Position numbers and translations under genes: made by a program. The notes under the pieces were generated by a model. That model saw nothing but the letters and a program-made list of their open reading frames with translations. It had not been told where the DNA came from and ran no database searches. Below are positions 1-64,000 of a stretch of 64,000 nucleotides of DNA, one piece after another; position 1 is the stretch's first letter, and each line of letters starts with the position of its first letter. The DNA comes from Verrucomicrobiales bacterium (GTDB lineage Bacteria; Verrucomicrobiota; Verrucomicrobiia; Limisphaerales; UBA9464): assembly GCA_027488845.1 (NCBI GenBank), contig JAIYBC010000068.1, positions 1 to 64,000 of the forward strand, given 5' to 3'.

Positions 1-183
1 GCGACATGCAGTGGTAGTAGGCCACCGCCGCCTCCGGCGGCGCCAGGTATCTCCGGGTCCTCATTCGGCAAGGACTCTGCCACGGCTCCAGAACCTTCGG
101 CGACGGGCGGCTTGTGCTCAGGGGGCGAATGGCGGGAGGGCCTGCTGCGCGAAGAAAAACGGCACTCGGTTCCAGGGCAATGA
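1..183 (+). CDS. possible 3' end of a gene entering from the left edge
   Basis: Frame 1 is open from the first base to a TGA at 181-183, about 60 codons. The peptide is low-complexity at first (a run of Pro and Ala), then ends in a charged stretch. No domain is recognisable and no start codon lies in the window. In GC-rich DNA an open frame of this length can occur by chance, so this may be nothing. It is listed because it is the only candidate for a gene tail in the first 500 bases. Confidence 0.15.
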   Translation, partial: ATCSGSRPPPPPAAPGISGSSFGKDSATAPEPSATGGLCSGGEWREGLLREEKRHSVPGQ

Positions 184-221
184 CTTCCGTGGATGCTCCG
201 TGGGATGGAGATTCCACTCGC

Positions 222-281
222 GGTGGGACGTGTCCCTAGGGCGGGAAGATGAGCGGGGTGGGACGTGTCCCTAATCAGGGA
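222..281. repeat. REP-like double palindrome
   Basis: The 17-base string GGTGGGACGTGTCCCTA occurs twice, at 222-238 and 257-273, spaced 35 bases. Each copy holds the inverted repeat GGGAC/GTCCC. Each is followed by a second overlapping palindrome: CCCTAGGG after the first copy, CCCT-AATC-AGGG after the second. Alternative stem-loops are therefore possible. Such short paired palindromes resemble REP elements mobilised by REP-associated tyrosine transposases; that origin is inference, as no transposase is in the window. The rest of 184-400 shows no gene. Confidence 0.5.
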
Positions 282-408
282 GGGGAGCAAGCCCGTGTGG
301 TGTGCGGATTCCTGGATGACCTAGGCGAAGCGTTGGTCGTCGCGTCGACGCAGCAAAAGTCAGGGGCGAGCGGGACGGCGCCGCGCGAACGGGATTCCGG
401 ACGAAACG

Positions 409-438
409 TTGACCCCGGCCGGGGTCCTTCCCTAACTT
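409..438 (+). promoter_or_regulatory. candidate purA promoter
   Basis: A -35-like TTGACC (409-414) and a -10-like TAACTT (433-438) are separated by 18 bases. This matches the TTGnnn/TAnnnn pattern before several other genes in this window. The -35 box overlaps a perfect 16-base palindrome, GACCCCGGCCGGGGTC (411-426), which could be an operator. Transcription would start near 445, giving a purA leader of about 70 nt. Confidence 0.4.
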
Positions 439-460
439 CGCCCAGTAAATACCGGAACGC

Positions 461-490
461 GGCCCCGACGTTTACGACTCGGGGCCTTTT
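461..490 (+). terminator. hairpin with T-run in the purA leader (possible attenuator)
   Basis: A perfect 8-bp stem GGCCCCGA (461-468) / TCGGGGCC (479-486) with a 10-nt loop is followed by TTTT (487-490). It looks like a small intrinsic terminator. It lies only 26 bases before the purA start and downstream of the candidate promoter. It could end upstream transcription or act as an attenuator of purA. Confidence 0.4.
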
Positions 491-516
491 GCTGTTCCAG
501 ACCGTCCCTTTTTTCC

Positions 517-1788
517 ATGGCTAACGTGATTCTCGTCGGCGCCCAGTGGGGTGACGAAGGCAAAGGCAAGATCATCGACGTGCTGACCGAGCAGTCGGAG
601 ATCGTCGTCCGCACCCAAGGTGGCAACAACGCCGGGCACACCGTCTTCGTCGGGAAGGACAAATACGTGCTCCACCTCATCCCCAGCGGCATCCTGCGCA
701 AGGACAAGGTCTGCGTCATCGGCAACGGCGTCGTGCTGGACCCGGTGGGCCTGGTGAAGGAGCTCGACGGCCTGGCCAAGCTCGGCGTGACAGTGACGCC
801 GGACAACCTCCAGATCTCGGAGACGGCGCACGTGGTGTTCCCGTGGCACCGCGAACTCGACGGTGCCCGGGAGTCCCGCAAGGGCAAGGACCGCATCGGA
901 ACCACCAAGCGCGGCATCGGTCCGACCTACGGCGACAAGGCCGCGCGGGTTGGGTTCCGCGTGATCGACCTGATCCACCGCGAGCGCTTCCCGGTGCGTC
1001 TCCAGGAGCGCCTGGCCGAGAACAACGAGGTCATCAAGGCCCTGGGCGGGACGCCGTTGGACTACGACGCGATCCTGGCCGAGTACACGGCGGCCGCCGA
1101 CCGGTTGCGCCCGTTCGTGACCAACACCGTGGTCTACCTGCATGAGGCGACCCGCCGCGGCGCGAACATCCTCTTCGAAGGCGCCCAGGGCACGTTCCTC
1201 GACATCGACCACGGCACCTATCCGTACGTGACGTCCTCGAACACCACGGCCGGTGGCGCGAGCACGGGTTCCGGCGTTCCCCCGAACCGCATGGACAAGG
1301 TGGTCGGCGTGATGAAGGCCTACACCACCCGCGTCGGCGAGGGACCGCTGCCCACGGAGAACGCCGAGATCAGCGACCTGCTGCACGGGATGGGACGCGA
1401 GTTCGGCGCCACGACCGGACGGGCCCGCCGCTGCGGCTGGTTCGACGCGGTCGCCACCCGCCACGCCGCGATGGTCAACGGCATCGACGAACTCGCGATC
1501 ACCAACGTCGACGGCCTCGACTCGGTGAAGACGATCCAGGTCTGCGTCGCCTACGAGGTGGACGGACGCCGCCTGAAGCACCTGCCGAGCGACTGCGAGA
1601 TCCTCGCCGCGTGCGTGCCGGTGTACGAGTCGTTCCCGGGATGGCAGACGCCGACGGACCACATCACCCGTTGGGAGGACTTGCCGGTGAACTGCCGTCA
1701 CTACCTGCTGAGCATCGCCCAGATGACCGGGGCGCGGCTGACGATCACCAGCGTCGGACCGGCCCGTGAGCAGACGATGTTCCTCTGA
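517..1788 (+). CDS. purA: adenylosuccinate synthetase
   Basis: Joins IMP and aspartate using GTP to make adenylosuccinate, the first committed step from IMP to AMP, in the cytoplasm. The 423 residues match the usual bacterial length (about 430). The GTP-binding loop GDEGKGK is at residues 12-18. The family's catalytic Asp13 and His41 (in GNNAGHT) are both present, and the GTTKRGIGPTY IMP-binding segment follows at about 129-139. No clear Shine-Dalgarno precedes the ATG. uppS starts 9 bases downstream, so the two are probably co-transcribed. The leader carries a palindrome and a terminator-like hairpin, hinting at purine-responsive control, but no known riboswitch is recognised. Confidence 0.97.
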   Translation: MANVILVGAQWGDEGKGKIIDVLTEQSEIVVRTQGGNNAGHTVFVGKDKYVLHLIPSGILRKDKVCVIGNGVVLDPVGLVKELDGLAKLGVTVTPDNLQISETAHVVFPWHRELDGARESRKGKDRIGTTKRGIGPTYGDKAARVGFRVIDLIHRERFPVRLQERLAENNEVIKALGGTPLDYDAILAEYTAAADRLRPFVTNTVVYLHEATRRGANILFEGAQGTFLDIDHGTYPYVTSSNTTAGGASTGSGVPPNRMDKVVGVMKAYTTRVGEGPLPTENAEISDLLHGMGREFGATTGRARRCGWFDAVATRHAAMVNGIDELAITNVDGLDSVKTIQVCVAYEVDGRRLKHLPSDCEILAACVPVYESFPGWQTPTDHITRWEDLPVNCRHYLLSIAQMTGARLTITSVGPAREQTMFL

Positions 1789-1797
1789 CCGTCCCGC

Positions 1798-2532
1798 ATG
1801 AGCGCGGAACCCAAGCTGTCGCCCGCGGCGCTCGCCAACCTCCCGACCCACGTCGCCATCATCATGGATGGCAACGGGCGGTGGGCGAAGCAGCGCGGGT
1901 ATCCGCGGGTGGAAGGCCACCGGATCGGCGTGGAATCGGTCCGGGTCATCGTGCGTGAGGCGGGCAACGTCGGGATCAAGTACCTGACCCTCTACGCGTT
2001 CTCGGTGGAGAACTGGAACCGGCCGAAGGACGAGGTCGACACCTTGATGAAGTACCTCGCCCGCTTCCTGAAGGGCGAGACGGCGGAGTTGAACCGGCAG
2101 AACGTGCGCCTCGAGGCGATCGGCCAGATCTGGCGTCTGCCGGAGGCGGTCCAGGAGCAGTTGGCCAAGACCCAGGCCACGCTCGCCAAAAACAACGGTC
2201 TCACGCTGATCCTCGCCCTGAGCTACGGCGGCAGGACCGAGCTGATCGAGGCAACCCGCGCCATCGCGGACAAGGTGAAGGCCGGCACCCTCGATCCGGC
2301 GGAGATCAACGAGCGGGTCGTTTCCGAACACCTCTACACCCGCCACTGGCCGGACCCGGACCTGATGATCCGCACCAGCGGGGAGATGCGCATCAGCAAC
2401 TTCCTCCTCTGGCAGCTGAGCTACGCCGAGTTCGTGATCACCCAGACGCTCTGGCCGGAGTTCCGGAAGGCGAACCTGTACGAGGCCATCGAGGAATACG
2501 CCCGTCGCCATCGGCGCTTCGGTGGGCTCTGA
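1798..2532 (+). CDS. uppS: isoprenyl transferase (undecaprenyl diphosphate synthase)
   Basis: Condenses isopentenyl diphosphate onto farnesyl diphosphate to build the C55 lipid carrier for cell-wall synthesis. The 244 residues match the cis-prenyltransferase family. The signature MDGNGRWAKQRG contains catalytic Asp24 and the diphosphate-binding Gly/Arg residues. The conserved ENW segment is near residue 75 and the C-terminal RTSGEMRISNFLLWQ motif near 193-207. It follows purA by 9 bases on the same strand and is probably read from the purA promoter. Usual partners such as cdsA and dxr are not nearby. Confidence 0.95.
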   Translation: MSAEPKLSPAALANLPTHVAIIMDGNGRWAKQRGYPRVEGHRIGVESVRVIVREAGNVGIKYLTLYAFSVENWNRPKDEVDTLMKYLARFLKGETAELNRQNVRLEAIGQIWRLPEAVQEQLAKTQATLAKNNGLTLILALSYGGRTELIEATRAIADKVKAGTLDPAEINERVVSEHLYTRHWPDPDLMIRTSGEMRISNFLLWQLSYAEFVITQTLWPEFRKANLYEAIEEYARRHRRFGGL

Positions 2533-2587
2533 ACCGGGTGGCTCCGGCCTTTCGGGTTCGTTCGTTTGCCCAGCGGACGGTTTGTGT

Positions 2588-2664
2588 CACGCGGAGGCGC
2601 GGTGAACGCGGAGGGGGAGCGGATGAGGAATCAAGCTCCTGCTCCTCCGCGGCTCCGCGCGACT
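2588..2664. repeat. imperfect inverted repeat between convergent genes
   Basis: In the gap between uppS and the convergent propeller gene, the left arm is GTCACGCGGAGGCGCGGTG and onward (from 2586). The right arm, about 2643-2664, reads CCTCCGCGGCTCCGCGCGAC. Its reverse complement reproduces the C-GCGGAG-CGCGG core of the left arm with mismatches. The RNA could fold from either strand, so it may serve as a bidirectional terminator. It resembles, but is not identical to, the CACGC...CCGCAAAG repeats at 10374, 43094 and 57378. Confidence 0.45.
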
Positions 2665-2702
2665 CCTTCCGATTTGGGGAAGTGTGCCCGTGTCGGTACC
2701 GC

Positions 2703-4037
2703 TCACTTCCGCCCGATGGCCACCAGGTGTCCGCGGGTGCGGAAGTAGAGGACGCCATCGGCCAGGGCCGGCGTCGAAAGGTGGGTCTCCTCCAACCGGT
2801 TCACGCCCAGCGGCTCGAACTTCCGCGAGACCTTCACCACCGCGACCTCACCTTCTTCGCTGGTGAAGAAGAGGTTCCTGCCGTCGGAAACCGGGGACGA
2901 TGTCCAGCCGCGTCCGGCAGGCGTCAGCCGCTCCGAGTATTGGATCGCCCCGGTGACTGCGTCGAAGCAGGTCACGAGCCCGATGTCGAAGCCGCCGAAG
3001 AGCAGTCCGTCGACGAGGATCGGCGTCTGCATGTAGTTGCCCTGACGCGGATGGACCCAGGCGATGGCGGCGTTGGTCTGCGCGGGGTCGGCGGGAGTGA
3101 CGTCCCCGGTCGCACCGGCCCGGACGGCCCGCATCGGACGCAGCTTCCCGTGGGCGCTGGTGAGGTAGATCAGTCCGTTGCCCACCACGGGCGTCGGCAC
3201 GGGGATGTCGCCGCCGCCGTCGAGACGCCACAGCTCGCGGCCCGTCTCGGGGTCGTAGCCGCCGATGTGATGCCAGCCGTTGACCGCGACCTGCCTGCGT
3301 CCGCCGTGCTCGAACACGGTGGGCGTGCCCCAGGTGGGGACGTCGGCGCGGTCGGTCTTCCACAGGGGCTTGCCCGTTTCCAGGTCGTAGGCGGCGAGGA
3401 ACGAACCTTTCTGGACGTCGCACTGGACGAGAACCCGGCCGCCGTCGATCACTGGGGACGAAGCGAACCCCCATTGGGCCGACTTCACCTGGTAGTAGCC
3501 GGAGTCCATCGGACCGAGGTCCCGCTTCCACAGGGCTTTGCCCGAAGTGTCGAAGCAGAACAGTCCCTCCGATCCGAAGATGGCCACGATGCGCTTGCCG
3601 TCGGTGGCCGGGGTCGAGTTCGCGTGGGTGGACTTGGTGTGGCGCTTGACGCGCGGCACCCCGCGATGGCCGACGGTGTCCCAGACCTGTCGGCCGGTGG
3701 CGCGGTCGAAGGCGACCAGATGCCATTCGTGCACCTCGGTGTCCTCGACCGGATCGATGTCGCCGTACAGCCCGACCTTGAGATCGGCCTTCCCGGACTT
3801 GGTGGCGGAGATCGTGTAGATGCGGTCGCCCCAGAGGATCGGCGCAGCATGGCCGAGTCCGGCCAGCGGGGCCTTCCACAGCACGTTGCTGGAGGTGGTC
3901 ACGTCCCACCGCGTCGGCGCCTCGGCCGTGGCGTCCACGCCGGAGGCCTGTGGACCGCGGTATTGTGGCCAGTTGGCGGCGGAGAGGGAGGAGGCGGCGA
4001 GCGCGAGACCCAGGAGGAGCGGCGTCAGGACTCTCAT
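2703..4037 (-). CDS. secreted PQQ-like beta-propeller protein
   Basis: A 444-residue protein with an N-terminal signal peptide (MRVLTPLLLGLALAASS, cleavage around residue 20), then WPQYRG and repeated blades of the form 'AxDxxTGxxxW', as in LVAFDRATGRQVWDT and LAAYDLETGKPLWKT. This is the outer-membrane-assembly/quinoprotein-like eight-bladed propeller fold common in Verrucomicrobiota and Planctomycetota. No PQQ-dehydrogenase catalytic residues or haem motif are evident, so the role is probably binding or scaffolding rather than redox chemistry. The ATG at 4037 has a GGAGGAGG Shine-Dalgarno just upstream. It overlaps the stop of the preceding lipoprotein gene by ATGA, so the two are translationally coupled. 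Substrate unknown. Confidence 0.85.
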   Translation of the reverse strand: MRVLTPLLLGLALAASSLSAANWPQYRGPQASGVDATAEAPTRWDVTTSSNVLWKAPLAGLGHAAPILWGDRIYTISATKSGKADLKVGLYGDIDPVEDTEVHEWHLVAFDRATGRQVWDTVGHRGVPRVKRHTKSTHANSTPATDGKRIVAIFGSEGLFCFDTSGKALWKRDLGPMDSGYYQVKSAQWGFASSPVIDGGRVLVQCDVQKGSFLAAYDLETGKPLWKTDRADVPTWGTPTVFEHGGRRQVAVNGWHHIGGYDPETGRELWRLDGGGDIPVPTPVVGNGLIYLTSAHGKLRPMRAVRAGATGDVTPADPAQTNAAIAWVHPRQGNYMQTPILVDGLLFGGFDIGLVTCFDAVTGAIQYSERLTPAGRGWTSSPVSDGRNLFFTSEEGEVAVVKVSRKFEPLGVNRLEETHLSTPALADGVLYFRTRGHLVAIGRK

Positions 4038-5026
4038 CGGAGTGATCCTCCTCCGCGATCCGGCCGAGGGCAACGGAACAACTGCGGACGGGCATCGGTG
4101 GCGTCCGACCTCCGCGGGTAGCCGTTGTTGTCCACCAACAGCCAGATCGCGTCGTCGTCCACGCTCAAGCCTTCGAAGAAGCCGTAGGGCAGGATGTGTC
4201 GGTAGGCGTGACGGGGATCCATCTCGAGGTCGAAGTAGGAATAGGAGGCGAGGACCTCCTTCCGGTCCGGGTCGACCCGGAGCACCCGGCGCAGCTCGCG
4301 GCAGAGCACCCAGAGCTCGCCGCGATGCCAGCAGAGGTCGGTGTAGTGGACGTCCTCGGCGGTGACCCCGGGAGCCGCGACGCGGAAGTCGCCCAGGATC
4401 CGCAGGGACTTCTGGTCCACCTCGATGATCCGTCCCGTGTTGCGTTCGTTGGCGACCCAGATCCTTCCGCCGCCAACCGCGAGACCCTCGAACGAGGCGT
4501 TCCGATCCGACTTGCTGAACCAGCGTTCCGCCGGGCTCCAGTCGATGGGCAGACGCTCGAGCGGTCCGTTGGGTGCCGATTGGCGGAGGATCCACCGGGA
4601 GTTCTCCTCGCAGAAGTGGATCCGTCCGCGTTCGTCGAGTCCGAGTCCCTCGAGGTCCCACGGAAGGTCGCGTCCGGCGGCCAGGGGTGCGAAGTGGGAG
4701 GCGGGCACCTGCGGCACGGGAACGAGGTCGGCGAAACCGGTCTCCTGGCCGAAGCGGATCTCGAAGAGGGCGGGCTCCTTGTCGTTGACGGTGAGAAGGC
4801 TCCCGTCCGGCATCCGCAGCAGCGCCGAGGCGTCGAACCGACCCGCGGGCGGGCGGAGCGTCCAGGCGGCCTGGGCTTCGAGGGTGTATTCCGGGATGGA
4901 ACCCCTCCTGGGCGCGGGCGCGGTTCGACAGCCGACCAGGAGGAGGAGCGGAAGCCAGATCCAGCGACGGAGGACGTGGAAGGACTGCACGGCGGAAGTG
5001 TCTCCGCGGAGAGGGCTCAAGGCCAT
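4034..5026 (-). CDS. lipoprotein with phytase/SdiA-regulated-type propeller
   Basis: A 330-residue protein. Starting at the ATG at 5026, an Arg-rich n-region and a hydrophobic run lead to a lipobox ending LLVGC, so it is probably a lipid-anchored exported protein. The mature part has propeller repeats such as DLEGLGLDERGRIHFCEEN, SFEGLAVGGGRIWVANERN and FFEGLSVDDDAIWLLVDNN. The recurring 'EGL...W...E/DN' pattern is typical of the 'esterase-like activity of phytase' and SdiA-regulated propellers. No enzymatic activity can be assigned. An in-frame ATG further upstream (5149) would run through a low-complexity intergenic repeat and is not favoured. Coupled by ATGA overlap to the propeller gene downstream. 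Confidence 0.75.
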   Translation of the reverse strand: MALSPLRGDTSAVQSFHVLRRWIWLPLLLLVGCRTAPAPRRGSIPEYTLEAQAAWTLRPPAGRFDASALLRMPDGSLLTVNDKEPALFEIRFGQETGFADLVPVPQVPASHFAPLAAGRDLPWDLEGLGLDERGRIHFCEENSRWILRQSAPNGPLERLPIDWSPAERWFSKSDRNASFEGLAVGGGRIWVANERNTGRIIEVDQKSLRILGDFRVAAPGVTAEDVHYTDLCWHRGELWVLCRELRRVLRVDPDRKEVLASYSYFDLEMDPRHAYRHILPYGFFEGLSVDDDAIWLLVDNNGYPRRSDATDARPQLFRCPRPDRGGGSLR

Positions 5027-5049
5027 CCTGGAGAGACCGGTGACGGGAA

Positions 5050-5100
5050 CGTGATTCGATTTGGGATTCCGGATTCGGGATTCCCGACTTCCCGTAGCCG
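5050..5100. repeat. short GATTC/GGGATTC repeats in intergenic DNA
   Basis: The 138-base gap between marC and the lipoprotein gene contains several near-tandem copies of a GATTCGGGATTCC-like unit (for example GGGATTCCGGATTCGGGATT). It looks like non-coding simple repeat. Some frames across it are open but would place repeat-derived residues before a good signal peptide. Confidence 0.4.
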
Positions 5101-5164
5101 CGGCCGCCAGGCTGCGGTCCGTTCCCACTCTCCGGCTTCCCGATCCCACGGGAACGCCCCGGCT

Positions 5165-5806
5165 TCAGGACGGCGGGTTCGGGATGATGCCGAGGGTGAC
5201 CAGCGCGTTGACCATGAACTGCATCGCGATGGCGGCGAGCAGCAGTCCCATGATGCGTTCGACGATGCGGAGGACGATGGGGCTGAGCCAGCGGGCGCCG
5301 CGGGCGGAGACGGCGAAGACGAGGTAGCTCAACGCGGCGACGAGCACGATGACGCCGCAGAGCCCGATGCGCTTGTCGATGGAGTCGGCCTTGCCCTGGA
5401 GCAGCAGGACCGAGGAGATGGCACCCGGTCCGGCCAGCATCGGCACGGCGAGCGGGGTCACGGCGATGTCGTCCTTTTCGGCACCGGCGGCGACCTCCTC
5501 CTTGGTCTCCGAAGCCCGGGTGCGTTGGGCCCGGAGCATGTCGAGAGCGATGAGGAGCAGGACGATGCTGCCGGCCATCTGGAAGGCGGGCAGGGTGATG
5601 CCGAGGAAGCGGAAGAGGTGCTGGCCGAGCACGGCGAAGGCGACGAGGACCATCCCCATGATGATGCTCGCGAGGCGCGCCATGCGGATCCGTTCCGCCG
5701 GCGTGTCGTGGGGCGTCATGGCGAGGAACGCCGGGACCGTGGCGATGGGATCCACGATCACGAACAGGCTGCTGAACGCGAGCAGGAGGTAGGAGCCGAG
5801 GGTCAT
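5165..5806 (-). CDS. MarC family inner-membrane protein
   Basis: A 213-residue integral membrane protein with about six hydrophobic segments in the two-fold pattern of the MarC/NAAT family. Conserved features are the N-terminal FVIVDPIATVPAFLAMTP segment and the mid-protein PLAVPMLAGPGAISSVLLL segment. Members are annotated as neutral amino-acid transporters, but their substrate is usually unproven. The ATG at 5806 has GGAGG four bases upstream; an earlier in-frame ATG (5830) lacks this and is less likely. It lies 34 bases downstream of the unknown 435-residue gene on the same strand, consistent with an operon. Confidence 0.88.
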   Translation of the reverse strand: MTLGSYLLLAFSSLFVIVDPIATVPAFLAMTPHDTPAERIRMARLASIIMGMVLVAFAVLGQHLFRFLGITLPAFQMAGSIVLLLIALDMLRAQRTRASETKEEVAAGAEKDDIAVTPLAVPMLAGPGAISSVLLLQGKADSIDKRIGLCGVIVLVAALSYLVFAVSARGARWLSPIVLRIVERIMGLLLAAIAMQFMVNALVTLGIIPNPPS

Positions 5807-5840
5807 GTCGCCTCCGGCTTCGGTTGGCATGGGTGCAGGT

Positions 5841-7148
5841 TCATGGGACGCAGGCGGTCAGGATGGCGTCGGTCATGCCGTGGATGATCTTCTTGTCCGC
5901 CGGGTTGAGCGTGGCGAGCACGCCACCGAGCTGGGGCCTCGCGGCGTCGCCTTCGCCGGTGACGAAGTAGTAGGGACAAAGCCGGACGCGGGCGGGCATG
6001 GCGACGGTGGCGCCGGAATCGGGATCCACGAAGGCGGCCTCGACGCGACGGGGCTTGTGGTAACGCTGGAGGAGGTGCGGCGACGTCGGCCAGGCGGCGA
6101 GCGCGTGGTCCACGGCGGCGCTCCATTCCACGGTGCTGAGGTCGGACCCGAGATGGACCCCGCGCGAGCCCCAGGCGTCCGCGCTGAAGCCCGACACCTT
6201 GACCACCAGCTCGCGTTCGCGCTGGGAGAGGTTCTTCAGCTGGTTCCAATCGGTCAGCTCGAGGCCCGGGATGCCGGCGTGCGGCGGAAGCGGAGCCGGA
6301 TCCATCACCCAGGAGCGGGGAACCACACGGAGCAGGCGTTGGAGGAAGGCGTCGCCGAGTTCCTGCCTCCAGAAGTCGCGGAGGTTCCGGTTCCACAACA
6401 GCGCGAAGAGCAGCTTCTCCTCGAAGATCGGCCGGGGCGGCGGTGTGAGCCGGATCCGCTTCCCGACCGCCAACCGGAAGAGTTCTGCGGCGCCGGGCAC
6501 CTGGGCCTGGTCGAACAGCTCGAAGAACCGGTACACCGCGTCGCCGTCGGCGGGCGAGGCGAAGTCCGAGCCGACCACCTGGAAGCGTTCCGCTCCGAGT
6601 TGACCGGCGAGCCACGCCATTTCCGGCCGGTAGCCGGCCGATTCCTCGGAGACGACCAGGTGCACCTGCTTCGCCGCGCCGAAGATGCCGGCGAAGCCGT
6701 CCTTCATCCCGGTGGCGCCGCCCACGACCGGGTCGCCGAGGGCGGCATGGGTCTGGTTCAGCCATTGGGTGAGGCCGATGCCGCCGGGCACGGAATCCAG
6801 TTCGGACAGGATGAAACCGTCCTCGGTCAGCAGCACATCGGGCCGGATGACCCGGGGCAGTTCGTTGCGGAGCGCCGCTTCCCGCTGCACCGCGACGAGG
6901 GAGGCCGGCTTGCCTTGGTCCAGCAGTTCGGCGACCCAGGCCGGGGCGCGTCCTTCGCAGGACCGCCGATAGAGCTGGTTCACGGCCCGGTTGAACTGGT
7001 GGAGGACGCGGCCGAGCCCCTCCAGCTCCTTGGCGAGCGTCTCGCCGAGCGCGAAGGGATGCGGCGAGGTCCGCCATGTCATGCCGGCGAAAAGTCCACC
7101 CGGAGGCAGCGCCTCCCGGATCCGCCGGGCACGCTCGGAATCGGTCAT
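5841..7148 (-). CDS. conserved protein of unknown function, possibly ATP-grasp-like
   Basis: A soluble 435-residue protein with no signal peptide. I do not recognise the family with certainty. Two stretches resemble permuted ATP-grasp enzymes of the glutathionylspermidine-synthase type. One is LSELDSVPGGIGLTQWLN, an acidic-Pro-Gly-Gly segment around residue 115. The other is ELVVKVSGFSADAWGSRGV, a basic residue then a Gly/Ser-rich loop around residue 315. This is inference from pattern only. The protein is rich in Trp/Arg and ends in a compact HGMTDAILTACVP tail. It is the first gene of a minus-strand set with marC 34 bases downstream. Confidence 0.6.
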   Translation of the reverse strand: MTDSERARRIREALPPGGLFAGMTWRTSPHPFALGETLAKELEGLGRVLHQFNRAVNQLYRRSCEGRAPAWVAELLDQGKPASLVAVQREAALRNELPRVIRPDVLLTEDGFILSELDSVPGGIGLTQWLNQTHAALGDPVVGGATGMKDGFAGIFGAAKQVHLVVSEESAGYRPEMAWLAGQLGAERFQVVGSDFASPADGDAVYRFFELFDQAQVPGAAELFRLAVGKRIRLTPPPRPIFEEKLLFALLWNRNLRDFWRQELGDAFLQRLLRVVPRSWVMDPAPLPPHAGIPGLELTDWNQLKNLSQRERELVVKVSGFSADAWGSRGVHLGSDLSTVEWSAAVDHALAAWPTSPHLLQRYHKPRRVEAAFVDPDSGATVAMPARVRLCPYYFVTGEGDAARPQLGGVLATLNPADKKIIHGMTDAILTACVP

Positions 7149-7331
7149 CTGGCGTCCACCCTACGGAACGCCGCGGGACACGTCAAAATCGGCCGGATTC
7201 CCGACAATCCACGCGCTGGTGCGACGCCGGTTTCCGACCGTTCCTTTCCTTGGAGGCGGAGCCGCCTCGAAACCTAAGAGTCGTCCACCCTCGGACAGCG
7301 TTTGTCCGATCAACCGTGTGAGGATGTGGCC

Positions 7332-7523
7332 ATGAAGAACGAAATCGATCGGGTCACGACCGGACTCCTGCCCATGGAACTGCCCTCGTCGGGGGCGCGC
7401 CGCGGACAGCGTCGGATCCGGGAGGTCAAGCCGTGTGGGCGGGCGCGGGCGGACTGGTGGTTCGACCAGATGCGCCGGGTGGTGGAGGAGGGACGCGACT
7501 TCCCGGTGCGTGGAGTCTGGTGA
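7332..7523 (+). CDS. small conserved-looking protein with ADWWF motif
   Basis: A 63-residue basic protein from the ATG at 7332, which has GAGG nine bases upstream; a TTG start at 7302 is also possible. The C-terminal half reads RARADWWFDQMRRVVEEG, an amphipathic segment with paired Trp. I recall similar 'ARxxWFxxMR' tails in short verrucomicrobial proteins, but cannot name a family. It sits alone between a divergent gene to the left and a convergent one to the right. Function unknown; it could be spurious. Confidence 0.45.
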   Translation: MKNEIDRVTTGLLPMELPSSGARRGQRRIREVKPCGRARADWWFDQMRRVVEEGRDFPVRGVW

Positions 7524-7559
7524 GCCGGGTGGTGTCCGGCGGCCAACGGGGCGGAGGAT

Positions 7560-8021
7560 TCAGCGGGAATGCCGCAGCCAACCGACCAGCCAGGCGAGCA
7601 GGAGGCTGCCCAGCACGGCCACCACCGGGAACTGCCATCCGACACCGGCTCCGGTCGGATCGGTGAAGCGCAGGAGGGTGGCGATGAATCCGACGGAGTA
7701 GGAGAGCGGCAGCAGGAACCAGCCGCTGCGGGAGGCGAAGGCGAGTGGCACGAGGACGACGGGACCGAACCCGATCACGGCGAACAGCGCCAACAGCAGC
7801 GAGTGGGCGGTGAGGAAGCCGGTCGCGGCCCCGAACAGCGACCACACGACCGCCCTCGGCACGAGATAGCCAACGCCACCGCGGTCCCGGGCTTTCGCGG
7901 GATTCCATCCGCACTGCGGGCAGGGCGGAAGCGGATCGGGCGTCGGTCGTTCGGGAGTCCCCAACGCGGCGTTGCAGGCGGGGCACTTGAAGACGGAGAT
8001 CATGGTGCGGTCGGAGGTCAT
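7560..8021 (-). CDS. small membrane protein with N-terminal zinc ribbon
   Basis: A 153-residue protein from the ATG at 8021, with GGAG five bases upstream (an ATG at 8003 is an alternative). The N-terminus has a rubredoxin-like zinc ribbon, CPACNAAL then CPQCGW, followed by about four hydrophobic helices from residue 45 to the end. This is a common layout for small uncharacterised bacterial membrane proteins. It lies 60 bases downstream of the DUF5722 gene on the same strand. No function can be assigned. Confidence 0.7.
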   Translation of the reverse strand: MTSDRTMISVFKCPACNAALGTPERPTPDPLPPCPQCGWNPAKARDRGGVGYLVPRAVVWSLFGAATGFLTAHSLLLALFAVIGFGPVVLVPLAFASRSGWFLLPLSYSVGFIATLLRFTDPTGAGVGWQFPVVAVLGSLLLAWLVGWLRHSR

Positions 8022-8081
8022 CGCACTCCGGTTTGGCGCGACGTGCAATGGCGACCTCGGCGATTCCTCGGCTCCCACGCC

Positions 8082-9422
8082 TCAGCGACCGGACTGCAGT
8101 TCGTTCCAGTCGGCGATTCCGATCACGGGCAACGCGAACCGGAAGGCCGTGTCGGCCTCCTCGGTGTCGGCCTTCCGGAAGACCTCGTAGATGGGCTTGC
8201 GGCGGTCGGGATCGGCGATCGATCCCTTGCGATGAGACCAGAGCCCCAGCATCAGGCCGCCTTCCCCGGCGTGGTCGACGTGGCGGTGCAGGATGAACGA
8301 ATCGATCCAGGGCTGCAGGGCCACCTGCTTCCACGCGTAGCAGTAGGCGGCGGCCTGCACCGTCTCGCCGTCCGGACCGGCCGGAGTATGGAAGCCCTGT
8401 TCGCTGAGGATCACGCGTCGGCGGGCTCCCGCGTGCAGGAGCGGCGGTTGGCCGAGGAAATCCCCGAGGGCGCCGAGGTTGCGGAAGGTGACCCGTGGCG
8501 TCGTCCGCCAATCGGGCTTCGCCGAGGCGTCCTTCCATGACCGCGGTTCGAAGAGGTTCTCGGGATAGGGATGGAAGGCGACATGCCAGTCGAAGTCCCC
8601 CTCCTCGCGGGCCTTCCGGGCGAACCGCTCCAGGAACGGACGCGCCGGGAAGACCTCGCCCTCCTTGCCGCCGGGGTAGGGGATGTTCCAGTGGTGTTCC
8701 AGGGAGACGAACACCCGGGCCTCGCGTGAGAAGCGACGAACCTCCCGGTGTGTGAGGCGGACCGTCCGGAGGTAGTCGTCGCAGAAGTCCTCCATGGGGA
8801 GGTGTCCCATGTTGGACCAGAACCAGTGGGAGTTGACCTCGTTGCCGACTATCCAGTTCCAGACCCTCCCTTGCCGGGCGGCGGGATCCGACCAGCGGGC
8901 GGCGATGAAACCGATCGCGGCCGCGTAGGCGGACCGGCCCTCCTCGCCGACGGTGTTGAAGGCGGAGAGGTGGTTGGGGCAGGCCGGATCGTAGCGCGGA
9001 TGCAGGAGCACCCGGCGCAACGCGGGATCCTGGGACTCGTAGTTGAGCAGGATCAGGGAGACCACGACACCCTTCTCGGAGAGCGGCCGGATCTGGCGGT
9101 CCATCGCTTCCAGGTAGTCGGTGCGGAAGAACCAGCGTCGTCCGTCGACCTCGCGGGAAGGACCGTTGGTGTTGCCCGAGAGATCCAGCAACTGGGCGAG
9201 GTTGAAGTTCAGCGCGGCGTGTTTCACCCCGAGCGCGAGGGCGTCGTCGACCATCTGCACCTGGAGGCCCTTGCGGGAAGCGGTCTGCGGATACGGCTCC
9301 GGGTTCGCCGCCGCCCGGAGGCGCAGGAGAAGCACGTTCGCGAGCAGGATGCAGGCGGCTGGCAGGACGAGGCGGAAACGGATCACGGGGAACGAGACGC
9401 AGCGGACCTTCGCCGACTTCAT
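8082..9422 (-). CDS. secreted DUF5722 protein, putative glycoside hydrolase
   Basis: A 446-residue protein with an N-terminal hydrophobic export signal (about residues 10-35). The rest resembles the DUF5722 family, a TIM-barrel group related to glycoside hydrolases and found mainly in Bacteroidota, Lentisphaerota and Verrucomicrobiota. Possible catalytic acids sit in WNWIVGNEVNSHWF (acid/base-like NE at a strand end) and VILSEQGFHTP (SEQG, where GH-A clan nucleophiles lie). His/Trp-rich segments such as HWHVAFHPYPEN-like runs suit a sugar-binding cleft. Substrate is unknown. It is divergent from the alpha/beta hydrolase gene with only 59 bases between starts, so they may share a control region. 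Confidence 0.72.
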   Translation of the reverse strand: MKSAKVRCVSFPVIRFRLVLPAACILLANVLLLRLRAAANPEPYPQTASRKGLQVQMVDDALALGVKHAALNFNLAQLLDLSGNTNGPSREVDGRRWFFRTDYLEAMDRQIRPLSEKGVVVSLILLNYESQDPALRRVLLHPRYDPACPNHLSAFNTVGEEGRSAYAAAIGFIAARWSDPAARQGRVWNWIVGNEVNSHWFWSNMGHLPMEDFCDDYLRTVRLTHREVRRFSREARVFVSLEHHWNIPYPGGKEGEVFPARPFLERFARKAREEGDFDWHVAFHPYPENLFEPRSWKDASAKPDWRTTPRVTFRNLGALGDFLGQPPLLHAGARRRVILSEQGFHTPAGPDGETVQAAAYCYAWKQVALQPWIDSFILHRHVDHAGEGGLMLGLWSHRKGSIADPDRRKPIYEVFRKADTEEADTAFRFALPVIGIADWNELQSGR

Positions 9423-9481
9423 CCGTCCGGTTGCCGGCGAACCGCTTGCCCAAACCCCGCCGGCGCGGAGAGGCTTCCGCG

Positions 9482-10357
9482 ATGAAGTCCCGGCTTCGGA
9501 ACCTCGCCCCCTTCCTGCGCCTGTTGGCGGCGATCCCGCTTCTCCTCGCGTTCGCGGACGTGTGCGTCCTGGGTGGCGAGCGGCGGATTGAACTGGCCGA
9601 TGGCCTGAACGGTGCGTGGAGGATGCCCGAGGCGTCCTGGGACGGCAGGACGATGCTGTTGCTCCATGGTTTCGCCGACGACATGGACGGCGCCGGCAAC
9701 CTTCAGAAGCGCCTTGCCGAGGCGCTTTCGTCCGCGGGCATCGCGAGCTTCCGGATCAACTTCCGCGGCGAAGGCGACCGGTTTCGGACGAATCTCCTGT
9801 CAACCTTCCACGGCCGCGTCGCGGACACCACCAACGTCCTCGAATGGGTCCGGTCGCAGGCCGGCGTCGACGTGAGGCGAATCGGGGTGATGGGATGGAG
9901 CCTGGGTGGCGCCACGGCGGCCGGTGCGGCGGCAGTCGTCCCGGACCGGATCCGTTGCATGGTGCTGTGGTCCTCGGCCGGAGGGGACCTGCACGAGGGA
10001 TTCACCCGGGGTGATTTCGCGGCGACGTTCGAGCAGGCGGCCCGCGAAGGGCAGGGGCGTCTGGAGATTCCCGGTTGGAAGACGGTGACCCTGCGGCGTG
10101 GGTTCTTCGAAAGCTTCCGTGGACGGGTCGTGGAGGAGGACCTGCGCCGGTACACCGGGGCGTTTCTCTCGGTCCGCGGCACCGAGGACTACCTTCCGGC
10201 GCGGGAAGCGGAGTTCCTGAAGGCGGTGCAGGGGCAGCCGCGCGAGGCCGTCTCGATCGGCGGCGCGGACCATGTCTTCAACGTGTTCCAACCGGGAAGC
10301 CCGATCCCGGACCGTGTGTTGACCCTCACCGTCGACTGGTTGAGGCGCGTGCTCTGA
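9482..10357 (+). CDS. exported alpha/beta hydrolase
   Basis: A 291-residue protein starting at the ATG at 9482, with GGAGAGG eight bases upstream and a signal-like helix in residues 8-30. The alpha/beta-hydrolase hallmarks are in order: an oxyanion HGFADD segment, the nucleophile elbow GWSLGG (Ser), the acid in RGTEDYLPA (Asp) and the catalytic His in GGADHVF. Likely an esterase or acyl hydrolase in the periplasm or anchored in the membrane; substrate unknown. Convergent with the bestrophin gene, and the junction holds a long imperfect inverted repeat. Confidence 0.8.
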   Translation: MKSRLRNLAPFLRLLAAIPLLLAFADVCVLGGERRIELADGLNGAWRMPEASWDGRTMLLLHGFADDMDGAGNLQKRLAEALSSAGIASFRINFRGEGDRFRTNLLSTFHGRVADTTNVLEWVRSQAGVDVRRIGVMGWSLGGATAAGAAAVVPDRIRCMVLWSSAGGDLHEGFTRGDFAATFEQAAREGQGRLEIPGWKTVTLRRGFFESFRGRVVEEDLRRYTGAFLSVRGTEDYLPAREAEFLKAVQGQPREAVSIGGADHVFNVFQPGSPIPDRVLTLTVDWLRRVL

Positions 10358-10373
10358 GCGGGCCCAACGGGAT

Positions 10374-10511
10374 TTCACGCAGAATCGCCAAGCCGCAAAC
10401 GAGGAACCGGATCCGGAACCGGAGAGGTGACCATCCGGCGGGTTCGGCACTGGCGCAGAGGGAACCTCAGGTTCCTCCCTTTCCGCTCGCGGTTTGGCGC
10501 CTTGGCGTGAA
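10374..10511. repeat. long imperfect inverted repeat at a convergent junction
   Basis: The left arm (10374-10408) starts TTCACGC, continues through CGCCAAGCCGCAAACG and ends GAGGAACC. The right arm (10470-10511) starts GGTTCCTCC and ends GGCGCCTTGGCGTGAA. The reverse complement of the right arm matches the left in the order TTCACGC, CGCCAA, CCGC, GGAACC, with gaps. A transcript from either strand could fold into a large hairpin between the converging hydrolase and bestrophin genes. Related copies are at 43094-43192 and 57378-57505. Confidence 0.65.
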
Positions 10512-10528
10512 CTCCAAAATGAGTCCGC

Positions 10529-11401
10529 TCAGTCGGCGAGGATCTCCTCGACGGAGCGTTGGACGGTGTCGGTGATCGCCTCGAGCGGCAGGTCGTTGGC
10601 GTCCTTGCCGAAGGGGTCCTCGATCTCCTCCGCGATCAGTTCGAGGCTCGCGAGGACGTAGAACACGATCCCGACCACGGGGACGACCCAGTAGCCCAGC
10701 GAGAACACGTAGGCGAAGGGCATGGTCATGACGTACAGGAAGATGAACTTCTTGAGGAAGACCGAGTAGGAGTAGGGGATGGGAGACTTGCGGATCCGCT
10801 CGCAGGCGCCCGCGGCGTCGGTGTAGGCGACCAATTCGGATTGGAGTCCCAGCAGGTGTTCCGGCCTCAGCACGCCCTTGCGTTCCAAGGCGTAGAGACG
10901 TCCGACGAGGACCTTGGCCACCTGGTTCGGGACATGGCCGCCGGGGTCGATCCCGCCGACGTGGAAGCCGTCGCACGCGTGGAGGTCCTCGGGCAGGAAC
11001 TCGCCGCGCAGGTGGTTCTTCAGGGCCCGGACCTGGTTGGGAATCATGATGCGGAAGAACCCCCGTTGGTCCGGAGCCAGGTGGGAAATCTTGATCGCGA
11101 GGTTGCGGCTGGCGTTGACCAGGGAGCCCCAGATCTTGCGGCCTTCCCACCAGCGGTCGTAGGCGGTGTTGGTGCGGAAGACCAGGAGCAGGGAGATGAC
11201 CAGGCCCAGCGTGCTGTGGATGAGGGAGAGGTTCCGGACGCGGCTGTCCGGGCCGACCTTCCAGAGCACGAGTTCGAGCCACGCCACCGCCGCCGAATAG
11301 ACGCCGATGGCGAGGATCAGCGGGAGCAGCTTCCGGAAGGTGTCCGCCTTGTGGAAGCGGAAGAGGATCGAGAACCAGTCCTTCGGGTTGTAGGCGATCA
11401 T
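10529..11401 (-). CDS. bestrophin family membrane protein
   Basis: A 290-residue protein with hydrophobic segments near residues 25-45, 60-75 and 220-250. The bestrophin signature appears as FRTNTAYDRWWEGRKIWG near residue 75, matching the bacterial YneE/bestrophin group. The C-terminal FGKDANDLPLEAITDTV is likewise typical. Bacterial bestrophins form pentameric ion channels, often cation-selective, in the inner membrane. The long upstream open frame beyond the ATG at 11401 is not coding-like. Divergent from the secreted esterase gene with 111 bases between starts. Confidence 0.9.
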   Translation of the reverse strand: MIAYNPKDWFSILFRFHKADTFRKLLPLILAIGVYSAAVAWLELVLWKVGPDSRVRNLSLIHSTLGLVISLLLVFRTNTAYDRWWEGRKIWGSLVNASRNLAIKISHLAPDQRGFFRIMIPNQVRALKNHLRGEFLPEDLHACDGFHVGGIDPGGHVPNQVAKVLVGRLYALERKGVLRPEHLLGLQSELVAYTDAAGACERIRKSPIPYSYSVFLKKFIFLYVMTMPFAYVFSLGYWVVPVVGIVFYVLASLELIAEEIEDPFGKDANDLPLEAITDTVQRSVEEILAD

Positions 11402-11512
11402 CGGCCGGGGACGTTCGTCGGGCCGGCCTTGCCGCGGCAATTCCCGAATGGCTCCCGGGCATGACGCCGCGATTGCGGATCCGGGGACGCCTGCGACGCT
11501 TTCCGGACCGCC

Positions 11513-12586
11513 ATGAACACTCCCCTCCGCATCCTGGCCTCCTGCTGGGTGATGACCGCCGTCGCCGGGGTTGTCTCCGCCCTTCCGCCCCTGCCGCCGC
11601 CGTCCGGGATCCCGTCGCCGGGACCCACGAACGGACTGCCGTACCGGCCACAACCGATCCTGCCGGGCGGCATCGTGGTCCCTCTCTGGTCCGAGGGTGC
11701 GCCGCAGCTCCGGGGGTCGCGGGTCCATGAGGCGGAGCACTACATCATGAGCCGTTCGGTGCCGGGCCGGATCGCCAGCGTCACCAACATCCACAACCCC
11801 TCGATCGAGGTGCATCTGGTGGACGGAAGCCTCAACACCGGGGCCGTGGTCATCCTCGCGGCGGGTGGCGGGCACCGGACCCTGAACGTGGGTTCCGAGG
11901 CCGCGGACCTCGTGCCCTACTTCTTCAACTACGGCGTGAACACGGTGATCCTCCGGAACCGTCTGCGCAGCGACGGCTACGAGCCGAAGACCGATGCCGT
12001 GGACGACGCGATGCAGGCGATCCGCATCGTCCGGGCCTACTCCCAGGAGTGGAGGCTGGATCCGGCGCGGATCGGGATCATGGGCTTCTCGGCCGGTGCC
12101 GAACTGGCGGCCCCGGCCGGGGTGCTGTTCGAGTCCTGGGCCGCGGAACACAAGGATTCCTCGGACCCCTTCGCCGCGCACTCCGCGCGCCCGGACTTCG
12201 TGGCCTTGGTCTATCCCGGTCCGACGCCCTTCGCCCGGGATCCGAAGCCGACGGTGCCGCGGAACGCACCGCCGTCGTTCATCATGTGCCCGGGTTCAGG
12301 GGATCGGGGACATGCGATCTGGGCCGACCAGTACTTCGACGCCTTCCTCGATGCGGGGATCCCGAACCTGGAGATGCACATCTACGGGAACGGATTCCAC
12401 CCCGGGAGCGGTTCGACCGCGGGGATCACGGACCGGAACGGAACGCCGTTGGGCAAGTGGCAGGACCGTTTCATCGAGTGGTTCCGCGACCTCGGGTTCC
12501 TCGCCAAGACCGGGACGCCGACCAAGGCCGTGCGGGACACCGAGGAGTTCCTCGCCAAGCCGCCGCCGGCTCCGAGGAAGGGGTGA
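11513..12586 (+). CDS. secreted alpha/beta hydrolase (esterase/BD-FAE-like)
   Basis: A 357-residue protein with a signal peptide (residues 1-23), then a Pro-rich linker. The catalytic domain resembles secreted esterase/lipase-type hydrolases of polysaccharide degraders. It has the oxyanion segment ILAAGGGH, the nucleophile elbow GFSAGAE near residue 190, and a catalytic His candidate in YGNGFHPGS near residue 290. Such enzymes often deacetylate xylan or related polymers, which fits the neighbouring glycoside hydrolases, but the substrate is inferred. Convergent with the GH9 gene. Confidence 0.8.
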   Translation: MNTPLRILASCWVMTAVAGVVSALPPLPPPSGIPSPGPTNGLPYRPQPILPGGIVVPLWSEGAPQLRGSRVHEAEHYIMSRSVPGRIASVTNIHNPSIEVHLVDGSLNTGAVVILAAGGGHRTLNVGSEAADLVPYFFNYGVNTVILRNRLRSDGYEPKTDAVDDAMQAIRIVRAYSQEWRLDPARIGIMGFSAGAELAAPAGVLFESWAAEHKDSSDPFAAHSARPDFVALVYPGPTPFARDPKPTVPRNAPPSFIMCPGSGDRGHAIWADQYFDAFLDAGIPNLEMHIYGNGFHPGSGSTAGITDRNGTPLGKWQDRFIEWFRDLGFLAKTGTPTKAVRDTEEFLAKPPPAPRKG

Positions 12587-12648
12587 GCGGTTGAGGAGTT
12601 GAAAGGCTGAAGGGTTGAAGGGGCGTGAAAAGCGCTGGGTTTCGTTGG

Positions 12649-12674
12649 CGCCGTCGGCCAACCGCGTCTGGACA
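12649..12674 (+). repeat. 26-bp direct repeat, copy 1
   Basis: CGCCGTCGGCCAACCGCGTC plus the next 6 bases is identical to 16104-16129 and in the same orientation. This copy lies 7 bases beyond the GH9 stop; the other lies just upstream of lacI. The two copies therefore bracket the whole LacI-GH9 module. Just before it, 12588-12628 holds near-tandem GTTGAAGG-like units. Confidence 0.7.
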
Positions 12675-12681
12675 CCGCGGT

Positions 12682-14940
12682 TCACGGCCGAGACGGGATC
12701 GATTCCATCGCGGAGACCTCCGCGCCCGGGATCATCACCTCCTCCGGGCCGGCCGGGAGGCCGGCCGCGATGCCGTCGACATGGCTGTCCTTTGGCCAAA
12801 TGAGCCGGAATCCGAAGGTGGAGGACTCCGCATTGCCCGGATGGAGGAGCAGTCCTTCGAAGGTGATCCGAATCCTCGTGGGCGACTTCTTCCGATCCAG
12901 CTCAACGACCGCCTTCACACCCCGGGTCGAATCCTGTTCGACCCGTGGCATGGACTCCTGGGACGGACGATCTCCCGGCAGAGCCAGTTCCGCGGTCAGC
13001 CGGCGAACCACCTTTGCGGGCCATCGGGTCCGGTTGTGAAGACGCAGTTCCCAGGTTGCGCCGCCGGATGCGGCGCCCGCCCTTCGACCGGAAAGGAAGA
13101 GTTCACGGTCCGTCCGGCGGAGATTGTCGTCCGGTACGGGAACCGTGCGCGGTGGAAAACCGGTGTCGGGGATCGGTACCCCGCTTCCGTGTCCGTGTTC
13201 GATCAACCAGGCGAAGGAAGCGGTGATGCCTGCGTTGTAGTCGAGGGCGACCTCATTGAACTGGGAGTCCATCACGTCCTGGACCGGTGAATCGCCAGCG
13301 CTCCAGACGTAGCCATCCTTGGGGATGGCCTTCTGCCTCCCCGGGAACAGGTAGAGGAAACCGTCGCCGCCGGCGGGCAGGGGGCTCCATAGCCTCCTCT
13401 TCGGTCCGCAAAGGAAGACGTCGTTGTGGTCCGGGCCCGCGACAAGGGCGCCGTGGAGGACATGGCGGTTGGTCGCACGGTCGTCCGCCTTGCCGGGAAT
13501 GAAGTGGTCGAATCCGGCCCATGCGCCGAAGGCGCCCCGGTGGTGCACGTCGTTGAAGGGATCCCTGCCGAAGCCGACCAGGTAGCTGCGGCCGTATGGA
13601 TTCTCCCCGAGCGCGTAGTCCACCTGCTTCCGCCCGACGCCCCGGAAGAGCTCGCGAAGGGCCTCGTTGGAACGTCCTTCCTTCCACCAGGTGTTGCCCG
13701 GGATCGCCGGTGCGTTCCCGACGTGGTCGCTGTAGTGGAGCGCGATCGTGGCGGCGTTGTTCGCATGCCGGAGACTGCCGTACTCGTGCGCATGCCATTC
13801 CCTGAGGCGCAATCCTCCCGGGGTGCTGCGATAGCCGCAGAACCGGGTGCAGTAGGACTGGAGCTCCTCGTGGAAGCGCGGGTCCTCGGGGTGCAGCCGC
13901 ATCAGGTTGAAGGCCGCCAGCTTCCCGAAGTTCCCGGCGCCGTAGTCCTTCCACCAGTCCTGGTTCTCCTCAAGCCGGTACTGATTCGTGTAGACCCCCA
14001 GCGCGACGCCGAACCAGCGTCCTTCCGATCCACGCGGGCCCGAAGCCTCGGCCCTGGCCAGCCACGAGGCCGCCGCCACGATCTTGTCGAACGGATCCGC
14101 CCGGTAGCCGGTCTCGACCACCTTTCCGTCGGCACGCAGCGCGAGACGTCGGCGCCTCGAGATCTCCTCCTTCTGCGCGGTCGAAAGCGAGGGCGCCAGG
14201 ACCGGTCCCGCGTTGGCGAGGGCGAACTCGGTCAGCTTGGCCGACCGATCGAGCAGCCGGGAGGCGAACTCCCCGGCCTGGAAGTCGTGGAATCCCGGTC
14301 TCTTCCGCAGGATCTCGCCATGGTCCCGGATCACCATCGCCCCCGCCGCCATCGCGGCGGCCATCGCCGCCGGGATGTCACCACCCGGCACCTTCCGGTT
14401 CAGCCGGAATGTCGGCCGCCGGGTCAGCAGGTGGGCCGTCTCCGCGGGACCCCACATGGAATGGACGTTCGGTGCCTCGACACCCTCGCGTCCGCCGCAT
14501 CCGATCGCGACCTCCAGTTCCGTCGCGGGGTCCCGGCAATCGGGGTTCAGCACGCATCGGAGGAAGTAGTCGTTCACATGGACCAGGGACTCGAGCAGCA
14601 CCCCCATCTGCCCGCTCCGTCGCCACGCCTCGGGGGATTCCACCGCGCTCCAGGCGAGGGTCATGGCCGCGAATCCCATCGTCAGATTCGCCGTCCAATG
14701 GTCCCCGGCGTCGAACCAACCGCCCGCGAGGTCATGGCCGATGTCCTGACCGTCCTCGAGGCAGGAATCGGCCCGCCACGCCACCCGGTTGTTCGGCGAG
14801 AGCCGCCCCGCCTGCTGGGCCTCGTAGAAATAGAGGGACTTCTGCAGCGCCTCGGCATAGTTGAAGTCCGACGCCTCGGATCGTGGAAGAAGGACGAGGA
14901 CGGAGCCGAGGATGGCCGCCAGAAGCAGGAAGGGATTCAT
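12682..14940 (-). CDS. glycoside hydrolase family 9 endoglucanase
   Basis: A secreted 752-residue enzyme with a signal peptide in residues 1-24. The GH9 catalytic (alpha/alpha)6 domain begins with YAEALQKSLYFYEAQQAGRL and carries the canonical GGWFDAGDH motif (Asp77 and Asp80, base pair of the inverting mechanism). Later GH9 landmarks are YALGENPYGRSYLVGFG, the HHRGA segment and QFNEVALDYNAG, whose Glu is the expected general acid. After about residue 630 comes a beta-rich module, possibly a CBM3c-like accessory domain. GH9 enzymes cleave beta-1,4-glucan. Its ATG overlaps the lacI stop (ATGA), so synthesis is coupled to its regulator. Confidence 0.9.
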   Translation of the reverse strand: MNPFLLLAAILGSVLVLLPRSEASDFNYAEALQKSLYFYEAQQAGRLSPNNRVAWRADSCLEDGQDIGHDLAGGWFDAGDHWTANLTMGFAAMTLAWSAVESPEAWRRSGQMGVLLESLVHVNDYFLRCVLNPDCRDPATELEVAIGCGGREGVEAPNVHSMWGPAETAHLLTRRPTFRLNRKVPGGDIPAAMAAAMAAGAMVIRDHGEILRKRPGFHDFQAGEFASRLLDRSAKLTEFALANAGPVLAPSLSTAQKEEISRRRRLALRADGKVVETGYRADPFDKIVAAASWLARAEASGPRGSEGRWFGVALGVYTNQYRLEENQDWWKDYGAGNFGKLAAFNLMRLHPEDPRFHEELQSYCTRFCGYRSTPGGLRLREWHAHEYGSLRHANNAATIALHYSDHVGNAPAIPGNTWWKEGRSNEALRELFRGVGRKQVDYALGENPYGRSYLVGFGRDPFNDVHHRGAFGAWAGFDHFIPGKADDRATNRHVLHGALVAGPDHNDVFLCGPKRRLWSPLPAGGDGFLYLFPGRQKAIPKDGYVWSAGDSPVQDVMDSQFNEVALDYNAGITASFAWLIEHGHGSGVPIPDTGFPPRTVPVPDDNLRRTDRELFLSGRRAGAASGGATWELRLHNRTRWPAKVVRRLTAELALPGDRPSQESMPRVEQDSTRGVKAVVELDRKKSPTRIRITFEGLLLHPGNAESSTFGFRLIWPKDSHVDGIAAGLPAGPEEVMIPGAEVSAMESIPSRP

Positions 14941-15980
14941 GCGCGGAGGAAGGCAGGCTGGGTGGAGGAACGGAGGACCAGTCGGACCGGCATCCGGATC
15001 CGGGTCGGCTTGGATGGACCCTCCTCGATCCTCGACCGAAGCCGCTCGAACGCCTTGGCCCCGATGAGTTCCGGATCCTGTTCGACGCTGGTCAGCCCCA
15101 GGTAGGAGGCGAAGTCGTAGTTGGCATAGCCGACGATGGAGAGGTCCCTGGGAACCTGGACGCCCGCCGCGAGAAGCGAGGGAAGCGCCGCCGCCAGGTG
15201 CCGGTCGTTGGCCGCCACCACCGCCGTGGGAGGCCGACGCGCACGGAGCAGGCACATCAGCGACGCGGCCGGATCGGCGGACCGAAATGCGTCACCCGCG
15301 ATCCAGTCGCGGTCCACCCGGAGCCGGAGTCGCGTCATCGCCGCGCGGTAGCCGTCCTGTCGGGCCCGTGCGGTGCTGGTGGCGGTCCCGGCACCGAGGT
15401 GGGCGATCCGTCGATGGCCCAAAGATGCGAGGTGGGCGACCGCCAGGTCCATCCCCTGGAGGTCGTCGCTGACCACGCAGTCGCCCCGGTGCCCATGGGT
15501 GTCGTCGTCGACGACGACGAAGGGGGTCGCCGACTGCTGCAGTCGGTCCAGGCGCCTGCCCAGGGTGGGAAGCGTGCCTTCGCCGGCCACGATGACGATC
15601 CCCTCGACCCGCTGTCCCAGCAGGATCTCCAGTTGGCGGTCCTCGGACTCCGGATCGTGTCGGGAGTGGGCGAGGAGCAGTCCCAGGCCCGCCGAGGTCG
15701 CCGCGGACCCGATGCCGTCCACGATTCGGGCGACGAACGAACTGGCCAGCGACGGAAGCACGACGCCCATGGTGCGGGTACGCCCCTGGATCAGGCTTTG
15801 TGCGACCCGGTTCGGGAGGTATCCGAGCCGGCGGGCGGCCTCGCGTACCCTGTCACGGGTCCGTTCCGAAAGGACGACGTTGCGGCGGTCGTTCAGAACG
15901 AGCGAGACCGTAGCCACCGAAACGCCGGCCGCATGGGCCACGTCGGCGCCACGGACCAGCCGTTGTCCCTGGATGCTCAT
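14937..15980 (-). CDS. LacI family transcriptional regulator of the GH9 operon
   Basis: A 347-residue regulator. The N-terminal helix-turn-helix reads ADVAHAAGVSVATVSLVLN (residues 12-30), followed by the hinge helix LPNRVAQSLIQGRT near residue 55. The rest is a periplasmic-binding-protein-like effector domain with DRQLEILLGQRVEGIVIV and TSVEQDPELIGAKAFE typical of LacI/GalR members. It is first in a two-gene operon and overlaps the GH9 start by 4 bases. A 22-base LacI-type palindrome lies 14-35 bases before its ATG, so autorepression with relief by a cellulose-derived sugar is likely (inferred). Confidence 0.93.
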   Translation of the reverse strand: MSIQGQRLVRGADVAHAAGVSVATVSLVLNDRRNVVLSERTRDRVREAARRLGYLPNRVAQSLIQGRTRTMGVVLPSLASSFVARIVDGIGSAATSAGLGLLLAHSRHDPESEDRQLEILLGQRVEGIVIVAGEGTLPTLGRRLDRLQQSATPFVVVDDDTHGHRGDCVVSDDLQGMDLAVAHLASLGHRRIAHLGAGTATSTARARQDGYRAAMTRLRLRVDRDWIAGDAFRSADPAASLMCLLRARRPPTAVVAANDRHLAAALPSLLAAGVQVPRDLSIVGYANYDFASYLGLTSVEQDPELIGAKAFERLRSRIEEGPSKPTRIRMPVRLVLRSSTQPAFLRA

Positions 15981-15993
15981 GAATCCAATGCCG

Positions 15994-16015
15994 TTGACTG
16001 AAACGTTTTAGGCAA
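15994..16015 (-). promoter_or_regulatory. LacI-type operator upstream of lacI-GH9
   Basis: This 22-base imperfect palindrome has TTG...CAA ends and the core CTGAAACGTTTTAG (15998-16011), centred on a CG dinucleotide as in LacI/GalR/CcpA sites. Only two symmetric pairs mismatch. Lying 14-35 bases upstream of the regulator's start codon, it would block transcription of lacI and the coupled GH9 gene. No second clear copy was seen. Confidence 0.75.
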
Positions 16016-16103
16016 CAGAAATGTTCCACCGGAGTGGACGACGGGTGTGGACGCGTCCGAAGGCCTTCGTTTTCCGCGGCCTTGGACGGAACCGCCGTCA
16101 CGT

Positions 16104-16129
16104 CGCCGTCGGCCAACCGCGTCTGGACA
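16104..16129 (+). repeat. 26-bp direct repeat, copy 2
   Basis: Identical to 12649-12674 over 26 bases and in the same orientation; the match ends sharply on both sides. It lies in the 182-base gap between lacI and the DUF952 gene. A partly repeated CCGTCGGCC follows at 16131-16139. Confidence 0.7.
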
Positions 16130-16162
16130 GCCGTCGGCCGGATGAGACGGTTCCCGGCATTC

Positions 16163-16495
16163 ATGATCTACCGGATTGCAGAGCCGGACCACTGGAGGGA
16201 GGCGCTTCGTAAGGGCGAGTTCCGTTCGCCGGACCTCCTCGCCGAGGGCTTCATCCACTTCTCGGAACTCCACCAGGTCCGGAACACGGCGGACCGCTAC
16301 TACAAGGGCCGCGGGGACATGCTCCTGCTGAAGGTGGACGATGCCGCCCTGTCTGTGCCGGTGGTGCGGGAGAACACCCGGGGAGGTCAGGAGCTTTTCC
16401 CGCACGTCTACGGACCGGTGCCCCTCTCGGCGGTGCTCGAGGTGGTGGAGCTTCCGATGGGTCCGGACGGACGGCTTGTCTTCGGGGAACCCTGA
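16163..16495 (+). CDS. DUF952 family protein
   Basis: A 110-residue cytoplasmic protein starting MIYRIAEPDHWREALRKG at the ATG at 16163. Family features are the opening 'IYR/Ixxxx-W' segment, GFIHFSELHQV near residue 30 (the conserved 'GFIHxS' motif), and the C-terminal PHVYGPVPLSAV. DUF952 proteins are small and of unproven function, with a fold related to ADP-ribosyl-transferase-like or EVE-like domains in some annotations. It converges with the cysA gene; only 6 bases separate the stops. Confidence 0.8.
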   Translation: MIYRIAEPDHWREALRKGEFRSPDLLAEGFIHFSELHQVRNTADRYYKGRGDMLLLKVDDAALSVPVVRENTRGGQELFPHVYGPVPLSAVLEVVELPMGPDGRLVFGEP

Positions 16496-16501
16496 CCGGG
16501 C

Positions 16502-17602
16502 TCAGATGCCCTCGGCGAAGGTCGGGGCCGCATGGACCGCGGAGACCTCGGCCGCGAGGGCGTCGCCGCCGGCCGACAGCACCCGGTACTCACGGATCTG
16601 GAAGCTCACGGTCTGTCCCTGGGCCAATCCCTGGCGGACGTATTCGTCCTTGGTGATGCGGGTGCGGAGGGAGAGTCCGGACGCGGTCTCCAGTTCCAGT
16701 CGCAGGAGCACGCCGAGGAAGAACACGTGACGGACGACCGCGGTGTAGGGGTACTCCGCGGCCACGCGGGAAATCTGGACTGCGTAGGGTCGGAACCCGA
16801 TCCGAAGCGTCTGTCCGTCGGCGACGCCGTGTGCGGGGAAGGTCAGCTCGTTGAGGCGGGCGACGCCGCCGGAGACCTTCAGCTCGAGCACGTTCATCAC
16901 GCCGATGAAGCGGGCGACGAACTCGTTGCGGGGTTCCTCGTAGACCTCGCGCGGCGTCCCGATCTGCTCCAGTCGGCCGCGGCTGAAGATGACGATGCGG
17001 TTGCTGACCTCCATCGCCTCCTCCTGGTCGTGGGTGACGAAGACCGTGGTGACGTGGAGTTCCTCGTGCAGCCGGACGAGCCATTCGCGGAGTTCCTGGC
17101 GGATCTTGGCGTCCACGGCGCCGAACGGTTCGTCCAGGAGGAGGACGTCCGGTTTCGGGGCGAGTGCCCGTGCGATCGCCACGCGCTGGCGTTGTCCGCC
17201 GGAGAGCTGGTGCGGCAGGCGGCGTCCAAGGCCCTGGAGACCGAATAGGCCGATCAGCTCCCCGACGCGCTTGTCGATGTCCTCGCGCGACCACTTCCGG
17301 ATCTTCAGGCCGAAGGCGATGTTGTCGTGGACGCTCATCGTCTTGAAGAGCGCGTAGCTCTGGAAGACGAAGCCGATGTTCCGCTTCTGGACGGGGATGC
17401 CGTTGACGCGTTCGCCGCGGATCAGGACGTCGCCGGAGGTCTGGACCTCGAGGCCGGCGATCATGCGCAGGACGGTGGTCTTGCCGCCGCCGCTGGGGCC
17501 GAGGAGGGCGACCAGTTCGCCGTCGCGGACCGTGAACGAGACGTCGTCCACGGCGACGACGTCGCCGAACCTTTTCGAAACGTTGCGCAGTTCAATGCTC
17601 AT
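16502..17602 (-). CDS. cysA: sulfate/thiosulfate ABC transporter ATP-binding protein
   Basis: A 366-residue ATPase energising sulfate import. Walker A is GPSGGGKTT (about residues 35-43), the ABC signature LSGGQRQR is near 135, Walker B VLLLDEPFGAVD near 155 and the switch His in VFVTHDQEEA near 190. A C-terminal TOBE-like regulatory domain follows from about 245. It is third in cysT-cysW-cysA on the minus strand. Its start overlaps the cysW end by 11 bases, indicating translational coupling. Specificity for sulfate is inferred from the gene order and closest-looking family. Confidence 0.93.
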   Translation of the reverse strand: MSIELRNVSKRFGDVVAVDDVSFTVRDGELVALLGPSGGGKTTVLRMIAGLEVQTSGDVLIRGERVNGIPVQKRNIGFVFQSYALFKTMSVHDNIAFGLKIRKWSREDIDKRVGELIGLFGLQGLGRRLPHQLSGGQRQRVAIARALAPKPDVLLLDEPFGAVDAKIRQELREWLVRLHEELHVTTVFVTHDQEEAMEVSNRIVIFSRGRLEQIGTPREVYEEPRNEFVARFIGVMNVLELKVSGGVARLNELTFPAHGVADGQTLRIGFRPYAVQISRVAAEYPYTAVVRHVFFLGVLLRLELETASGLSLRTRITKDEYVRQGLAQGQTVSFQIREYRVLSAGGDALAAEVSAVHAAPTFAEGI

Positions 17603-18497
17603 CGGCTGGGGTCTCCTCGGTCTGGCCCTCGGCCAGGAGTGCGGTCTGACGGTGTTCGAGCCAGGACTTCACCGCCAACGTGGCCAGTGCCAGCAGGGCC
17701 AGGACGCTGGCGGCGGCGAAGGCGGCGGCGGACTGGTACTCCTGGTGCAGCTTGTCGATGCGGAGGGGAAGGGTGTCGGTGACGCCGGTGATGTGCCCGC
17801 TCACCACGGACACGGCACCGAATTCGCCCATGGCGCGGGCGTTGCAGAGGATCACCCCGTAGAGCAGTCCCCACTTCACGGAAGGGAGCGTGACGTGCCA
17901 GAAGGTCTGGAGACCGTTTGCGCCCAACGTCAGCGCCGCCTGCTCCTGGTCGCTGCCCTGGGATTCCATCAGCGGGATCAGCTCGCGGGCGACGAAGGGG
18001 AAGGTGACGAAGGTCGTCGCCAGGACGATGCCGGGGACCGCGTAGATGACCTGGATGTCGTGTGCGTCCAGCCAGGGGGCGAACGGTCCGCGGGCGCCGA
18101 GCAGAACGACGTAGATGAGGCCGGAGACGACCGGCGAGACGGAGAAGGGGAGGTCGATGAGCGTGATGAGAAGCGCCTTGCCGGGGAACTCGAACTTGGC
18201 GACGGCCCAGGAGGCGGCGAGTCCGAAGACGAGGTTGAGCGGCACGCAGCACGCCGAGACCAGCAGCGTGAGCTTCATGGCGGAAAGGGTGTCCGGATGG
18301 CGGAGGGCTGCGACGTAGCCGGAGTAGCCCTTCGACATCGCCTGGGCGAAGACGTTCGCCAGGGGCAGCAGCAGGAACACCACGACGAACCCCAGGGAGA
18401 GGAGGATCAGGAGGATGCGGACCCAGGCGGGGTCTTCGCTTCCGCGGCGGGAGCGGCTCTCGGCCTGCCCCCAGTGGCGTTTGGTGGTGGCGGCCAT
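17592..18497 (-). CDS. cysW: sulfate ABC transporter permease
   Basis: A 301-residue inner-membrane permease with about six transmembrane helices. The cytoplasmic EAA loop that docks on CysA is visible as EQAALTLGANGLQTFWHVTLP near residue 190. The ARAMGEFGAVSVVSG segment near 230 is characteristic of CysW. A charged N-terminal extension precedes the first helix. It lies one base downstream of cysT and overlaps cysA by 11 bases, so all three form one operon. Confidence 0.92.
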   Translation of the reverse strand: MAATTKRHWGQAESRSRRGSEDPAWVRILLILLSLGFVVVFLLLPLANVFAQAMSKGYSGYVAALRHPDTLSAMKLTLLVSACCVPLNLVFGLAASWAVAKFEFPGKALLITLIDLPFSVSPVVSGLIYVVLLGARGPFAPWLDAHDIQVIYAVPGIVLATTFVTFPFVARELIPLMESQGSDQEQAALTLGANGLQTFWHVTLPSVKWGLLYGVILCNARAMGEFGAVSVVSGHITGVTDTLPLRIDKLHQEYQSAAAFAAASVLALLALATLAVKSWLEHRQTALLAEGQTEETPADEH

Positions 18498-18498
18498 G

Positions 18499-19323
18499 TC
18501 AGCGTTGGAACCGGCCGGCCCACCGTTCCACGAGGTTGATGGAGACCAGTATGGCGAAGGAGGCCGACAGCATCACCACGGCCACGGCGATGGCGTTCGC
18601 GTACTCGAACTGGTCGAGCCAGCCCATGATGACGAACGGCGTGATCTCGGCTTCGAACTGCCGGTTGCTGGAGAGGAAGACCACGGAGCCGTACTCGCCG
18701 ACCGCCCGCGCGAACGCCAGCGCGAAGCCGGTCAGCAGGGCCGGCAACAGGCCGGGAAGGACGACGGAGAAGAAGGTGCGCAATCGGCCGGCACCCAGCG
18801 TGGCCGCGGCTTCCTCGACCTCGGTGTCGAGTTCCTCGAGCACGGGTTGGACGGTCCGCACCACAAAGGGAAGGCTGACGAAGGTGAGGGCCACGACGAT
18901 CCCCAACGGCTCATAGACCACCTTGATTCCCATCGGCACGAGGAAGCGGCCCAGCCAGCCGTCCTCGGAGAACAGGCTGCTCAGGGTCAGGCCGGCCACG
19001 GCGGTGGGCAGGGCGAAAGGGAAGTCGATCAGCGCGTCCATCCAGCGACGGCCGGGGAAGCGGTACCGGGTGAGGACCCATGCCAAGAGGATGCCTGCGA
19101 CGCCATTGAAGCTGGCCGCGATGAACGAAGCCCCGAAGGTCAACCGGTAGGCGGCCACGGCCCGTTCGCTGGCGGCGACCTTCCAGAACTCGGCCGGGGT
19201 CATCGAGGTGACCTTGAAGATCATGAACCCCAACGGGATCAAGACGATCAGGCTCAGGTACACCAGGGTGTAGCCCAAGGTCAGGCCGAAGCCCGGCAGC
19301 ACGTTGGTCTTGCGATAAGCCAT
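18499..19323 (-). CDS. cysT: sulfate ABC transporter permease
   Basis: A 274-residue permease of the CysT/CysU type with six predicted helices. The docking loop is EEAAATLGAGRLRTFFSVVLP near residue 180, and FARAVGEYGSVVFLSSN near 210 is the family hallmark. First gene of the cysTWA operon. No gene for a sulfate-binding protein (CysP/Sbp) lies upstream or downstream, so the transporter must use one encoded elsewhere. The 266 bases upstream hold an AT-rich patch with a plausible promoter. Confidence 0.92.
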   Translation of the reverse strand: MAYRKTNVLPGFGLTLGYTLVYLSLIVLIPLGFMIFKVTSMTPAEFWKVAASERAVAAYRLTFGASFIAASFNGVAGILLAWVLTRYRFPGRRWMDALIDFPFALPTAVAGLTLSSLFSEDGWLGRFLVPMGIKVVYEPLGIVVALTFVSLPFVVRTVQPVLEELDTEVEEAAATLGAGRLRTFFSVVLPGLLPALLTGFALAFARAVGEYGSVVFLSSNRQFEAEITPFVIMGWLDQFEYANAIAVAVVMLSASFAILVSINLVERWAGRFQR

Positions 19324-19340
19324 CCAGAGAAAGGGTGGCC

Positions 19341-19370
19341 AAGGTACGAATCCATCCCAACTCCTGTAAA
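19341..19370 (-). promoter_or_regulatory. candidate cysTWA promoter
   Basis: Read on the minus strand, a -35-like TTTACA (19365-19370) and a -10-like TACCTT (19341-19346) are 18 bases apart. The cysT ATG is 17 bases below the -10 box. The flank at 19366-19395 is unusually AT-rich for this window and may hold a regulator site. No known sulfur-regulator motif is claimed. Confidence 0.35.
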
Positions 19371-19589
19371 CCGATTTATCTGGTAGAGATTAGTGAGTAT
19401 GGGCGGCGGATTCCACGGTTGGACCTTGAGGACGGCCTTGGACCGGCGACGCGACGGGGCCGGTTTTCGGATGCGGGTCGTAGAAGCCGTTCCTGGGGAT
19501 CGGACGCCCTGTCGCCTCGGGAAGACGATGGTCGTGATGGCGCCCCTCTCCAGGACTGCGGTCCGCGGGCCGACTGAAGGGCCGATGGA

Positions 19590-20258
19590 TCAACGCTCCA
19601 GAAGCGCCCTGTTGGCGAAGGCGAACCGAAGGAGGCTGTGGCTGCCCTGGAGGTGGAGCTTGTTGCTGACGTTCTGGCGATGGGTCTCGACCGTCCGCGG
19701 GCTGATTCCGAGGTGGTCGGCGATCTCCTTGGTGGTCTTGTCGTCCGAGATGCACCTCAGGATCCGCCGCTCCGTGGGTGTCAGGAGATCCAGGCCGGGT
19801 TTCTCCTTTCTCAGTCCCGCCGCCTCCTCGCGCCGCCGGAGAAGCAGGTGGGTGAGCCTCGGACTCACGAAGCGGTCGCCGTTCAGGACGGCCCGGAGGG
19901 CTGTCAGCAGGTCTTCGACCGCGCTTTCCTTGAGCACATAGGCGCCAACCCCGGCATTCATCGCCTCGTCAAAGAGGTCGCCGTCCTCGTGCATCGTCAG
20001 GAGCAGAGTCAGGGTGCGGGTGCCTTCGGCCGGGGTCAGCCCCCGCACGACGCCGATTCCGTTGAGCCGGGGCATGTTGATGTCGAGGATGGCGACATCC
20101 GGCTGCAGGGAGCGGATGAGTCCCAGGGCTTCCTCGCCGTTTGCGGCTTCGCCCACGATCCGGAATGCCGGATCGGCTGCAATCACCTCGCCGAGACCCT
20201 TCCGGAAGATCGGATGGTCGTCCGCGATGAGGATGGTGTGGGGATTCGGGATGGACAT
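19590..20258 (-). CDS. NarL/FixJ-type response regulator
   Basis: A 222-residue two-component regulator. The receiver domain (residues 8-125) has the acidic pair ADDH, the phospho-acceptor Asp59 in AILDINMP, Thr88 in LLLTMHEDG and Lys110 in YVLKES. The LuxR-type output domain follows: LTPTERRILRCISDDKTTKE then the recognition helix of ISPRTVETHRQNV. No histidine kinase is adjacent, so its partner is unknown. It stands alone, upstream of and divergent from the dihydroorotase gene and 266 bases from cysT. A link to sulfate uptake is possible but unsupported. Confidence 0.92.
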   Translation of the reverse strand: MSIPNPHTILIADDHPIFRKGLGEVIAADPAFRIVGEAANGEEALGLIRSLQPDVAILDINMPRLNGIGVVRGLTPAEGTRTLTLLLTMHEDGDLFDEAMNAGVGAYVLKESAVEDLLTALRAVLNGDRFVSPRLTHLLLRRREEAAGLRKEKPGLDLLTPTERRILRCISDDKTTKEIADHLGISPRTVETHRQNVSNKLHLQGSHSLLRFAFANRALLER

Positions 20259-20370
20259 CGTCGAACGGTGGTTCCGACAGGCATGGTGGCCGAATCCGGT
20301 AAAAATGTCATCCCTGGCGGAGCGTCGACACGGGGCGGCGACAGGAAGGGGTCCTTGGCTGAGCCGTCCC

Positions 20371-20400
20371 TTGCCCCGGCGGCGAGGGACCCGGTAGCGT
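20371..20400 (+). promoter_or_regulatory. candidate dihydroorotase promoter
   Basis: TTGCCC (20371-20376), an 18-base spacer and TAGCGT (20395-20400). The start codon is only 10 bases after the -10 box, so the mRNA would have a leader of just a few bases. It matches the TTGnnn/TAGCnn pattern seen elsewhere in the window. Confidence 0.45.
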
Positions 20401-20410
20401 CGACGCCACG

Positions 20411-21781
20411 ATGTCTGTGACCCTGATTTCAGGCGGGCGTGTGGTGGATCCCGCGAACGCGATCGACTCCAAGGCGGATGTGCTGCTGGTCGACGGCAAG
20501 GTGGAGAAGGTGGGGCCCGGGATCCCGCTTCCCGAAGGCGCCGAGAGGATCGATGCGACCGGACTGGTGGTGGCGCCCGGGCTGATCGACCTGCATGTGC
20601 ATCTCCGGGAACCGGGGCAGACCGCCAAGGAGACGATCCTCAGCGGCGCGCGGGCGGCGGCCCGGGGCGGATTCACGACGGTCGTCTGCATGCCCAACAC
20701 CTCGCCCGCCATCGATTCGGCGGCGACGGTGGCCCTGATCCAAGAGAAGGCCCGTAACGCGTCGGTGCGGGTCGAGGTGACCGGCGCCCTGAGCAAGGGC
20801 ATCGCCGGCGAGGAACTGGCCTCCATCGGTTCGTTGGCCAAGGCGGGGGTGGTGGCGCTCACCGACGACGGCCACTGCATCCAGGACAACGACCTGATGC
20901 GACGCGCGCTGGAGTATGCCCGTCAATTCGGGTTGCCGGTGATGGACCACTGCCAGGACTACGGCCTGGTGAAGGACGGCGTGATGAACGAGGGGATCCA
21001 GAGCCTCCGGCTCGGACTGAAGGGGTGGCCGTCCGCGGGTGAGGAGATGATCGTGGCGCGGAACATCCTGTTGGCGGAACAGACGGGCACGCCGGTGCAT
21101 TGCCAGCACCTGAGCGCGGCCGGGAGCATCCGGCTTCTGAGGGAAGCCAAGAGGCGGGGCGTGCCGATCTCCGGCGAGGCGTGTCCCCACCACTTCACGC
21201 TCACCGACACCTCGATCGCCGGGAGCGCCGAATTCTGGGCGACAGACGGTGCGGACCTGCTGCGACGCGGGGTCGGCGGTGCGACGCCACCCGTCTGGCC
21301 CTCGTACCACACCCACTTCAAGATGAACCCTCCGTTGCGGACCGCCGCGGACCGGGAGGCGGTCTTGGAGGGATTGGTGGACGGAACGCTGGAGATCATC
21401 TCGAGCGACCACGCCCCGCACACGGAGTCCGAGAAGGACGTCGAGTTCGACTACGCGCCCTTCGGCATCACCGGTCTCGAGGTCGAGCTGGCCCTTTCGC
21501 TGGTGCAGCTGCTCCACACCGGGCGACTCGACCTCCCCTCGATCCTCGCGAAGTTCACCGTGAACCCGGCGCGCCTGCTCCGGCTGTCCGGGGGACGCGG
21601 GACGTTGACACCGGGTTCGTTCGCCGACGTCACGTTGCTGGATCCCGATGCCGGATGGGTCTGCGACCGGGCCGACACGGAGAGCCGTTGCCGCAACAAT
21701 CCCTTCCACGGTTGGCATCTGCGTGGACGGGTGGTCCGGACGGTCGTCGGCGGCCGCACGGTGTTTCCGTTTCCGGCCTGA
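20411..21781 (+). CDS. pyrC: dihydroorotase
   Basis: Cyclises carbamoyl aspartate to dihydroorotate in pyrimidine synthesis. The 456 residues fit the class I (long) type. Metal-binding signatures are DLHVHLREPG (His-x-His), MDHCQD, HCQHLS and the catalytic Asp/His motif SSDHAPHTESEK. Substrate-binding MNPPLRTAADREAV is present. Between the ITDTS region and that motif there appears to be an extra segment of roughly 20 residues (ATDGADLLRRGVGGATPP) compared with the usual sequence. Other pyr genes are not adjacent. A TTGCCC/TAGCGT promoter sits immediately upstream. Confidence 0.94.
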   Translation: MSVTLISGGRVVDPANAIDSKADVLLVDGKVEKVGPGIPLPEGAERIDATGLVVAPGLIDLHVHLREPGQTAKETILSGARAAARGGFTTVVCMPNTSPAIDSAATVALIQEKARNASVRVEVTGALSKGIAGEELASIGSLAKAGVVALTDDGHCIQDNDLMRRALEYARQFGLPVMDHCQDYGLVKDGVMNEGIQSLRLGLKGWPSAGEEMIVARNILLAEQTGTPVHCQHLSAAGSIRLLREAKRRGVPISGEACPHHFTLTDTSIAGSAEFWATDGADLLRRGVGGATPPVWPSYHTHFKMNPPLRTAADREAVLEGLVDGTLEIISSDHAPHTESEKDVEFDYAPFGITGLEVELALSLVQLLHTGRLDLPSILAKFTVNPARLLRLSGGRGTLTPGSFADVTLLDPDAGWVCDRADTESRCRNNPFHGWHLRGRVVRTVVGGRTVFPFPA

Positions 21782-21826
21782 GGAAATCCGCTGGCAAACG
21801 CGGCACGGGACAAGGTACCGAGCGAC

Positions 21827-23830
21827 ATGCGAATCCGGTTTTCCGCAGCCCTTGCCTTCGGGATCGTCCTGGTCGGGTTCGCGGCCGATCCGCGTCCTGC
21901 GCCGCCCGCGCTGAACTTCAGCCGGCCGCCGGTCCCGGAACCGGAGGCGAAGTCCGCCGGTCCGGGCCCGGTCGAGTATTCGATCGGCGATCCTTCGCCG
22001 TTGGAGCAGGTCTACCTCGAACGCGTGAACCGCGCGCGGGCGTTTCCGCGGGAGGAGGGTTTCCTCCTGGTGACCAGCACCGATCCGGAGATCCAGAGCG
22101 CTCTCCGCTTCTTCAACGTCGACCTGCAGCGGGTCGTGGACGAGATCGCGCTGTATCCCGCCCAGCCGCCGCTGTCGTTCGAGCCCCGCCTGATCGCGGC
22201 GGCACGGGGTCACACCGACTACCTCTTCCGTCAGGCGGTGCAGGAACACGAGCAGCGCGATCCGGTCACCGGGGCGGTCGTCAACAGCATCGACACGAGG
22301 ATCAGCGCGGTCGGCTATCCGTGGAACGCGGTCGGGGAGAACATCTTCTCCTACGCCTCGAGCGCGGACCAGGGGCATGCGGGCTTCGAGGTCGACTGGG
22401 GTTTCGGCGACGGCGGGGTGCAAAGGCCTCCGGGGCACCGCGACAACAACCACAGCGCCGCGTTCCGCGAGGTCGGAATCGGAGTGCTGGAAGGGACCAA
22501 CCGACGGGTCACCGCGACCGCCACCAACATCGTCGGACCGCAGGTGGTCACCATCGACTTCGGCCGTCGGTCCTCCACGACCCCGCTGGCGACCGGAGTG
22601 GTCTTCTACGACGTCAACACCAATGCCACCTATGACGCGGGCGAGGGGATCCCCGGCGTCCGAATCGAGTCCGCCGAAGCCGGTGCATTCGCGGTGACCG
22701 GGCGTTCCGGCGGGTTCTCGGTCCCGGCGGTGGTGGGATCCAACGGCCTGCGGTTCCTGCTGGGGACGGAGACGCTTTCCTCGCGCTCGTTCACGGCCGC
22801 TTCGGACCGGAACCACAAGCAGGATCTCGTGTTGCCGTACGCGGCACCGGTCCTGTCCGGACCGACGTCGGTACCGGTCGGCGCCACGGCGGTCTTCCTC
22901 TCGACCCGCCTTCCCGGTGCCGAGGCCCATGAATGGACCCAGGTCCGTCTGGAGCCCTACGGCTTCGTGGACGGCGCGGAAGGTGGGGCCACCAACATGG
23001 ACGTGTCGGTCGGTCCGGGCTGGGATCCGGTGAGGGCGACCGGCGCGGCTGTCGGATCCAGGAAGTACCAGCTGGTCCACGGAACCGCCGAGGACCAGGT
23101 CCTGACCATCCGCACCGTCCTGCGCCCCGGGCCGGGATCGGCGCTGCGGTTCCGGTCGATGCTGGGATTCTCGACGACGACGCAGGTCGCCACGGCCGAG
23201 GTCTCCCCGGCGGCGGGCGGTCCATGGGTCCCGGTGTTCACGCAGCGCGGTTGGGGCAACGGGGGTGGTTCGCAGACGACCTACTCGAACGTCGTCGCCT
23301 CGCTGGAGGCGTATGCCGGGACCGACATCCGGGTGCGGTTCCGGTACCGGGTGGAGCCGGGCAGCTATTTTCCCCAGACGACCGCTTCGTTCGGCTGGCA
23401 CCTCGACGAGATCCGATTCGACCTGACCTCGAATCCTGTGACGTCGGGTCCCCATCCGCTTGGGGGCGACCGGACGGTCGTGGTCCAGCCCGGGACCGCG
23501 GGGACGATCGAGCTGAGGGTCCGGCCGGTGATGGCCGGTTTCCGACTTCCCTACTCGGCGCCATTGCGGCTCGTGGTCGGCGGCGCGGGGACCGCGGGAG
23601 GCGAGATCGTGGTGGACTCGATCGGAAGGTCCGCGGCCGATCGGCTTCAGTTGGACTTCTCGTTGCGATCGGGGCTTTCCGGCGTGTGGCGACTCCAGGG
23701 CGCACCCACGCCAACGGGTCCCTGGTCGGTGTTTCCCGGTGCGACGCTCACGACCAACGGCCCGGGACGATACCGCTTCTCGTTGTCGCCCGGGACGTCC
23801 AGCGGGTTCCTGAGGGTGGCCGTGGAGTGA
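21827..23830 (+). CDS. secreted CAP-domain protein
   Basis: A 667-residue exported protein with a signal peptide (residues 1-20). The CAP (SCP/PR1) domain occupies about residues 55-250, with the opening EQVYLERVNRARAFPREE, the His in ARGHTDYLF, the VGENIF motif and the closing HRDNNHSAAFREVGIGV. C-terminal to it are SdrD-B/CarboxypepD-like (YDVNTNATYDAGEGIPGV) and other beta-sandwich regions. CAP domains bind lipids or act in cell-surface interactions; a protease role is not established. It follows pyrC by 45 bases but is functionally unrelated. Confidence 0.82.
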   Translation: MRIRFSAALAFGIVLVGFAADPRPAPPALNFSRPPVPEPEAKSAGPGPVEYSIGDPSPLEQVYLERVNRARAFPREEGFLLVTSTDPEIQSALRFFNVDLQRVVDEIALYPAQPPLSFEPRLIAAARGHTDYLFRQAVQEHEQRDPVTGAVVNSIDTRISAVGYPWNAVGENIFSYASSADQGHAGFEVDWGFGDGGVQRPPGHRDNNHSAAFREVGIGVLEGTNRRVTATATNIVGPQVVTIDFGRRSSTTPLATGVVFYDVNTNATYDAGEGIPGVRIESAEAGAFAVTGRSGGFSVPAVVGSNGLRFLLGTETLSSRSFTAASDRNHKQDLVLPYAAPVLSGPTSVPVGATAVFLSTRLPGAEAHEWTQVRLEPYGFVDGAEGGATNMDVSVGPGWDPVRATGAAVGSRKYQLVHGTAEDQVLTIRTVLRPGPGSALRFRSMLGFSTTTQVATAEVSPAAGGPWVPVFTQRGWGNGGGSQTTYSNVVASLEAYAGTDIRVRFRYRVEPGSYFPQTTASFGWHLDEIRFDLTSNPVTSGPHPLGGDRTVVVQPGTAGTIELRVRPVMAGFRLPYSAPLRLVVGGAGTAGGEIVVDSIGRSAADRLQLDFSLRSGLSGVWRLQGAPTPTGPWSVFPGATLTTNGPGRYRFSLSPGTSSGFLRVAVE

Positions 23831-23895
23831 CCGATCGGGGGCGACCCGGAGGCCTTACCCAGGTTCGTAGGTCGCCTTATACCGGAACGGATCGT

Positions 23896-23925
23896 TTGAC
23901 CTAAGTTAAGCCCGGGCATTAGCTG
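23896..23925 (+). promoter_or_regulatory. candidate sdh operon promoter
   Basis: TTGACC (23896-23901), an 18-base spacer and TAGCTG (23920-23925), lying 51 bases before the sdhC start. It is one of the best matches to the window's TTGACC/TAGCnn promoter pattern. The stretch between the boxes is locally AT-rich (CTAAGTTAAG). Confidence 0.5.
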
Positions 23926-23976
23926 GGCCGGAAGGGCTTCCGGCGTCTCCGCCGCGAAAGCCCCCACTCAACGAAG

Positions 23977-24756
23977 ATGAACCTGCTGACCCGCATCTGG
24001 CGATCGTCGCTCGGGAAGAAGTACGTGATGGCCGTCACCGGCATCGCGCTCTTTGGATTCGTGATCGGGCACCTGGTGGGCAACCTCCAGGTGTTCGGGA
24101 ATCCTGACCTGATCAACACCTACGCGCATTTCCTGAAATCCAAGCCCGGCCTGATCTGGGGCGCCCGCCTCGGCCTGCTCGGGGTGGTTGTACTGCACAT
24201 CGCGGCCGCCGTGACGTTGTCGATGGCGAACCGTGCGGCGCGTCCCGTGCCCTATGCCGGCGGCTCGGCCTATGGCTCCGCCTGGCGTTCGCGCTACATG
24301 CTGGTGAGCGGACTCGTGATCCTCGCCTTCATCGTGTACCACCTCCTCCACTACACCGCGCTCGTGCCCGGTCTCAACGGCACCGGCCGCGACTTCCGCG
24401 AGCTGACCGCGAACATCCCCGGCGTCCCGGAGAAGGTTCCGGACGTCTACGCGATGATGGTCCTCGGCTTCCGGGTGCCGTGGGTCACCCTGTTCTACCT
24501 CGTCGCGCAGGGCCTGCTCTTCGTCCACCTCGGCCACGGGCTCGCCTCGATGTTCCAGTCCCTCGGGCTCCGCAACCACGTCTGGTGGCCGCGCATCACG
24601 AACTTCGCCCGGGTGGCGAGCGTGCTGATCTTCATCGGATACGCCTCCATCCCGGTCGCCGTCCTCGCCGGACTCGGATCGGACTACCTGAAGACCCGGG
24701 TCCCCGCGACCGGCGTCGCCGCCGCCACCGTCAACGCCACCGCGAATTCCCGCTGA
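23977..24756 (+). CDS. sdhC: succinate dehydrogenase cytochrome b subunit
   Basis: The 259-residue membrane anchor of a B-type succinate:quinone oxidoreductase, with five predicted helices. Likely haem-ligand histidines sit in [26 protein letters not shown] and [12 protein letters not shown] single fused anchor with two haems is typical of menaquinone-linked enzymes of Bacteroidota and PVC bacteria. It is the first gene of the operon; sdhA starts one base after its stop codon. Transcription likely starts from the TTGACC/TAGCTG promoter upstream. Confidence 0.92.
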
Positions 24757-24757
24757 T

Positions 24758-26719
<1,962 letters not shown>

Positions 26720-26897
26720 GCGGCCGCTGATCGCGATGGTCCACGACATCCACATCCAGCGGCGACCGGGAGCGTCGCGCGTCGGCCTGCCTCGGATCTC
26801 CGGGCTCCGTCCGGCGGTTGGAGGCTTGCGGCGGCGCTTGGCGGTCGGGCGCCGGAGGCACGTTGGTGTCGCAGCCGGTTCCGGGGTCGATTCCGGG

Positions 26898-27473
26898 ATG
26901 AACCTCGACACCCATCCGATTCCCGCCGAGCGCATCGAACGGCGGATCCTGTTCGTTCGGGGGCAGAAGGTGCTGCTGGACCGCGACCTCGCCGAACTCT
27001 ACGGAGTGGAGACACGTGCGTTGAACCAGGCAGTCCGTCGGAACATCGATCGTTTTCCCGCGGACTTCATGTTCGCCTTGGATCGCGACGAGATCCTGAG
27101 GATATCACAATTTGTGACATCCTCGGGAACGGCCGAACTCAAGTACTCCAAAAGCGTCCTCGCCTTCACTGAACAGGGCGTGGCGATGCTGTCTGGCGTA
27201 CTGGGCAGCGCTCGGGCAGTCGAGGTGGACATAGCGATCCTGCGGACCTTTGTGCAGGTGCGGCAGTGGCTTTCCACCCATGCGGACTTGGCCCGGAAGC
27301 TTGCCGGCTTGGAGCAGAAGTATGACGAGCAGTTCCGTGCGGTCCTTGATGCCATCCGCGAGCTGATGGAGCCACCGACTCCGGCCCAGCAGCGGGAAAT
27401 CGGATTTCACACCAACCTTCCCGAGCGGGCTTCCAAGTCCAAGGCTCGGTCGCGAGCGAAAGTTTCCCCATGA
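26898..27473 (+). CDS. ORF6N-domain protein inserted in the sdh operon
   Basis: A 191-residue protein. The N-terminal ORF6N domain (residues 8-95) reads [40 protein letters not shown] and [19 protein letters not shown]. These domains occur in phage antirepressors and stand-alone bacterial genes and are thought to bind DNA. A coiled segment (about 125-165) and a Lys/Arg-rich tail follow. The gene lies 178 bases after sdhA. Its TGA overlaps the sdhB ATG (ATGA), so sdhB translation may depend on it. The ATG at 26898 is preferred; frames further upstream are not coding-like. It was probably acquired, and whether it regulates sdh is unknown. Confidence 0.88.
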
Positions 27474-28246
27474 AAGTGACCCTCAAAGTCTGGCGGCAGC
27501 AGAACGCCAAGGCCGCCGGCGAATTCAAGACGTACACCTCGCCGGAGCTGAACCCGAACATGTCCTTCCTGGAGATGCTCGACGTGCTCAACGAGGACCT
27601 GGCCAACCGCAACGAGGAGCCGATCGCGTTCGACCACGACTGCCGCGAGGGCATCTGCGGAACCTGCTCGCTGGTGATCGACGGCAAGCCGCACGGACCC
27701 CACAAGGGCGTCGCCACCTGCCAGACGTACATGCGCAGCTTCAGCGACGGCGACGAGATCGTGGTGGAGCCCTGGCGCGCGGCCCCGTTCCCCATCGTCA
27801 AGGACCTCGTCTGCGACCGGAAGTCCTTCGACCGCATCCAGCAGGCCGGCGGCTTCATCAGCGTCCGCACCGGTGCCGCTCCCGACGCGAACAGCATCCC
27901 GGTGCCCAAGGAGGACGCCGACCTGGCCATGGACGCCGCGCAATGCATCGGCTGCGGTGCGTGCGTCGCCGCGTGCAAGAACGCCAGCGCGATGCTCTTC
28001 GTCTCCGCCAAGGTCTCCCACCTCGGCCTCATGCCCCAGGGCCAGCCGGAACGCCATCGCCGCGTGAAGGCGATGGTGGACCAGATGGACGCCGAGGGCT
28101 TCGGCTCGTGCACCGTCACCGGAAGCTGCGAGGCGGTCTGCCCGAAGGAGATCAGCCTCGACTTCATCGCCCGCATGAACCGCGACTACGCGGTTGCCCT
28201 GCTCAAGGGTGACCCGAAGAAGATGGCCGGCGGCGGCGCTGGCTGA
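27470..28246 (+). CDS. sdhB: succinate dehydrogenase iron-sulfur subunit
   Basis: A 258-residue subunit carrying electrons from FAD to quinone. The [2Fe-2S] ligands are in [15 protein letters not shown] with a further Cys in VATCQTYMR. The [4Fe-4S]/[3Fe-4S] ligands are in [13 protein letters not shown] and [11 protein letters not shown]. The sequence is the B-type form. Its start overlaps the stop of the ORF6N gene by 4 bases, so ribosomes probably reach it by coupling from that gene rather than from sdhA. No sdhD exists because the anchor is fused. Confidence 0.95.
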
Positions 28247-28311
28247 GTCCACGGGGGCCGCGGGTTCGAGGGACCCGCGTACCCGGCCACGTTTCCCGGA
28301 GGGCCAAGCGG

Positions 28312-28335
28312 GCGGCTCGGAAAGCCGCGTTTGCC
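28312..28335 (+). terminator. candidate terminator of the sdh operon
   Basis: The stem GCGGCT (28312-28317) / AGCCGC (28323-28328) has a 5-nt loop and is followed by GTTTGCC. An earlier hairpin, CGCGGGT/ACCCGCG (28259-28279), lies just after the sdhB stop but has no T-run. Either or both could end the operon. Confidence 0.35.
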
Positions 28336-28442
28336 AACCGGATGTGCTTCGTGCGTGAATCGGCGCGATCCTTTCCGCGCCGGCCTCGATACCCGTTCAC
28401 AGGGGGCGTCGGCCCGCTGGACGCGGATCCAACCGACAGAAA

Positions 28443-29492
28443 ATGACCTCCGAACGCACTGTATTCGGCACGCTTCCCGACGGCCGCGAGGCCGGGCTGC
28501 ACGTCTTCCGCAACGACCGCGGCACGGTCCTGAAGTTCACGGACTACGGACTGATCGTGACGGAACTCCACACCCGGGACCGGAACGGCGTCCCGGGGAA
28601 CGTGGTCCTCGGTTTCGACAACCTCGCACGCTACCTCCAGGGACATCCGTTCTTCGGTTGCGTGGTGGGTCGGTTCGCGAACCGCATCGCCGGCGGGCGT
28701 TTCAGCCTCGACGGCCGCGACCACGTCCTCGCGGTCAACAACGGACCCAACCACCTGCATGGCGGACTCCGCGGCTTCGACAAGCAGCTGTGGAACGCCG
28801 GCCAGGTCGGGGTCACGGAGGAGGGGATCTCGTGCGAACTGACGCGTGTCAGCCCCGACGGCGAGGAGGGTTACCCGGGCACCTTGACCGTGTCGGTGAC
28901 CTACACGCTGACCCACGACGACGTGTGGCGGATCGACTACCGGGCGACCACGGACGCCCCGACGATCCTGAACCTGACCAACCACAGCTTCTTCAACTTG
29001 GCGGGGAAGGGGGACGTCCTCCGACATGAGGTCTCCATCGAGGCGGATGAAGTCACCGAGGTGGACGCCGGGCTGATCCCAACGGGTCGCATGATTGCCG
29101 TGCGCGGCACGGCGCTGGACTTCACGCGGCCGGTGCCCGTTTCCCATGCCGGGATGGTCACCGGTTTGGATCCGGCGGGCTACGACCACAACTTCGTCCT
29201 GCGGCACGGCGGTGGTGCGCTGGGTTTGGCGGCGACGGTCCACGAGCCCGGTTCCGGGCGCACCATGGAGTGCCACACCGATCAGCCGGGCGTCCAGCTG
29301 TGGACCATGAACCGCGAACCGGCGGCGGACCTTGTCTGCACCGGTGGCTTCAGGGTGCCGCGCCACGGCGGGCTGTGCCTCGAGACGCAGCATTTCCCCG
29401 ACTCGATCCACCATCCCCATTTTCCCACCTGCATCCTCAGGCCCGGCGAGGTGTTCACCAGCCGGACCGAGTACCGCTTCGGAACACGCTGA
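28443..29492 (+). CDS. galM: aldose 1-epimerase (mutarotase)
   Basis: A 349-residue enzyme interconverting alpha and beta anomers of aldoses such as galactose or glucose. Catalytic residues are recognisable: His in NNGPNHLHGGLRGFDK (about residue 100), His in LTNHSFFNL (about 180) and the Glu base in LCLETQHFPDS (about 315). No signal peptide, so it acts in the cytoplasm. The aldo/keto reductase gene starts 3 bases after its stop, suggesting a small sugar-metabolism operon. Confidence 0.94.
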   Translation: MTSERTVFGTLPDGREAGLHVFRNDRGTVLKFTDYGLIVTELHTRDRNGVPGNVVLGFDNLARYLQGHPFFGCVVGRFANRIAGGRFSLDGRDHVLAVNNGPNHLHGGLRGFDKQLWNAGQVGVTEEGISCELTRVSPDGEEGYPGTLTVSVTYTLTHDDVWRIDYRATTDAPTILNLTNHSFFNLAGKGDVLRHEVSIEADEVTEVDAGLIPTGRMIAVRGTALDFTRPVPVSHAGMVTGLDPAGYDHNFVLRHGGGALGLAATVHEPGSGRTMECHTDQPGVQLWTMNREPAADLVCTGGFRVPRHGGLCLETQHFPDSIHHPHFPTCILRPGEVFTSRTEYRFGTR

Positions 29493-29495
29493 CCC

Positions 29496-30401
29496 ATGCA
29501 AACCGTCCCCGTCGGAAAGACCTCGCTTCGCAGCTCCCGTCTCGTCTACGGCGGTTGGCGCATCGCCGGCACACAGGACGCGACCGCGGTGACCGCGGAC
29601 GCGCGGAAGTCCGGAATCGCGGCGCTGCAGGCCGCCTATGAGGCCGGCTACACGGGCTTCGACCTCGCCGACGTCTATTGCGGCGGCGTCTGCGAGGAGA
29701 TCCTCGGCGAGGCCTTGCGCCGGACGCCGGGAATGCGCGAGGGCATCCTGCTGGCCACCAAGTGCGGCATCCGGGTACCGGGTGTGCCTGCGGGGGCGCC
29801 GTACCGGTACGACTTCTCCGCGGGTTACATCACCGGCTCCGTGGACGTCGCGTTGCGCAGGATGGGCGTGTCGCACATCGACCTGCTGATGTTGCACCGC
29901 CCGGATTTCCTCATGGATCCGTCGGAGGTGGCCGAGGCGTTCGGACGGCTTCGCGGCGAGGGGAAGGTCCGCGAGTTCGGCGTGTCCAATTTCCGTCCCG
30001 GCCAGGTGGACCTGCTGCAGCGGCACCTGGGCTTCCCCTTGGCGGTGCACCAGGTCGAGATCAGCCTGCGTCAGTTGGCCACGCTCTCGGACGGAACCCT
30101 GGACCAATGCCACGCGCTGGGGATCTCGCCGATGGCTTGGAGTCCTTTGGGCGGCTCCGGCCCCGGCTCCTTCAGCCCTGGGGTGCTCCGTGTGCTGGCC
30201 GGAATCGGGGAACGCCTGGGCGTGGGGCCCGAGGTGGTCGCCTTGGCGTGGCTGATGCGGCATCCCTCCGGAATCCTTCCCGTGGTCGGTTCCACGAAGC
30301 CGCAACGCATCCGTGCGATGGCCCGCGCGGCGGAGATCCAGCTGGAACGCGACGACTGGTATCGCCTGCTGGAGGCGGCCCTCGGCGCGCGTTTGCCCTG
30401 A
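29496..30401 (+). CDS. aldo/keto reductase
   Basis: A 301-residue NAD(P)H-dependent oxidoreductase of the AKR (beta/alpha)8-barrel fold. The catalytic tetrad is visible: Asp and Tyr in GFDLADVYCGGVCEE, Lys in LATKCGI and His in LLMLHRPD. The cofactor-binding end includes VVGSTKPQRIRAM. Family members reduce aldehydes, ketones or sugars; the substrate cannot be told here. It follows galM by 3 bases and converges with the HIT gene. The 176-base gap after it shows no gene. Confidence 0.9.
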   Translation: MQTVPVGKTSLRSSRLVYGGWRIAGTQDATAVTADARKSGIAALQAAYEAGYTGFDLADVYCGGVCEEILGEALRRTPGMREGILLATKCGIRVPGVPAGAPYRYDFSAGYITGSVDVALRRMGVSHIDLLMLHRPDFLMDPSEVAEAFGRLRGEGKVREFGVSNFRPGQVDLLQRHLGFPLAVHQVEISLRQLATLSDGTLDQCHALGISPMAWSPLGGSGPGSFSPGVLRVLAGIGERLGVGPEVVALAWLMRHPSGILPVVGSTKPQRIRAMARAAEIQLERDDWYRLLEAALGARLP

Positions 30402-30577
30402 AACGGAACGGAGCGGAAGGGATCGGCGCTCCAGGCAGCAAGGCCGCCGGGGAGGGGAGGAAGCCGACGGATTCCCGTTCCGGAGCCGTACCCATTTGGT
30501 CTCCGGGAGGGATCTGCCCGAGTCCGGTCTCCGCTCCCGATGGGCGCCTGCGGATCGAACCCAGCCGGCGGGCCGGC

Positions 30578-30916
30578 TCAACCTGGCGGCCAGTTGAGCG
30601 GGCGTCCGCCGAGGATGTGGCAATGGAGGTGCGGCACCGACTCGCCCCCGTCGCGTCCGTTGTTGATCACCAACCGGAAACCGGTCTCCGTGATCCCGGC
30701 CTTGCGGGCGACCACCGGTGCGGTGGCGAGCAGATGTCCCAGAAGCGCGGCATCCTCCGCCGTCGCCTCGGCGATCCGGGCGATGGGCTTCTTGGGGATG
30801 AGAAGAATGTGGACGGGGGCCTGGGGATGGATGTCGTGGAAGGCGAAGACCAGGTCGTCCTCGTGGACGATTTCCGCCGGGATCTCACGGGCGACGATGC
30901 GTTCGAACAAGGTCAT
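30578..30916 (-). CDS. HIT family nucleotide-binding protein
   Basis: A 112-residue protein of the histidine-triad superfamily (HinT-like). The triad is PHLHCHILGG near the C-terminus; the last active-site His attacks the nucleotide phosphate. The N-terminal MTLFERIVAREIPAEIVHED and the PVHILLIPKKPI core match the family closely. Substrates are typically adenosine phosphoramidates or similar; the cellular role is often unclear. A much longer open frame upstream of the ATG is a shadow of the CotH gene on the other strand. Confidence 0.92.
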   Translation of the reverse strand: MTLFERIVAREIPAEIVHEDDLVFAFHDIHPQAPVHILLIPKKPIARIAEATAEDAALLGHLLATAPVVARKAGITETGFRLVINNGRDGGESVPHLHCHILGGRPLNWPPG

Positions 30917-31108
30917 GTCGTCCGCAGAATCCTCCTGCGGCGGCGACTCCGCGAGTGGAGTTTTCGAGGGTGGAAGGATTCCGGTCCGGCGCCGTCGCCT
31001 TGCCCATGCTTGAACGCGTGACGCGGTCCGGTCATCTCTTCCCGGCGTCCGGTTGGACGCCGTCGGGCCTCCGGGTTCCCGGTGCCGCCGTTTCCCGTCC
31101 TGAGATCC

Positions 31109-32905
31109 ATGCCGATGCCTACGCTCCAGACGCTGGCCGCCCTGCTGCTGGCGGTGGCCGCAGTGCCGTGGGAGGGCGCGGCGGCGATGACCGAGTTCCT
31201 GGATCCGGGCCGGGTCCACGACGGCGTGCTGGTCCTGACCCAGGACCAGTGGCGGGTGCTTGAGCCGAAGTCCCGGGACCTCTTCGCCGTCGTCGGCCCT
31301 GGAGGCTCCCGGGCGGGTCGCGACGAAGGTGACTTCGCGACGGCGCACGCCGACTTCCAGATGGACGGCTTCGCCTTGGCGAACGTGGCGGTCCGGTACA
31401 AGGGCCACGGCACCTTCCGCCAGTCCCGTGCCACGCTGAAGCGGCCGTTCAAGCTGGATCTCAACCAGTTCGTCCGGTCCAACCGGCTCGGCGGGGTGAC
31501 GAAGGTCCGGCTCAACAACAACGTGGCCGACCCGTCGTTCATGAACGAGGTGGTGGCCTACGACCTCTACCGTGAGGCCGGGGTTCCGGCGCCACGCACC
31601 GCCCACGCGAGGCTCTCGGTCGTCGTGCCGGGGCTCTTCGAACGCCGGTTCCTCGGACTCTACACCCTCGTCGAGAATCCCGACGGCGACTGGAGCGAAG
31701 GATGGTTCGGGGCGAAGAAGGTGATGATCCTGAAGCCCACCTCGGAGGCGCTCTTCGTCGACCGGGGACCGGACTGGTCCCGGTATCGCGAGGCCTACGA
31801 CCCGAAGACGTCGGTCCTCGAGAGACAAGCCAGCCGTGTGGTCGGGCTATCCCGTCTGGTTTCCGAGGCGGACGACACGGTGTTTTCCCGGGAGCTGTCC
31901 TCGTATCTGGATGTCGACGAGTTCGCCCGGTTCATGGCGGTCACGGTCGGGACATCCTCGCTCGACTCGATCCTCGGCCGGGGAGGAAACCTCCTGGTCT
32001 GCCTGGATCCGGCGACGCTCCGTTTCGTTTTCGCCCCCTGGGATCTGGACCAGGCCTTCGGCGGTGTGGGGGGACTCGGGACCCAGGAGCAGCGGGAGCG
32101 GCTCAGCATCGAGCATCCGTGGATTGGGACGAACCGCTTCCTGGAGCGCGTCTTCCAGGTGGACGCCTTCCGTTCGGCCTATCGTGGGCATCTTGGCCGT
32201 TTCGCTTCGGTCGCCCTCGATCCGGACCGGATCCAGGGCCGGATCGCGGAGATCGCCGATCGTATCCGGCCGGCTGTCGCCGAGGAAGGGCCGGTGGCGC
32301 TGCGTCGCTTCGACGCGGTCCGGAAAGGCATCGCCGTGGCGCCGGTCGGGCCGAACGGGGAGCTTCCGGATGCGGACGTGGAGTCCCTGCCGACCCATCC
32401 GAAGCCGATCCTCAGCTTTGCGGCGGCGCGCCGGGTCTCGATCCTTGCCCAACTGGACGGCCGCGATGCGGGCCTGCGGATCGAGGGCGGCGTCACGCCC
32501 AACGCCGATGCGGTTCGCCGCAACGCCGTGTTTGCCGCACTGGCCGCCGCGCTCGACGCCGATCGGGACGGGACGGTGACGCGTGCGGAAGTCTCGCGCT
32601 CCGCGGAACGCTGGTTCGGGGAATGGGCCGGAAGTCCCGGTGGCGTGCTGCGGCTGGAGTCGCTCCTCACCGGGATCGGCGGGCTGGCCGGCCGGCCGGG
32701 CCCTGCACGGGACGAGGCGGTGGCTGCGGTCGCGTTGGAGGTGCTGAGCCGCTTCGACACCGACCGCAGCGGCGCCGTGTCGCGGGGGGAGTTCGCCGGT
32801 GGATGGACCGGTTGGTACCTGCTTTGGGATGCCACGAACAGCGGACGCCTCGGGGTCGGCGACGTGGAGCGTGGCCTCGCCGGGCTGGTTCGGGAGGATC
32901 CATGA
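31109..32905 (+). CDS. secreted CotH-kinase-like protein with EF-hands
   Basis: A 598-residue exported protein with a signal peptide in the first 25 residues. The ATG at 31109 is preferred over a GTG at 31082. The CotH-type domain spans about residues 40-400, with VAVRYKGHGTFRQS, KRPFKLDLNQF, RLNNNVADPSFMNE and FAPWDLDQAFGG. The last is like the metal-binding 'DxD' region of the atypical kinase. The C-terminus has two textbook EF-hand loops, DADRDGTVTRAE and DTDRSGAVSRGE, so calcium binding is likely. CotH phosphorylates spore-coat proteins in Bacillus; in this non-sporulating lineage the target is unknown. Confidence 0.85.
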   Translation: MPMPTLQTLAALLLAVAAVPWEGAAAMTEFLDPGRVHDGVLVLTQDQWRVLEPKSRDLFAVVGPGGSRAGRDEGDFATAHADFQMDGFALANVAVRYKGHGTFRQSRATLKRPFKLDLNQFVRSNRLGGVTKVRLNNNVADPSFMNEVVAYDLYREAGVPAPRTAHARLSVVVPGLFERRFLGLYTLVENPDGDWSEGWFGAKKVMILKPTSEALFVDRGPDWSRYREAYDPKTSVLERQASRVVGLSRLVSEADDTVFSRELSSYLDVDEFARFMAVTVGTSSLDSILGRGGNLLVCLDPATLRFVFAPWDLDQAFGGVGGLGTQEQRERLSIEHPWIGTNRFLERVFQVDAFRSAYRGHLGRFASVALDPDRIQGRIAEIADRIRPAVAEEGPVALRRFDAVRKGIAVAPVGPNGELPDADVESLPTHPKPILSFAAARRVSILAQLDGRDAGLRIEGGVTPNADAVRRNAVFAALAAALDADRDGTVTRAEVSRSAERWFGEWAGSPGGVLRLESLLTGIGGLAGRPGPARDEAVAAVALEVLSRFDTDRSGAVSRGEFAGGWTGWYLLWDATNSGRLGVGDVERGLAGLVREDP

Positions 32906-32929
32906 ACTTGGATTGCCGGACCGGCGCAA

Positions 32930-32958
32930 TTGACAGCCGCACCGCCCGTCCCCAGCGT
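32930..32958 (+). promoter_or_regulatory. candidate promoter of the leader-EamA transcript
   Basis: A consensus -35 TTGACA (32930-32935), a 17-base spacer and CAGCGT (32953-32958), one base off the local TAGCGT -10 form. Transcription would start near 32965, ahead of the small Trp-containing leader frame. Confidence 0.45.
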
Positions 32959-33020
32959 CTCGCCCGGTGATTTCCGCCGCCGTCCATGGTTTCCGTCCGG
33001 CCAGCGCCCCGCGCAAGGCC

Positions 33021-33089
33021 ATGATGGTCCATGTCGCCAACTGGTGGGCCAAAGCCAACGTGATGGCGGAACTCGCATCGGGACACTGA
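33021..33089 (+). CDS. candidate leader peptide with tandem Trp codons
   Basis: A 22-codon frame starting ATGATG at 33021 and ending TGA at 33087-33089, too short for usual gene calls. The peptide contains VANWWAKANV, with adjacent UGG codons at 33042-33047. An in-frame GTG at 32967, just after the promoter, would lengthen it to 40 residues. A strong hairpin follows 31 bases after the stop. CGGGAC (33079-33084), in the last codons, is complementary to GTCCCG (33132-33137) in the hairpin loop and 3' arm, so an antiterminator is possible. The layout matches a Trp-codon transcription attenuator; whether the peptide is made is unproven. Confidence 0.35.
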   Translation: MMVHVANWWAKANVMAELASGH

Positions 33090-33120
33090 ACAGGAAAGAC
33101 ACCGAACAGCCCGTTGCGAG

Positions 33121-33153
33121 ACACCCGCCGAGTCCCGGCGGGTGTTTCGTTTC
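33121..33153 (+). terminator. intrinsic-terminator-like hairpin before the EamA gene
   Basis: A perfect 10-bp stem ACACCCGCCG (33121-33130) / CGGCGGGTGT (33136-33145) with the loop AGTCC is followed by the T-rich TTCGTTTC. It sits 36 bases before the EamA start. It can therefore only make sense as a terminator for the upstream CotH transcript or as an attenuator of the EamA gene. Confidence 0.6.
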
Positions 33154-33188
33154 ACCTGCCGGCCGGCGGCCTCAACGGCCAAAAGCCC

Positions 33189-34130
33189 ATGAACAACCTC
33201 CGGTCGGATCACCGACTCGCCCTCGCCGCCGCCTTCGCCACGGTCTATGTGGTCTGGGGCTCCACCTACCTGGCGATCCGCGTCGCGGTGGAGACCATGC
33301 CGCCGTTCCTCATGGCCTCGGGCCGCTTCCTGATCGCCGGTGGGTTGCTGCTCGCCTGGGCCGTGCTCCGCGGGACGCCGTCCCCGTCCCGGGCCGAATG
33401 GAGGGACGCCGCGATCGCCGGAACGCTCATGCTCGCGGGCGGAAACGGTCTCGTGTCCTGGGCCGAGACCTCCGTCAGCTCGGGCCTCGCCGCGGTGATC
33501 GTCGCGACGGTGCCCGCCTGGTTCGCCCTCTTCGACTGGATCCGCCCCCATGGCGTGCGGCCGTCCGCGGTCACCCTCGTTGGGATCGCCGTGGGCTTCT
33601 GCGGTGTGGCGATGCTCCTCGCTGGAGGCGCCGGTGCCGGGACCAACCTCCACTTCACCGTCACCGGCCTCGTGGCAATGGTGCTTTCCACCGCCTGCTG
33701 GGCGGCGGGTTCGATCTGGTCCCGGAACGGCAGCCGGCCGTCCTCGCCGGTCCTCGGCGCCGCCCTGCAGATGCTCTGCGGCGGAGGCTCGCTCCTGCTC
33801 ATCGCCCTGTTCCGCGGTGAGACCGCGGGACTCCACCTGGCCGCGATTCCCGCCCGGTCCTGGGCCGCGTGGGGCTACCTCGTCGTGATGGGCAGCTTCG
33901 TCGCCTTCAACGCCTTCAACTACATGCTCCGGCACGCCAGTCCCGCGGCGGTCTCCACGTACGCCTTCGTCAACCCGGTCGTCGCCGTCTTCCTCGGCTG
34001 GGCACTGCTCGGCGAGTCGATCTCCGGGAGGATGGCGGTGTCGATGGGCGTGATCGTCCTCGGGGTCGTGCTGATCACCCTTGGCCCCTGGGTTCTCCGC
34101 CGATGGAGTTCTTCCGGAGAACGGGTTTGA
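33189..34130 (+). CDS. EamA/DMT family exporter
   Basis: A 313-residue inner-membrane protein with ten predicted helices in two EamA repeats. The opening TVYVVWGSTYLAIRVAVETM and the later VAFNAFNYMLRHASPAAVSTYAFVNP are close to the YedA-type subgroup. DMT/EamA proteins export metabolites including amino acids; YddG in the same superfamily exports aromatic amino acids. The substrate here is unknown, but the Trp-codon leader upstream suggests a tryptophan link. The start is the ATG at 33189; the frame extends upstream only through the terminator hairpin. Confidence 0.9.
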   Translation: MNNLRSDHRLALAAAFATVYVVWGSTYLAIRVAVETMPPFLMASGRFLIAGGLLLAWAVLRGTPSPSRAEWRDAAIAGTLMLAGGNGLVSWAETSVSSGLAAVIVATVPAWFALFDWIRPHGVRPSAVTLVGIAVGFCGVAMLLAGGAGAGTNLHFTVTGLVAMVLSTACWAAGSIWSRNGSRPSSPVLGAALQMLCGGGSLLLIALFRGETAGLHLAAIPARSWAAWGYLVVMGSFVAFNAFNYMLRHASPAAVSTYAFVNPVVAVFLGWALLGESISGRMAVSMGVIVLGVVLITLGPWVLRRWSSSGERV

Positions 34131-34156
34131 CCCGGGTTGCCGACGGTTCCTAGCGT
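34127..34156 (+). promoter_or_regulatory. candidate promoter of the DUF5069 gene
   Basis: TTGACC (34127-34132), 18-base spacer, TAGCGT (34151-34156), 24 bases before the start codon. The -35 box overlaps the EamA stop codon. It is the clearest example of the window's promoter pattern. Confidence 0.5.
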
Positions 34157-34180
34157 GGCCGAGTCTCCGACAATCATCCC

Positions 34181-34627
34181 ATGAGCAACACCATCGTTCC
34201 CCTGATCAGCTCCGGCGTCGCCGGCCCGCTCGGCGTCCTGCATCTTCCCCGTCTCTGGCTGAAGGCCTCCCTCGAAGCCCGTGGCCTGTTGGCCCCGGGT
34301 TATCCCGGCATCGGCGCCGGCTACGACTCCATGGTCCTGAGCGCGCTGGGGCTCGACGCCGACGCGGCCCGCTCCTTCATCACCGAGAAGCGTCCGACCT
34401 ATCCGCAGTTCGAGGCGTGGATCCGGGTCCAGCCCGGCGTGAACCTGACCAAGGCCAACATCCACAAGCTCAACGTCGCCATCTCCGGCTACATCCACAC
34501 CGATGCCGTCCGTCAGTCGGTCCTCGCCGCCAATGGCCTGCCCGACGACGGCTCGGTCCTGCCGGACGCGATCAACATCAACAACCTCGACGACTGGTTC
34601 GAGTTCCACCAGGCCGTCCTGAAGTGA
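34181..34627 (+). CDS. DUF5069 domain protein
   Basis: A 148-residue soluble protein. The sequence LPRLWLKASLEARGLLAPGY, then YDSMVLSALGLD and FITEKRPTYPQFEAWI, matches the DUF5069 family, which is largely confined to Verrucomicrobiota, Planctomycetota and relatives. The function is unknown; members are short, single-domain and cytoplasmic. It has its own promoter and stands apart from neighbours: the EamA gene ends 50 bases upstream and the prepilin gene converges. Confidence 0.85.
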   Translation: MSNTIVPLISSGVAGPLGVLHLPRLWLKASLEARGLLAPGYPGIGAGYDSMVLSALGLDADAARSFITEKRPTYPQFEAWIRVQPGVNLTKANIHKLNVAISGYIHTDAVRQSVLAANGLPDDGSVLPDAININNLDDWFEFHQAVLK

Positions 34628-34723
34628 CGCCCACTTCCGGGCAGTGATCCCGGATCCCCCCGGGGCGGACCGAAAGGTTCGCCCCGGTCTCGTTCTCGGC
34701 CTCGGCGTCCGCGCCCCCGGGAT

Positions 34724-35422
<699 letters not shown>

Positions 35423-35510
35423 ACGCCCGTAGGAGAATCCTTCCCGGCAGGGAGCACCATCTCCAACTCCGTTACGATCCGAGGGCGCCGTGTCGGCGCC
35501 AAACCCGGCC

Positions 35511-35538
35511 TTGCGACCGTGGGGGGAGACCCTAGCTT
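35511..35538 (+). promoter_or_regulatory. candidate promoter of the AsmA-like gene
   Basis: TTGCGA (35511-35516), 16-base spacer, TAGCTT (35533-35538). It gives an approximately 75-nt leader before the ATG at 35619. It lies in the 196-base divergent gap shared with the prepilin gene. Confidence 0.35.
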
Positions 35539-35618
35539 CCCCGCCGCTGGGCCGGTTCCAGCCAACCGTCACAGTTGCAGTGCAGGGCGGTGGCAGGGGA
35601 CGGCCCGACACCTCCAAC

Positions 35619-38600
35619 ATGTCTGCTCTAATCGCTCCGCGCCGCAAACGCTGGCCCCTGATCACCGGGGCCGTGGTCGGCTCGCTCCTGGTCCTCTACT
35701 TCGTCCTCACCAGCGGCTTCTTCCTGCGGTCTGTGGTGCTCCCCCGGGTCTCCTCCGCCGCGGGAGTCGCGGTCGACGCCTCCGACATCTCCCTGAGCCC
35801 GTTTTCCTCGGTGGAGATCCGCAATCTCACCGTGACCGTTCCCGGCAAGGAATCCCTGGCGAAGGTCGACCTGATCCGCGCCCGCTACAGCCTGCTTTCC
35901 ATCCTCGGGGGCGACATCGACGTCTCGGAGGTCACGGTGGAGAACCCGGTGGTCACGCTGTTCGGCAAGGCCGACGGTTCGATGAACCTGCCCACCTCCT
36001 CCGCCAAGCCGTCCTCCGGCGCCGCCCCGGAGAAGGCCGGAACCGCTCCCCGGCTCAACCTGCGGAACATCCAGGTCAAGAACGCCGCCTTCCAGGCCAG
36101 CCTCGCGCAGACCAACGGCACCCAATCCGCCGAGGTCACCGGCTTCAACCTCACCCTGGACCGCGTGCTCTCCGGTTCGCCGGGCAAGCTGACCCTCGCC
36201 GCTAAGCTCGCCTCGAAGATGCCGGACCTTTCGGCGTTCTCCGGCGGGCTCGACGGCAACCTGACCTTCCAGCTTGATGCGAATCTCCAGCCGTCGTTGG
36301 TGAACGGATCGTTGGTGGCCCAACTGGCCTCGGCCAGCGGTGCACTGAAGGAGTTGGCCGGACTTCGTGCGCAGGTGGACGTCGACGTCACCGCCACCGA
36401 GGTGAAGCAACTGCGGCTCGGCTTCCAGCAGGGCGGCCAGTCCTTCGCCGACATCCGCCTCGCCGGCCCGGTCGACTTCGCCAAGAAGGAGGCCCGGATC
36501 AGCTACGCGATCGGGGGCATCGACCGGCGACTCGTGCGGTTGGCGGCACCGGCGTTGCCGTATGACCTCGGCAAGATGCTGGTGTCGGCCGAGGGACGCG
36601 TCGACCTCGGGCTTGGCGGGGATCTGGTGACCTCCCAGGGACGCCTGACGGTCAACGACCTCACCCTGGGCACCACCAACGGGACGACCCCGAATCTCCG
36701 GATCGGCCTCGACTACAAGGCCGGGGTGAATCTCGCCGAGAAGACCGCCGTCCTGGACCGCCTGGAGATCGCCGCGGTGCAGACCGGGCGCAATCTGGTC
36801 GCGGGATCGCTGGACCGCCCGATGAACCTCTCGTGGGACCGGGTGAGCAAGGGTTTCCGGGATTCGACGTTCAGCCTGAAACTGGACGGGCTCCAGACCT
36901 CCGATTGGGTGGCCGTGCTCGGAACCTCCGCGCCCACGGCGACGGTCTCGGCGGATCTCGTGCTCCGCTCGGACCGGGACGGCCGCGACCTGAAGGCGAG
37001 CCTGATCGGCAAGGTGGACAACGTTTCGGCCGCATTCGGCGACCGCCAAGTCCGCGGCGTGGCGGCGACCCTCCAGACGGAGGCGGTCATGCTCGAGTTT
37101 GCGGACTTCGGGATCTCCAAGCTGCTGCTGGAGGTTTCTCAGGGCGGGGCGGCCCTGCTTTCCCTGAATGGCACGTTGAACCACAGCCTGGTTCAGGCTT
37201 CGAGCGGGGCGCAGTTCAGCCTCAACCTGGATCTGCGGAGGTTCGCCGGAATCCTTCCCGTCGAGGGAATCGCGATCTCCGCCGGCAGCCTGAAGGCTTC
37301 CGGTGCGCTGTCCCTGAAGGATGGCACCACGAACGTCACCTCGGACATCACGATCGACAACTTCACCGGCGGAGTGGCCGGGATGGAATTCCGCGACTAC
37401 CGGGCCACCGTCGGGATTGCCGTCGACGCGTCGGGCGGGTCGCTCTCGATCCAGCGGATGGGCCTGACCGCCCAGAGCGGCTTCGCCGCGGGAGGCACCG
37501 TGGACGTCGCCGGTCGGGTCAACCTGAGCCGCGGCGGCGGCGAGATCGACTTCAAGATCGTCAACCTGAACGAGGCGGCGCTCGCGCCGTTCCTGGCACC
37601 TTCGCTCAAGCCCGGACGCCTGCGGTCGTTGGCCATCGACGGCACCGGCAAGGTCCTGGTCGCCCCCGGGTTCGACGCGGAGATCAGCTCCGAGATCCGT
37701 GTGGCCAAGTTCGTCGTGGAGGACGCCGGCGGACGTTTCCCTGCGGAGCCCCTCCAGTTGGGACTCGGCGTCGAAGGTGCCCGCAAGGGCGGTGTGATCG
37801 AGTTGAAGTCGGTCCGTCTCGACCTCGGGAAGACGACCAACGCCCTCAACCAGCTCACGCTCGCCGGCAGCGTCGACCTCTCGCCGAGCAACGCGGCTCC
37901 CAGTCGCCTCAGCATCCGCAGCGACGGCCTCGACCTGACTCCCCTCCACAACATCCTCGCCTCCGGCGGCACCACCGGAGCCCCTCCCGCCAAACCGGTG
38001 GTCGCGGAAGCCGGGAAATCCCCGTCGACCCCGCCCACCGAGCCCGCCCCGGTCGTCCTTCCGTTCCAGCGCTTCGACCTCGACCTCGACATCCGCCGCG
38101 TGGTCCTGGGCGAGATCGACATCGTCGGTTGGAAGACGGGCGTGGCGATCAAGGACGGCTCCGTTTCCCTCGATCCGTTCCAGCTGCAGCTCAACGGATC
38201 GCCGGTCTCGGCGAAGGCCTTGGCGGACCTCACGGTGCCGGGCTACCGGTACGACGTCGGCTTCAAGGCCGCCCCCATTCCCCTGGAGCCGATCCTCAAC
38301 ACGCTCCAGCCCGCCCGCCGCGGAATGGTGAGGGGAACGGTCCTGGCCGAGGCCAATGTGAAGGGGGCCGGCGTCACCGGCGCCTCGCTCGCGAAGAACC
38401 TGTCGGGTGCCGTCTCGTTCTCCGCCACCAACCTCAACCTGAGCCTCGACAACGTCACCAGCCCGCTCCTGAAGTCGGTGATCAGCGTGGTCACCTCGAT
38501 CCCGGCGCTGATCAAGAACCCGACCGGCAAGCTGGGCGACATGCTCGGCCGTGCGCTGGGTCGGGCCACGACCGGCTCCGACCCGTGGGCGGAGGAGTTG

Positions 38601-39122
38601 CATGCGCGTCCGCTGGACTCGGTCGTCGTCGCGGCCGACCTCGGCAACGGCGGCGTGCAGATCAAGACGGCCCGGGTCCAGAGCGCCGCGTTCCGGGCGG
38701 ATGCCTCGGGCGGACTCCGCTTCGCCCCGGTGCTCGACAACTCGCCCCTGGACATCCCCGTCGAGATCGCCCTCCAGCGGTCCCTCGCCGAGAAGGCGGT
38801 CCTCCTCGATCCGTCCGTGCCTGCCGACGCGCCCTACGCGCCGCTGCCACGGTTCCTGACCCTCAAGGGTTCCCTCGGCTCGATCCAGCCGGACATCAAC
38901 TACACCGCCGTGGCGGCCATGAGCGCCAAGAGCCTCGGACGTGCGGTCGGCGGCCTCGGTGGGAACGTCGGCAACAAGGTCGGCGGCGTCCTCGGTGCCT
39001 TGGGCAACGCCTTCGGCGGAAACAACGCCGCGGCCTCGACCAATTCCCCGGCCAAGTCCACCAACGCCCCGGCCAATCCCGTGGGCGACCTCCTGCGTTC
39101 CCTGGGACGCCCGAAGAACTGA
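35619..39122 (+). CDS. giant AsmA/TamB-like envelope protein
   Basis: A 1167-residue protein with one N-terminal transmembrane helix (about residues 13-35), then an almost wholly beta-strand-rich periplasmic region. The opening [20 protein letters not shown] is the usual AsmA-type start, and '[20 protein letters not shown]'-like repeats recur. AsmA/TamB family proteins are thought to form long grooves that move phospholipids between membranes. Around residue 990 comes an AsmA C-terminal-like segment ([19 protein letters not shown]). The tail after about 1105 is Gly/Asn/Ala-rich and looks disordered. The specific role is inferred. The M20 peptidase gene follows after 26 bases. Confidence 0.85.
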
Positions 39123-39148
39123 GCCGACCTACCCGATTTCCCGACACC

Positions 39149-40525
39149 ATGAGTGCCGTCCTAGACCACCTCGCAGCCAACGCGTCCCGTCATGTCGACG
39201 AGTTGTGCGCCTACCTCCGCTTTCCCAGCGTCAGCGCCCAGGAGAAGCACGCCCCCGACCTCCGCGCCGCGGCCGACTGGGTGGCGTCGCGTCTGCGGGG
39301 TCTCGGATTGGACACGACCCTCCACGAGACCGCCGGCCATCCGATCGTGGTCGCCCGCACGCTCCCTCACGACCCGGCCAAGCCGACCTTCCTCGTCTAC
39401 GGCCACTACGACGTCCAGCCGCCGGAACCGTTCGAGCTCTGGAAGACGCCTCCCTTCGAACCCCGCATCGAGGACGGCAACGTCTACGCCCGCGGTTCCT
39501 GCGACAACAAGGGCCAGCACCTCGCCCACATCCACGCCGTCGAGGCCTACGTCCGCACGGGCACCCCGCTGCCGTGCAACCTGACCTTCCTCATCGAGGG
39601 CGAGGAGGAGGTCGGCTCGACCCATCTCTACTCGTTCCTCCCCGCCCACAAGGACCTGCTGGCCTGTGACGCCGTGGTGATCTCGGACAACGGCATCCCC
39701 TCCCTGACCCATCCGGCGCTGACCTACGCCCTGCGGGGCATCGTCGCCTTGGAGGTCCGTGTCGACGGCCCCGACCGCGACCTGCACTCCGGTCTCTTCG
39801 GCGGCAGCCTGGAGAATCCCGCGTTCGCCCTGTGCTCGATCCTCGCCGGGTTGAAGGACTCCAAGGGCCGGGTGTCGGTGCCGGGTTTCTACGACGACGT
39901 CGCCAAGCTCTCGAAGTACGAGCGGGCCCAGATGGCGAAGATCCCGTTCAACGAGCGGCGCTACGCGAAGTTCCTCGGCGTCCCGCAGGTCACGGGCGAA
40001 GCCGGCTTCACGACCAACGAACGCCGTACCGCGCGACCGACGATGGAAATCAACGGGCTCACCAGCGGTTACCAGGGACAGGGCAGCAAGACCATCGTGC
40101 CGTCCTGGGCCAGCGCGAAGCTGACCTTCCGCCTGGTGCCGAACCAGAAGCCGTCCCGCGTGCTCGCGGCGATCCGTCGCCGGCTCAAGGAACTCTGCCC
40201 GCCCACCGTCCGCCTGAGCATCACCGACGGCCATGGCGGAGAGCCGTACCTGGTCGCGCCGGAAGGCCCCCTGGTTCAGGCCGGCCTGAAGGCGATGTCC
40301 GGTGGATTCGGCCGCGAGGCGCTCCTGATGCGCGAGGGCGGGAGCATCCCGATCGTCTCGGCGTTCCGGAAGCACCTGAAGGCGGACACGCTGCTCTTGG
40401 GCATGTCGCTGCCCGACGACAACCCGCATTCCCCGAACGAGAAGTTCAGCCTCGAGGCCTACACGAAGGGCATGCGGATGGCCGCGCTGCTCTGGCCGGA
40501 ACTCTCCGCGGCGGTGCGTTCCTGA
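39149..40525 (+). CDS. M20 family dipeptidase
   Basis: A 458-residue zinc metallopeptidase. The metal ligands and catalytic residues are in order: His/Asp in VYGHYDVQPP, bridging Asp in GSCDNKG, general-base Glu pair in IEGEEEVGS, Asp in VISDNGIPS and the last His in DDNPHSPNEKF. A dimerisation insert covers about residues 190-370. Family members (carnosinase-like) release amino acids from dipeptides in the cytoplasm; exact substrate unknown. It lies 26 bases after the AsmA gene and 16 before the CobW GTPase gene, so the three may be co-transcribed. Confidence 0.93.
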   Translation: MSAVLDHLAANASRHVDELCAYLRFPSVSAQEKHAPDLRAAADWVASRLRGLGLDTTLHETAGHPIVVARTLPHDPAKPTFLVYGHYDVQPPEPFELWKTPPFEPRIEDGNVYARGSCDNKGQHLAHIHAVEAYVRTGTPLPCNLTFLIEGEEEVGSTHLYSFLPAHKDLLACDAVVISDNGIPSLTHPALTYALRGIVALEVRVDGPDRDLHSGLFGGSLENPAFALCSILAGLKDSKGRVSVPGFYDDVAKLSKYERAQMAKIPFNERRYAKFLGVPQVTGEAGFTTNERRTARPTMEINGLTSGYQGQGSKTIVPSWASAKLTFRLVPNQKPSRVLAAIRRRLKELCPPTVRLSITDGHGGEPYLVAPEGPLVQAGLKAMSGGFGREALLMREGGSIPIVSAFRKHLKADTLLLGMSLPDDNPHSPNEKFSLEAYTKGMRMAALLWPELSAAVRS

Positions 40526-40541
40526 CCGGGACCCGGAACCC

Positions 40542-41546
40542 ATGGAGCCATCCCACGTCGACCGCCGGATCCCGGTGATCCTCCTCACCGGATTCCTCGG
40601 TGCGGGGAAGACCACGCTCCTGCTGCGCTGGCTCCAGGAGTCGCCGGCCACGGGACTGCGTCTCGGGGTGGTGATGAACGAGTTCGGGCTCGAGAGCGTG
40701 GACAGCCAGATCCTCGAACGGCCCGGACTTCCGGTGCGCGAGGTCAGCGGCGGGTGCGTCTGCTGCGCGCCCGACAGCGAACTGGACCGCGCCGTCCGGC
40801 AGTTGGCCGAGTCCGGCGACTGCGACTACGTGGTGGTGGAGACCAGCGGCCTCGCCGATCCCGACAACGTGATCGACGTGCTGACGGATCCGGAACTGCT
40901 CGACGTGACGCGCCTGCAGGCGGTGGTGACGGTCGTCGACGGGCCCTGGTACGCGCGGCCCTCCGAAGGCGGCGACATCGGGGAACGCGTCCTCGCGCGG
41001 CGGCAGATCGAGTTCGCCCACGTGGTCGCCCTGAGCAAATGCGACCGGATGTCCGCGGAGGACGTGCAGGCCGCCTCGGCGGCGATCCGGGCGGTGAACG
41101 CGTCGGCGGAACTGGTCCGGTTGCCGTACGGCCTGCCGGAGATCGGGCTTCTCCTGGATCGGCCGGCGGGTGAGATGCGGATCGAGTTGGACGCAACTCC
41201 CGCTGCCGAGGCGACCGGTCACCTGCACCACTCCTATCGCAGTGTGACCTGGCGGTTCCCGGCACCGGTCGAACGTCCGGCCTTCGAGCGGTTCCTGACC
41301 CGGCTGGACCCGAAGGCGGTCGTGAGGGCGAAGGGCTTCGTCCGCTTCACCCATGCGCCGACGAAGCTGCACCTCTTCCAGACCGTGTGGGGGCACCATC
41401 TCATCGAGGAGTTTCCCCACACGCCCGCCCCGGATCCCGTGGCCGTGCTGATCGGACCGTCCCTGGATCCGGAGACCCATCGGCTGGCGCTCCGCGAACT
41501 CGTCTTCGGCAAGGGAACCCGGACCTTCCCTGTGCGAAACGGGTGA
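40542..41546 (+). CDS. CobW/COG0523 family GTPase
   Basis: A 334-residue P-loop GTPase of the metallochaperone group. Walker A is GFLGAGKTTLL near residue 17. The metal-binding motif GCVCC is near residue 68, between Walker A and B. The base-recognition motif is ALSKCDR near 165, a variant of NKxD. The C-terminal CobW domain has the RAKGFVRFTHAPTKLHLFQ segment. Members deliver zinc or cobalt to target enzymes; here the neighbour is a metal-dependent M20 peptidase, a possible client (inference). Confidence 0.9.
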   Translation: MEPSHVDRRIPVILLTGFLGAGKTTLLLRWLQESPATGLRLGVVMNEFGLESVDSQILERPGLPVREVSGGCVCCAPDSELDRAVRQLAESGDCDYVVVETSGLADPDNVIDVLTDPELLDVTRLQAVVTVVDGPWYARPSEGGDIGERVLARRQIEFAHVVALSKCDRMSAEDVQAASAAIRAVNASAELVRLPYGLPEIGLLLDRPAGEMRIELDATPAAEATGHLHHSYRSVTWRFPAPVERPAFERFLTRLDPKAVVRAKGFVRFTHAPTKLHLFQTVWGHHLIEEFPHTPAPDPVAVLIGPSLDPETHRLALRELVFGKGTRTFPVRNG

Positions 41547-41735
41547 CATTGCAGCGGGTTGTCTGTGGTCCGTTGTCCGTCGGCGGATCTTGGCGCCTTG
41601 GCCACGGCATCTGCTCTCTCCTGCTTGGCCGTCGATGACCTGGAATCCGGGACCGTGCGAAATGGGCAAGGAGTCCCTGCAAAGGAATGGGCCCGTGCAC
41701 GTCACCGGCCGCGGTCCGAACGCTTCCCACCCCGT

Positions 41736-42992
41736 TCAGGAATGGCGGTCCGGGGAGAGCATCCGGGATTCGAAGCCGGCGGGTTGGCCGGTCAGGATTC
41801 CGGCCACGATCTTCCCGGTCACCGGCGCGAGGCTGAGGCCCATCATCGCATGGCCGGTGGCCAGGGTCAGGTTGGAGCGGCAACCGGTGCGGCCGATGTA
41901 GGGCAGGCCGTCCGGTGAGCAGGGACGGAGTCCGCGCCAGGGTTGGATGCCCTCGAAGTCGGCCGGCCCGAACTCGGGGTAGTATCGGGACACGGCCTTG
42001 ATGATTCCCCGGACCCGCACCGGATCGATACCCTCGTCGAGCCCGGAGAGTTCCATCGTCCCGCCGAAGCGGAGCGAGGAACCCATCGGGGTCACCGCGA
42101 CGCGGGCTTCGGTGAAGATGGAGCAGAGGGTGGGAAGACGTCGTGGCGAGGGCAGGGTGAGGCTGTAGCCCTTGCCGGCCTGGATCGGGAGACGGAGATC
42201 CAGCTTCGCCGCGGTGGCCGGCGACCAGGAACCGCCGCACAGGAGGAACTCGTCGCCGGCGACCTCGCCGTTGGTCGTGATGACCCGCTCGATGCGTTGT
42301 CCCGAGGACTTCCAGTCCAACGCCTCGCTGGACCAAAGGAACCGGGCGCCGAGCCGGTCGAGTTCCCGCTTGAGTCCACCCATGAAGCGGTCGGGGCTGA
42401 GATGGCAGTCGAGCGGGTAGTGGACCGCGCCGGCGATGTCCATGCGGACACCGGGCTCCAGGGCGGCGGCGGCGGCGGGATCGAGGACGTCGGCGGGGAT
42501 CCCGAGCTTGCGGGCCTGTTCGGCGCCCTTCGCCTCCTCCTCGAGGCCGTGGGGCGTCCGGCAGAGCATCAGCAGTCCCTTGCGGACGAGGCCGAAGTCG
42601 TTGCCGGGGAGTTCGGCCAACTCCTCGAAGGCGGAACGGCTCGCGAGGCTGAGGTCACGGATCAACGGCGCCGAAGCCTGGACGTGCGCCGCGGTCGAGG
42701 AACGCCAGAACCGGTAGGCCCAGGCGATCAGCGAGGCGTCGAGGCGGGGACGGATGTAGAACGGGGACTCGGGGTTCCACATCCACTTCAACCCGAGGGC
42801 CACCATGCCGGGAGCGGCGAGCGGCACGAAATGGCTCGGCACGATCATGCCGGCGTTGCCGAAGGAACAGCCGTCGCGCGACTCGGGGTTGCGGTCGACG
42901 ACCGTGACCTGGAGCCCGGTCTTGGCGCAATAGTAGGCGCAACTCAGTCCGATGACCCCGCCCCCGACGATGACGACATGCTGCTGCTTCAC
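41736..42992 (-). CDS. FAD-dependent amino-acid dehydrogenase (DadA-like)
   Basis: A 418-residue flavoprotein of the DAO superfamily. The FAD-binding motif VVIVGGGVIGLSCAYYCAKT is at residues 6-25. DadA-like features are DGCSFGNAGMIVPSHFVPLA near 45 and the C-terminal GLRPCSPDGLPYIGRT and TGHAMMGLSLAPVTGK. It probably oxidises D-amino acids or proline-type substrates at the membrane. The start is the GTG at 42992 (peptide MKQQHVVIVGGG); ATG-initiated extensions lack family sequence. The gap upstream carries an inverted repeat of the intergenic family. Confidence 0.9.
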   Translation of the reverse strand: MKQQHVVIVGGGVIGLSCAYYCAKTGLQVTVVDRNPESRDGCSFGNAGMIVPSHFVPLAAPGMVALGLKWMWNPESPFYIRPRLDASLIAWAYRFWRSSTAAHVQASAPLIRDLSLASRSAFEELAELPGNDFGLVRKGLLMLCRTPHGLEEEAKGAEQARKLGIPADVLDPAAAAALEPGVRMDIAGAVHYPLDCHLSPDRFMGGLKRELDRLGARFLWSSEALDWKSSGQRIERVITTNGEVAGDEFLLCGGSWSPATAAKLDLRLPIQAGKGYSLTLPSPRRLPTLCSIFTEARVAVTPMGSSLRFGGTMELSGLDEGIDPVRVRGIIKAVSRYYPEFGPADFEGIQPWRGLRPCSPDGLPYIGRTGCRSNLTLATGHAMMGLSLAPVTGKIVAGILTGQPAGFESRMLSPDRHS

Positions 42993-43093
42993 AGTGTGGA
43001 AGGAGGTTCCACCGGGGTCGCGGGAAGGTCTTGCATGGAATCCCGGTGCATCCGGAAAAGGCGGCACACCGGCTCAGGAACGAAGACCGACCT

Positions 43094-43192
43094 CACGCAA
43101 ATTCGCAAAGACGCCAACGGTGCGGAGACTCGTTCCTGAAGGGCGCTACGGTGGCTTCGTCCCACTCCAAGGCGTCTTTGCGGTTTCGCGTG
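43094..43192. repeat. intergenic inverted repeat with near-identical 22-bp arms
   Basis: The left arm (43094-43115) begins CACGCAAATTCGCAAAGACG. The right arm (43171-43192), reverse-complemented, begins CACGCGAAACCGCAAAGACG. They match at 19 of 22 positions with a 55-base loop. It lies in the gap between the haem-domain gene and the DadA-like gene, both on the minus strand. It is the clearest member of the family also at 10374-10511 and 57378-57505. Confidence 0.7.
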
Positions 43193-43237
43193 CCGATCGC
43201 TTCTGCATCGGCTGCTCGGACGCCAGGCCGACGGAAT

Positions 43238-43266
43238 CCCCGTCCGGCGACCTGTGCCGGACGGGG
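43238..43266 (-). terminator. strong hairpin after the haem-domain gene
   Basis: A perfect 11-bp stem CCCCGTCCGGC (43238-43248) / GCCGGACGGGG (43256-43266) with a 7-nt loop starts 25 bases beyond the stop of the minus-strand gene. On that strand it is followed by ATTCCGTC, a weak T-run. It is the likely terminator of the haem-domain gene. Confidence 0.5.
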
Positions 43267-43290
43267 AGTGAACCTGCCTTGGCAAAACGC

Positions 43291-45819
43291 TCAGCGTTTC
43301 GCGGTGGCCTGGCCACCGGAGAGCAGGTAGGCCAGCAGATCGAGGATCTCGTCCTTCTGGAGCGTGTTCAGCAGGCCTTCCGGCATCGGTGAGACCTTGG
43401 AGTTCTCGATGCTTTCGATGTCCTTGCGGTTCACGTTGGTGAAGCCGTTGGGGTCGAACATGTCGGTCATCATCATGATGCCGTCGCCGTTGAGGTTGGC
43501 GACGCGGCCGATCACGGTGCCGCCATCCTTCTTGGTGATGACCACCTGGCCGTACTGGTCGCTGATCTCCTTGCCGGGATCGACGATGGACTCGAGCAGG
43601 TCATGGGGGCTGAAGCGGCCGGAGACGCCGGTGAGGTCGGGTCCGACGGCGCCGCCTTCGGTGGCGAAGCGGTGGCAGTTGAAGCATCCCACCGCGCCGA
43701 AAAGGGAGCGTCCGCGCTCGAGGTTGCGTCCGGAGCGGAGGCTCTTGGCGAGCGAGCCGTCGAAGTCCGCCATGGCCCATTCCTTCACCGTGGCCCGGCC
43801 GGCGAGCAGGTTCTCCAGGACGTTGCGCTTGGGCGGTTGGGCGTTGAGGACGTCGGCGAGCTGGGTCTTCTCGGAGGCCGAGAGGGTGGCGACGGCGTCG
43901 TTCTTGATGTCGCGCAGGAAGCCCGAGAGCGAGGAGCCGCCGCGGAAGTTGGCGGCCTTGAGGAACCAGGCGAAGTAGGCGCGCCGCTGTTCCAGGGTCC
44001 AACCGGACTTCAACATCCGGAGCGCGCGGGCGAGGTCCAGCTGTTCTTCCTGGGAAGGCGCCGAGGCGAGGGCGGCGGAGAGCTTGCCGGCGGCCGAAGG
44101 CGTCTCGAGATAGACCAGCATCGGGGCCAGCTCCGCGTTGAGGAAGCGGTTCTTCGAGGGGAACAGCGGTTCGAACTTCCTTCCGAGCGCCGCGACCGTG
44201 GCCGCGTCCGGGCGACCGAGACGGGTCATGGCGAGGCTGTAGGCGCGGAGCAGGTCCAGCTGCTGACGGGTGTCGAGGCGGTTCCAGTCGATGCGATCGA
44301 GGGCGGCGAGCAGACGCGGCTGCAGGGTGGCGTCCGGGGACGGGTCGGTCGGCTTGCGATGCGGGGCGTCCTTGCCGCTGACGCGGGCGAGGGCCATCGC
44401 GGACTGGATGAGGCGGTCGGGGTTGGACTCGGACAGCGCGCGGTCGGTCCAGGCCGACGGCGCCTGCCATTCGAGGGCCACCCGGGCCGCGAAACGGAGT
44501 GCGCGATCCTTGCTGCCAAGCGCCTTCCAAACGGTGTCGAGGTTGGACTTGGAAGGGCTGTCGACGAAGCGGCCATGGAGCGCCTCGAGCTCGCGGCGGG
44601 CGGCAAGCGCGGTGTTGCGGCGCTTGTTGGGGACGACCGGGGCGGTGGACTCGGTGCCGGTGTAGGTCACCCGGTACAGCGCGGACTGGGTGCGGCGTCC
44701 GCCGATGGCGAAGTACATCGCGCCGTCGTTGTGGACGACGATGTCGGTCAGGGGCAGCGGGGAGCCGGAGATGAACTCCTCGCGGGTTCCGGTGTAGCCG
44801 GCGCCGTCCTGCTTCAGGTGGACGGCGTAGAGCTTGCCGTAGCTCCAGTCGTTGATGAAGAGGGCGTCCTGGTATTTGGCGGGGAACTTCGCGCCGTAGC
44901 CGAACGTGACGCCGGTCGGGGAGCCCGGGCCGATGTCGACGACCGAGCCGACGCTGTCGGCGTAGTAGGCGGGCCACTTGCCGGCGCCGCTGCGCCAGCC
45001 GTACTCGCCGCCGCTGACGACGTGGTTCACGCGGGTCGGACGGTACCACGGGGTGTTCATGTCCCACTCCATGTCGGCGTCGTAGGTGAAGAGCTCGCCG
45101 TCGCGGTTGTAGGCGGCGTCGTACTCGTTGCGGAATCCGGTCGCGACGAGGTCCCACTGCTTGCCGTCGGGATCCGTCCGGGCGATCCAGCCGCCCGGCG
45201 CGAGCACGCCCTTCATGAAGCCGTTGCCGTCCCAGAGCCGCTGGATGAGATGATCCTCACCCCAGATCGGCCGCATGTGCGTGGAGGCCATCTCGGTGAG
45301 GCGGGTCTGGTTCCCGATCACCAGCGTGAGGGACTTCTTGTCCGGAGACAGGAGTATCGCGTGGGGACCGTGCTCACCGCCGCCGTCGAGCTTGCGGAGC
45401 AGTTCGACGGAATCGAAGCGGTCGTCGCCGTCCGTGTCGCGGACGCGGTAGAATCCGCGGCCCTGGAGCGTCTCCTCGTTGACCATCACGTAGAGGCTGT
45501 CGAAGGCGTAGAGCAGGCCGTGTGCGCCGCCGATCTTCAGGTCGATGTTCTCTATGGCGGGTTCCGCGGTCGTTCCGACGGCGGGGAGGGTGAGGCGGTA
45601 GAGCTTGCCGTACTGGTCCGAGACGATGAGGCGACCCTTCGGATCGGAGCACATCGAGACCCAGGAACCCTTCTGTTCCTTGGGCACGGTGTAGAGGAGT
45701 TCGGCCTTGAAACCGGACGCGATCTTCAGCGCATTGACCGGGGTGGCGCCTTGGCCGAGGGCGGCGATGGAGGCCATGGCGCCGAGGGCGGCGGACCAGA
45801 CGACGTGACGGGGGGACAT
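43291..45819 (-). CDS. secreted propeller/HEAT protein with Verrucomicrobium-type haem domain
   Basis: An 842-residue exported protein with a signal peptide (residues 1-24). An N-terminal NHL/sorbosone-dehydrogenase-like propeller (about 25-430) has repeats such as DPKGRLIVSDQYGKLYRL and WDGNGFMKGVLAPGGWIART. A helical HEAT-like region follows (430-710). The C-terminal putative haem domain (TIGR02603-type) holds the c-type motif CFNCH, then SIVDPGKEISDQYGQVVITK and the closing MPEGLLNTLQKDEILDLLAY. Such proteins are abundant in PVC bacteria and probably act in periplasmic electron transfer or sugar oxidation; no substrate is assigned. Start chosen at the ATG at 45819. Confidence 0.88.
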   Translation of the reverse strand: MSPRHVVWSAALGAMASIAALGQGATPVNALKIASGFKAELLYTVPKEQKGSWVSMCSDPKGRLIVSDQYGKLYRLTLPAVGTTAEPAIENIDLKIGGAHGLLYAFDSLYVMVNEETLQGRGFYRVRDTDGDDRFDSVELLRKLDGGGEHGPHAILLSPDKKSLTLVIGNQTRLTEMASTHMRPIWGEDHLIQRLWDGNGFMKGVLAPGGWIARTDPDGKQWDLVATGFRNEYDAAYNRDGELFTYDADMEWDMNTPWYRPTRVNHVVSGGEYGWRSGAGKWPAYYADSVGSVVDIGPGSPTGVTFGYGAKFPAKYQDALFINDWSYGKLYAVHLKQDGAGYTGTREEFISGSPLPLTDIVVHNDGAMYFAIGGRRTQSALYRVTYTGTESTAPVVPNKRRNTALAARRELEALHGRFVDSPSKSNLDTVWKALGSKDRALRFAARVALEWQAPSAWTDRALSESNPDRLIQSAMALARVSGKDAPHRKPTDPSPDATLQPRLLAALDRIDWNRLDTRQQLDLLRAYSLAMTRLGRPDAATVAALGRKFEPLFPSKNRFLNAELAPMLVYLETPSAAGKLSAALASAPSQEEQLDLARALRMLKSGWTLEQRRAYFAWFLKAANFRGGSSLSGFLRDIKNDAVATLSASEKTQLADVLNAQPPKRNVLENLLAGRATVKEWAMADFDGSLAKSLRSGRNLERGRSLFGAVGCFNCHRFATEGGAVGPDLTGVSGRFSPHDLLESIVDPGKEISDQYGQVVITKKDGGTVIGRVANLNGDGIMMMTDMFDPNGFTNVNRKDIESIENSKVSPMPEGLLNTLQKDEILDLLAYLLSGGQATAKR

Positions 45820-46042
45820 GCGGCGAAAGACTGTTGGAAAAGCCGACACGTCGACAAGTCCACAGGCGTTCCCCGGAGGGGATTCCGTTTTGGAAATCCC
45901 CGAACGCCCCAGGGCCGATCGACATCGGCCCGGCGAATCGTGCAACGGATGCGGAGAACCGATCGGCGGCAATCGAAGAAAAGGGACCGGCCCGCCAAGC
46001 CGCGAAGCCGCAGCGGGTCCCTCCTCGCTCCCGTGGAATGGC

Positions 46043-46933
46043 TCAGGCCCTGCCGAGGTTCTTGAGGATCTGCACCGTCGAGTGCGCCTTGTTGAGGGTG
46101 TAGAAATGCACGCCGGGCGCGCCTTCCTTCACCAGCTCCTCGATCTGACGCGTGCAGTACTCGATCCCGAAGTCCGTGACCGCGGCATCGTCGTCACCCA
46201 ACTCCTCGAGTCGGGCCAGGAAGGGTTCCGGCAGGCGTGCACCGCACAGTGCGGTGAACTTCTTGGTCTGGTTCCGGGAAAGCACCGGCAGCAGGCCGGC
46301 GATCAACGGGACGTCCACGCCGAGCTTCCGGGTCAGGTGGTCGCGGAACTCGAGGTAGTCGGCGTTGTTGAAGAACAGCTGGGTCACGACGAACTGGGCG
46401 CCCTTCCGGATCTTGTCGGCGAGGTGGTCCCAATCGACGTGTTTGCCGCCGGACTGGTTGATGTGGCCTTCCGGGAAGCCCGCGGTGCCGATGCTGAAGT
46501 CGCCGCGTTCCTTGAGGTAGGCCACCAGTTCCGAGGAGTAGCGGAAGCCGCCTTCGGTCTGCACCCATTCGCCGCCGCCGGGCGGATCGCCGCGCAGTGC
46601 GAGCAGGTTCTTCACGCCGCGTCCGGCCGCCTCGTCCACCACCGAGGCCAGTTCCGCCCGGGTCGCATTCACGCAGGTGAGATGCATCATCGTGGTCAGG
46701 TCGAACTCGCGTTGGATGCGGTCGACGATCCCGATGGTCTTGTCGCGTGTGGAGCCGCCGGCGCCGTAGGTCACCGAGCAGTAGTCGGGCTTCGCCGCCA
46801 CCAACGCCGGGATGGTGTTCTGGAAGAGGTTCCGCTCGCCTTCGTCCGTCTTCGGCGGAAAGAACTCGATCGAGAAGGAAGGACGTCCCTTGGAATGGTT
46901 TTCCCGATGGATCTCGTGGATGTGGCGAATCAT
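46043..46933 (-). CDS. metF: methylenetetrahydrofolate reductase
   Basis: A 296-residue flavoenzyme reducing 5,10-methylene-THF to 5-methyl-THF for methionine synthesis. MetF hallmarks are FSIEFFPPKTDEGERNLFQ near the start (catalytic Glu), SVTYGAGGSTRDKTI, HLTCVNATRAEL, LALRGDPPGGG and FVVTQLFFNNADYLEFRD. The (beta/alpha)8-barrel length is normal. The ATG at 46933 is preferred over one 36 bases upstream. It is not in a methionine operon here. Its upstream region is AT-rich with a short direct repeat that may bind a regulator. Confidence 0.96.
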   Translation of the reverse strand: MIRHIHEIHRENHSKGRPSFSIEFFPPKTDEGERNLFQNTIPALVAAKPDYCSVTYGAGGSTRDKTIGIVDRIQREFDLTTMMHLTCVNATRAELASVVDEAAGRGVKNLLALRGDPPGGGEWVQTEGGFRYSSELVAYLKERGDFSIGTAGFPEGHINQSGGKHVDWDHLADKIRKGAQFVVTQLFFNNADYLEFRDHLTRKLGVDVPLIAGLLPVLSRNQTKKFTALCGARLPEPFLARLEELGDDDAAVTDFGIEYCTRQIEELVKEGAPGVHFYTLNKAHSTVQILKNLGRA

Positions 46934-46962
46934 CGGCCACGACACTGCCGGGGTCGGCCTGG

Positions 46963-46981
46963 AAATCAATACTCAAATCAA
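46963..46981 (-). promoter_or_regulatory. direct repeat in the metF control region
   Basis: AAATCAA occurs at 46963-46969 and 46975-46981, spaced 12 bases (TTGATTT on the coding strand), within a locally AT-rich patch 30-48 bases before the metF start. It could be part of the promoter or a regulator site. No known methionine regulator motif is matched. Confidence 0.25.
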
Positions 46982-47056
46982 CGAATCAGGATGGGATGAT
47001 ATGTCGTTTCCGTGATGAGGTGTCTGAAAAAGGAGGCGGGGTGTAGGAAGGCGGGC

Positions 47057-47085
47057 TTGAGTCGGGGCTGGGGACGGACTAGCAA
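47057..47085 (+). promoter_or_regulatory. candidate promoter giving a leaderless oxidoreductase mRNA
   Basis: TTGAGT (47057-47062), 17-base spacer, TAGCAA (47080-47085). The ATG lies only 5 bases after the -10 box, so transcription would begin at or within the start codon. Confidence 0.45.
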
Positions 47086-47090
47086 CGGGC

Positions 47091-48455
47091 ATGACTCGCC
47101 GCCGCTTCATCCAATCGGGCACCCTTGCGTCCGCGCTCAGCTTCGTTCCCACGACCTTTGCCCAGGAGCGTCCGCTCCGGGTGGGCCTGATCGGCACGGG
47201 GTGGTACGGGAAGGGGAGTCTGTTCCGGGCGCTGCAGGTGGCGCCGATCGAGGTGGTCTCGCTGTGCGACACCGACAGCCGGATGCTCAACGAGGCGGCG
47301 GAACTGGTCGCCCAACGCCAGAAGTCCGGGAAGAAGCCGCGGCTCTACCCGGACTTCCGCAAGGCCATCGCCGAAGGGGATGTGGACGTGATGATGGTTT
47401 CGACGCCGGATCATTGGCATGCGGTGCCGGCGATCGCGGCGATGAAGGCGGGGATGGACGTCTACTGCGAGAAGCCGACCGGCGTGGACGTGGTGGAGAG
47501 CCAGTCGATGGTGGCGGCGGCGCGGAAGTACAACCGGATCGTGCAGGTGAACACCCAGCGCCGCAGCACGCCGCACCTGATCGAGGCGAAGGATGAGATC
47601 ATCGCCGCCGGCAAGCTGGGCAAGATCCAGAAGGTCGAGATCGGCGTGTGGTGGCACATGCGGAACCGCGACACGTTGGCGACGGCTCCGGACATGGCTC
47701 CGCCCGAGACCCTGGACTACGAGATGTGGACCGGTCCGGCTCCGATGAAGCCCTATTCGAGGATCCATCATCCCCGGGGCTGGCGTGCCTTCAACGAATA
47801 CGGGAACGGGATCGTGGGCGACATGTGCGTGCACATGCTGGACATGGTGCGTTGGCTCCTGGGTTTGGGCTGGCCGGAGGAGATCACCTCGTGGGGAGGC
47901 ATCCTGAACGACCGTGCGGCCCGGGCGAACATCAGCGACACCCAGACGGCGATCTTCAAGTATCCCGACTTCGACGTGACCTGGAACCACAAGACCTGGG
48001 GTCGTTCGCCGGAGCCCGACCCGGACTTCCAGTGGTTTGGAACGATCCACGGGGAGAAGGGCACGCTGAAGTGCAGCGTCTTCAAGTACGAGTTCACGCC
48101 GGCCGGCGCCAGCAAGCCGGAGCGGAGCCGGAAGGCGCTGCTGGAGTTCGACAAGTATCCCGAGGACGAGACCGAGAAGGACCTGGAGCGGCATGTGGCC
48201 TCGGCCATGCGCGGGCACTGGAGGAACTTCCTCGAGGCACGCCAGAAGCGGGGCTCGATGCTGCCCGTGGCCGACATCGAGCAGGCGCACATCTCGAGCA
48301 GTTCCTGCTTTTTGGCTAATATGTCGATGAAGCTGGGCCGATCGCTCAGGTGGGATCCGAAGGCCCATTTGGTGTTGGGCGACTCCGAAGCCAACTCGTT
48401 GTTGGCCAGGCCTTACCGTGGACCGTGGGAGCACCCGAATCCGGCCTCGATCTGA
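47091..48455 (+). CDS. Tat-exported Gfo/Idh/MocA family oxidoreductase
   Basis: A 454-residue NAD(P)-dependent oxidoreductase. The N-terminus MTRRRFIQSGTLASALS carries the twin-arginine export motif, common in PVC members. The dinucleotide fold has GLIGTGWYGKGSL near residue 33, VSTPDHWHAVPAIAAMKAG and the family CEKPTG motif (active-site Lys). The C-terminal domain includes GWRAFNEYGNGIVGDMCVHMLDM, with likely catalytic His. Such enzymes oxidise or epimerise sugars; the exact substrate is unknown. The promoter is so close to the ATG that a leaderless mRNA is likely. Confidence 0.9.
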   Translation: MTRRRFIQSGTLASALSFVPTTFAQERPLRVGLIGTGWYGKGSLFRALQVAPIEVVSLCDTDSRMLNEAAELVAQRQKSGKKPRLYPDFRKAIAEGDVDVMMVSTPDHWHAVPAIAAMKAGMDVYCEKPTGVDVVESQSMVAAARKYNRIVQVNTQRRSTPHLIEAKDEIIAAGKLGKIQKVEIGVWWHMRNRDTLATAPDMAPPETLDYEMWTGPAPMKPYSRIHHPRGWRAFNEYGNGIVGDMCVHMLDMVRWLLGLGWPEEITSWGGILNDRAARANISDTQTAIFKYPDFDVTWNHKTWGRSPEPDPDFQWFGTIHGEKGTLKCSVFKYEFTPAGASKPERSRKALLEFDKYPEDETEKDLERHVASAMRGHWRNFLEARQKRGSMLPVADIEQAHISSSSCFLANMSMKLGRSLRWDPKAHLVLGDSEANSLLARPYRGPWEHPNPASI

Positions 48456-48490
48456 CCCTTTTCGAAGGGGGGTTGCGATCCGTCGATTCT

Positions 48491-48501
48491 GATAAATTAT
48501 C
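48491..48501. promoter_or_regulatory. AT-rich palindrome before the desaturase gene
   Basis: GATAAATTATC is a perfect odd palindrome 29-39 bases before the desaturase ATG and is followed by a T-run (CTCGTTTTTTG). Together they are the most AT-rich spot nearby. It may overlap the -10 region (a TTGCGA lies at 48473-48478) or bind a regulator of membrane lipid composition. Confidence 0.3.
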
Positions 48502-48529
48502 TCGTTTTTTGCGTCGTGATGGGCGAACG

Positions 48530-49444
48530 ATGGTGTTGGTGATCCGTTCCTCTACCCATCCGGCGCCGACCAGTGCCGGTGTTCGTCGTACGCAGATCTT
48601 CACTCTGATCGCGATTCTGGTGCCGTGGCTGGGCTTCCTCACGGCGGGCGTCCTCGCTTGGAACCGCATCATGGGGTGGACCGATCTCGCATTGTTTTTC
48701 GTGATGTACCTGATCGCCGGTTTCGGCATCACGGGCGGCTACCATCGCCTGTTCACCCATCGGAGCTTCCAGTGTCCGACGTGGGTCCGGTTCCTCTTCG
48801 GAGTCGCCGGTTCGATGGCCGTCCAAGGTCCGCTGTTCTTCTGGGTGGCGACCCACCGGCGTCATCACCAGTACAGCGACGTCGACGGCGACCCGCATTC
48901 CCCGCATGAACACGGCGAAGGCATGGTCGGCTTGGTGAAGGGATTCTGGCACGCCCACCTCGGCTGGATGTTCCGGGGCGCCGACGCCATGGCCACCCGC
49001 AGTCTCCCCGACCTTTCCCGTGACGGCACGGCCCGCCTGATCCACCGCGGATTCCTCGTCTGGGCTCTGGCTGGCATGGTGATCCCGGCCATCCTGGGTG
49101 GCTTGATCCAGCAGAGCTGGATGGGCGCGCTGACCGGATTCCTCTGGGGCGGCCTCGCCCGCATCTTCGTCACGCACCACGCGACCTGGAGCGTCAACTC
49201 GATCTGCCACCTCTGGGGTACGCGCGATTTCGCGACCCGGGACGACAGCCGGAACAATCCTGCCGTGGCGCTCGTGTCCCTCGGTGAGGGTTGGCACAAC
49301 AACCACCATGCCCATCCCCAGTCGGCCCGGCATGGCCTCCGTTGGTTCCAGCTCGATCCGACCTGGATCCTGATCTGGACCCTGCTGCGCCTGCGCCTCG
49401 CTTCGAACGTTCAGTTGGCGCGCGCTGGAACCGCGCCGGCCTGA
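48530..49444 (+). CDS. fatty-acid (acyl-CoA) desaturase
   Basis: A 304-residue membrane di-iron enzyme introducing a double bond into saturated acyl chains. All three His boxes are present: HRLFTH (near residue 75), HRRHHQ (near 110) and HNNHHAH (near 260). Four hydrophobic helices flank them in the delta-9 desaturase pattern. The ATG at 48530 is preferred; upstream frames run back into the previous gene. A strong terminator follows 88 bases after the stop. Likely regulated by temperature or membrane state (general family knowledge, not seen here). Confidence 0.93.
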   Translation: MVLVIRSSTHPAPTSAGVRRTQIFTLIAILVPWLGFLTAGVLAWNRIMGWTDLALFFVMYLIAGFGITGGYHRLFTHRSFQCPTWVRFLFGVAGSMAVQGPLFFWVATHRRHHQYSDVDGDPHSPHEHGEGMVGLVKGFWHAHLGWMFRGADAMATRSLPDLSRDGTARLIHRGFLVWALAGMVIPAILGGLIQQSWMGALTGFLWGGLARIFVTHHATWSVNSICHLWGTRDFATRDDSRNNPAVALVSLGEGWHNNHHAHPQSARHGLRWFQLDPTWILIWTLLRLRLASNVQLARAGTAPA

Positions 49445-49532
49445 ATCGCTTCAGGCGGGCCGGAACCCCACGCTTGGGCACAAGGCCCTCGGAGGAGGAT
49501 GGCAAGGAGCCCGTGGGTTTCTGTCGAATGAG

Positions 49533-49560
49533 CCGACCAAGGTCCATTGGTCGGTTTTTT
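49533..49560 (+). terminator. intrinsic terminator after the desaturase gene
   Basis: A perfect 8-bp stem CCGACCAA (49533-49540) / TTGGTCGG (49547-49554) with loop GGTCCA is followed directly by six T residues. It is the most canonical intrinsic terminator in the window. The 281-base gap containing it has no gene. Confidence 0.85.
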
Positions 49561-49650
49561 CGTTCCGTGGCGGACTCCCTTTTGGCGTCTTGATTCCCAG
49601 TCAGCGGATCCCGCAGAAGGAGAGGCTGGTCGCCGCGATTGCCAACGGAA

Positions 49651-49674
49651 AAGGGCGACCCTCAGGATGCCCTT
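49651..49674 (-). terminator. weak terminator after gcvT
   Basis: A 6-bp stem AAGGGC (49651-49656) / GCCCTT (49669-49674) is followed on the minus strand by TTCCGTT. It lies 52 bases beyond the gcvT stop. Plausible but weaker than the neighbouring terminator. Confidence 0.35.
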
Positions 49675-49725
49675 CCGGTTGGTTGGGTTCCACGATCCCA
49701 CCCCGTGAGCGGGGGCGGCCGGCGT

Positions 49726-50859
<1,134 letters not shown>

Positions 50860-50992
50860 GGTCGGAGAGTGCCCCAGCTTCGGAATCCGGGCGAAGGAAT
50901 TTCCGGGGACATGGCCACGACCCTGACCTTGGGTTTGGCGGTTGCCCGGACCGTGGGACCGGATGAAGCTTTGTCGCCGCCTTTCCACACCC

Positions 50993-51757
50993 ATGACCCC
51001 CGTCCAAGCCGCAGAACTGCTCGACCGTTTCCAACGTGGCGAAACCGACCGCGACTCGGTGCTGAGGGCCTTTCAATCGGCGCCGGTATCCGAACTCGGC
51101 TTCGCCGCGGTCGACCTGCACCGCACCCTCCGCAAGGGGTTTCCGGAGGTGATCTACGGCGCCGGCAAGACGCCCGAGCAGGTGGTCGCCATCGCCGAGA
51201 AGGTGGTGGGAGTCGACAACCGCGTCCTGGTCACCCGGGTCGGCCCCGAGCATGCGCGGCTTTTCCTGGAACGGTTCCCCGCCGGCGTCCACCACGCGGC
51301 GGCGCGTTGCCTCACTCTGGAAACCTCCCCGCTGAAGCCGCGCTCCGGCGAGATCGCGGTGGTCGCCGCCGGCACCAGCGACCTGCCGGTGGCCGAGGAG
51401 GCCGCCATCACCGCCGAGTTCATGGGGAATCCGGTCCGGCGCATCTACGACGTCGGCGTCGCCGGGATCCACCGGCTCTTCGCGCGGTTGCCCGAGATCC
51501 AGGCGGCCCGCGTGGTGATCGTGGTGGCCGGAATGGAGGCCGCCCTGCCCAGCGTCGTCGGCGGACTGGTGGGACGTCCCATCATCGGTGTCCCGACCAG
51601 TGTCGGCTACGGCTCCCATCTCGGTGGCCTGACGGCGCTGCTGGGGATGCTGAACTCGTGTGCCAGCGGCCTGACTGTGGTGAACATCGACAACGGCTTT
51701 GGCGCGGGCTACGCCGCGAACGCGATCAACGCCCTGTCGGATTCCGCATCGCGCTGA
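50993..51757 (+). CDS. larB: nickel-pincer cofactor biosynthesis protein LarB
   Basis: A 254-residue protein related to PurE. In lactate-racemase cofactor synthesis LarB carboxylates and hydrolyses nicotinic acid adenine dinucleotide. Family features are LHRTLRKGFPEVIYGAGKTP near residue 40, the PurE-like GTSDLPVAEEAAITAEFMGN and GMEAALPSVVGGLV, ending in GVPTSVGYGSHLGGLTALLG and NIDNGFGAGYAA. larC and larE are not adjacent. Interestingly, the NAD genes nadD and nadA follow within 1 kb, supplying the pathway's precursor. Confidence 0.92.
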   Translation: MTPVQAAELLDRFQRGETDRDSVLRAFQSAPVSELGFAAVDLHRTLRKGFPEVIYGAGKTPEQVVAIAEKVVGVDNRVLVTRVGPEHARLFLERFPAGVHHAAARCLTLETSPLKPRSGEIAVVAAGTSDLPVAEEAAITAEFMGNPVRRIYDVGVAGIHRLFARLPEIQAARVVIVVAGMEAALPSVVGGLVGRPIIGVPTSVGYGSHLGGLTALLGMLNSCASGLTVVNIDNGFGAGYAANAINALSDSASR

Positions 51758-51835
51758 ACCGGTGCCGTCCATCGGGCGAAGACGGACCTCACGAAGAGAC
51801 GCGGAGGTCGGGTTTCGCGCGTCGGGCGTCGGGCT

Positions 51836-52465
51836 TCAGGAAGCGTGCGTGGTGCGGTAGAGGCCGTGGGATCGGATCGCCTCGCCGATTCCCGGCGGCA
51901 CCAGATGGTCGATGGGAAGCCCGTCCTTCACACGGGAACGGATCTCGGAGGAGGAGACCTTGAGCGGCCATCCGCGCAGGTGCACAAGACGCCATGGACC
52001 GCCCCGTTCGACGGCGGGTTCCCCGGGGCGTGGGATCACGAGGAACGTCACCGCCGCCGCCAAGGCCGCCGCCTCGCGCCATTCGTCGAGCTTCGCCACG
52101 TGGTCGGCGCCGATGAGCCAGAAGAGTTCCGCCTGCGGATGTCTCCGCTGGAACTCGCGCACCGTGTCGATGCTGTAGCTGACGCCGCCGCGGTCGATCT
52201 CCAGCGTGTCGACCTCCATCCGGGTGCGCCCGGCCAGCGCCTGCCTCAGGAGCGCGGCGCGCCGTTCCGGCGGGGCCGGTTCGAGGCCCGGCTTGAACGG
52301 GGACCGGCCCGCCGGGATGAAGGCGAGCCGGTCCAACCGCAACTCCTCCATCGCCGCGGTGGCCACCAGGAGATGGCCGAGGTGCACCGGGTCGAACGAG
52401 CCCCCATAGAGGCCCAGCCGCCGCGGTTGCGGTCGGACGTTGGACTGGATTGGGCCCTCGGACAT
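51836..52465 (-). CDS. nadD: nicotinate-nucleotide adenylyltransferase
   Basis: A 209-residue enzyme making deamido-NAD from nicotinate mononucleotide and ATP. The nucleotidyltransferase signature GGSFDPVHLGHL near residue 21 (His-x-x-His) and the C-terminal SSSEIRSRVKDG (the 'ISST' motif) are diagnostic. LFWLIGADHVAKLDEW is also typical. The ATG at 52465 is chosen; longer upstream frames overlap the divergent nadA. It is divergent from nadA with 124 bases between starts, pairing two steps of the same pathway. Confidence 0.95.
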   Translation of the reverse strand: MSEGPIQSNVRPQPRRLGLYGGSFDPVHLGHLLVATAAMEELRLDRLAFIPAGRSPFKPGLEPAPPERRAALLRQALAGRTRMEVDTLEIDRGGVSYSIDTVREFQRRHPQAELFWLIGADHVAKLDEWREAAALAAAVTFLVIPRPGEPAVERGGPWRLVHLRGWPLKVSSSEIRSRVKDGLPIDHLVPPGIGEAIRSHGLYRTTHAS

Positions 52466-52553
52466 CGGAGTCTCGGCATCGTCCGTCCGTGGAACCGCGT
52501 CCGCAAGCTCGCCCGATGGAGGCGGGGCGTCCGGCGACGTGGTGGTGACGCGC

Positions 52554-52582
52554 TTGGCAGGACCGGCGTCCGGTCCTAGCCT
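52554..52582 (+). promoter_or_regulatory. candidate nadA promoter, near-leaderless
   Basis: TTGGCA (52554-52559), 17-base spacer, TAGCCT (52577-52582). The nadA ATG is 7 bases after the -10 box, so the mRNA would begin at about the start codon. Confidence 0.45.
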
Positions 52583-52589
52583 GCGTCCC

Positions 52590-53591
52590 ATGTTCAATGC
52601 GTCGGAGGTCCAGCCATCCCTCGTCCGTCGTCCCGTGCCGCCCGAGCGGCTGGACTTCCTTTCCCGCGAGATCCTCGCGCTGAAGAAGTCGATGAACGCG
52701 GTGGTCCTGGCGCACAACTACCAGGTGCCCGAGATCCAGGACGTGGCGGACTTCGTGGGCGACTCGCTGGGGTTGTCGCAGCAGGCGGCGAAGACCGAGG
52801 CGGACGTCATCGTGTTCTGCGGCGTGCACTTCATGGCCGAGACGGCGAAGATCCTGAACCCGTCGAAGAAGGTGATCCTGCCCGACCTCGACGCCGGCTG
52901 TTCCCTCGAGGCGAGCTGTCCGGCTCCGAAGCTGAAGGCGTTGCAGGACACGAACCCGAACTTCTACACGATCGCCTACATCAACTGCTCGGCCGAGGTG
53001 AAGGCGTTGAGCGACTGCATCGTGACCAGCGGCAACGCGGTGAAGATCGTCGAGCACGCGCCGAAGGGCAGGGATCTCCTCTTCGTTCCGGACGAGAACC
53101 TGGGCGGCTGGGTGATGGAGCAGACCGGACGTCCGATGACGCTGTGGAAGGGCGACTGCTACGTGCATGTCGAGTGGACGCACCAGGCGATCACGCGGAT
53201 CCGCCAGCAGTTCCCGGGGGCGCCGGTGGTGGCCCATCCCGAGTGCCCGAAGGCGGTCCGCATGTTGGCCGACGAGGTGTGCTCGACCGAGAAGATGGTG
53301 CAGTGGTGCCGGAAGACCTCCGCGGTGGACATCATCATCGCCACCGAGGCCGGCATGCTGCACCGGCTGAAGAAGGAGTGCCCGGGCAAGAACTTCATCC
53401 CGGCACCGACCGACCGTTGCGCCTGCAACGAATGCCGTTTCATGAAGATGAACACGCTCGAGAAGCTGCACGCCTGCATGCAGCAGGGCGGCCCGGAGGT
53501 GGTCCTGTCTCCGGAGATCATCGCCCGGGCGCGTCGGCCCATCGAGCGGATGCTCGAGATCAGCGCCTTGCCCATGGAGAACGCCGGTTGA
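52590..53591 (+). CDS. nadA: quinolinate synthase
   Basis: A 333-residue [4Fe-4S] enzyme condensing iminoaspartate with dihydroxyacetone phosphate to quinolinate, the start of de novo NAD synthesis. The family opening MNAVVLAHNYQVPEIQDVAD is clear. The three cluster cysteines are expected at Cys104 (DLDAGCSLE), Cys219 (HPECPKAV) and Cys282 (NECRFMKMNTLEKL). PTDRCAC precedes the last. It is divergent from nadD and has its own promoter; nadB and nadC are not in the window. Confidence 0.96.
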   Translation: MFNASEVQPSLVRRPVPPERLDFLSREILALKKSMNAVVLAHNYQVPEIQDVADFVGDSLGLSQQAAKTEADVIVFCGVHFMAETAKILNPSKKVILPDLDAGCSLEASCPAPKLKALQDTNPNFYTIAYINCSAEVKALSDCIVTSGNAVKIVEHAPKGRDLLFVPDENLGGWVMEQTGRPMTLWKGDCYVHVEWTHQAITRIRQQFPGAPVVAHPECPKAVRMLADEVCSTEKMVQWCRKTSAVDIIIATEAGMLHRLKKECPGKNFIPAPTDRCACNECRFMKMNTLEKLHACMQQGGPEVVLSPEIIARARRPIERMLEISALPMENAG

Positions 53592-53628
53592 ATCCGGAGC
53601 GGACCTGTTCCTTCACCGTCCATCCGAC

Positions 53629-54069
53629 ATGTCGATGAATCGCCTCCCGTTCGCACCCTCCGCGCTCCTCGTCTCCATCCTGTTCACCGGCTGCTGCACG
53701 CGTCTGCCGGCCGGCAAGCCGGACGTGGACACGGCCTTGGAGGCCGACCGGGCGTTCGCGCGGTTGGCCGCGGCCGAGGGACCTTCCGTCGCGTACGGCC
53801 GGTTCGCGGACGCGCGTTCGCTCCGGATCGAGCCGACCGGCCCCAACATCGAGGGCCGCGAATCCCTGGTGAAGGAGCTCGCCGGATTGGGACGTGGGGA
53901 AATGACCTGGACGCCGCGGGCCGGCGAGCAGTCCGGTGAGCTGGGCTGGACCTGGGGCGATTTCCAGGTCGTCACACCGAAGGGGCCAAGGACCGGCCGC
54001 TACCTGACCGTCTGGAGGAAGACCCGGGACGGATGGAAGGTTGCCGCGGACTTCGGTGCCGCGCCGTAG
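53629..54069 (+). CDS. lipoprotein with NTF2/SnoaL-like domain
   Basis: A 146-residue exported lipoprotein. The signal peptide ends at the lipobox LFTGC (Cys22). The mature protein starts with [20 protein letters not shown], the usual beginning of DUF4440/SnoaL-like NTF2 folds, and ends [20 protein letters not shown], their usual last strands. Such domains bind small hydrophobic ligands or act as enzyme subunits; function unknown. It follows nadA by 37 bases. Confidence 0.75.
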
Positions 54070-54278
54070 CCGGAAGGGTTCGGAAGAGATCGGTACGCCA
54101 CGCCGCGAAGCCGCCGGGGCGGGAAGGAGATCCGACTTACGCCGCCGTGGCCTGGAGCCGGGCTTTGCAACCACGGGTACGAAGGGTGCGAAGTCGGACC
54201 TCACCCCGAAGAGGGGTGGTTTGGCGGCAAATGCGCTTGATTGGCCGGCCGTCGCTTTCGATGGTTTGGTTCACCTCC

Positions 54279-55352
<1,074 letters not shown>

Positions 55353-55371
55353 GTCCGGGAGGACTTACCGC

Positions 55372-55415
55372 AAAGCCGGGTGCCTGCGAAACAGGGACCC
55401 GGCTTTGGCGTTTTC
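55372..55415 (+). terminator. long two-part hairpin terminator
   Basis: The outer 10-bp stem AAAGCCGGGT (55372-55381) / ACCCGGCTTT (55397-55406) encloses an inner CCTG-CGAAA-CAGG stem, giving 14 pairs with only single-base mismatches. It is followed by GGCGTTTTC. It probably ends the TIM-barrel gene transcript. Confidence 0.7.
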
Positions 55416-55570
55416 GGGGTTTGGGTAGGAAGGGGAGGGAAGGAAAGGGCCCTGCCGGGAAACGACCGTTGTTGTGGATCCGAATGAATCCGTGGGATCC
55501 GTGTCCTCACCCAAAGCGCAAGCGGACTCCCGCACTCCAGGACGCTCCCGCGCTTCCAAAGGGGGCTCTT

Positions 55571-55948
55571 CTACCGACCACTTTGGAATGACCAATCGGT
55601 CACCTCGAAGGGAACCGGCCGCCATGACTGCCACCAGACCGTCGTTTCCGCCTTCTGCGTCGTGCCGCCGACCTTCACCGTCAGCTTGAGGGCGTAGTTC
55701 ATCCCGGCCACGACCTGCTGCGAGGCCTCGTCGATGGAGACCAAGGTCACGGGCTTGCCCGAGTTCCAGGAGGCGGACTTGACCGCGGCCTCGGCGGCCT
55801 TGCGGACGTTTTCGTCCTGGGCCGACACCTTGGACCATCCGCCGGCGATGGCGTTCTCGTTGGGCTGGGACTTCGGGTTGGGCTCGTTCTGGCAACCGGC
55901 GACTCCGATGAGGGCGAAGAGCGCGGCGAGTTTGATGGAGGCATTCAT
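55571..55948 (-). CDS. cystatin-like lipoprotein
   Basis: A 125-residue lipoprotein. The signal peptide ends at the lipobox VAGC (Cys19). The mature part looks like a cystatin (family I25 cysteine-protease inhibitor). It has an N-terminal GGW (residues 37-39), the helix ENVRKAAEAAVKSA, the central loop QQVVAGMNY with canonical QVVAG at 78-82, and a Trp-rich C-terminal hairpin VWWQSWRPVPF. All three papain-contact regions are thus present. Such inhibitors are rare in bacteria. Start chosen at the ATG at 55948, with AAGGA adjacent. The gene stands alone, divergent from hisS. Confidence 0.8.
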   Translation of the reverse strand: MNASIKLAALFALIGVAGCQNEPNPKSQPNENAIAGGWSKVSAQDENVRKAAEAAVKSASWNSGKPVTLVSIDEASQQVVAGMNYALKLTVKVGGTTQKAETTVWWQSWRPVPFEVTDWSFQSGR

Positions 55949-56091
55949 TCCTTGAATGGTCGGGACCAGCCGGGCCGGATTCATCGGGGAATACTTGGGG
56001 ACCTGGGACGACGGGCAACTCCGGAATGTCGGGAGGGCGGGTCGGGGAGCGATGGCAGCGGGCTTGCGGCCCTCTGGTGGAAGCGGCTTGA

Positions 56092-57354
56092 ATGGCCGGC
56101 CCTATGGAATGCCTCCCCGGTTTCCGCGAATTCTATCCCGAGCCGCTGCCGCACAAGGACGCCTGGTCCTGCGATGCGCGCCAGCACATCTTCGACGCCT
56201 GGAGGTCCACCGCGCGTCGCTACGGATTCCGCGAGTTCGACGGTCCGCCGTTGGAGCCGTTGGAGCTGTACACCGCCAAGTCCGGCGCCGAGATCGTCGG
56301 CCAGCTCTTCAACTTCGTCGACAAGGGCGAGCGCGCCGTCTCGATGCGGCCCGAGATGACCCCGACCGTGTCGCGCATGGTCGCGTCGTCGGAGCGGGCC
56401 TACAAGAAGCCGATCAAGTGGTTCTCCATGCCCCAGCTGTTCCGGTACGAGAAGCAGCAGAAGGGACGGCTCCGGGAGCACTTCCAGCTCAACTGCGACA
56501 TCTACGGCGAGGCCGACATCGCGGCCGACGCCGAGATCGTGGCCCTGCTGGTGGACACGCTGCGTTCCCTCGGTCTCACCGAGGAGGACTTCGTCATCCG
56601 CCTGAGCAGCCGTCAGGCCTGGCAGCGGTTCTTCGCCTCGCGCGGCGGGGATCCGGCCCACGAGTACGAGTTCTACCAGGTCATCGACAAGGTCGAGCGC
56701 GAGGATCCCGAGGTCTCGGCCAAGAAGCTCCAACCGCTGGGCATCTCGTATGACGACGTCCAGTCCTTCATCGCGGCCGCGGAACCGACGCCCGAGCTTT
56801 CGGAACTGATCCGGAACCTGGAGGCCCGCGGCCTCGGCGGCTACCTGAAGGTGGACTACTACGTGATCCGAGGACTGGCCTACTACACGGGCGTGGTCTT
56901 CGAGGCCTTCGACCGGAAGGGCGAGTTCCGGGCGATCGCCGGTGGTGGCCGCTACGACCAGTTGGTCAAGCTGTTGAGCCACGGCAAGGTGGACCTCCCG
57001 GCACTGGGCTTCGGCATGGGCGACGTCGTCCTGCTCGAGCTGCTGAAGTCCCGGGGCAAGCTCCCGAAGTTCACCGCGGGCGTGGACGTCCTGGTGATGG
57101 TCGAGGACGAGTCGCTCCGGGCGGCTTCGCTGGGTCTCGTCCAGGCGCTGCGGGAAGCGGGCCGGGTGGTCGAGTACAGCCTAACGCCGGCCAAGTCCGA
57201 CAAGCAGTTCAAGCGGGCCCTGGAGCTTGGCGCGCGGTTCACCGCGAAGATCGAGGCCGGACCGGAAGGCTCCATGACGGTGAAGGTGAAGAACCTCGCC
57301 AGCCGGGCCGAGTCGGTCGGGGATCTCGCCGCGGCCTTGGCGGCCACCGCGTGA
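56092..57354 (+). CDS. hisS: histidyl-tRNA synthetase
   Basis: A 420-residue class II aminoacyl-tRNA synthetase charging tRNA-His. Motif 2 is FRYEKQQKGRLREHFQ near residue 120, and the histidine-specific loops are LSSRQAW and GLAYYTGVVFEAFD near 260. Motif 3 lies in PALGFGMGDVVLLELL near 300. The C-terminal anticodon-binding domain (about 325-415) is present. An ATG four codons downstream (MECLPGF) is an alternative start. It converges with the GH5-like gene across an inverted repeat. Confidence 0.96.
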   Translation: MAGPMECLPGFREFYPEPLPHKDAWSCDARQHIFDAWRSTARRYGFREFDGPPLEPLELYTAKSGAEIVGQLFNFVDKGERAVSMRPEMTPTVSRMVASSERAYKKPIKWFSMPQLFRYEKQQKGRLREHFQLNCDIYGEADIAADAEIVALLVDTLRSLGLTEEDFVIRLSSRQAWQRFFASRGGDPAHEYEFYQVIDKVEREDPEVSAKKLQPLGISYDDVQSFIAAAEPTPELSELIRNLEARGLGGYLKVDYYVIRGLAYYTGVVFEAFDRKGEFRAIAGGGRYDQLVKLLSHGKVDLPALGFGMGDVVLLELLKSRGKLPKFTAGVDVLVMVEDESLRAASLGLVQALREAGRVVEYSLTPAKSDKQFKRALELGARFTAKIEAGPEGSMTVKVKNLASRAESVGDLAAALAATA

Positions 57355-57377
57355 ACCGACGCCAAGGGGAGGGAGCC

Positions 57378-57505
57378 GCACGCGAAGCCGCAGAACCGCA
57401 AAGAGACGGGAACGGAGGCTCGGGTACTGCGGAACCAAAGGTGGGCCCTGCAGCCATCCCGCCTCTGAATCCGATCCCCGTCTGGCGCCTTTGCGGATTG
57501 GCGTG
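57378..57505. repeat. imperfect inverted repeat at the hisS convergent junction
   Basis: The left arm (57378-57415) begins CACGCGAAGCCGCAG and ends AGACGGGAACGG. The right arm (57471-57505), reverse-complemented, begins CACGCCAATCCGCAAAGG and ends AGACGGGGATCGG. The shared order CACGC, CCGCA, AGACGGG, CGG shows it is the same family as 10374 and 43094. It separates the converging hisS and GH5-like genes. Confidence 0.6.
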
Positions 57506-57542
57506 AGGTCCCTCCTCGCGTTGATCCAGCCGATTCGCCGGA

Positions 57543-58682
57543 TCACGGCTTCGCGAGGCGCCGGTTGCGTTCGGCGACCAGTTCCAGCAGTTCGAAACGC
57601 CGGTTGGACGGCGTGATGCTCCAGTCTTCGGACTGGCCGGGATAGTCGTACACCCACACCGCCGCGAGGGGCACGCCCAGCTCTTCCATGCGGTCGAGCA
57701 TGCGGACGAAACGCGCCCTCTTCGCGGCGTCCAAGGGACCGGGAACGCCGAATTCCCCGATGAATAGCGGCTTCCGCCCGTGCCGTGACCGTTCCATGGC
57801 CATCGGAAGCCGGTCGAGGTCGGAGTCCTCGTAGAGGCGTCCGCTCAGCATCGACACGGGATCCGGATGGTCGGCGAGGAAGACCTCGGCGAACTGTTCC
57901 GGGGTGTCGCGGGTCCAGGAGCGTTCCCGTTCCTGATGCCAGGCGGAGACGCGGGGGAAGGCGTGGCCGGAGAGGATCGGCTTCCGACCGGATTCCAGTC
58001 TGTGGATCTCGGCAGCGAAGGCCTTCAGCGCGCTCCGCACCTGGGCGTGGGTGAGCTCGTCGAGGGCGGTCCGCTGCGTGGGCGTCCCGAGGTCGGGCAC
58101 CACCGGAGGGCGGTGTTCCGACGCATTGGGCAGGTCGGCTGCGAGGTTGAACTCGTTGCCGAGTTCCCAGGCCCAGATCGTCGGGTCGTCCCGGTGCCGC
58201 GCCACCATCGCCTCGACGTAGCGGCGCATCTCGCGATGGGTGCGGGAGGTCGGATCCCCCCAGGCGGAGACGGGTTCACCCACGAGGTCCGGCAGGGTTG
58301 GATGATGCCAGAACAGGCTGGGGATCAGCCCCACGCCATGTCGGCGGGCCGCCGCGAGCACGGCGTCGAACCGGGCCGTGTGTGCTTCGGGCTGCGTGCG
58401 GAACAGCGTCCAGTCCTTCGGCCAGTAGCCGCAGGCGGAGAAGCGAACGAAGGGGATCCCCAGCCGCGCCAACGGCTCGAAGAACGCATCGAGCCGGTTG
58501 GTGGCCCCGGGATCGGCCAGCGTCCGGACGAACAGGTCGTAGCCGTTGACCCCGATTGCGCGGTACGGCCGACCGTCACGGACCAACGTGCCGCGGGCAT
58601 CGACGACCGGCCCACCCTCGACGGCCAACAGTGGCCCGGGAGCGGCGAGGAAGCCCCACAGGGCCAGCAGGAGCGCTGTCAA
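57543..58682 (-). CDS. secreted GH5-like glycoside hydrolase
   Basis: A 379-residue protein if started at the TTG at 58682, which gives a good signal peptide (MTALLLALWGFLAAPG). A GTG at 58781 would add 33 residues but run through the upstream pilin terminator. The TIM barrel has the clan GH-A acid/base in WELGNEFN near residue 175 and the nucleophile in IGEFGVPG near 310. FWHHPTLPDL and the final WVYDYPGQSEDW provide aromatic subsite residues. Likely cleaves beta-mannan, beta-glucan or a related polymer; the substrate is inferred. Confidence 0.78.
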   Translation of the reverse strand: MTALLLALWGFLAAPGPLLAVEGGPVVDARGTLVRDGRPYRAIGVNGYDLFVRTLADPGATNRLDAFFEPLARLGIPFVRFSACGYWPKDWTLFRTQPEAHTARFDAVLAAARRHGVGLIPSLFWHHPTLPDLVGEPVSAWGDPTSRTHREMRRYVEAMVARHRDDPTIWAWELGNEFNLAADLPNASEHRPPVVPDLGTPTQRTALDELTHAQVRSALKAFAAEIHRLESGRKPILSGHAFPRVSAWHQERERSWTRDTPEQFAEVFLADHPDPVSMLSGRLYEDSDLDRLPMAMERSRHGRKPLFIGEFGVPGPLDAAKRARFVRMLDRMEELGVPLAAVWVYDYPGQSEDWSITPSNRRFELLELVAERNRRLAKP

Positions 58683-58731
58683 CCGATCGAAAAGGCTCCG
58701 ACCGACGTTGGGACGGTCCTGGAAACGGGAA

Positions 58732-58755
58732 CGGCCCGGACGGGTGTCCGGGCCG
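58732..58755 (-). terminator. terminator of the pilin gene
   Basis: A perfect 10-bp stem CGGCCCGGAC (58732-58741) / GTCCGGGCCG (58746-58755) with a 4-nt loop begins 28 bases past the pilin stop. On the minus strand it is followed by TTCCCGTTTCC. It separates the pilin from the glycosidase and argues against starting the latter upstream. Confidence 0.65.
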
Positions 58756-58782
58756 CTCTCGGGGTGTTGGGAAACCCTCACT

Positions 58783-59184
58783 TCACTGGTCGGCCAAGGT
58801 GATCAATCCGCCGGCCTCGATGTTCCGGATCTTCGAAGGCGTGGTGGCGGTGGGGCGTGCCGAGTCCGTGCAGTTGCCGATGTTGTAGGTCTCGCCCATG
58901 ACCGAGTTGGGGAACTTGCTGCCCTGGAAGTACGGCGCCAGCTCGTCCTGGGTCGGTTCGGCGGTGTCGGGCTTGCGGTTCTCGTTCTGCCAGGTGGTCT
59001 TGGCCAGCTCGATCGCCTTCAGGTTGGCGAGGATCGCGTTGTACTTACCCGTCTCCATGAACTTCTTCACGTTCGGGACGGCGATCATGGTCAGAAGACC
59101 CACGATCATGACCGCGATCATGACCTCGACGAGGGTGAAGGCGGCGCGATAGAGGGCGCTTCGGGATTGGGTGCGGATCTTCAT
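58783..59184 (-). CDS. type IV pilin-like protein
   Basis: A 133-residue prepilin. The leader MKIRTQSRSALYRAAFTLVE has the prepilin-peptidase site before Phe and the Glu at +5, followed by the hydrophobic helix VMIAVMIVGLLTMIAVPN. The mature region KKFMETGKYNAILANLKAIE and a short C-terminal domain with SVMGETYNIGNC is typical of small pilins/pseudopilins. Its own terminator follows. Start at the ATG at 59184. The assembly machinery is not in the window. Confidence 0.85.
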   Translation of the reverse strand: MKIRTQSRSALYRAAFTLVEVMIAVMIVGLLTMIAVPNVKKFMETGKYNAILANLKAIELAKTTWQNENRKPDTAEPTQDELAPYFQGSKFPNSVMGETYNIGNCTDSARPTATTPSKIRNIEAGGLITLADQ

Positions 59185-59331
59185 GGCGGTCTCTAGAAAC
59201 TGGATGGCGTCCCGGGTACCAACACCGACACAGCCGAATGGTTGCGCCGGACGACCGGGACACCCGAAAGCAAAGCGCGTGGACGGATGCCGGGCAAGGG
59301 GAAGCCGGCGGGTCCAAGGCAATCGGACAAC

Positions 59332-60324
59332 TCAAGGAGCCGATCGACGCGCCCGGTCCAGCATGTCGGCGAGCCGCACCTCGGCGCCGTCGCGACGGGC
59401 GCTTTCGTGGTCCGCCTCCATGAAGGCGAAGAGTTCGATCGTCTCGGCCGGCGACACCGGGGCGACACCGGTCCGGAAGAACCGTACCGCTTCCGCCACC
59501 AGCGGCGCGTAGCCCTCGTAGGCCCCGACCTCGGCCGTTCCCATCGTCCCCGAGGCCTTGCCGGAGTAGCCCTTCACCTCGTGGAAGCTCCCGGTCCGTC
59601 CCCCACGCCACGTGCCCACGGTGCGGATCGTGCCCTGGTCGGTCTTCCCACGTCGGACGGATTCGCAGCCGGTTCCCATGACGGTGAACAGCGCCTCGCA
59701 TCCGTGGACGCCGTACCAGAAGAGGTCGGGGTGGGTCTTCTCCAGGGCGGCGGGACTGCCGCACCAGGCGTTGGTCACGGTGCCGATGGATCCGGAGCGG
59801 ACGGCGAGGGTGGATTTCCCGAAGCGGAGGGAGCTGGAGCTGAAGACCGGGACCTTGGCCGCCTCGGCGAGACGGAAGATCTCCAGGACGTCGCGCAGCG
59901 ATCCGGCCATCGGCTTGTCGATGTACAGCGGCCGTTTGGCGGCGATGACCGGCCGCGCCTGTTCGAGGTGGGGGCGGCCGTCCACGCTCAGGAGCATCAC
60001 CGCGTCCACGGTCCGGCAGAGTTCGGGGATCGAATCCACGATGCGGACGCCGTGCTGGTCCCGGACGGTGGCCGTGTAGCCGGCGACGCGGCTGATGCTG
60101 GATTCGATGTCCGGGCTGCCGCCCGGGAAGGCCGCGACGACCCGGGCGCCGGCGACGTGGTCCTTGGCGTTGGTGTTGTTGAGGATCTCGGTGAAGGCCG
60201 TCGCGTGGGAGGTGTCGAGACCGATGAGGCCGATCCTCAGGACCTCCTCGGCCGGGAGCCGTGTGGCCGACAGGATCAGGATCGCGAGCAGGCCGAGGCG
60301 GAATCGGAGTCGGAGGGACGGCAT
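59332..60324 (-). CDS. secreted Gfo/Idh/MocA family oxidoreductase
   Basis: A 330-residue protein with a signal peptide (residues 1-24). The nucleotide-binding start is LRIGLIGLDTSHATAFTEIL near residue 27, and the family active-site motif appears as YIDKPMAGSL (Lys). Unlike the homologue at 47091 it lacks a twin-arginine motif. It probably acts on a sugar or inositol derivative. The 147 bases between it and the pilin gene hold no gene. Longer upstream frames are shadows of the recombinase on the other strand. Confidence 0.82.
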   Translation of the reverse strand: MPSLRLRFRLGLLAILILSATRLPAEEVLRIGLIGLDTSHATAFTEILNNTNAKDHVAGARVVAAFPGGSPDIESSISRVAGYTATVRDQHGVRIVDSIPELCRTVDAVMLLSVDGRPHLEQARPVIAAKRPLYIDKPMAGSLRDVLEIFRLAEAAKVPVFSSSSLRFGKSTLAVRSGSIGTVTNAWCGSPAALEKTHPDLFWYGVHGCEALFTVMGTGCESVRRGKTDQGTIRTVGTWRGGRTGSFHEVKGYSGKASGTMGTAEVGAYEGYAPLVAEAVRFFRTGVAPVSPAETIELFAFMEADHESARRDGAEVRLADMLDRARRSAP

Positions 60325-60387
60325 GGCAGGGGTGTACCGCCGATGGGCTTCGGAGGAAAGCCCCTGGGGGAGGACCGGACCTCGCGG

Positions 60388-61344
60388 ATGGACGCGGCGG
60401 GCCGCTTGGCCGACGATGGCGCCGTGCTTGAACCGTTGGTCGAGGAGTATCTGGTGCATCTGCGCCATGAGCGGGGTCTGTCGATCCAGACCCAGCGCAC
60501 CTACTCGATGCTGCTCCTGCGGCTTTGTCGGTGGCTCGGGACGTGTCCCGTGACGGCATGGACGCAGGTCGACACCGCCCGGCTCACGGCGTTCCTCGAG
60601 CACGAGCGCACAAGGCCTTCGGAGGAACCCGGCCTCAAGACCGAGGCGCGGCTGAGTCCGTCGAGCCTCTACCTGCAGGTCGCGGCGATCCGCTCGTTCT
60701 TCCGGTTCCTGAACGACGAGGGATTCGTCGAGGTGGATCCGGCGGAGAACCTCAGCCTGCCGCGACGTTGGAAGCAGGTGCCGAAGGCGTTGCCGATGGA
60801 GGAGGTGGACCGCCTGTTGCAACCGCCGCCGCAATGGACCCCGGCCAGCGCCTGCACCCATGCCATCCTGGAGACCGCCTACGCCTGCGGACTGCGGTTG
60901 GCCGAGTTGCGTTCGCTCCGCATCGAGCACGTCCACCTCGACGCCGGCTTCCTCACGGTCGTGGGCAAGGGGGACAAGGAACGGGTGGTGCCGGTGGGGC
61001 GCCGTGCGTTGGAGTCGCTGCGGCGTTATCTTTCCCTGCGACCCCAGCTGGTCCGCCCGCGGTCGCCGTCCGTCCTCTTCCTCACCTCACGCGGCATGCC
61101 GTTCGCCCACGTGACCCTGTGGAAGCGCATCAAGGACGCGGTGCGACTCGCGGGGATCGAAAGGCCGGTCACGCCGCACATGCTCCGCCACAGCTTCGCG
61201 ACGCACCTTTTGGCGAACGGTGCGGACCTACGGGTGATCCAGGAGCTCCTGGGACATGCCAGCGTCTCGACGACGGAGATCTACACCCACGTGGCCTCGG
61301 AACGGTTGCGCGAAGTACACGAGGCGCATCACCCGCGTCCCTGA
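60388..61344 (+). CDS. tyrosine recombinase of the XerC/XerD group
   Basis: A 318-residue site-specific recombinase. The N-terminal SAM-like core-binding domain covers residues 13-115. The catalytic domain has the residues Arg in ACGLRLAELRSL, Lys in GKGDKERVVPV, HMLRHSFATHLL (His-x-x-Arg), His in LLGHASVSTTEIYTH and the nucleophilic Tyr in the last motif. Xer proteins resolve chromosome dimers at dif. A dif site is not recognised here, so it could instead be an integrase of a lost element, given the decayed toxin gene beside it. Start at the ATG at 60388. Confidence 0.9.
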   Translation: MDAAGRLADDGAVLEPLVEEYLVHLRHERGLSIQTQRTYSMLLLRLCRWLGTCPVTAWTQVDTARLTAFLEHERTRPSEEPGLKTEARLSPSSLYLQVAAIRSFFRFLNDEGFVEVDPAENLSLPRRWKQVPKALPMEEVDRLLQPPPQWTPASACTHAILETAYACGLRLAELRSLRIEHVHLDAGFLTVVGKGDKERVVPVGRRALESLRRYLSLRPQLVRPRSPSVLFLTSRGMPFAHVTLWKRIKDAVRLAGIERPVTPHMLRHSFATHLLANGADLRVIQELLGHASVSTTEIYTHVASERLREVHEAHHPRP

Positions 61345-61371
61345 GGAGGCAACACCTGCCCACCGGAGTAG

Positions 61372-61599
61372 GTGGGAATCCGCCACAAGGGCCACGATAC
61401 TGTTCGTGTGAGAGCCAAGTTCACCTGCTGGAAGGGGGCGGATGGGCGTTTCCGCGGCTTCCTCAATGCCCATCCCGATCATTGGACCCAAGGGGAAGAT
61501 CCGGATGACCTGAAGGAGCTCCTCAAGGATCTCTTCAAGATGTTCACGTCTGAGGATGTTCCTGGAATCCGCAAGGAGGGGGAGCTGGAGATCGCGTGA
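61372..61599 (+). CDS. hicB: HicB-type antitoxin
   Basis: A 75-residue protein (63 if started at the GTG at 61408, as the conserved part begins VRAKFTCWKGADGRF). The body GFLNAHPDHWTQGEDPDDLK then LLKDLFKMFTSEDVPGIRK is the short HicB form that partners HicA toxins. HicB neutralises HicA and represses the operon. It is intact, yet the hicA gene that overlaps its stop by 4 bases carries two nonsense codons. Preceded by a GATACT -10-like box at 61396-61401. Confidence 0.8.
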   Translation: MGIRHKGHDTVRVRAKFTCWKGADGRFRGFLNAHPDHWTQGEDPDDLKELLKDLFKMFTSEDVPGIRKEGELEIA

Positions 61600-61874
61600 A
61601 GCGGCGTGACTTGGTCCTCAGGTTCTAAACCGCTGGGTGTACCCTTCTGCGCCACGGTGGTCGACACGACATCCATCACAATCCCTAGATGGGCCGATCT
61701 CAGCCGGTGCCCCGTCATCGGGAAATCAACGGATTCCTGGCAAAGATGATCCCGCGAATTGGCCTTGGACTCTTCCTGAAGTTGTCCGTCTGCAGCGACC
61801 GGTTGAAGACGGATCCAAGACCATTTTCGCGACCGCACCTGAACCCTTTCCGGGACGATGAGGTTTTTCGGTAG
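61596..61874 (+). pseudogene. hicA toxin gene with two in-frame stop codons
   Basis: Reading from the GTG at 61596, overlapping the hicB TGA, one frame gives MKRRDLVLRF, stop (TAA 61626-61628), TAGCTLLRHGGRHDIHHNP, stop (TAG 61686-61688), then MGRSQPVPRHREINGFLAKM. Apart from the two stops it aligns co-linearly with HicA, including the catalytic GGRH and the RHREI segment, and no frameshift is needed. GAA to TAA and AAG to TAG are the simplest causes. The C-terminus after about 61775 no longer looks HicA-like. The toxin is therefore almost surely inactive unless the stops are read through. Confidence 0.8.
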
Positions 61875-61892
61875 GTCGAAAAGGTTGCGGGG

Positions 61893-64000
61893 TTACCGGG
61901 AGCCGATGCCCAAGGTCCGCAGGTAGCTGAACAGGTCGGCCTGCTCCCCGTCCTTCAGTCCGTCGAGCAGGCCTTCCGGCATCAGGGAACCCTTCAGGAA
62001 GCCGGCCTTGCGGACCTCGGCCTGGGGGAACCGACGGTCTTCGGTGTTGGCCTGACGCAGCGTCAGGGATTCCGCATCGGAAGCCGCAAGCAGGCCTTCG
62101 TGGACCTCGCCGTCGGTCGTCTCGATGCGGAACCGCCGATAGCCGGCCTCCATCGCGGCGTTCGGCGTGAGGATGTTCCTCAGGAGCGCCTCGTCGCCAT
62201 GGGCGCCGGCCCCGTCGAGGGCGGGTCCGATGCGGCCGCCTTGCCCGTTCACCGCATGGCACACCCCGCAGACGGTGTTGAACAGGGCCTTGCCACGGGC
62301 GACGTCGCCGGGTTTGGAGATCCTCTCCCGCGTCACGGCGAAGAGGGATTCCAGGCGGGCGGCCTCGGCCTCTGTGGAGATCGGCGGGAGGTCCGCAGTC
62401 AGTTCCACGCGGGCGCCCTGGCCCAGACGTCCCCAACGGGAGCCCTGGCCGTGGTAGAGCAGTCCCGGTGTGCCGGCCTTGAGCGCGAGGTTGGCGGTCG
62501 CGCGGATCTGGTCGGCGCCGCGGGCGTGGTCCCAGACGCGGAACTCGGCGAAGTCCCCGGCGGTGCCGCCGGCCGCGGTCGAACCGGCGACGCGGGCCTG
62601 GAGGATCTCCCGTGTGTCCTTCGCGGTGCTGGAGGCGACCCATTCGCCGTTGCGGTAGATGCGGTAGGTGCCCTCGGCGTCGCGGGAGACGGCGAAGTGC
62701 GTCCAGGTCTCGGCGGTGGCCGGACGTGGATCGACGACGATGTCATGGTGGGGCGCACCGACGTACACGCGGAACCGGGAGTCGTGGAAGTTGAGGTCCA
62801 AGGTGGCGCCGCCGAGCAGGGAGTCGGTGTTGTTGAGTCCGGGGTCGAGGCGGACCCACGATTCCACGGTGAAGGCGCCGGCGAGGCGGAGTTCGTCCTC
62901 CACGCGGGCGGTTTCGGAACCGTCCACCCGAAGGACGGGCCGGAGCGTGGCGCCGAGTTCGGATCGCAGCCGGGCGACCTCGGGATCCTGGGGCAGCACC
63001 GCGGCGAGCCGGTCGAGCGCATAGCCGTCGAGGTCGCCGGAAGGCAGTTCGCCGGATCCGATCGCGGAGACGAGACGCCGGGCGCCGGCGGGCGTGGTGG
63101 CGAGGCGGTCGACGACGCCACGTCGCAGGGTCGGCCCGAGGTTGGGCCAGAGTCGGAGCAGCACGGGCAGGGCGGCCTCCGAGCGGGATGCGGCCAGCGA
63201 CTCGACGACCTCGCGGCGCAAGGCATCGTCGGGTGACAGCGAGAGGCGGGCGAGCAGTTCGACCGGGGCGGCACCGGTTTCCCTCAACGCGCGCAGCGCC
63301 GCCACCTGTCGCGCAGCCGGAACTCCCGGGGTCGAGGCGATGCGTACGAGTTCGGCATCGAGGCCCGGCAGTCGGAAACCCGTGATGAGCCGGAGTCCGA
63401 GATCGAGCGTGTTCGGAGCCGGCGCACCGGCGAGGAGAACCCGGACGGCGTCGGTGAGCAGGGGGAGCAGGGATTCCGGGCGTCCGATCCGGGCCCGTTG
63501 GCCGTGGAGCTGTTCGAGGATGGCGGGATCCTTGAGGGCGGATTCGAGGGCGGCGCGGGACGCGGGTTCCCCGGCGGCCTGGGCCACCAGGAGCAGTTCC
63601 TCCGTGGTCAACGGACGTCCGAGGCCGGGAATCAGTCGGGCGAGATGGCGGGCGCCCTCAGGTCCGGCGACCACCAGCGAAGCCAAGGCGCGGGCTTCGG
63701 TCGACAGGGCGGGCTTCGGGTTTCGAAGTGCCAGCGCGACTTCGGATACACGGGGTTCGAGGGCCACCCGGACGAGGTAGCGCTCGAAGTCGTGGTGGTA
63801 GGCGGGCGCCTTCGTCCAGTCGCCCATGGGACTCGCCGCGGCGGCCTCGAGCAGGCCTTGGACGGCGGCGGCACGGATCGGCTCCGGGATGGAATCGGAG
63901 GCCAGCAACGTCGCGGAAGCCCGGATGCCTTCCTGACGAACAAGGCGGTCGGGATCGGCGAGGGCGCGGGTGGCGAGGGCGAGCCGGTCCTTGGCCGCAT
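61893..64000 (-). CDS. haem-domain protein with HEAT and LamG regions (5'-truncated by the edge)
   Basis: At least 701 residues are open to the right edge, so the N-terminus and start are missing. The visible part begins with a helical HEAT-like region. A LamG/concanavalin-like domain follows about residues 355-480 (TVESWVRLDPGLN, FHDSRFRVYVGAPHHDIVVD, WTHFAVSRDAEGTYRIYRNG). The C-terminal Verrucomicrobium-type haem domain has VCGVCH, LRNILTPNAAMEAGYRRFRI and EGLLDGLKDGEQADLFSYLR. It is a second, distinct member of the type at 43291. Periplasmic electron transfer linked to carbohydrate binding is plausible. Confidence 0.85.
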   Translation of the reverse strand, partial: AAKDRLALATRALADPDRLVRQEGIRASATLLASDSIPEPIRAAAVQGLLEAAAASPMGDWTKAPAYHHDFERYLVRVALEPRVSEVALALRNPKPALSTEARALASLVVAGPEGARHLARLIPGLGRPLTTEELLLVAQAAGEPASRAALESALKDPAILEQLHGQRARIGRPESLLPLLTDAVRVLLAGAPAPNTLDLGLRLITGFRLPGLDAELVRIASTPGVPAARQVAALRALRETGAAPVELLARLSLSPDDALRREVVESLAASRSEAALPVLLRLWPNLGPTLRRGVVDRLATTPAGARRLVSAIGSGELPSGDLDGYALDRLAAVLPQDPEVARLRSELGATLRPVLRVDGSETARVEDELRLAGAFTVESWVRLDPGLNNTDSLLGGATLDLNFHDSRFRVYVGAPHHDIVVDPRPATAETWTHFAVSRDAEGTYRIYRNGEWVASSTAKDTREILQARVAGSTAAGGTAGDFAEFRVWDHARGADQIRATANLALKAGTPGLLYHGQGSRWGRLGQGARVELTADLPPISTEAEAARLESLFAVTRERISKPGDVARGKALFNTVCGVCHAVNGQGGRIGPALDGAGAHGDEALLRNILTPNAAMEAGYRRFRIETTDGEVHEGLLAASDAESLTLRQANTEDRRFPQAEVRKAGFLKGSLMPEGLLDGLKDGEQADLFSYLRTLGIGSR

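Follow-up and report, generated by a model that had tools for sequence, protein, structure and literature searches.

Palindromic Elements and Their Flanking Genes

The window analyzed here is a 64,000-nucleotide stretch of contig JAIYBC010000068.1, from the 5.39 Mb, 69-contig genome of a Verrucomicrobiales bacterium (G000). Three of its intergenic gaps contain an inverted repeat. Copy 1 is composed of a left arm at 10,375–10,402 (plus strand), a loop at 10,403–10,482, and a right arm at 10,483–10,510 (minus strand). It begins 17 nucleotides after the end of an alpha/beta hydrolase gene (9,482–10,357, plus strand; the Pfam match was obtained on the ORF at 9,431–10,357, and the start is that of a simple gene caller), and a bestrophin-like gene (10,529–12,181, minus strand) converges on it. 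Copy 2, with arms at 43,093–43,120 (plus) and 43,166–43,193 (minus), is located between two minus-strand genes. It is downstream of the stop of a gene with a weak cytochrome c match (43,291–45,819) and upstream of a gene with a DAO oxidoreductase domain (41,736–42,992; the start is from the gene caller, and the ORF begins at 43,067). Copy 3 has its arms at 57,378–57,405 (plus) and 57,479–57,506 (minus). A HisS-like gene (ORF 56,092–57,354, plus strand) ends 23 nucleotides before it, and a GH5-like gene (ORF 57,543–58,781, minus strand) converges on it.

Inverted repeats in these gaps had been reported in an initial annotation of the window, and arms were located at each of the three, with arm blocks common to all copies. 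The best copy had been credited with 19 of 22 matched arm bases, which holds for 43,094–43,115 against 43,171–43,192 (86% of 22). Over the full arm, 20 of 28 positions are identical in copy 1, 20 of 28 in copy 2, and 18 of 28 in copy 3. Two of the three gaps are indeed convergent, as had been stated; the middle one (copy 2) is tandem. A fourth site, outside that annotation, contains a lone arm at 45,990–46,017 (plus strand), for which the arm matrix detected no partner. This arm lies in the gap after position 45,819, where the aligned contig of the relative G391 is approximately 100 bp longer.

Each arm is made of three tandem 8-nucleotide units of the type CGCnAAGn, and paired arms face each other across the loop. 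Related copies were combined into a position weight matrix, whose consensus is TCACGC[ACG]AAnnCGC[CA]AAGnCGCnAA[GC]G[GA], with fixed CGC and AAG blocks and free spacer positions. All arms in the window were placed with this matrix; the left arm of copy 1, with three octamers of this type, scores 38.5 and 36.7 in two scans. The outer edge beyond the arms is also conserved and is enriched in purines on the left side and in pyrimidines on the right. The arms can be sorted into two types, with a log-likelihood of −7963 compared to a mean of −8450 for 30 shuffles (sd 50, best −8325), and, in a smaller set, −746 compared to −768 over 100 shuffles (sd 4.9, best −756). Two distinguishable arm types indicate that the element has a left end and a right end. 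Paired elements in a 1.25 Mb sample of the genome are 89–214 bp from arm end to arm end, and the element is considered non-coding because of this length.

Copy Number and Genomic Placement

The exact arm core CACGCnAAnnCGCnAAGnCGC occurs 94 times in the whole genome and its reversed pattern not at all. The arm matrix, which was trained on this same genome, yielded 63 matches with a score of at least 18 in 1.25 Mb, compared to one in a single first-order resampled control. With a looser 16-mer and three mismatches allowed, the window gave only 12 matches; shuffles averaged 5.7, and 1 of 100 reached 12. An early genome scan scored 40 of 91 candidates and does not constitute a count of copies.

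Elements were surveyed in six contig stretches (1.25 Mb in total) using our own simple gene caller. Among the 46 elements identified, 19 have two strong arms, five have one weak arm, and 22 have a single detectable arm. All but two are intergenic (44 of 46), with 19 in convergent, 20 in tandem, and five in divergent gaps. Counting only gaps with at least 40 nucleotides remaining once the element is removed, elements occupy 18 of the 112 convergent gaps, 4 of the 129 divergent ones, and 19 of the 337 tandem ones. Occupancy differs between convergent and divergent gaps (P 0.0006), and the tandem to divergent comparison gives P 0.34. An enrichment at gene ends, which the initial annotation had proposed as a check, is therefore present. 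In tandem gaps, 14 of 20 elements are closer to the upstream stop. No relation between element orientation and gene direction was visible in 17 copies.

A separate 103-nucleotide repeat with GGGGACACGTCTC-like sequence divides small genes elsewhere in this genome (locus L073, nucleotides 29–131, 699–801, and 1,487–1,589; contig C65, 40–41.6 kb). An octamer arm follows two of its three copies, and GGGACACGTCCC repeats are also found upstream of them.

Hairpin Potential and Pairing of the Arms

On both strands, the three window copies give more stable folds than dinucleotide shuffles, with z values from −2.89 to −4.47. Together with the convergent enrichment and the position of the tandem elements near the upstream stop, this fits bidirectional terminators or hairpins that stabilize mRNA 3' ends and are kept by selection on pairing. 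The tails of the elements are pyrimidine-rich as well (fraction 0.655 in 48 tails of this genome), and runs of at least four T occur in 33 of 162 tails of the cross-phylum set, a count in which base composition is uncontrolled. Such runs are found in only 1 of 48 tails in this genome, 3 of 110 in its relatives G398 and G391, and 3 of 36 in sphingomonads. A search of the three window gaps for terminator-like sites gave none. The element thus does not match the class of intrinsic terminators, with a GC-rich stem followed by a T-tract, and the suggestion of terminators in the initial annotation finds little T-tract support. Nearly half of the surveyed elements, those with one detectable arm only, also stand against a function in pairing.

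Covariation between arms was not observed. In 26 copies, 18.9 of 28 positions match within the element, compared to 19.6 when arms are swapped. In 78 copies (24 from G000, 35 from G398, and 19 from G391, some of them orthologous), agreement is 18.73 positions inside an element and 18.83 after swapping (P 0.79). When RNAalifold was applied to 19 copies, only the near-invariant blocks of the arms were paired, and 0 of 12 arm–arm pairs showed a double change; applied to 75 rows (three of the 78 copies were dropped because of their length), it returned no arm–arm helix. Core positions are kept in 66–78 of the 78 copies and spacers are variable. The initial annotation had stated that arm sequences vary as pairing is kept. 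This holds only in part. Pairing is kept, through the near-invariant CGC and AAG blocks; the variable positions pair no better than those of swapped arms. Selection on structure, which had been suggested from that pattern, is not borne out in this genus, and copies lacking arm covariation are what the annotation itself had named as evidence against its proposal. A structured RNA under selection is not supported in this genus, where compensatory changes were not observed, although sphingomonad copies do show arm symmetry (see below). No Rfam match at the gathering score was found in the window and 15 loci. Terminators or stabilizing hairpins are on this evidence an unlikely explanation.

Distribution in Relatives and Orthologous Sites

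A covariance model of the element was built from G000, with no more than 150 candidates scored per genome and both strands counted. It gave at least 147 matches in G391 and at least 146 in G398, which, given the scoring limit and the counting of both strands, corresponds to approximately 75 copies or more in each. There are 27 matches in G393 and 0–3 in the other nine of 12 same-genus genomes, a contrast that rests on incomplete metagenome-assembled genomes (MAGs; 67–95% complete) and on a model derived from G000. Within the order, two of seven genomes have four and two model matches and five have none. Across the phylum, the exact core is patchy: it is present in 39 of 387 genomes and absent in 348. 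The reversed control has five single matches in five of the 387 genomes, so that single exact cores in phylum genomes may be due to chance.

Both arms were found in 55 of 60 loci fetched from two relatives, and the remaining five were dropped with no arm pair above the threshold. The end-to-end length is 135–138 bp in 37 of these 55 loci, a length that the covariance model itself favors. Aligned flanks place the copies mostly at the same position in G000, G391, and G398, and several orthologous sites differ in the loop or in half of the element. At the copy 1 locus, G391 preserves the left arm and a portion of the loop (the left part of the loop is common to both genomes and the right part is not), and in G398 the aligned flanks are 965 bp apart compared to 166. 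A different arm-like repeat, of the type CACAACnnAGGnTGCCnAGGnTGCGAGG, is found beside the bestrophin gene near the copy 1 position in both relatives (L102 in G398, L101 in G391). Copy 2 is present in G398 with 0 of 32 arm-core positions changed. At copy 3 (57,378–57,506), the alignments of contigs G398:C137 and G391:C481 stop in or beside the element, and G398 contigs end at this element or at 45,990, as if assemblies break at the repeat.

A flank match in another genome was obtained for 15 of 58 elements, 12 of them aligned on both sides and three on one flank only; the 43 elements with no flank match and the three with one flank are outside the orthologous-site counts. All 12 two-side-aligned elements are at least partially kept, with one poorly preserved (changes at 13 of 28 core positions). 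Most of the compared insertions are therefore old, and movement was not observed among them. No clean insertion with a target duplication was found; one filled and empty pair was identified, and it is diverged with ragged edges. Two G000 copies approximately 8 kb apart (L005 and L008) correspond to one G398 copy (L119). This is a deletion or duplication through the repeat and looks like the outcome of recombination between copies. Inversion of the loop between the arms was considered as the source of the loop differences at orthologous sites and rejected: across 22 pairs, no inverted loop scored above 12, whereas the 95% level for random pairs is 22.

Constraint on the Arm Core

Constraint was assessed by taking copies identified in one genome and comparing each to its aligned counterpart in a second genome, a site not itself chosen for the element. 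At sites with the same loop (six alignments, five loci), changes are present at 17 of 186 core, 30 of 142 spacer, 57 of 399 loop, and 83 of 768 flank positions. The core changes more slowly than the interleaved spacers (P 0.0025); the comparison with the loop gives P 0.08, and the core is not slower than the flanks. At sites with a replaced loop (six alignments), the counts are 24 of 187, 40 of 136, 155 of 342, and 125 of 884 in the same order. A first estimate from 22 pairs had given 48 of 699, 98 of 522, 373 of 1,563, and 422 of 2,553; it used only pairs detected in both genomes with replaced loops mixed in, and the contrast shrank when it was redone. The evidence for constraint on the arm core is suggestive.

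The core that is kept beside variable spacers, its slower change at orthologous copies, and the same octamers across phyla could all be expected if the arms were binding sites of a host DNA-binding protein, for example in nucleoid or chromosome organization, conserved as sequence and not as structure. A general host system would not be expected to be nearly missing from nine of 12 same-genus genomes or to lack its exact core in most of the phylum, and the core is no slower than the flanks. This explanation is considered improbable, somewhat more so than the hairpin explanation above.

Occurrence across Phyla, Nesting, and Arrays

When both arms were required of the search pattern (32 fixed bases, for which no chance matches are expected, with the loop limited to 95 nucleotides), at least 117 stretches matched in named genomes, and 82 elements at 80 loci are contained among the matches listed. 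They are found in Sphingomonas, Novosphingobium, Sphingopyxis, Thiodictyon, Panacagrimonas, Parvibaculum, Planctomycetota, Verrucomicrobiota, Bacteroidales/Prevotellaceae, Cnuella, Chloroflexota, Pyrinomonadaceae, Citrifermentans, Desulfobulbaceae, one Methanocalculus MAG, and others. The archaeal case could be explained by MAG contamination. Visual inspection shows no relationship between the loops of different groups. A fuller arm occurs 2–109 times in ten named genomes, with no match of the reversed control. Genome G083, from the phylum sample, has 191 exact arm cores and no match to the full-element pattern with a 50–80 nucleotide gap, so its arms are arranged otherwise.

Arms are also present on viral contigs, in at least 120 stretches compared to none for the reversed pattern, with the full element in four stretches. 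Many of these arms come from one sample and may belong to misassigned cellular contigs. Plasmid carriage was discounted: one sphingomonad query gave, among 72,556 records, a single weak match of 42 nucleotides. Chance similarity or a composition artifact could account for the single exact cores of some phylum genomes, given the five single matches of the reversed control. The contrasts between forward and reversed patterns in G000, on viral contigs, and in the ten named genomes make that explanation wholly implausible for the element itself.

In sphingomonads, the spacers match within the element at 92 of 115 positions compared to 83.7 when arms are swapped within the genome (P 0.002, among the matches listed), which is in favor of selection on pairing. 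The set consists of inward pairs within about 260 bp and excludes one Novosphingobium pair that is alone in its genome, one 431 bp Sphingomonas pair, outward pairs, and the archaeal arrays. With the close relative G407 removed, 18 pairs remain and P is 0.011. Across phyla, 3.18 of five positions match within the element compared to 2.40 swapped within the taxon (62 of the 82 elements), a comparison confounded by genome-level preferences. Symmetry is significant in sphingomonads, Planctomycetota, and Verrucomicrobiota. It is not significant in Thiodictyon relatives, Bacteroidales, and four copies of the type of this genus, and none is seen in Citrifermentans (five pairs).

Of 18 sphingomonad elements, four are nested and eight have at least one inner arm; in some, the inner arms belong to sister types of octamer, for example GCGCAGAG and ACGCGGAG. 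None of the 82 cross-phylum elements is nested and four have one inner arm, with loops held to 95 nucleotides or less by the pattern. Another octamer arm lies within 60 nucleotides outside the element in 11 of the 82, compared to 1 of 728 control stretches.

In Citrifermentans, copies separate the genes of a cluster that lies on one strand and includes DAHP-synthetase-family, CTP synthase, SIS-CBS, and HAD proteins. In a biosynthetic cluster of this kind, obligatory termination would have polar effects, and this placement argues against it. The alternation of genes and elements in this stretch is reminiscent of cassette arrays with attC-like recombination sites; several of the genes are core biosynthetic ones and copies elsewhere are dispersed, which makes cassette recombination very improbable. 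Within the stretch (Citrifermentans bremense, L363:6300–12500), many gaps contain an octamer element, and two contain doubled left arms 57 nucleotides apart. In the Methanocalculus MAG (G414:C8:48–557), arms in both orientations form a tight, BIME-like array.

Search for a Mobilizing Gene

The single Y1_Tnp gene of G000 has no arms near it. In the high-copy genomes, Y1_Tnp genes number one (G000), one (G398), and two (G391). None is found in Sphingomonas G406 and G409 or in G163 and G359, which bear 22–29 arms, and there are eight in each of G389 and G392, both with no model match. Other arm-bearing genomes contain five (G083), ten (G206), 14 (G068), and 16 (G317). Mobilization by a RAYT was rejected, since the number of Y1_Tnp genes does not track the element and the G000 copy has no adjacent arms. 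Histidine kinases are the only protein cluster beside elements in more than three of 80 loci (8 of 80, six members scanned); they are an ordinary abundant family and were discarded as a recurrent neighbor. No mobilizing gene was found among Y1_Tnp genes and local neighbors.

Discussion

REP and REPIN sequences (GTAG- and CGTC-tagged) are described as high-copy, mostly intergenic palindromes, often paired in opposite orientation and placed preferentially between convergent or same-direction genes (PMC3733652). The octamer element is likewise a high-copy, mostly intergenic palindrome in convergent and same-direction contexts. It differs in its ends, which are TCACGC...GCGTGA with no GTAG or CGTC tag (in the 82 cross-phylum elements, CACGC...GCGTG ends are fixed by the search pattern), in its three 8-nucleotide units per arm, in loops of about 25–300 nucleotides, and in having the same motif across phyla. 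Unlike the GTAG class, it is not associated with a Y1/RAYT-type transposase. In the same account, TIRYTs are families of terminal inverted repeats (TIRs) beside RAYT-like genes, some TIRs being dispersed in the genome, and the motif GGGGWSAS is given for some of them (PMC3733652). The octamer element shares terminal inverted repeats with these; its arm consensus does not contain GGGGWSAS, and the Y1_Tnp gene of G000 lacks nearby arms.

A search of the open-access literature returned no description of the motif or of such palindromes in these groups, and one motif string occurs there in unrelated papers only; subscription papers, figures, and supplementary tables may hold a description. MITEs and ERIC-type elements are short imperfect palindromes that are non-coding and intergenic. 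The octamer element resembles MITEs in being short, non-coding, high-copy, and bounded by terminal inverted repeats, and differs in that neither a parent transposase nor a target duplication was demonstrated among Y1_Tnp genes, local neighbors, and one filled and empty pair. Its likeness to ERIC is one of general description. Intrinsic terminators are GC-rich hairpins near gene ends; unlike these, the element has hardly any T-tract in this genus, has a conserved arm sequence, and shows no covariation.

The element is probably an interspersed palindromic repeat of the REP/ERIC/MITE kind, neither coding nor autonomous, with iteron-like arms, moved in trans and tolerated at gene 3' ends. A non-autonomous mobile repeat was one of the three guesses of the initial annotation and is the best supported of them, because of the concentration of copies in part of the genus, the polarity of the element, its nesting, and its patchy distribution across phyla. 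Slower change in the core than in the spacers is also expected from a host function and counts against this reading. The octamers may serve, like iterons, as sites recognized by a protein acting in trans to copy or move the element. Copies would then build up downstream of genes, since insertions are tolerated at such positions, and any effect of the hairpin on nearby transcripts would be secondary.

Considerably more tentative is an extension of the mobile-repeat reading, under which the elements could form a domain-wide superfamily of mobile palindromes with tandem-octamer ends (NCRCNRAG). These would be read by a widely distributed, putative 8-bp-iteron protein, would insert near or inside their own copies to give nested hairpins, and would move between phyla and into at least one archaeal lineage. 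We regard this extension as doubtful.

To our knowledge, short palindromic repeats are usually species- or genus-specific, and those studied in most depth are linked to RAYT transposases. In the present case, one octamer-periodic arm motif recurs across distant phyla and does not follow a RAYT-type enzyme. The lack of arm covariation in this genus illustrates why a hairpin at a gene end should be tested for covariation before it is described as an RNA structure. If a protein that reads the octamers exists, it would represent a new mobilizer or DNA-binding system, and the contrast within the genus, with copies in G000, G391, and G398, fewer in G393, and next to none in the other nine genomes, makes a candidate for it searchable.
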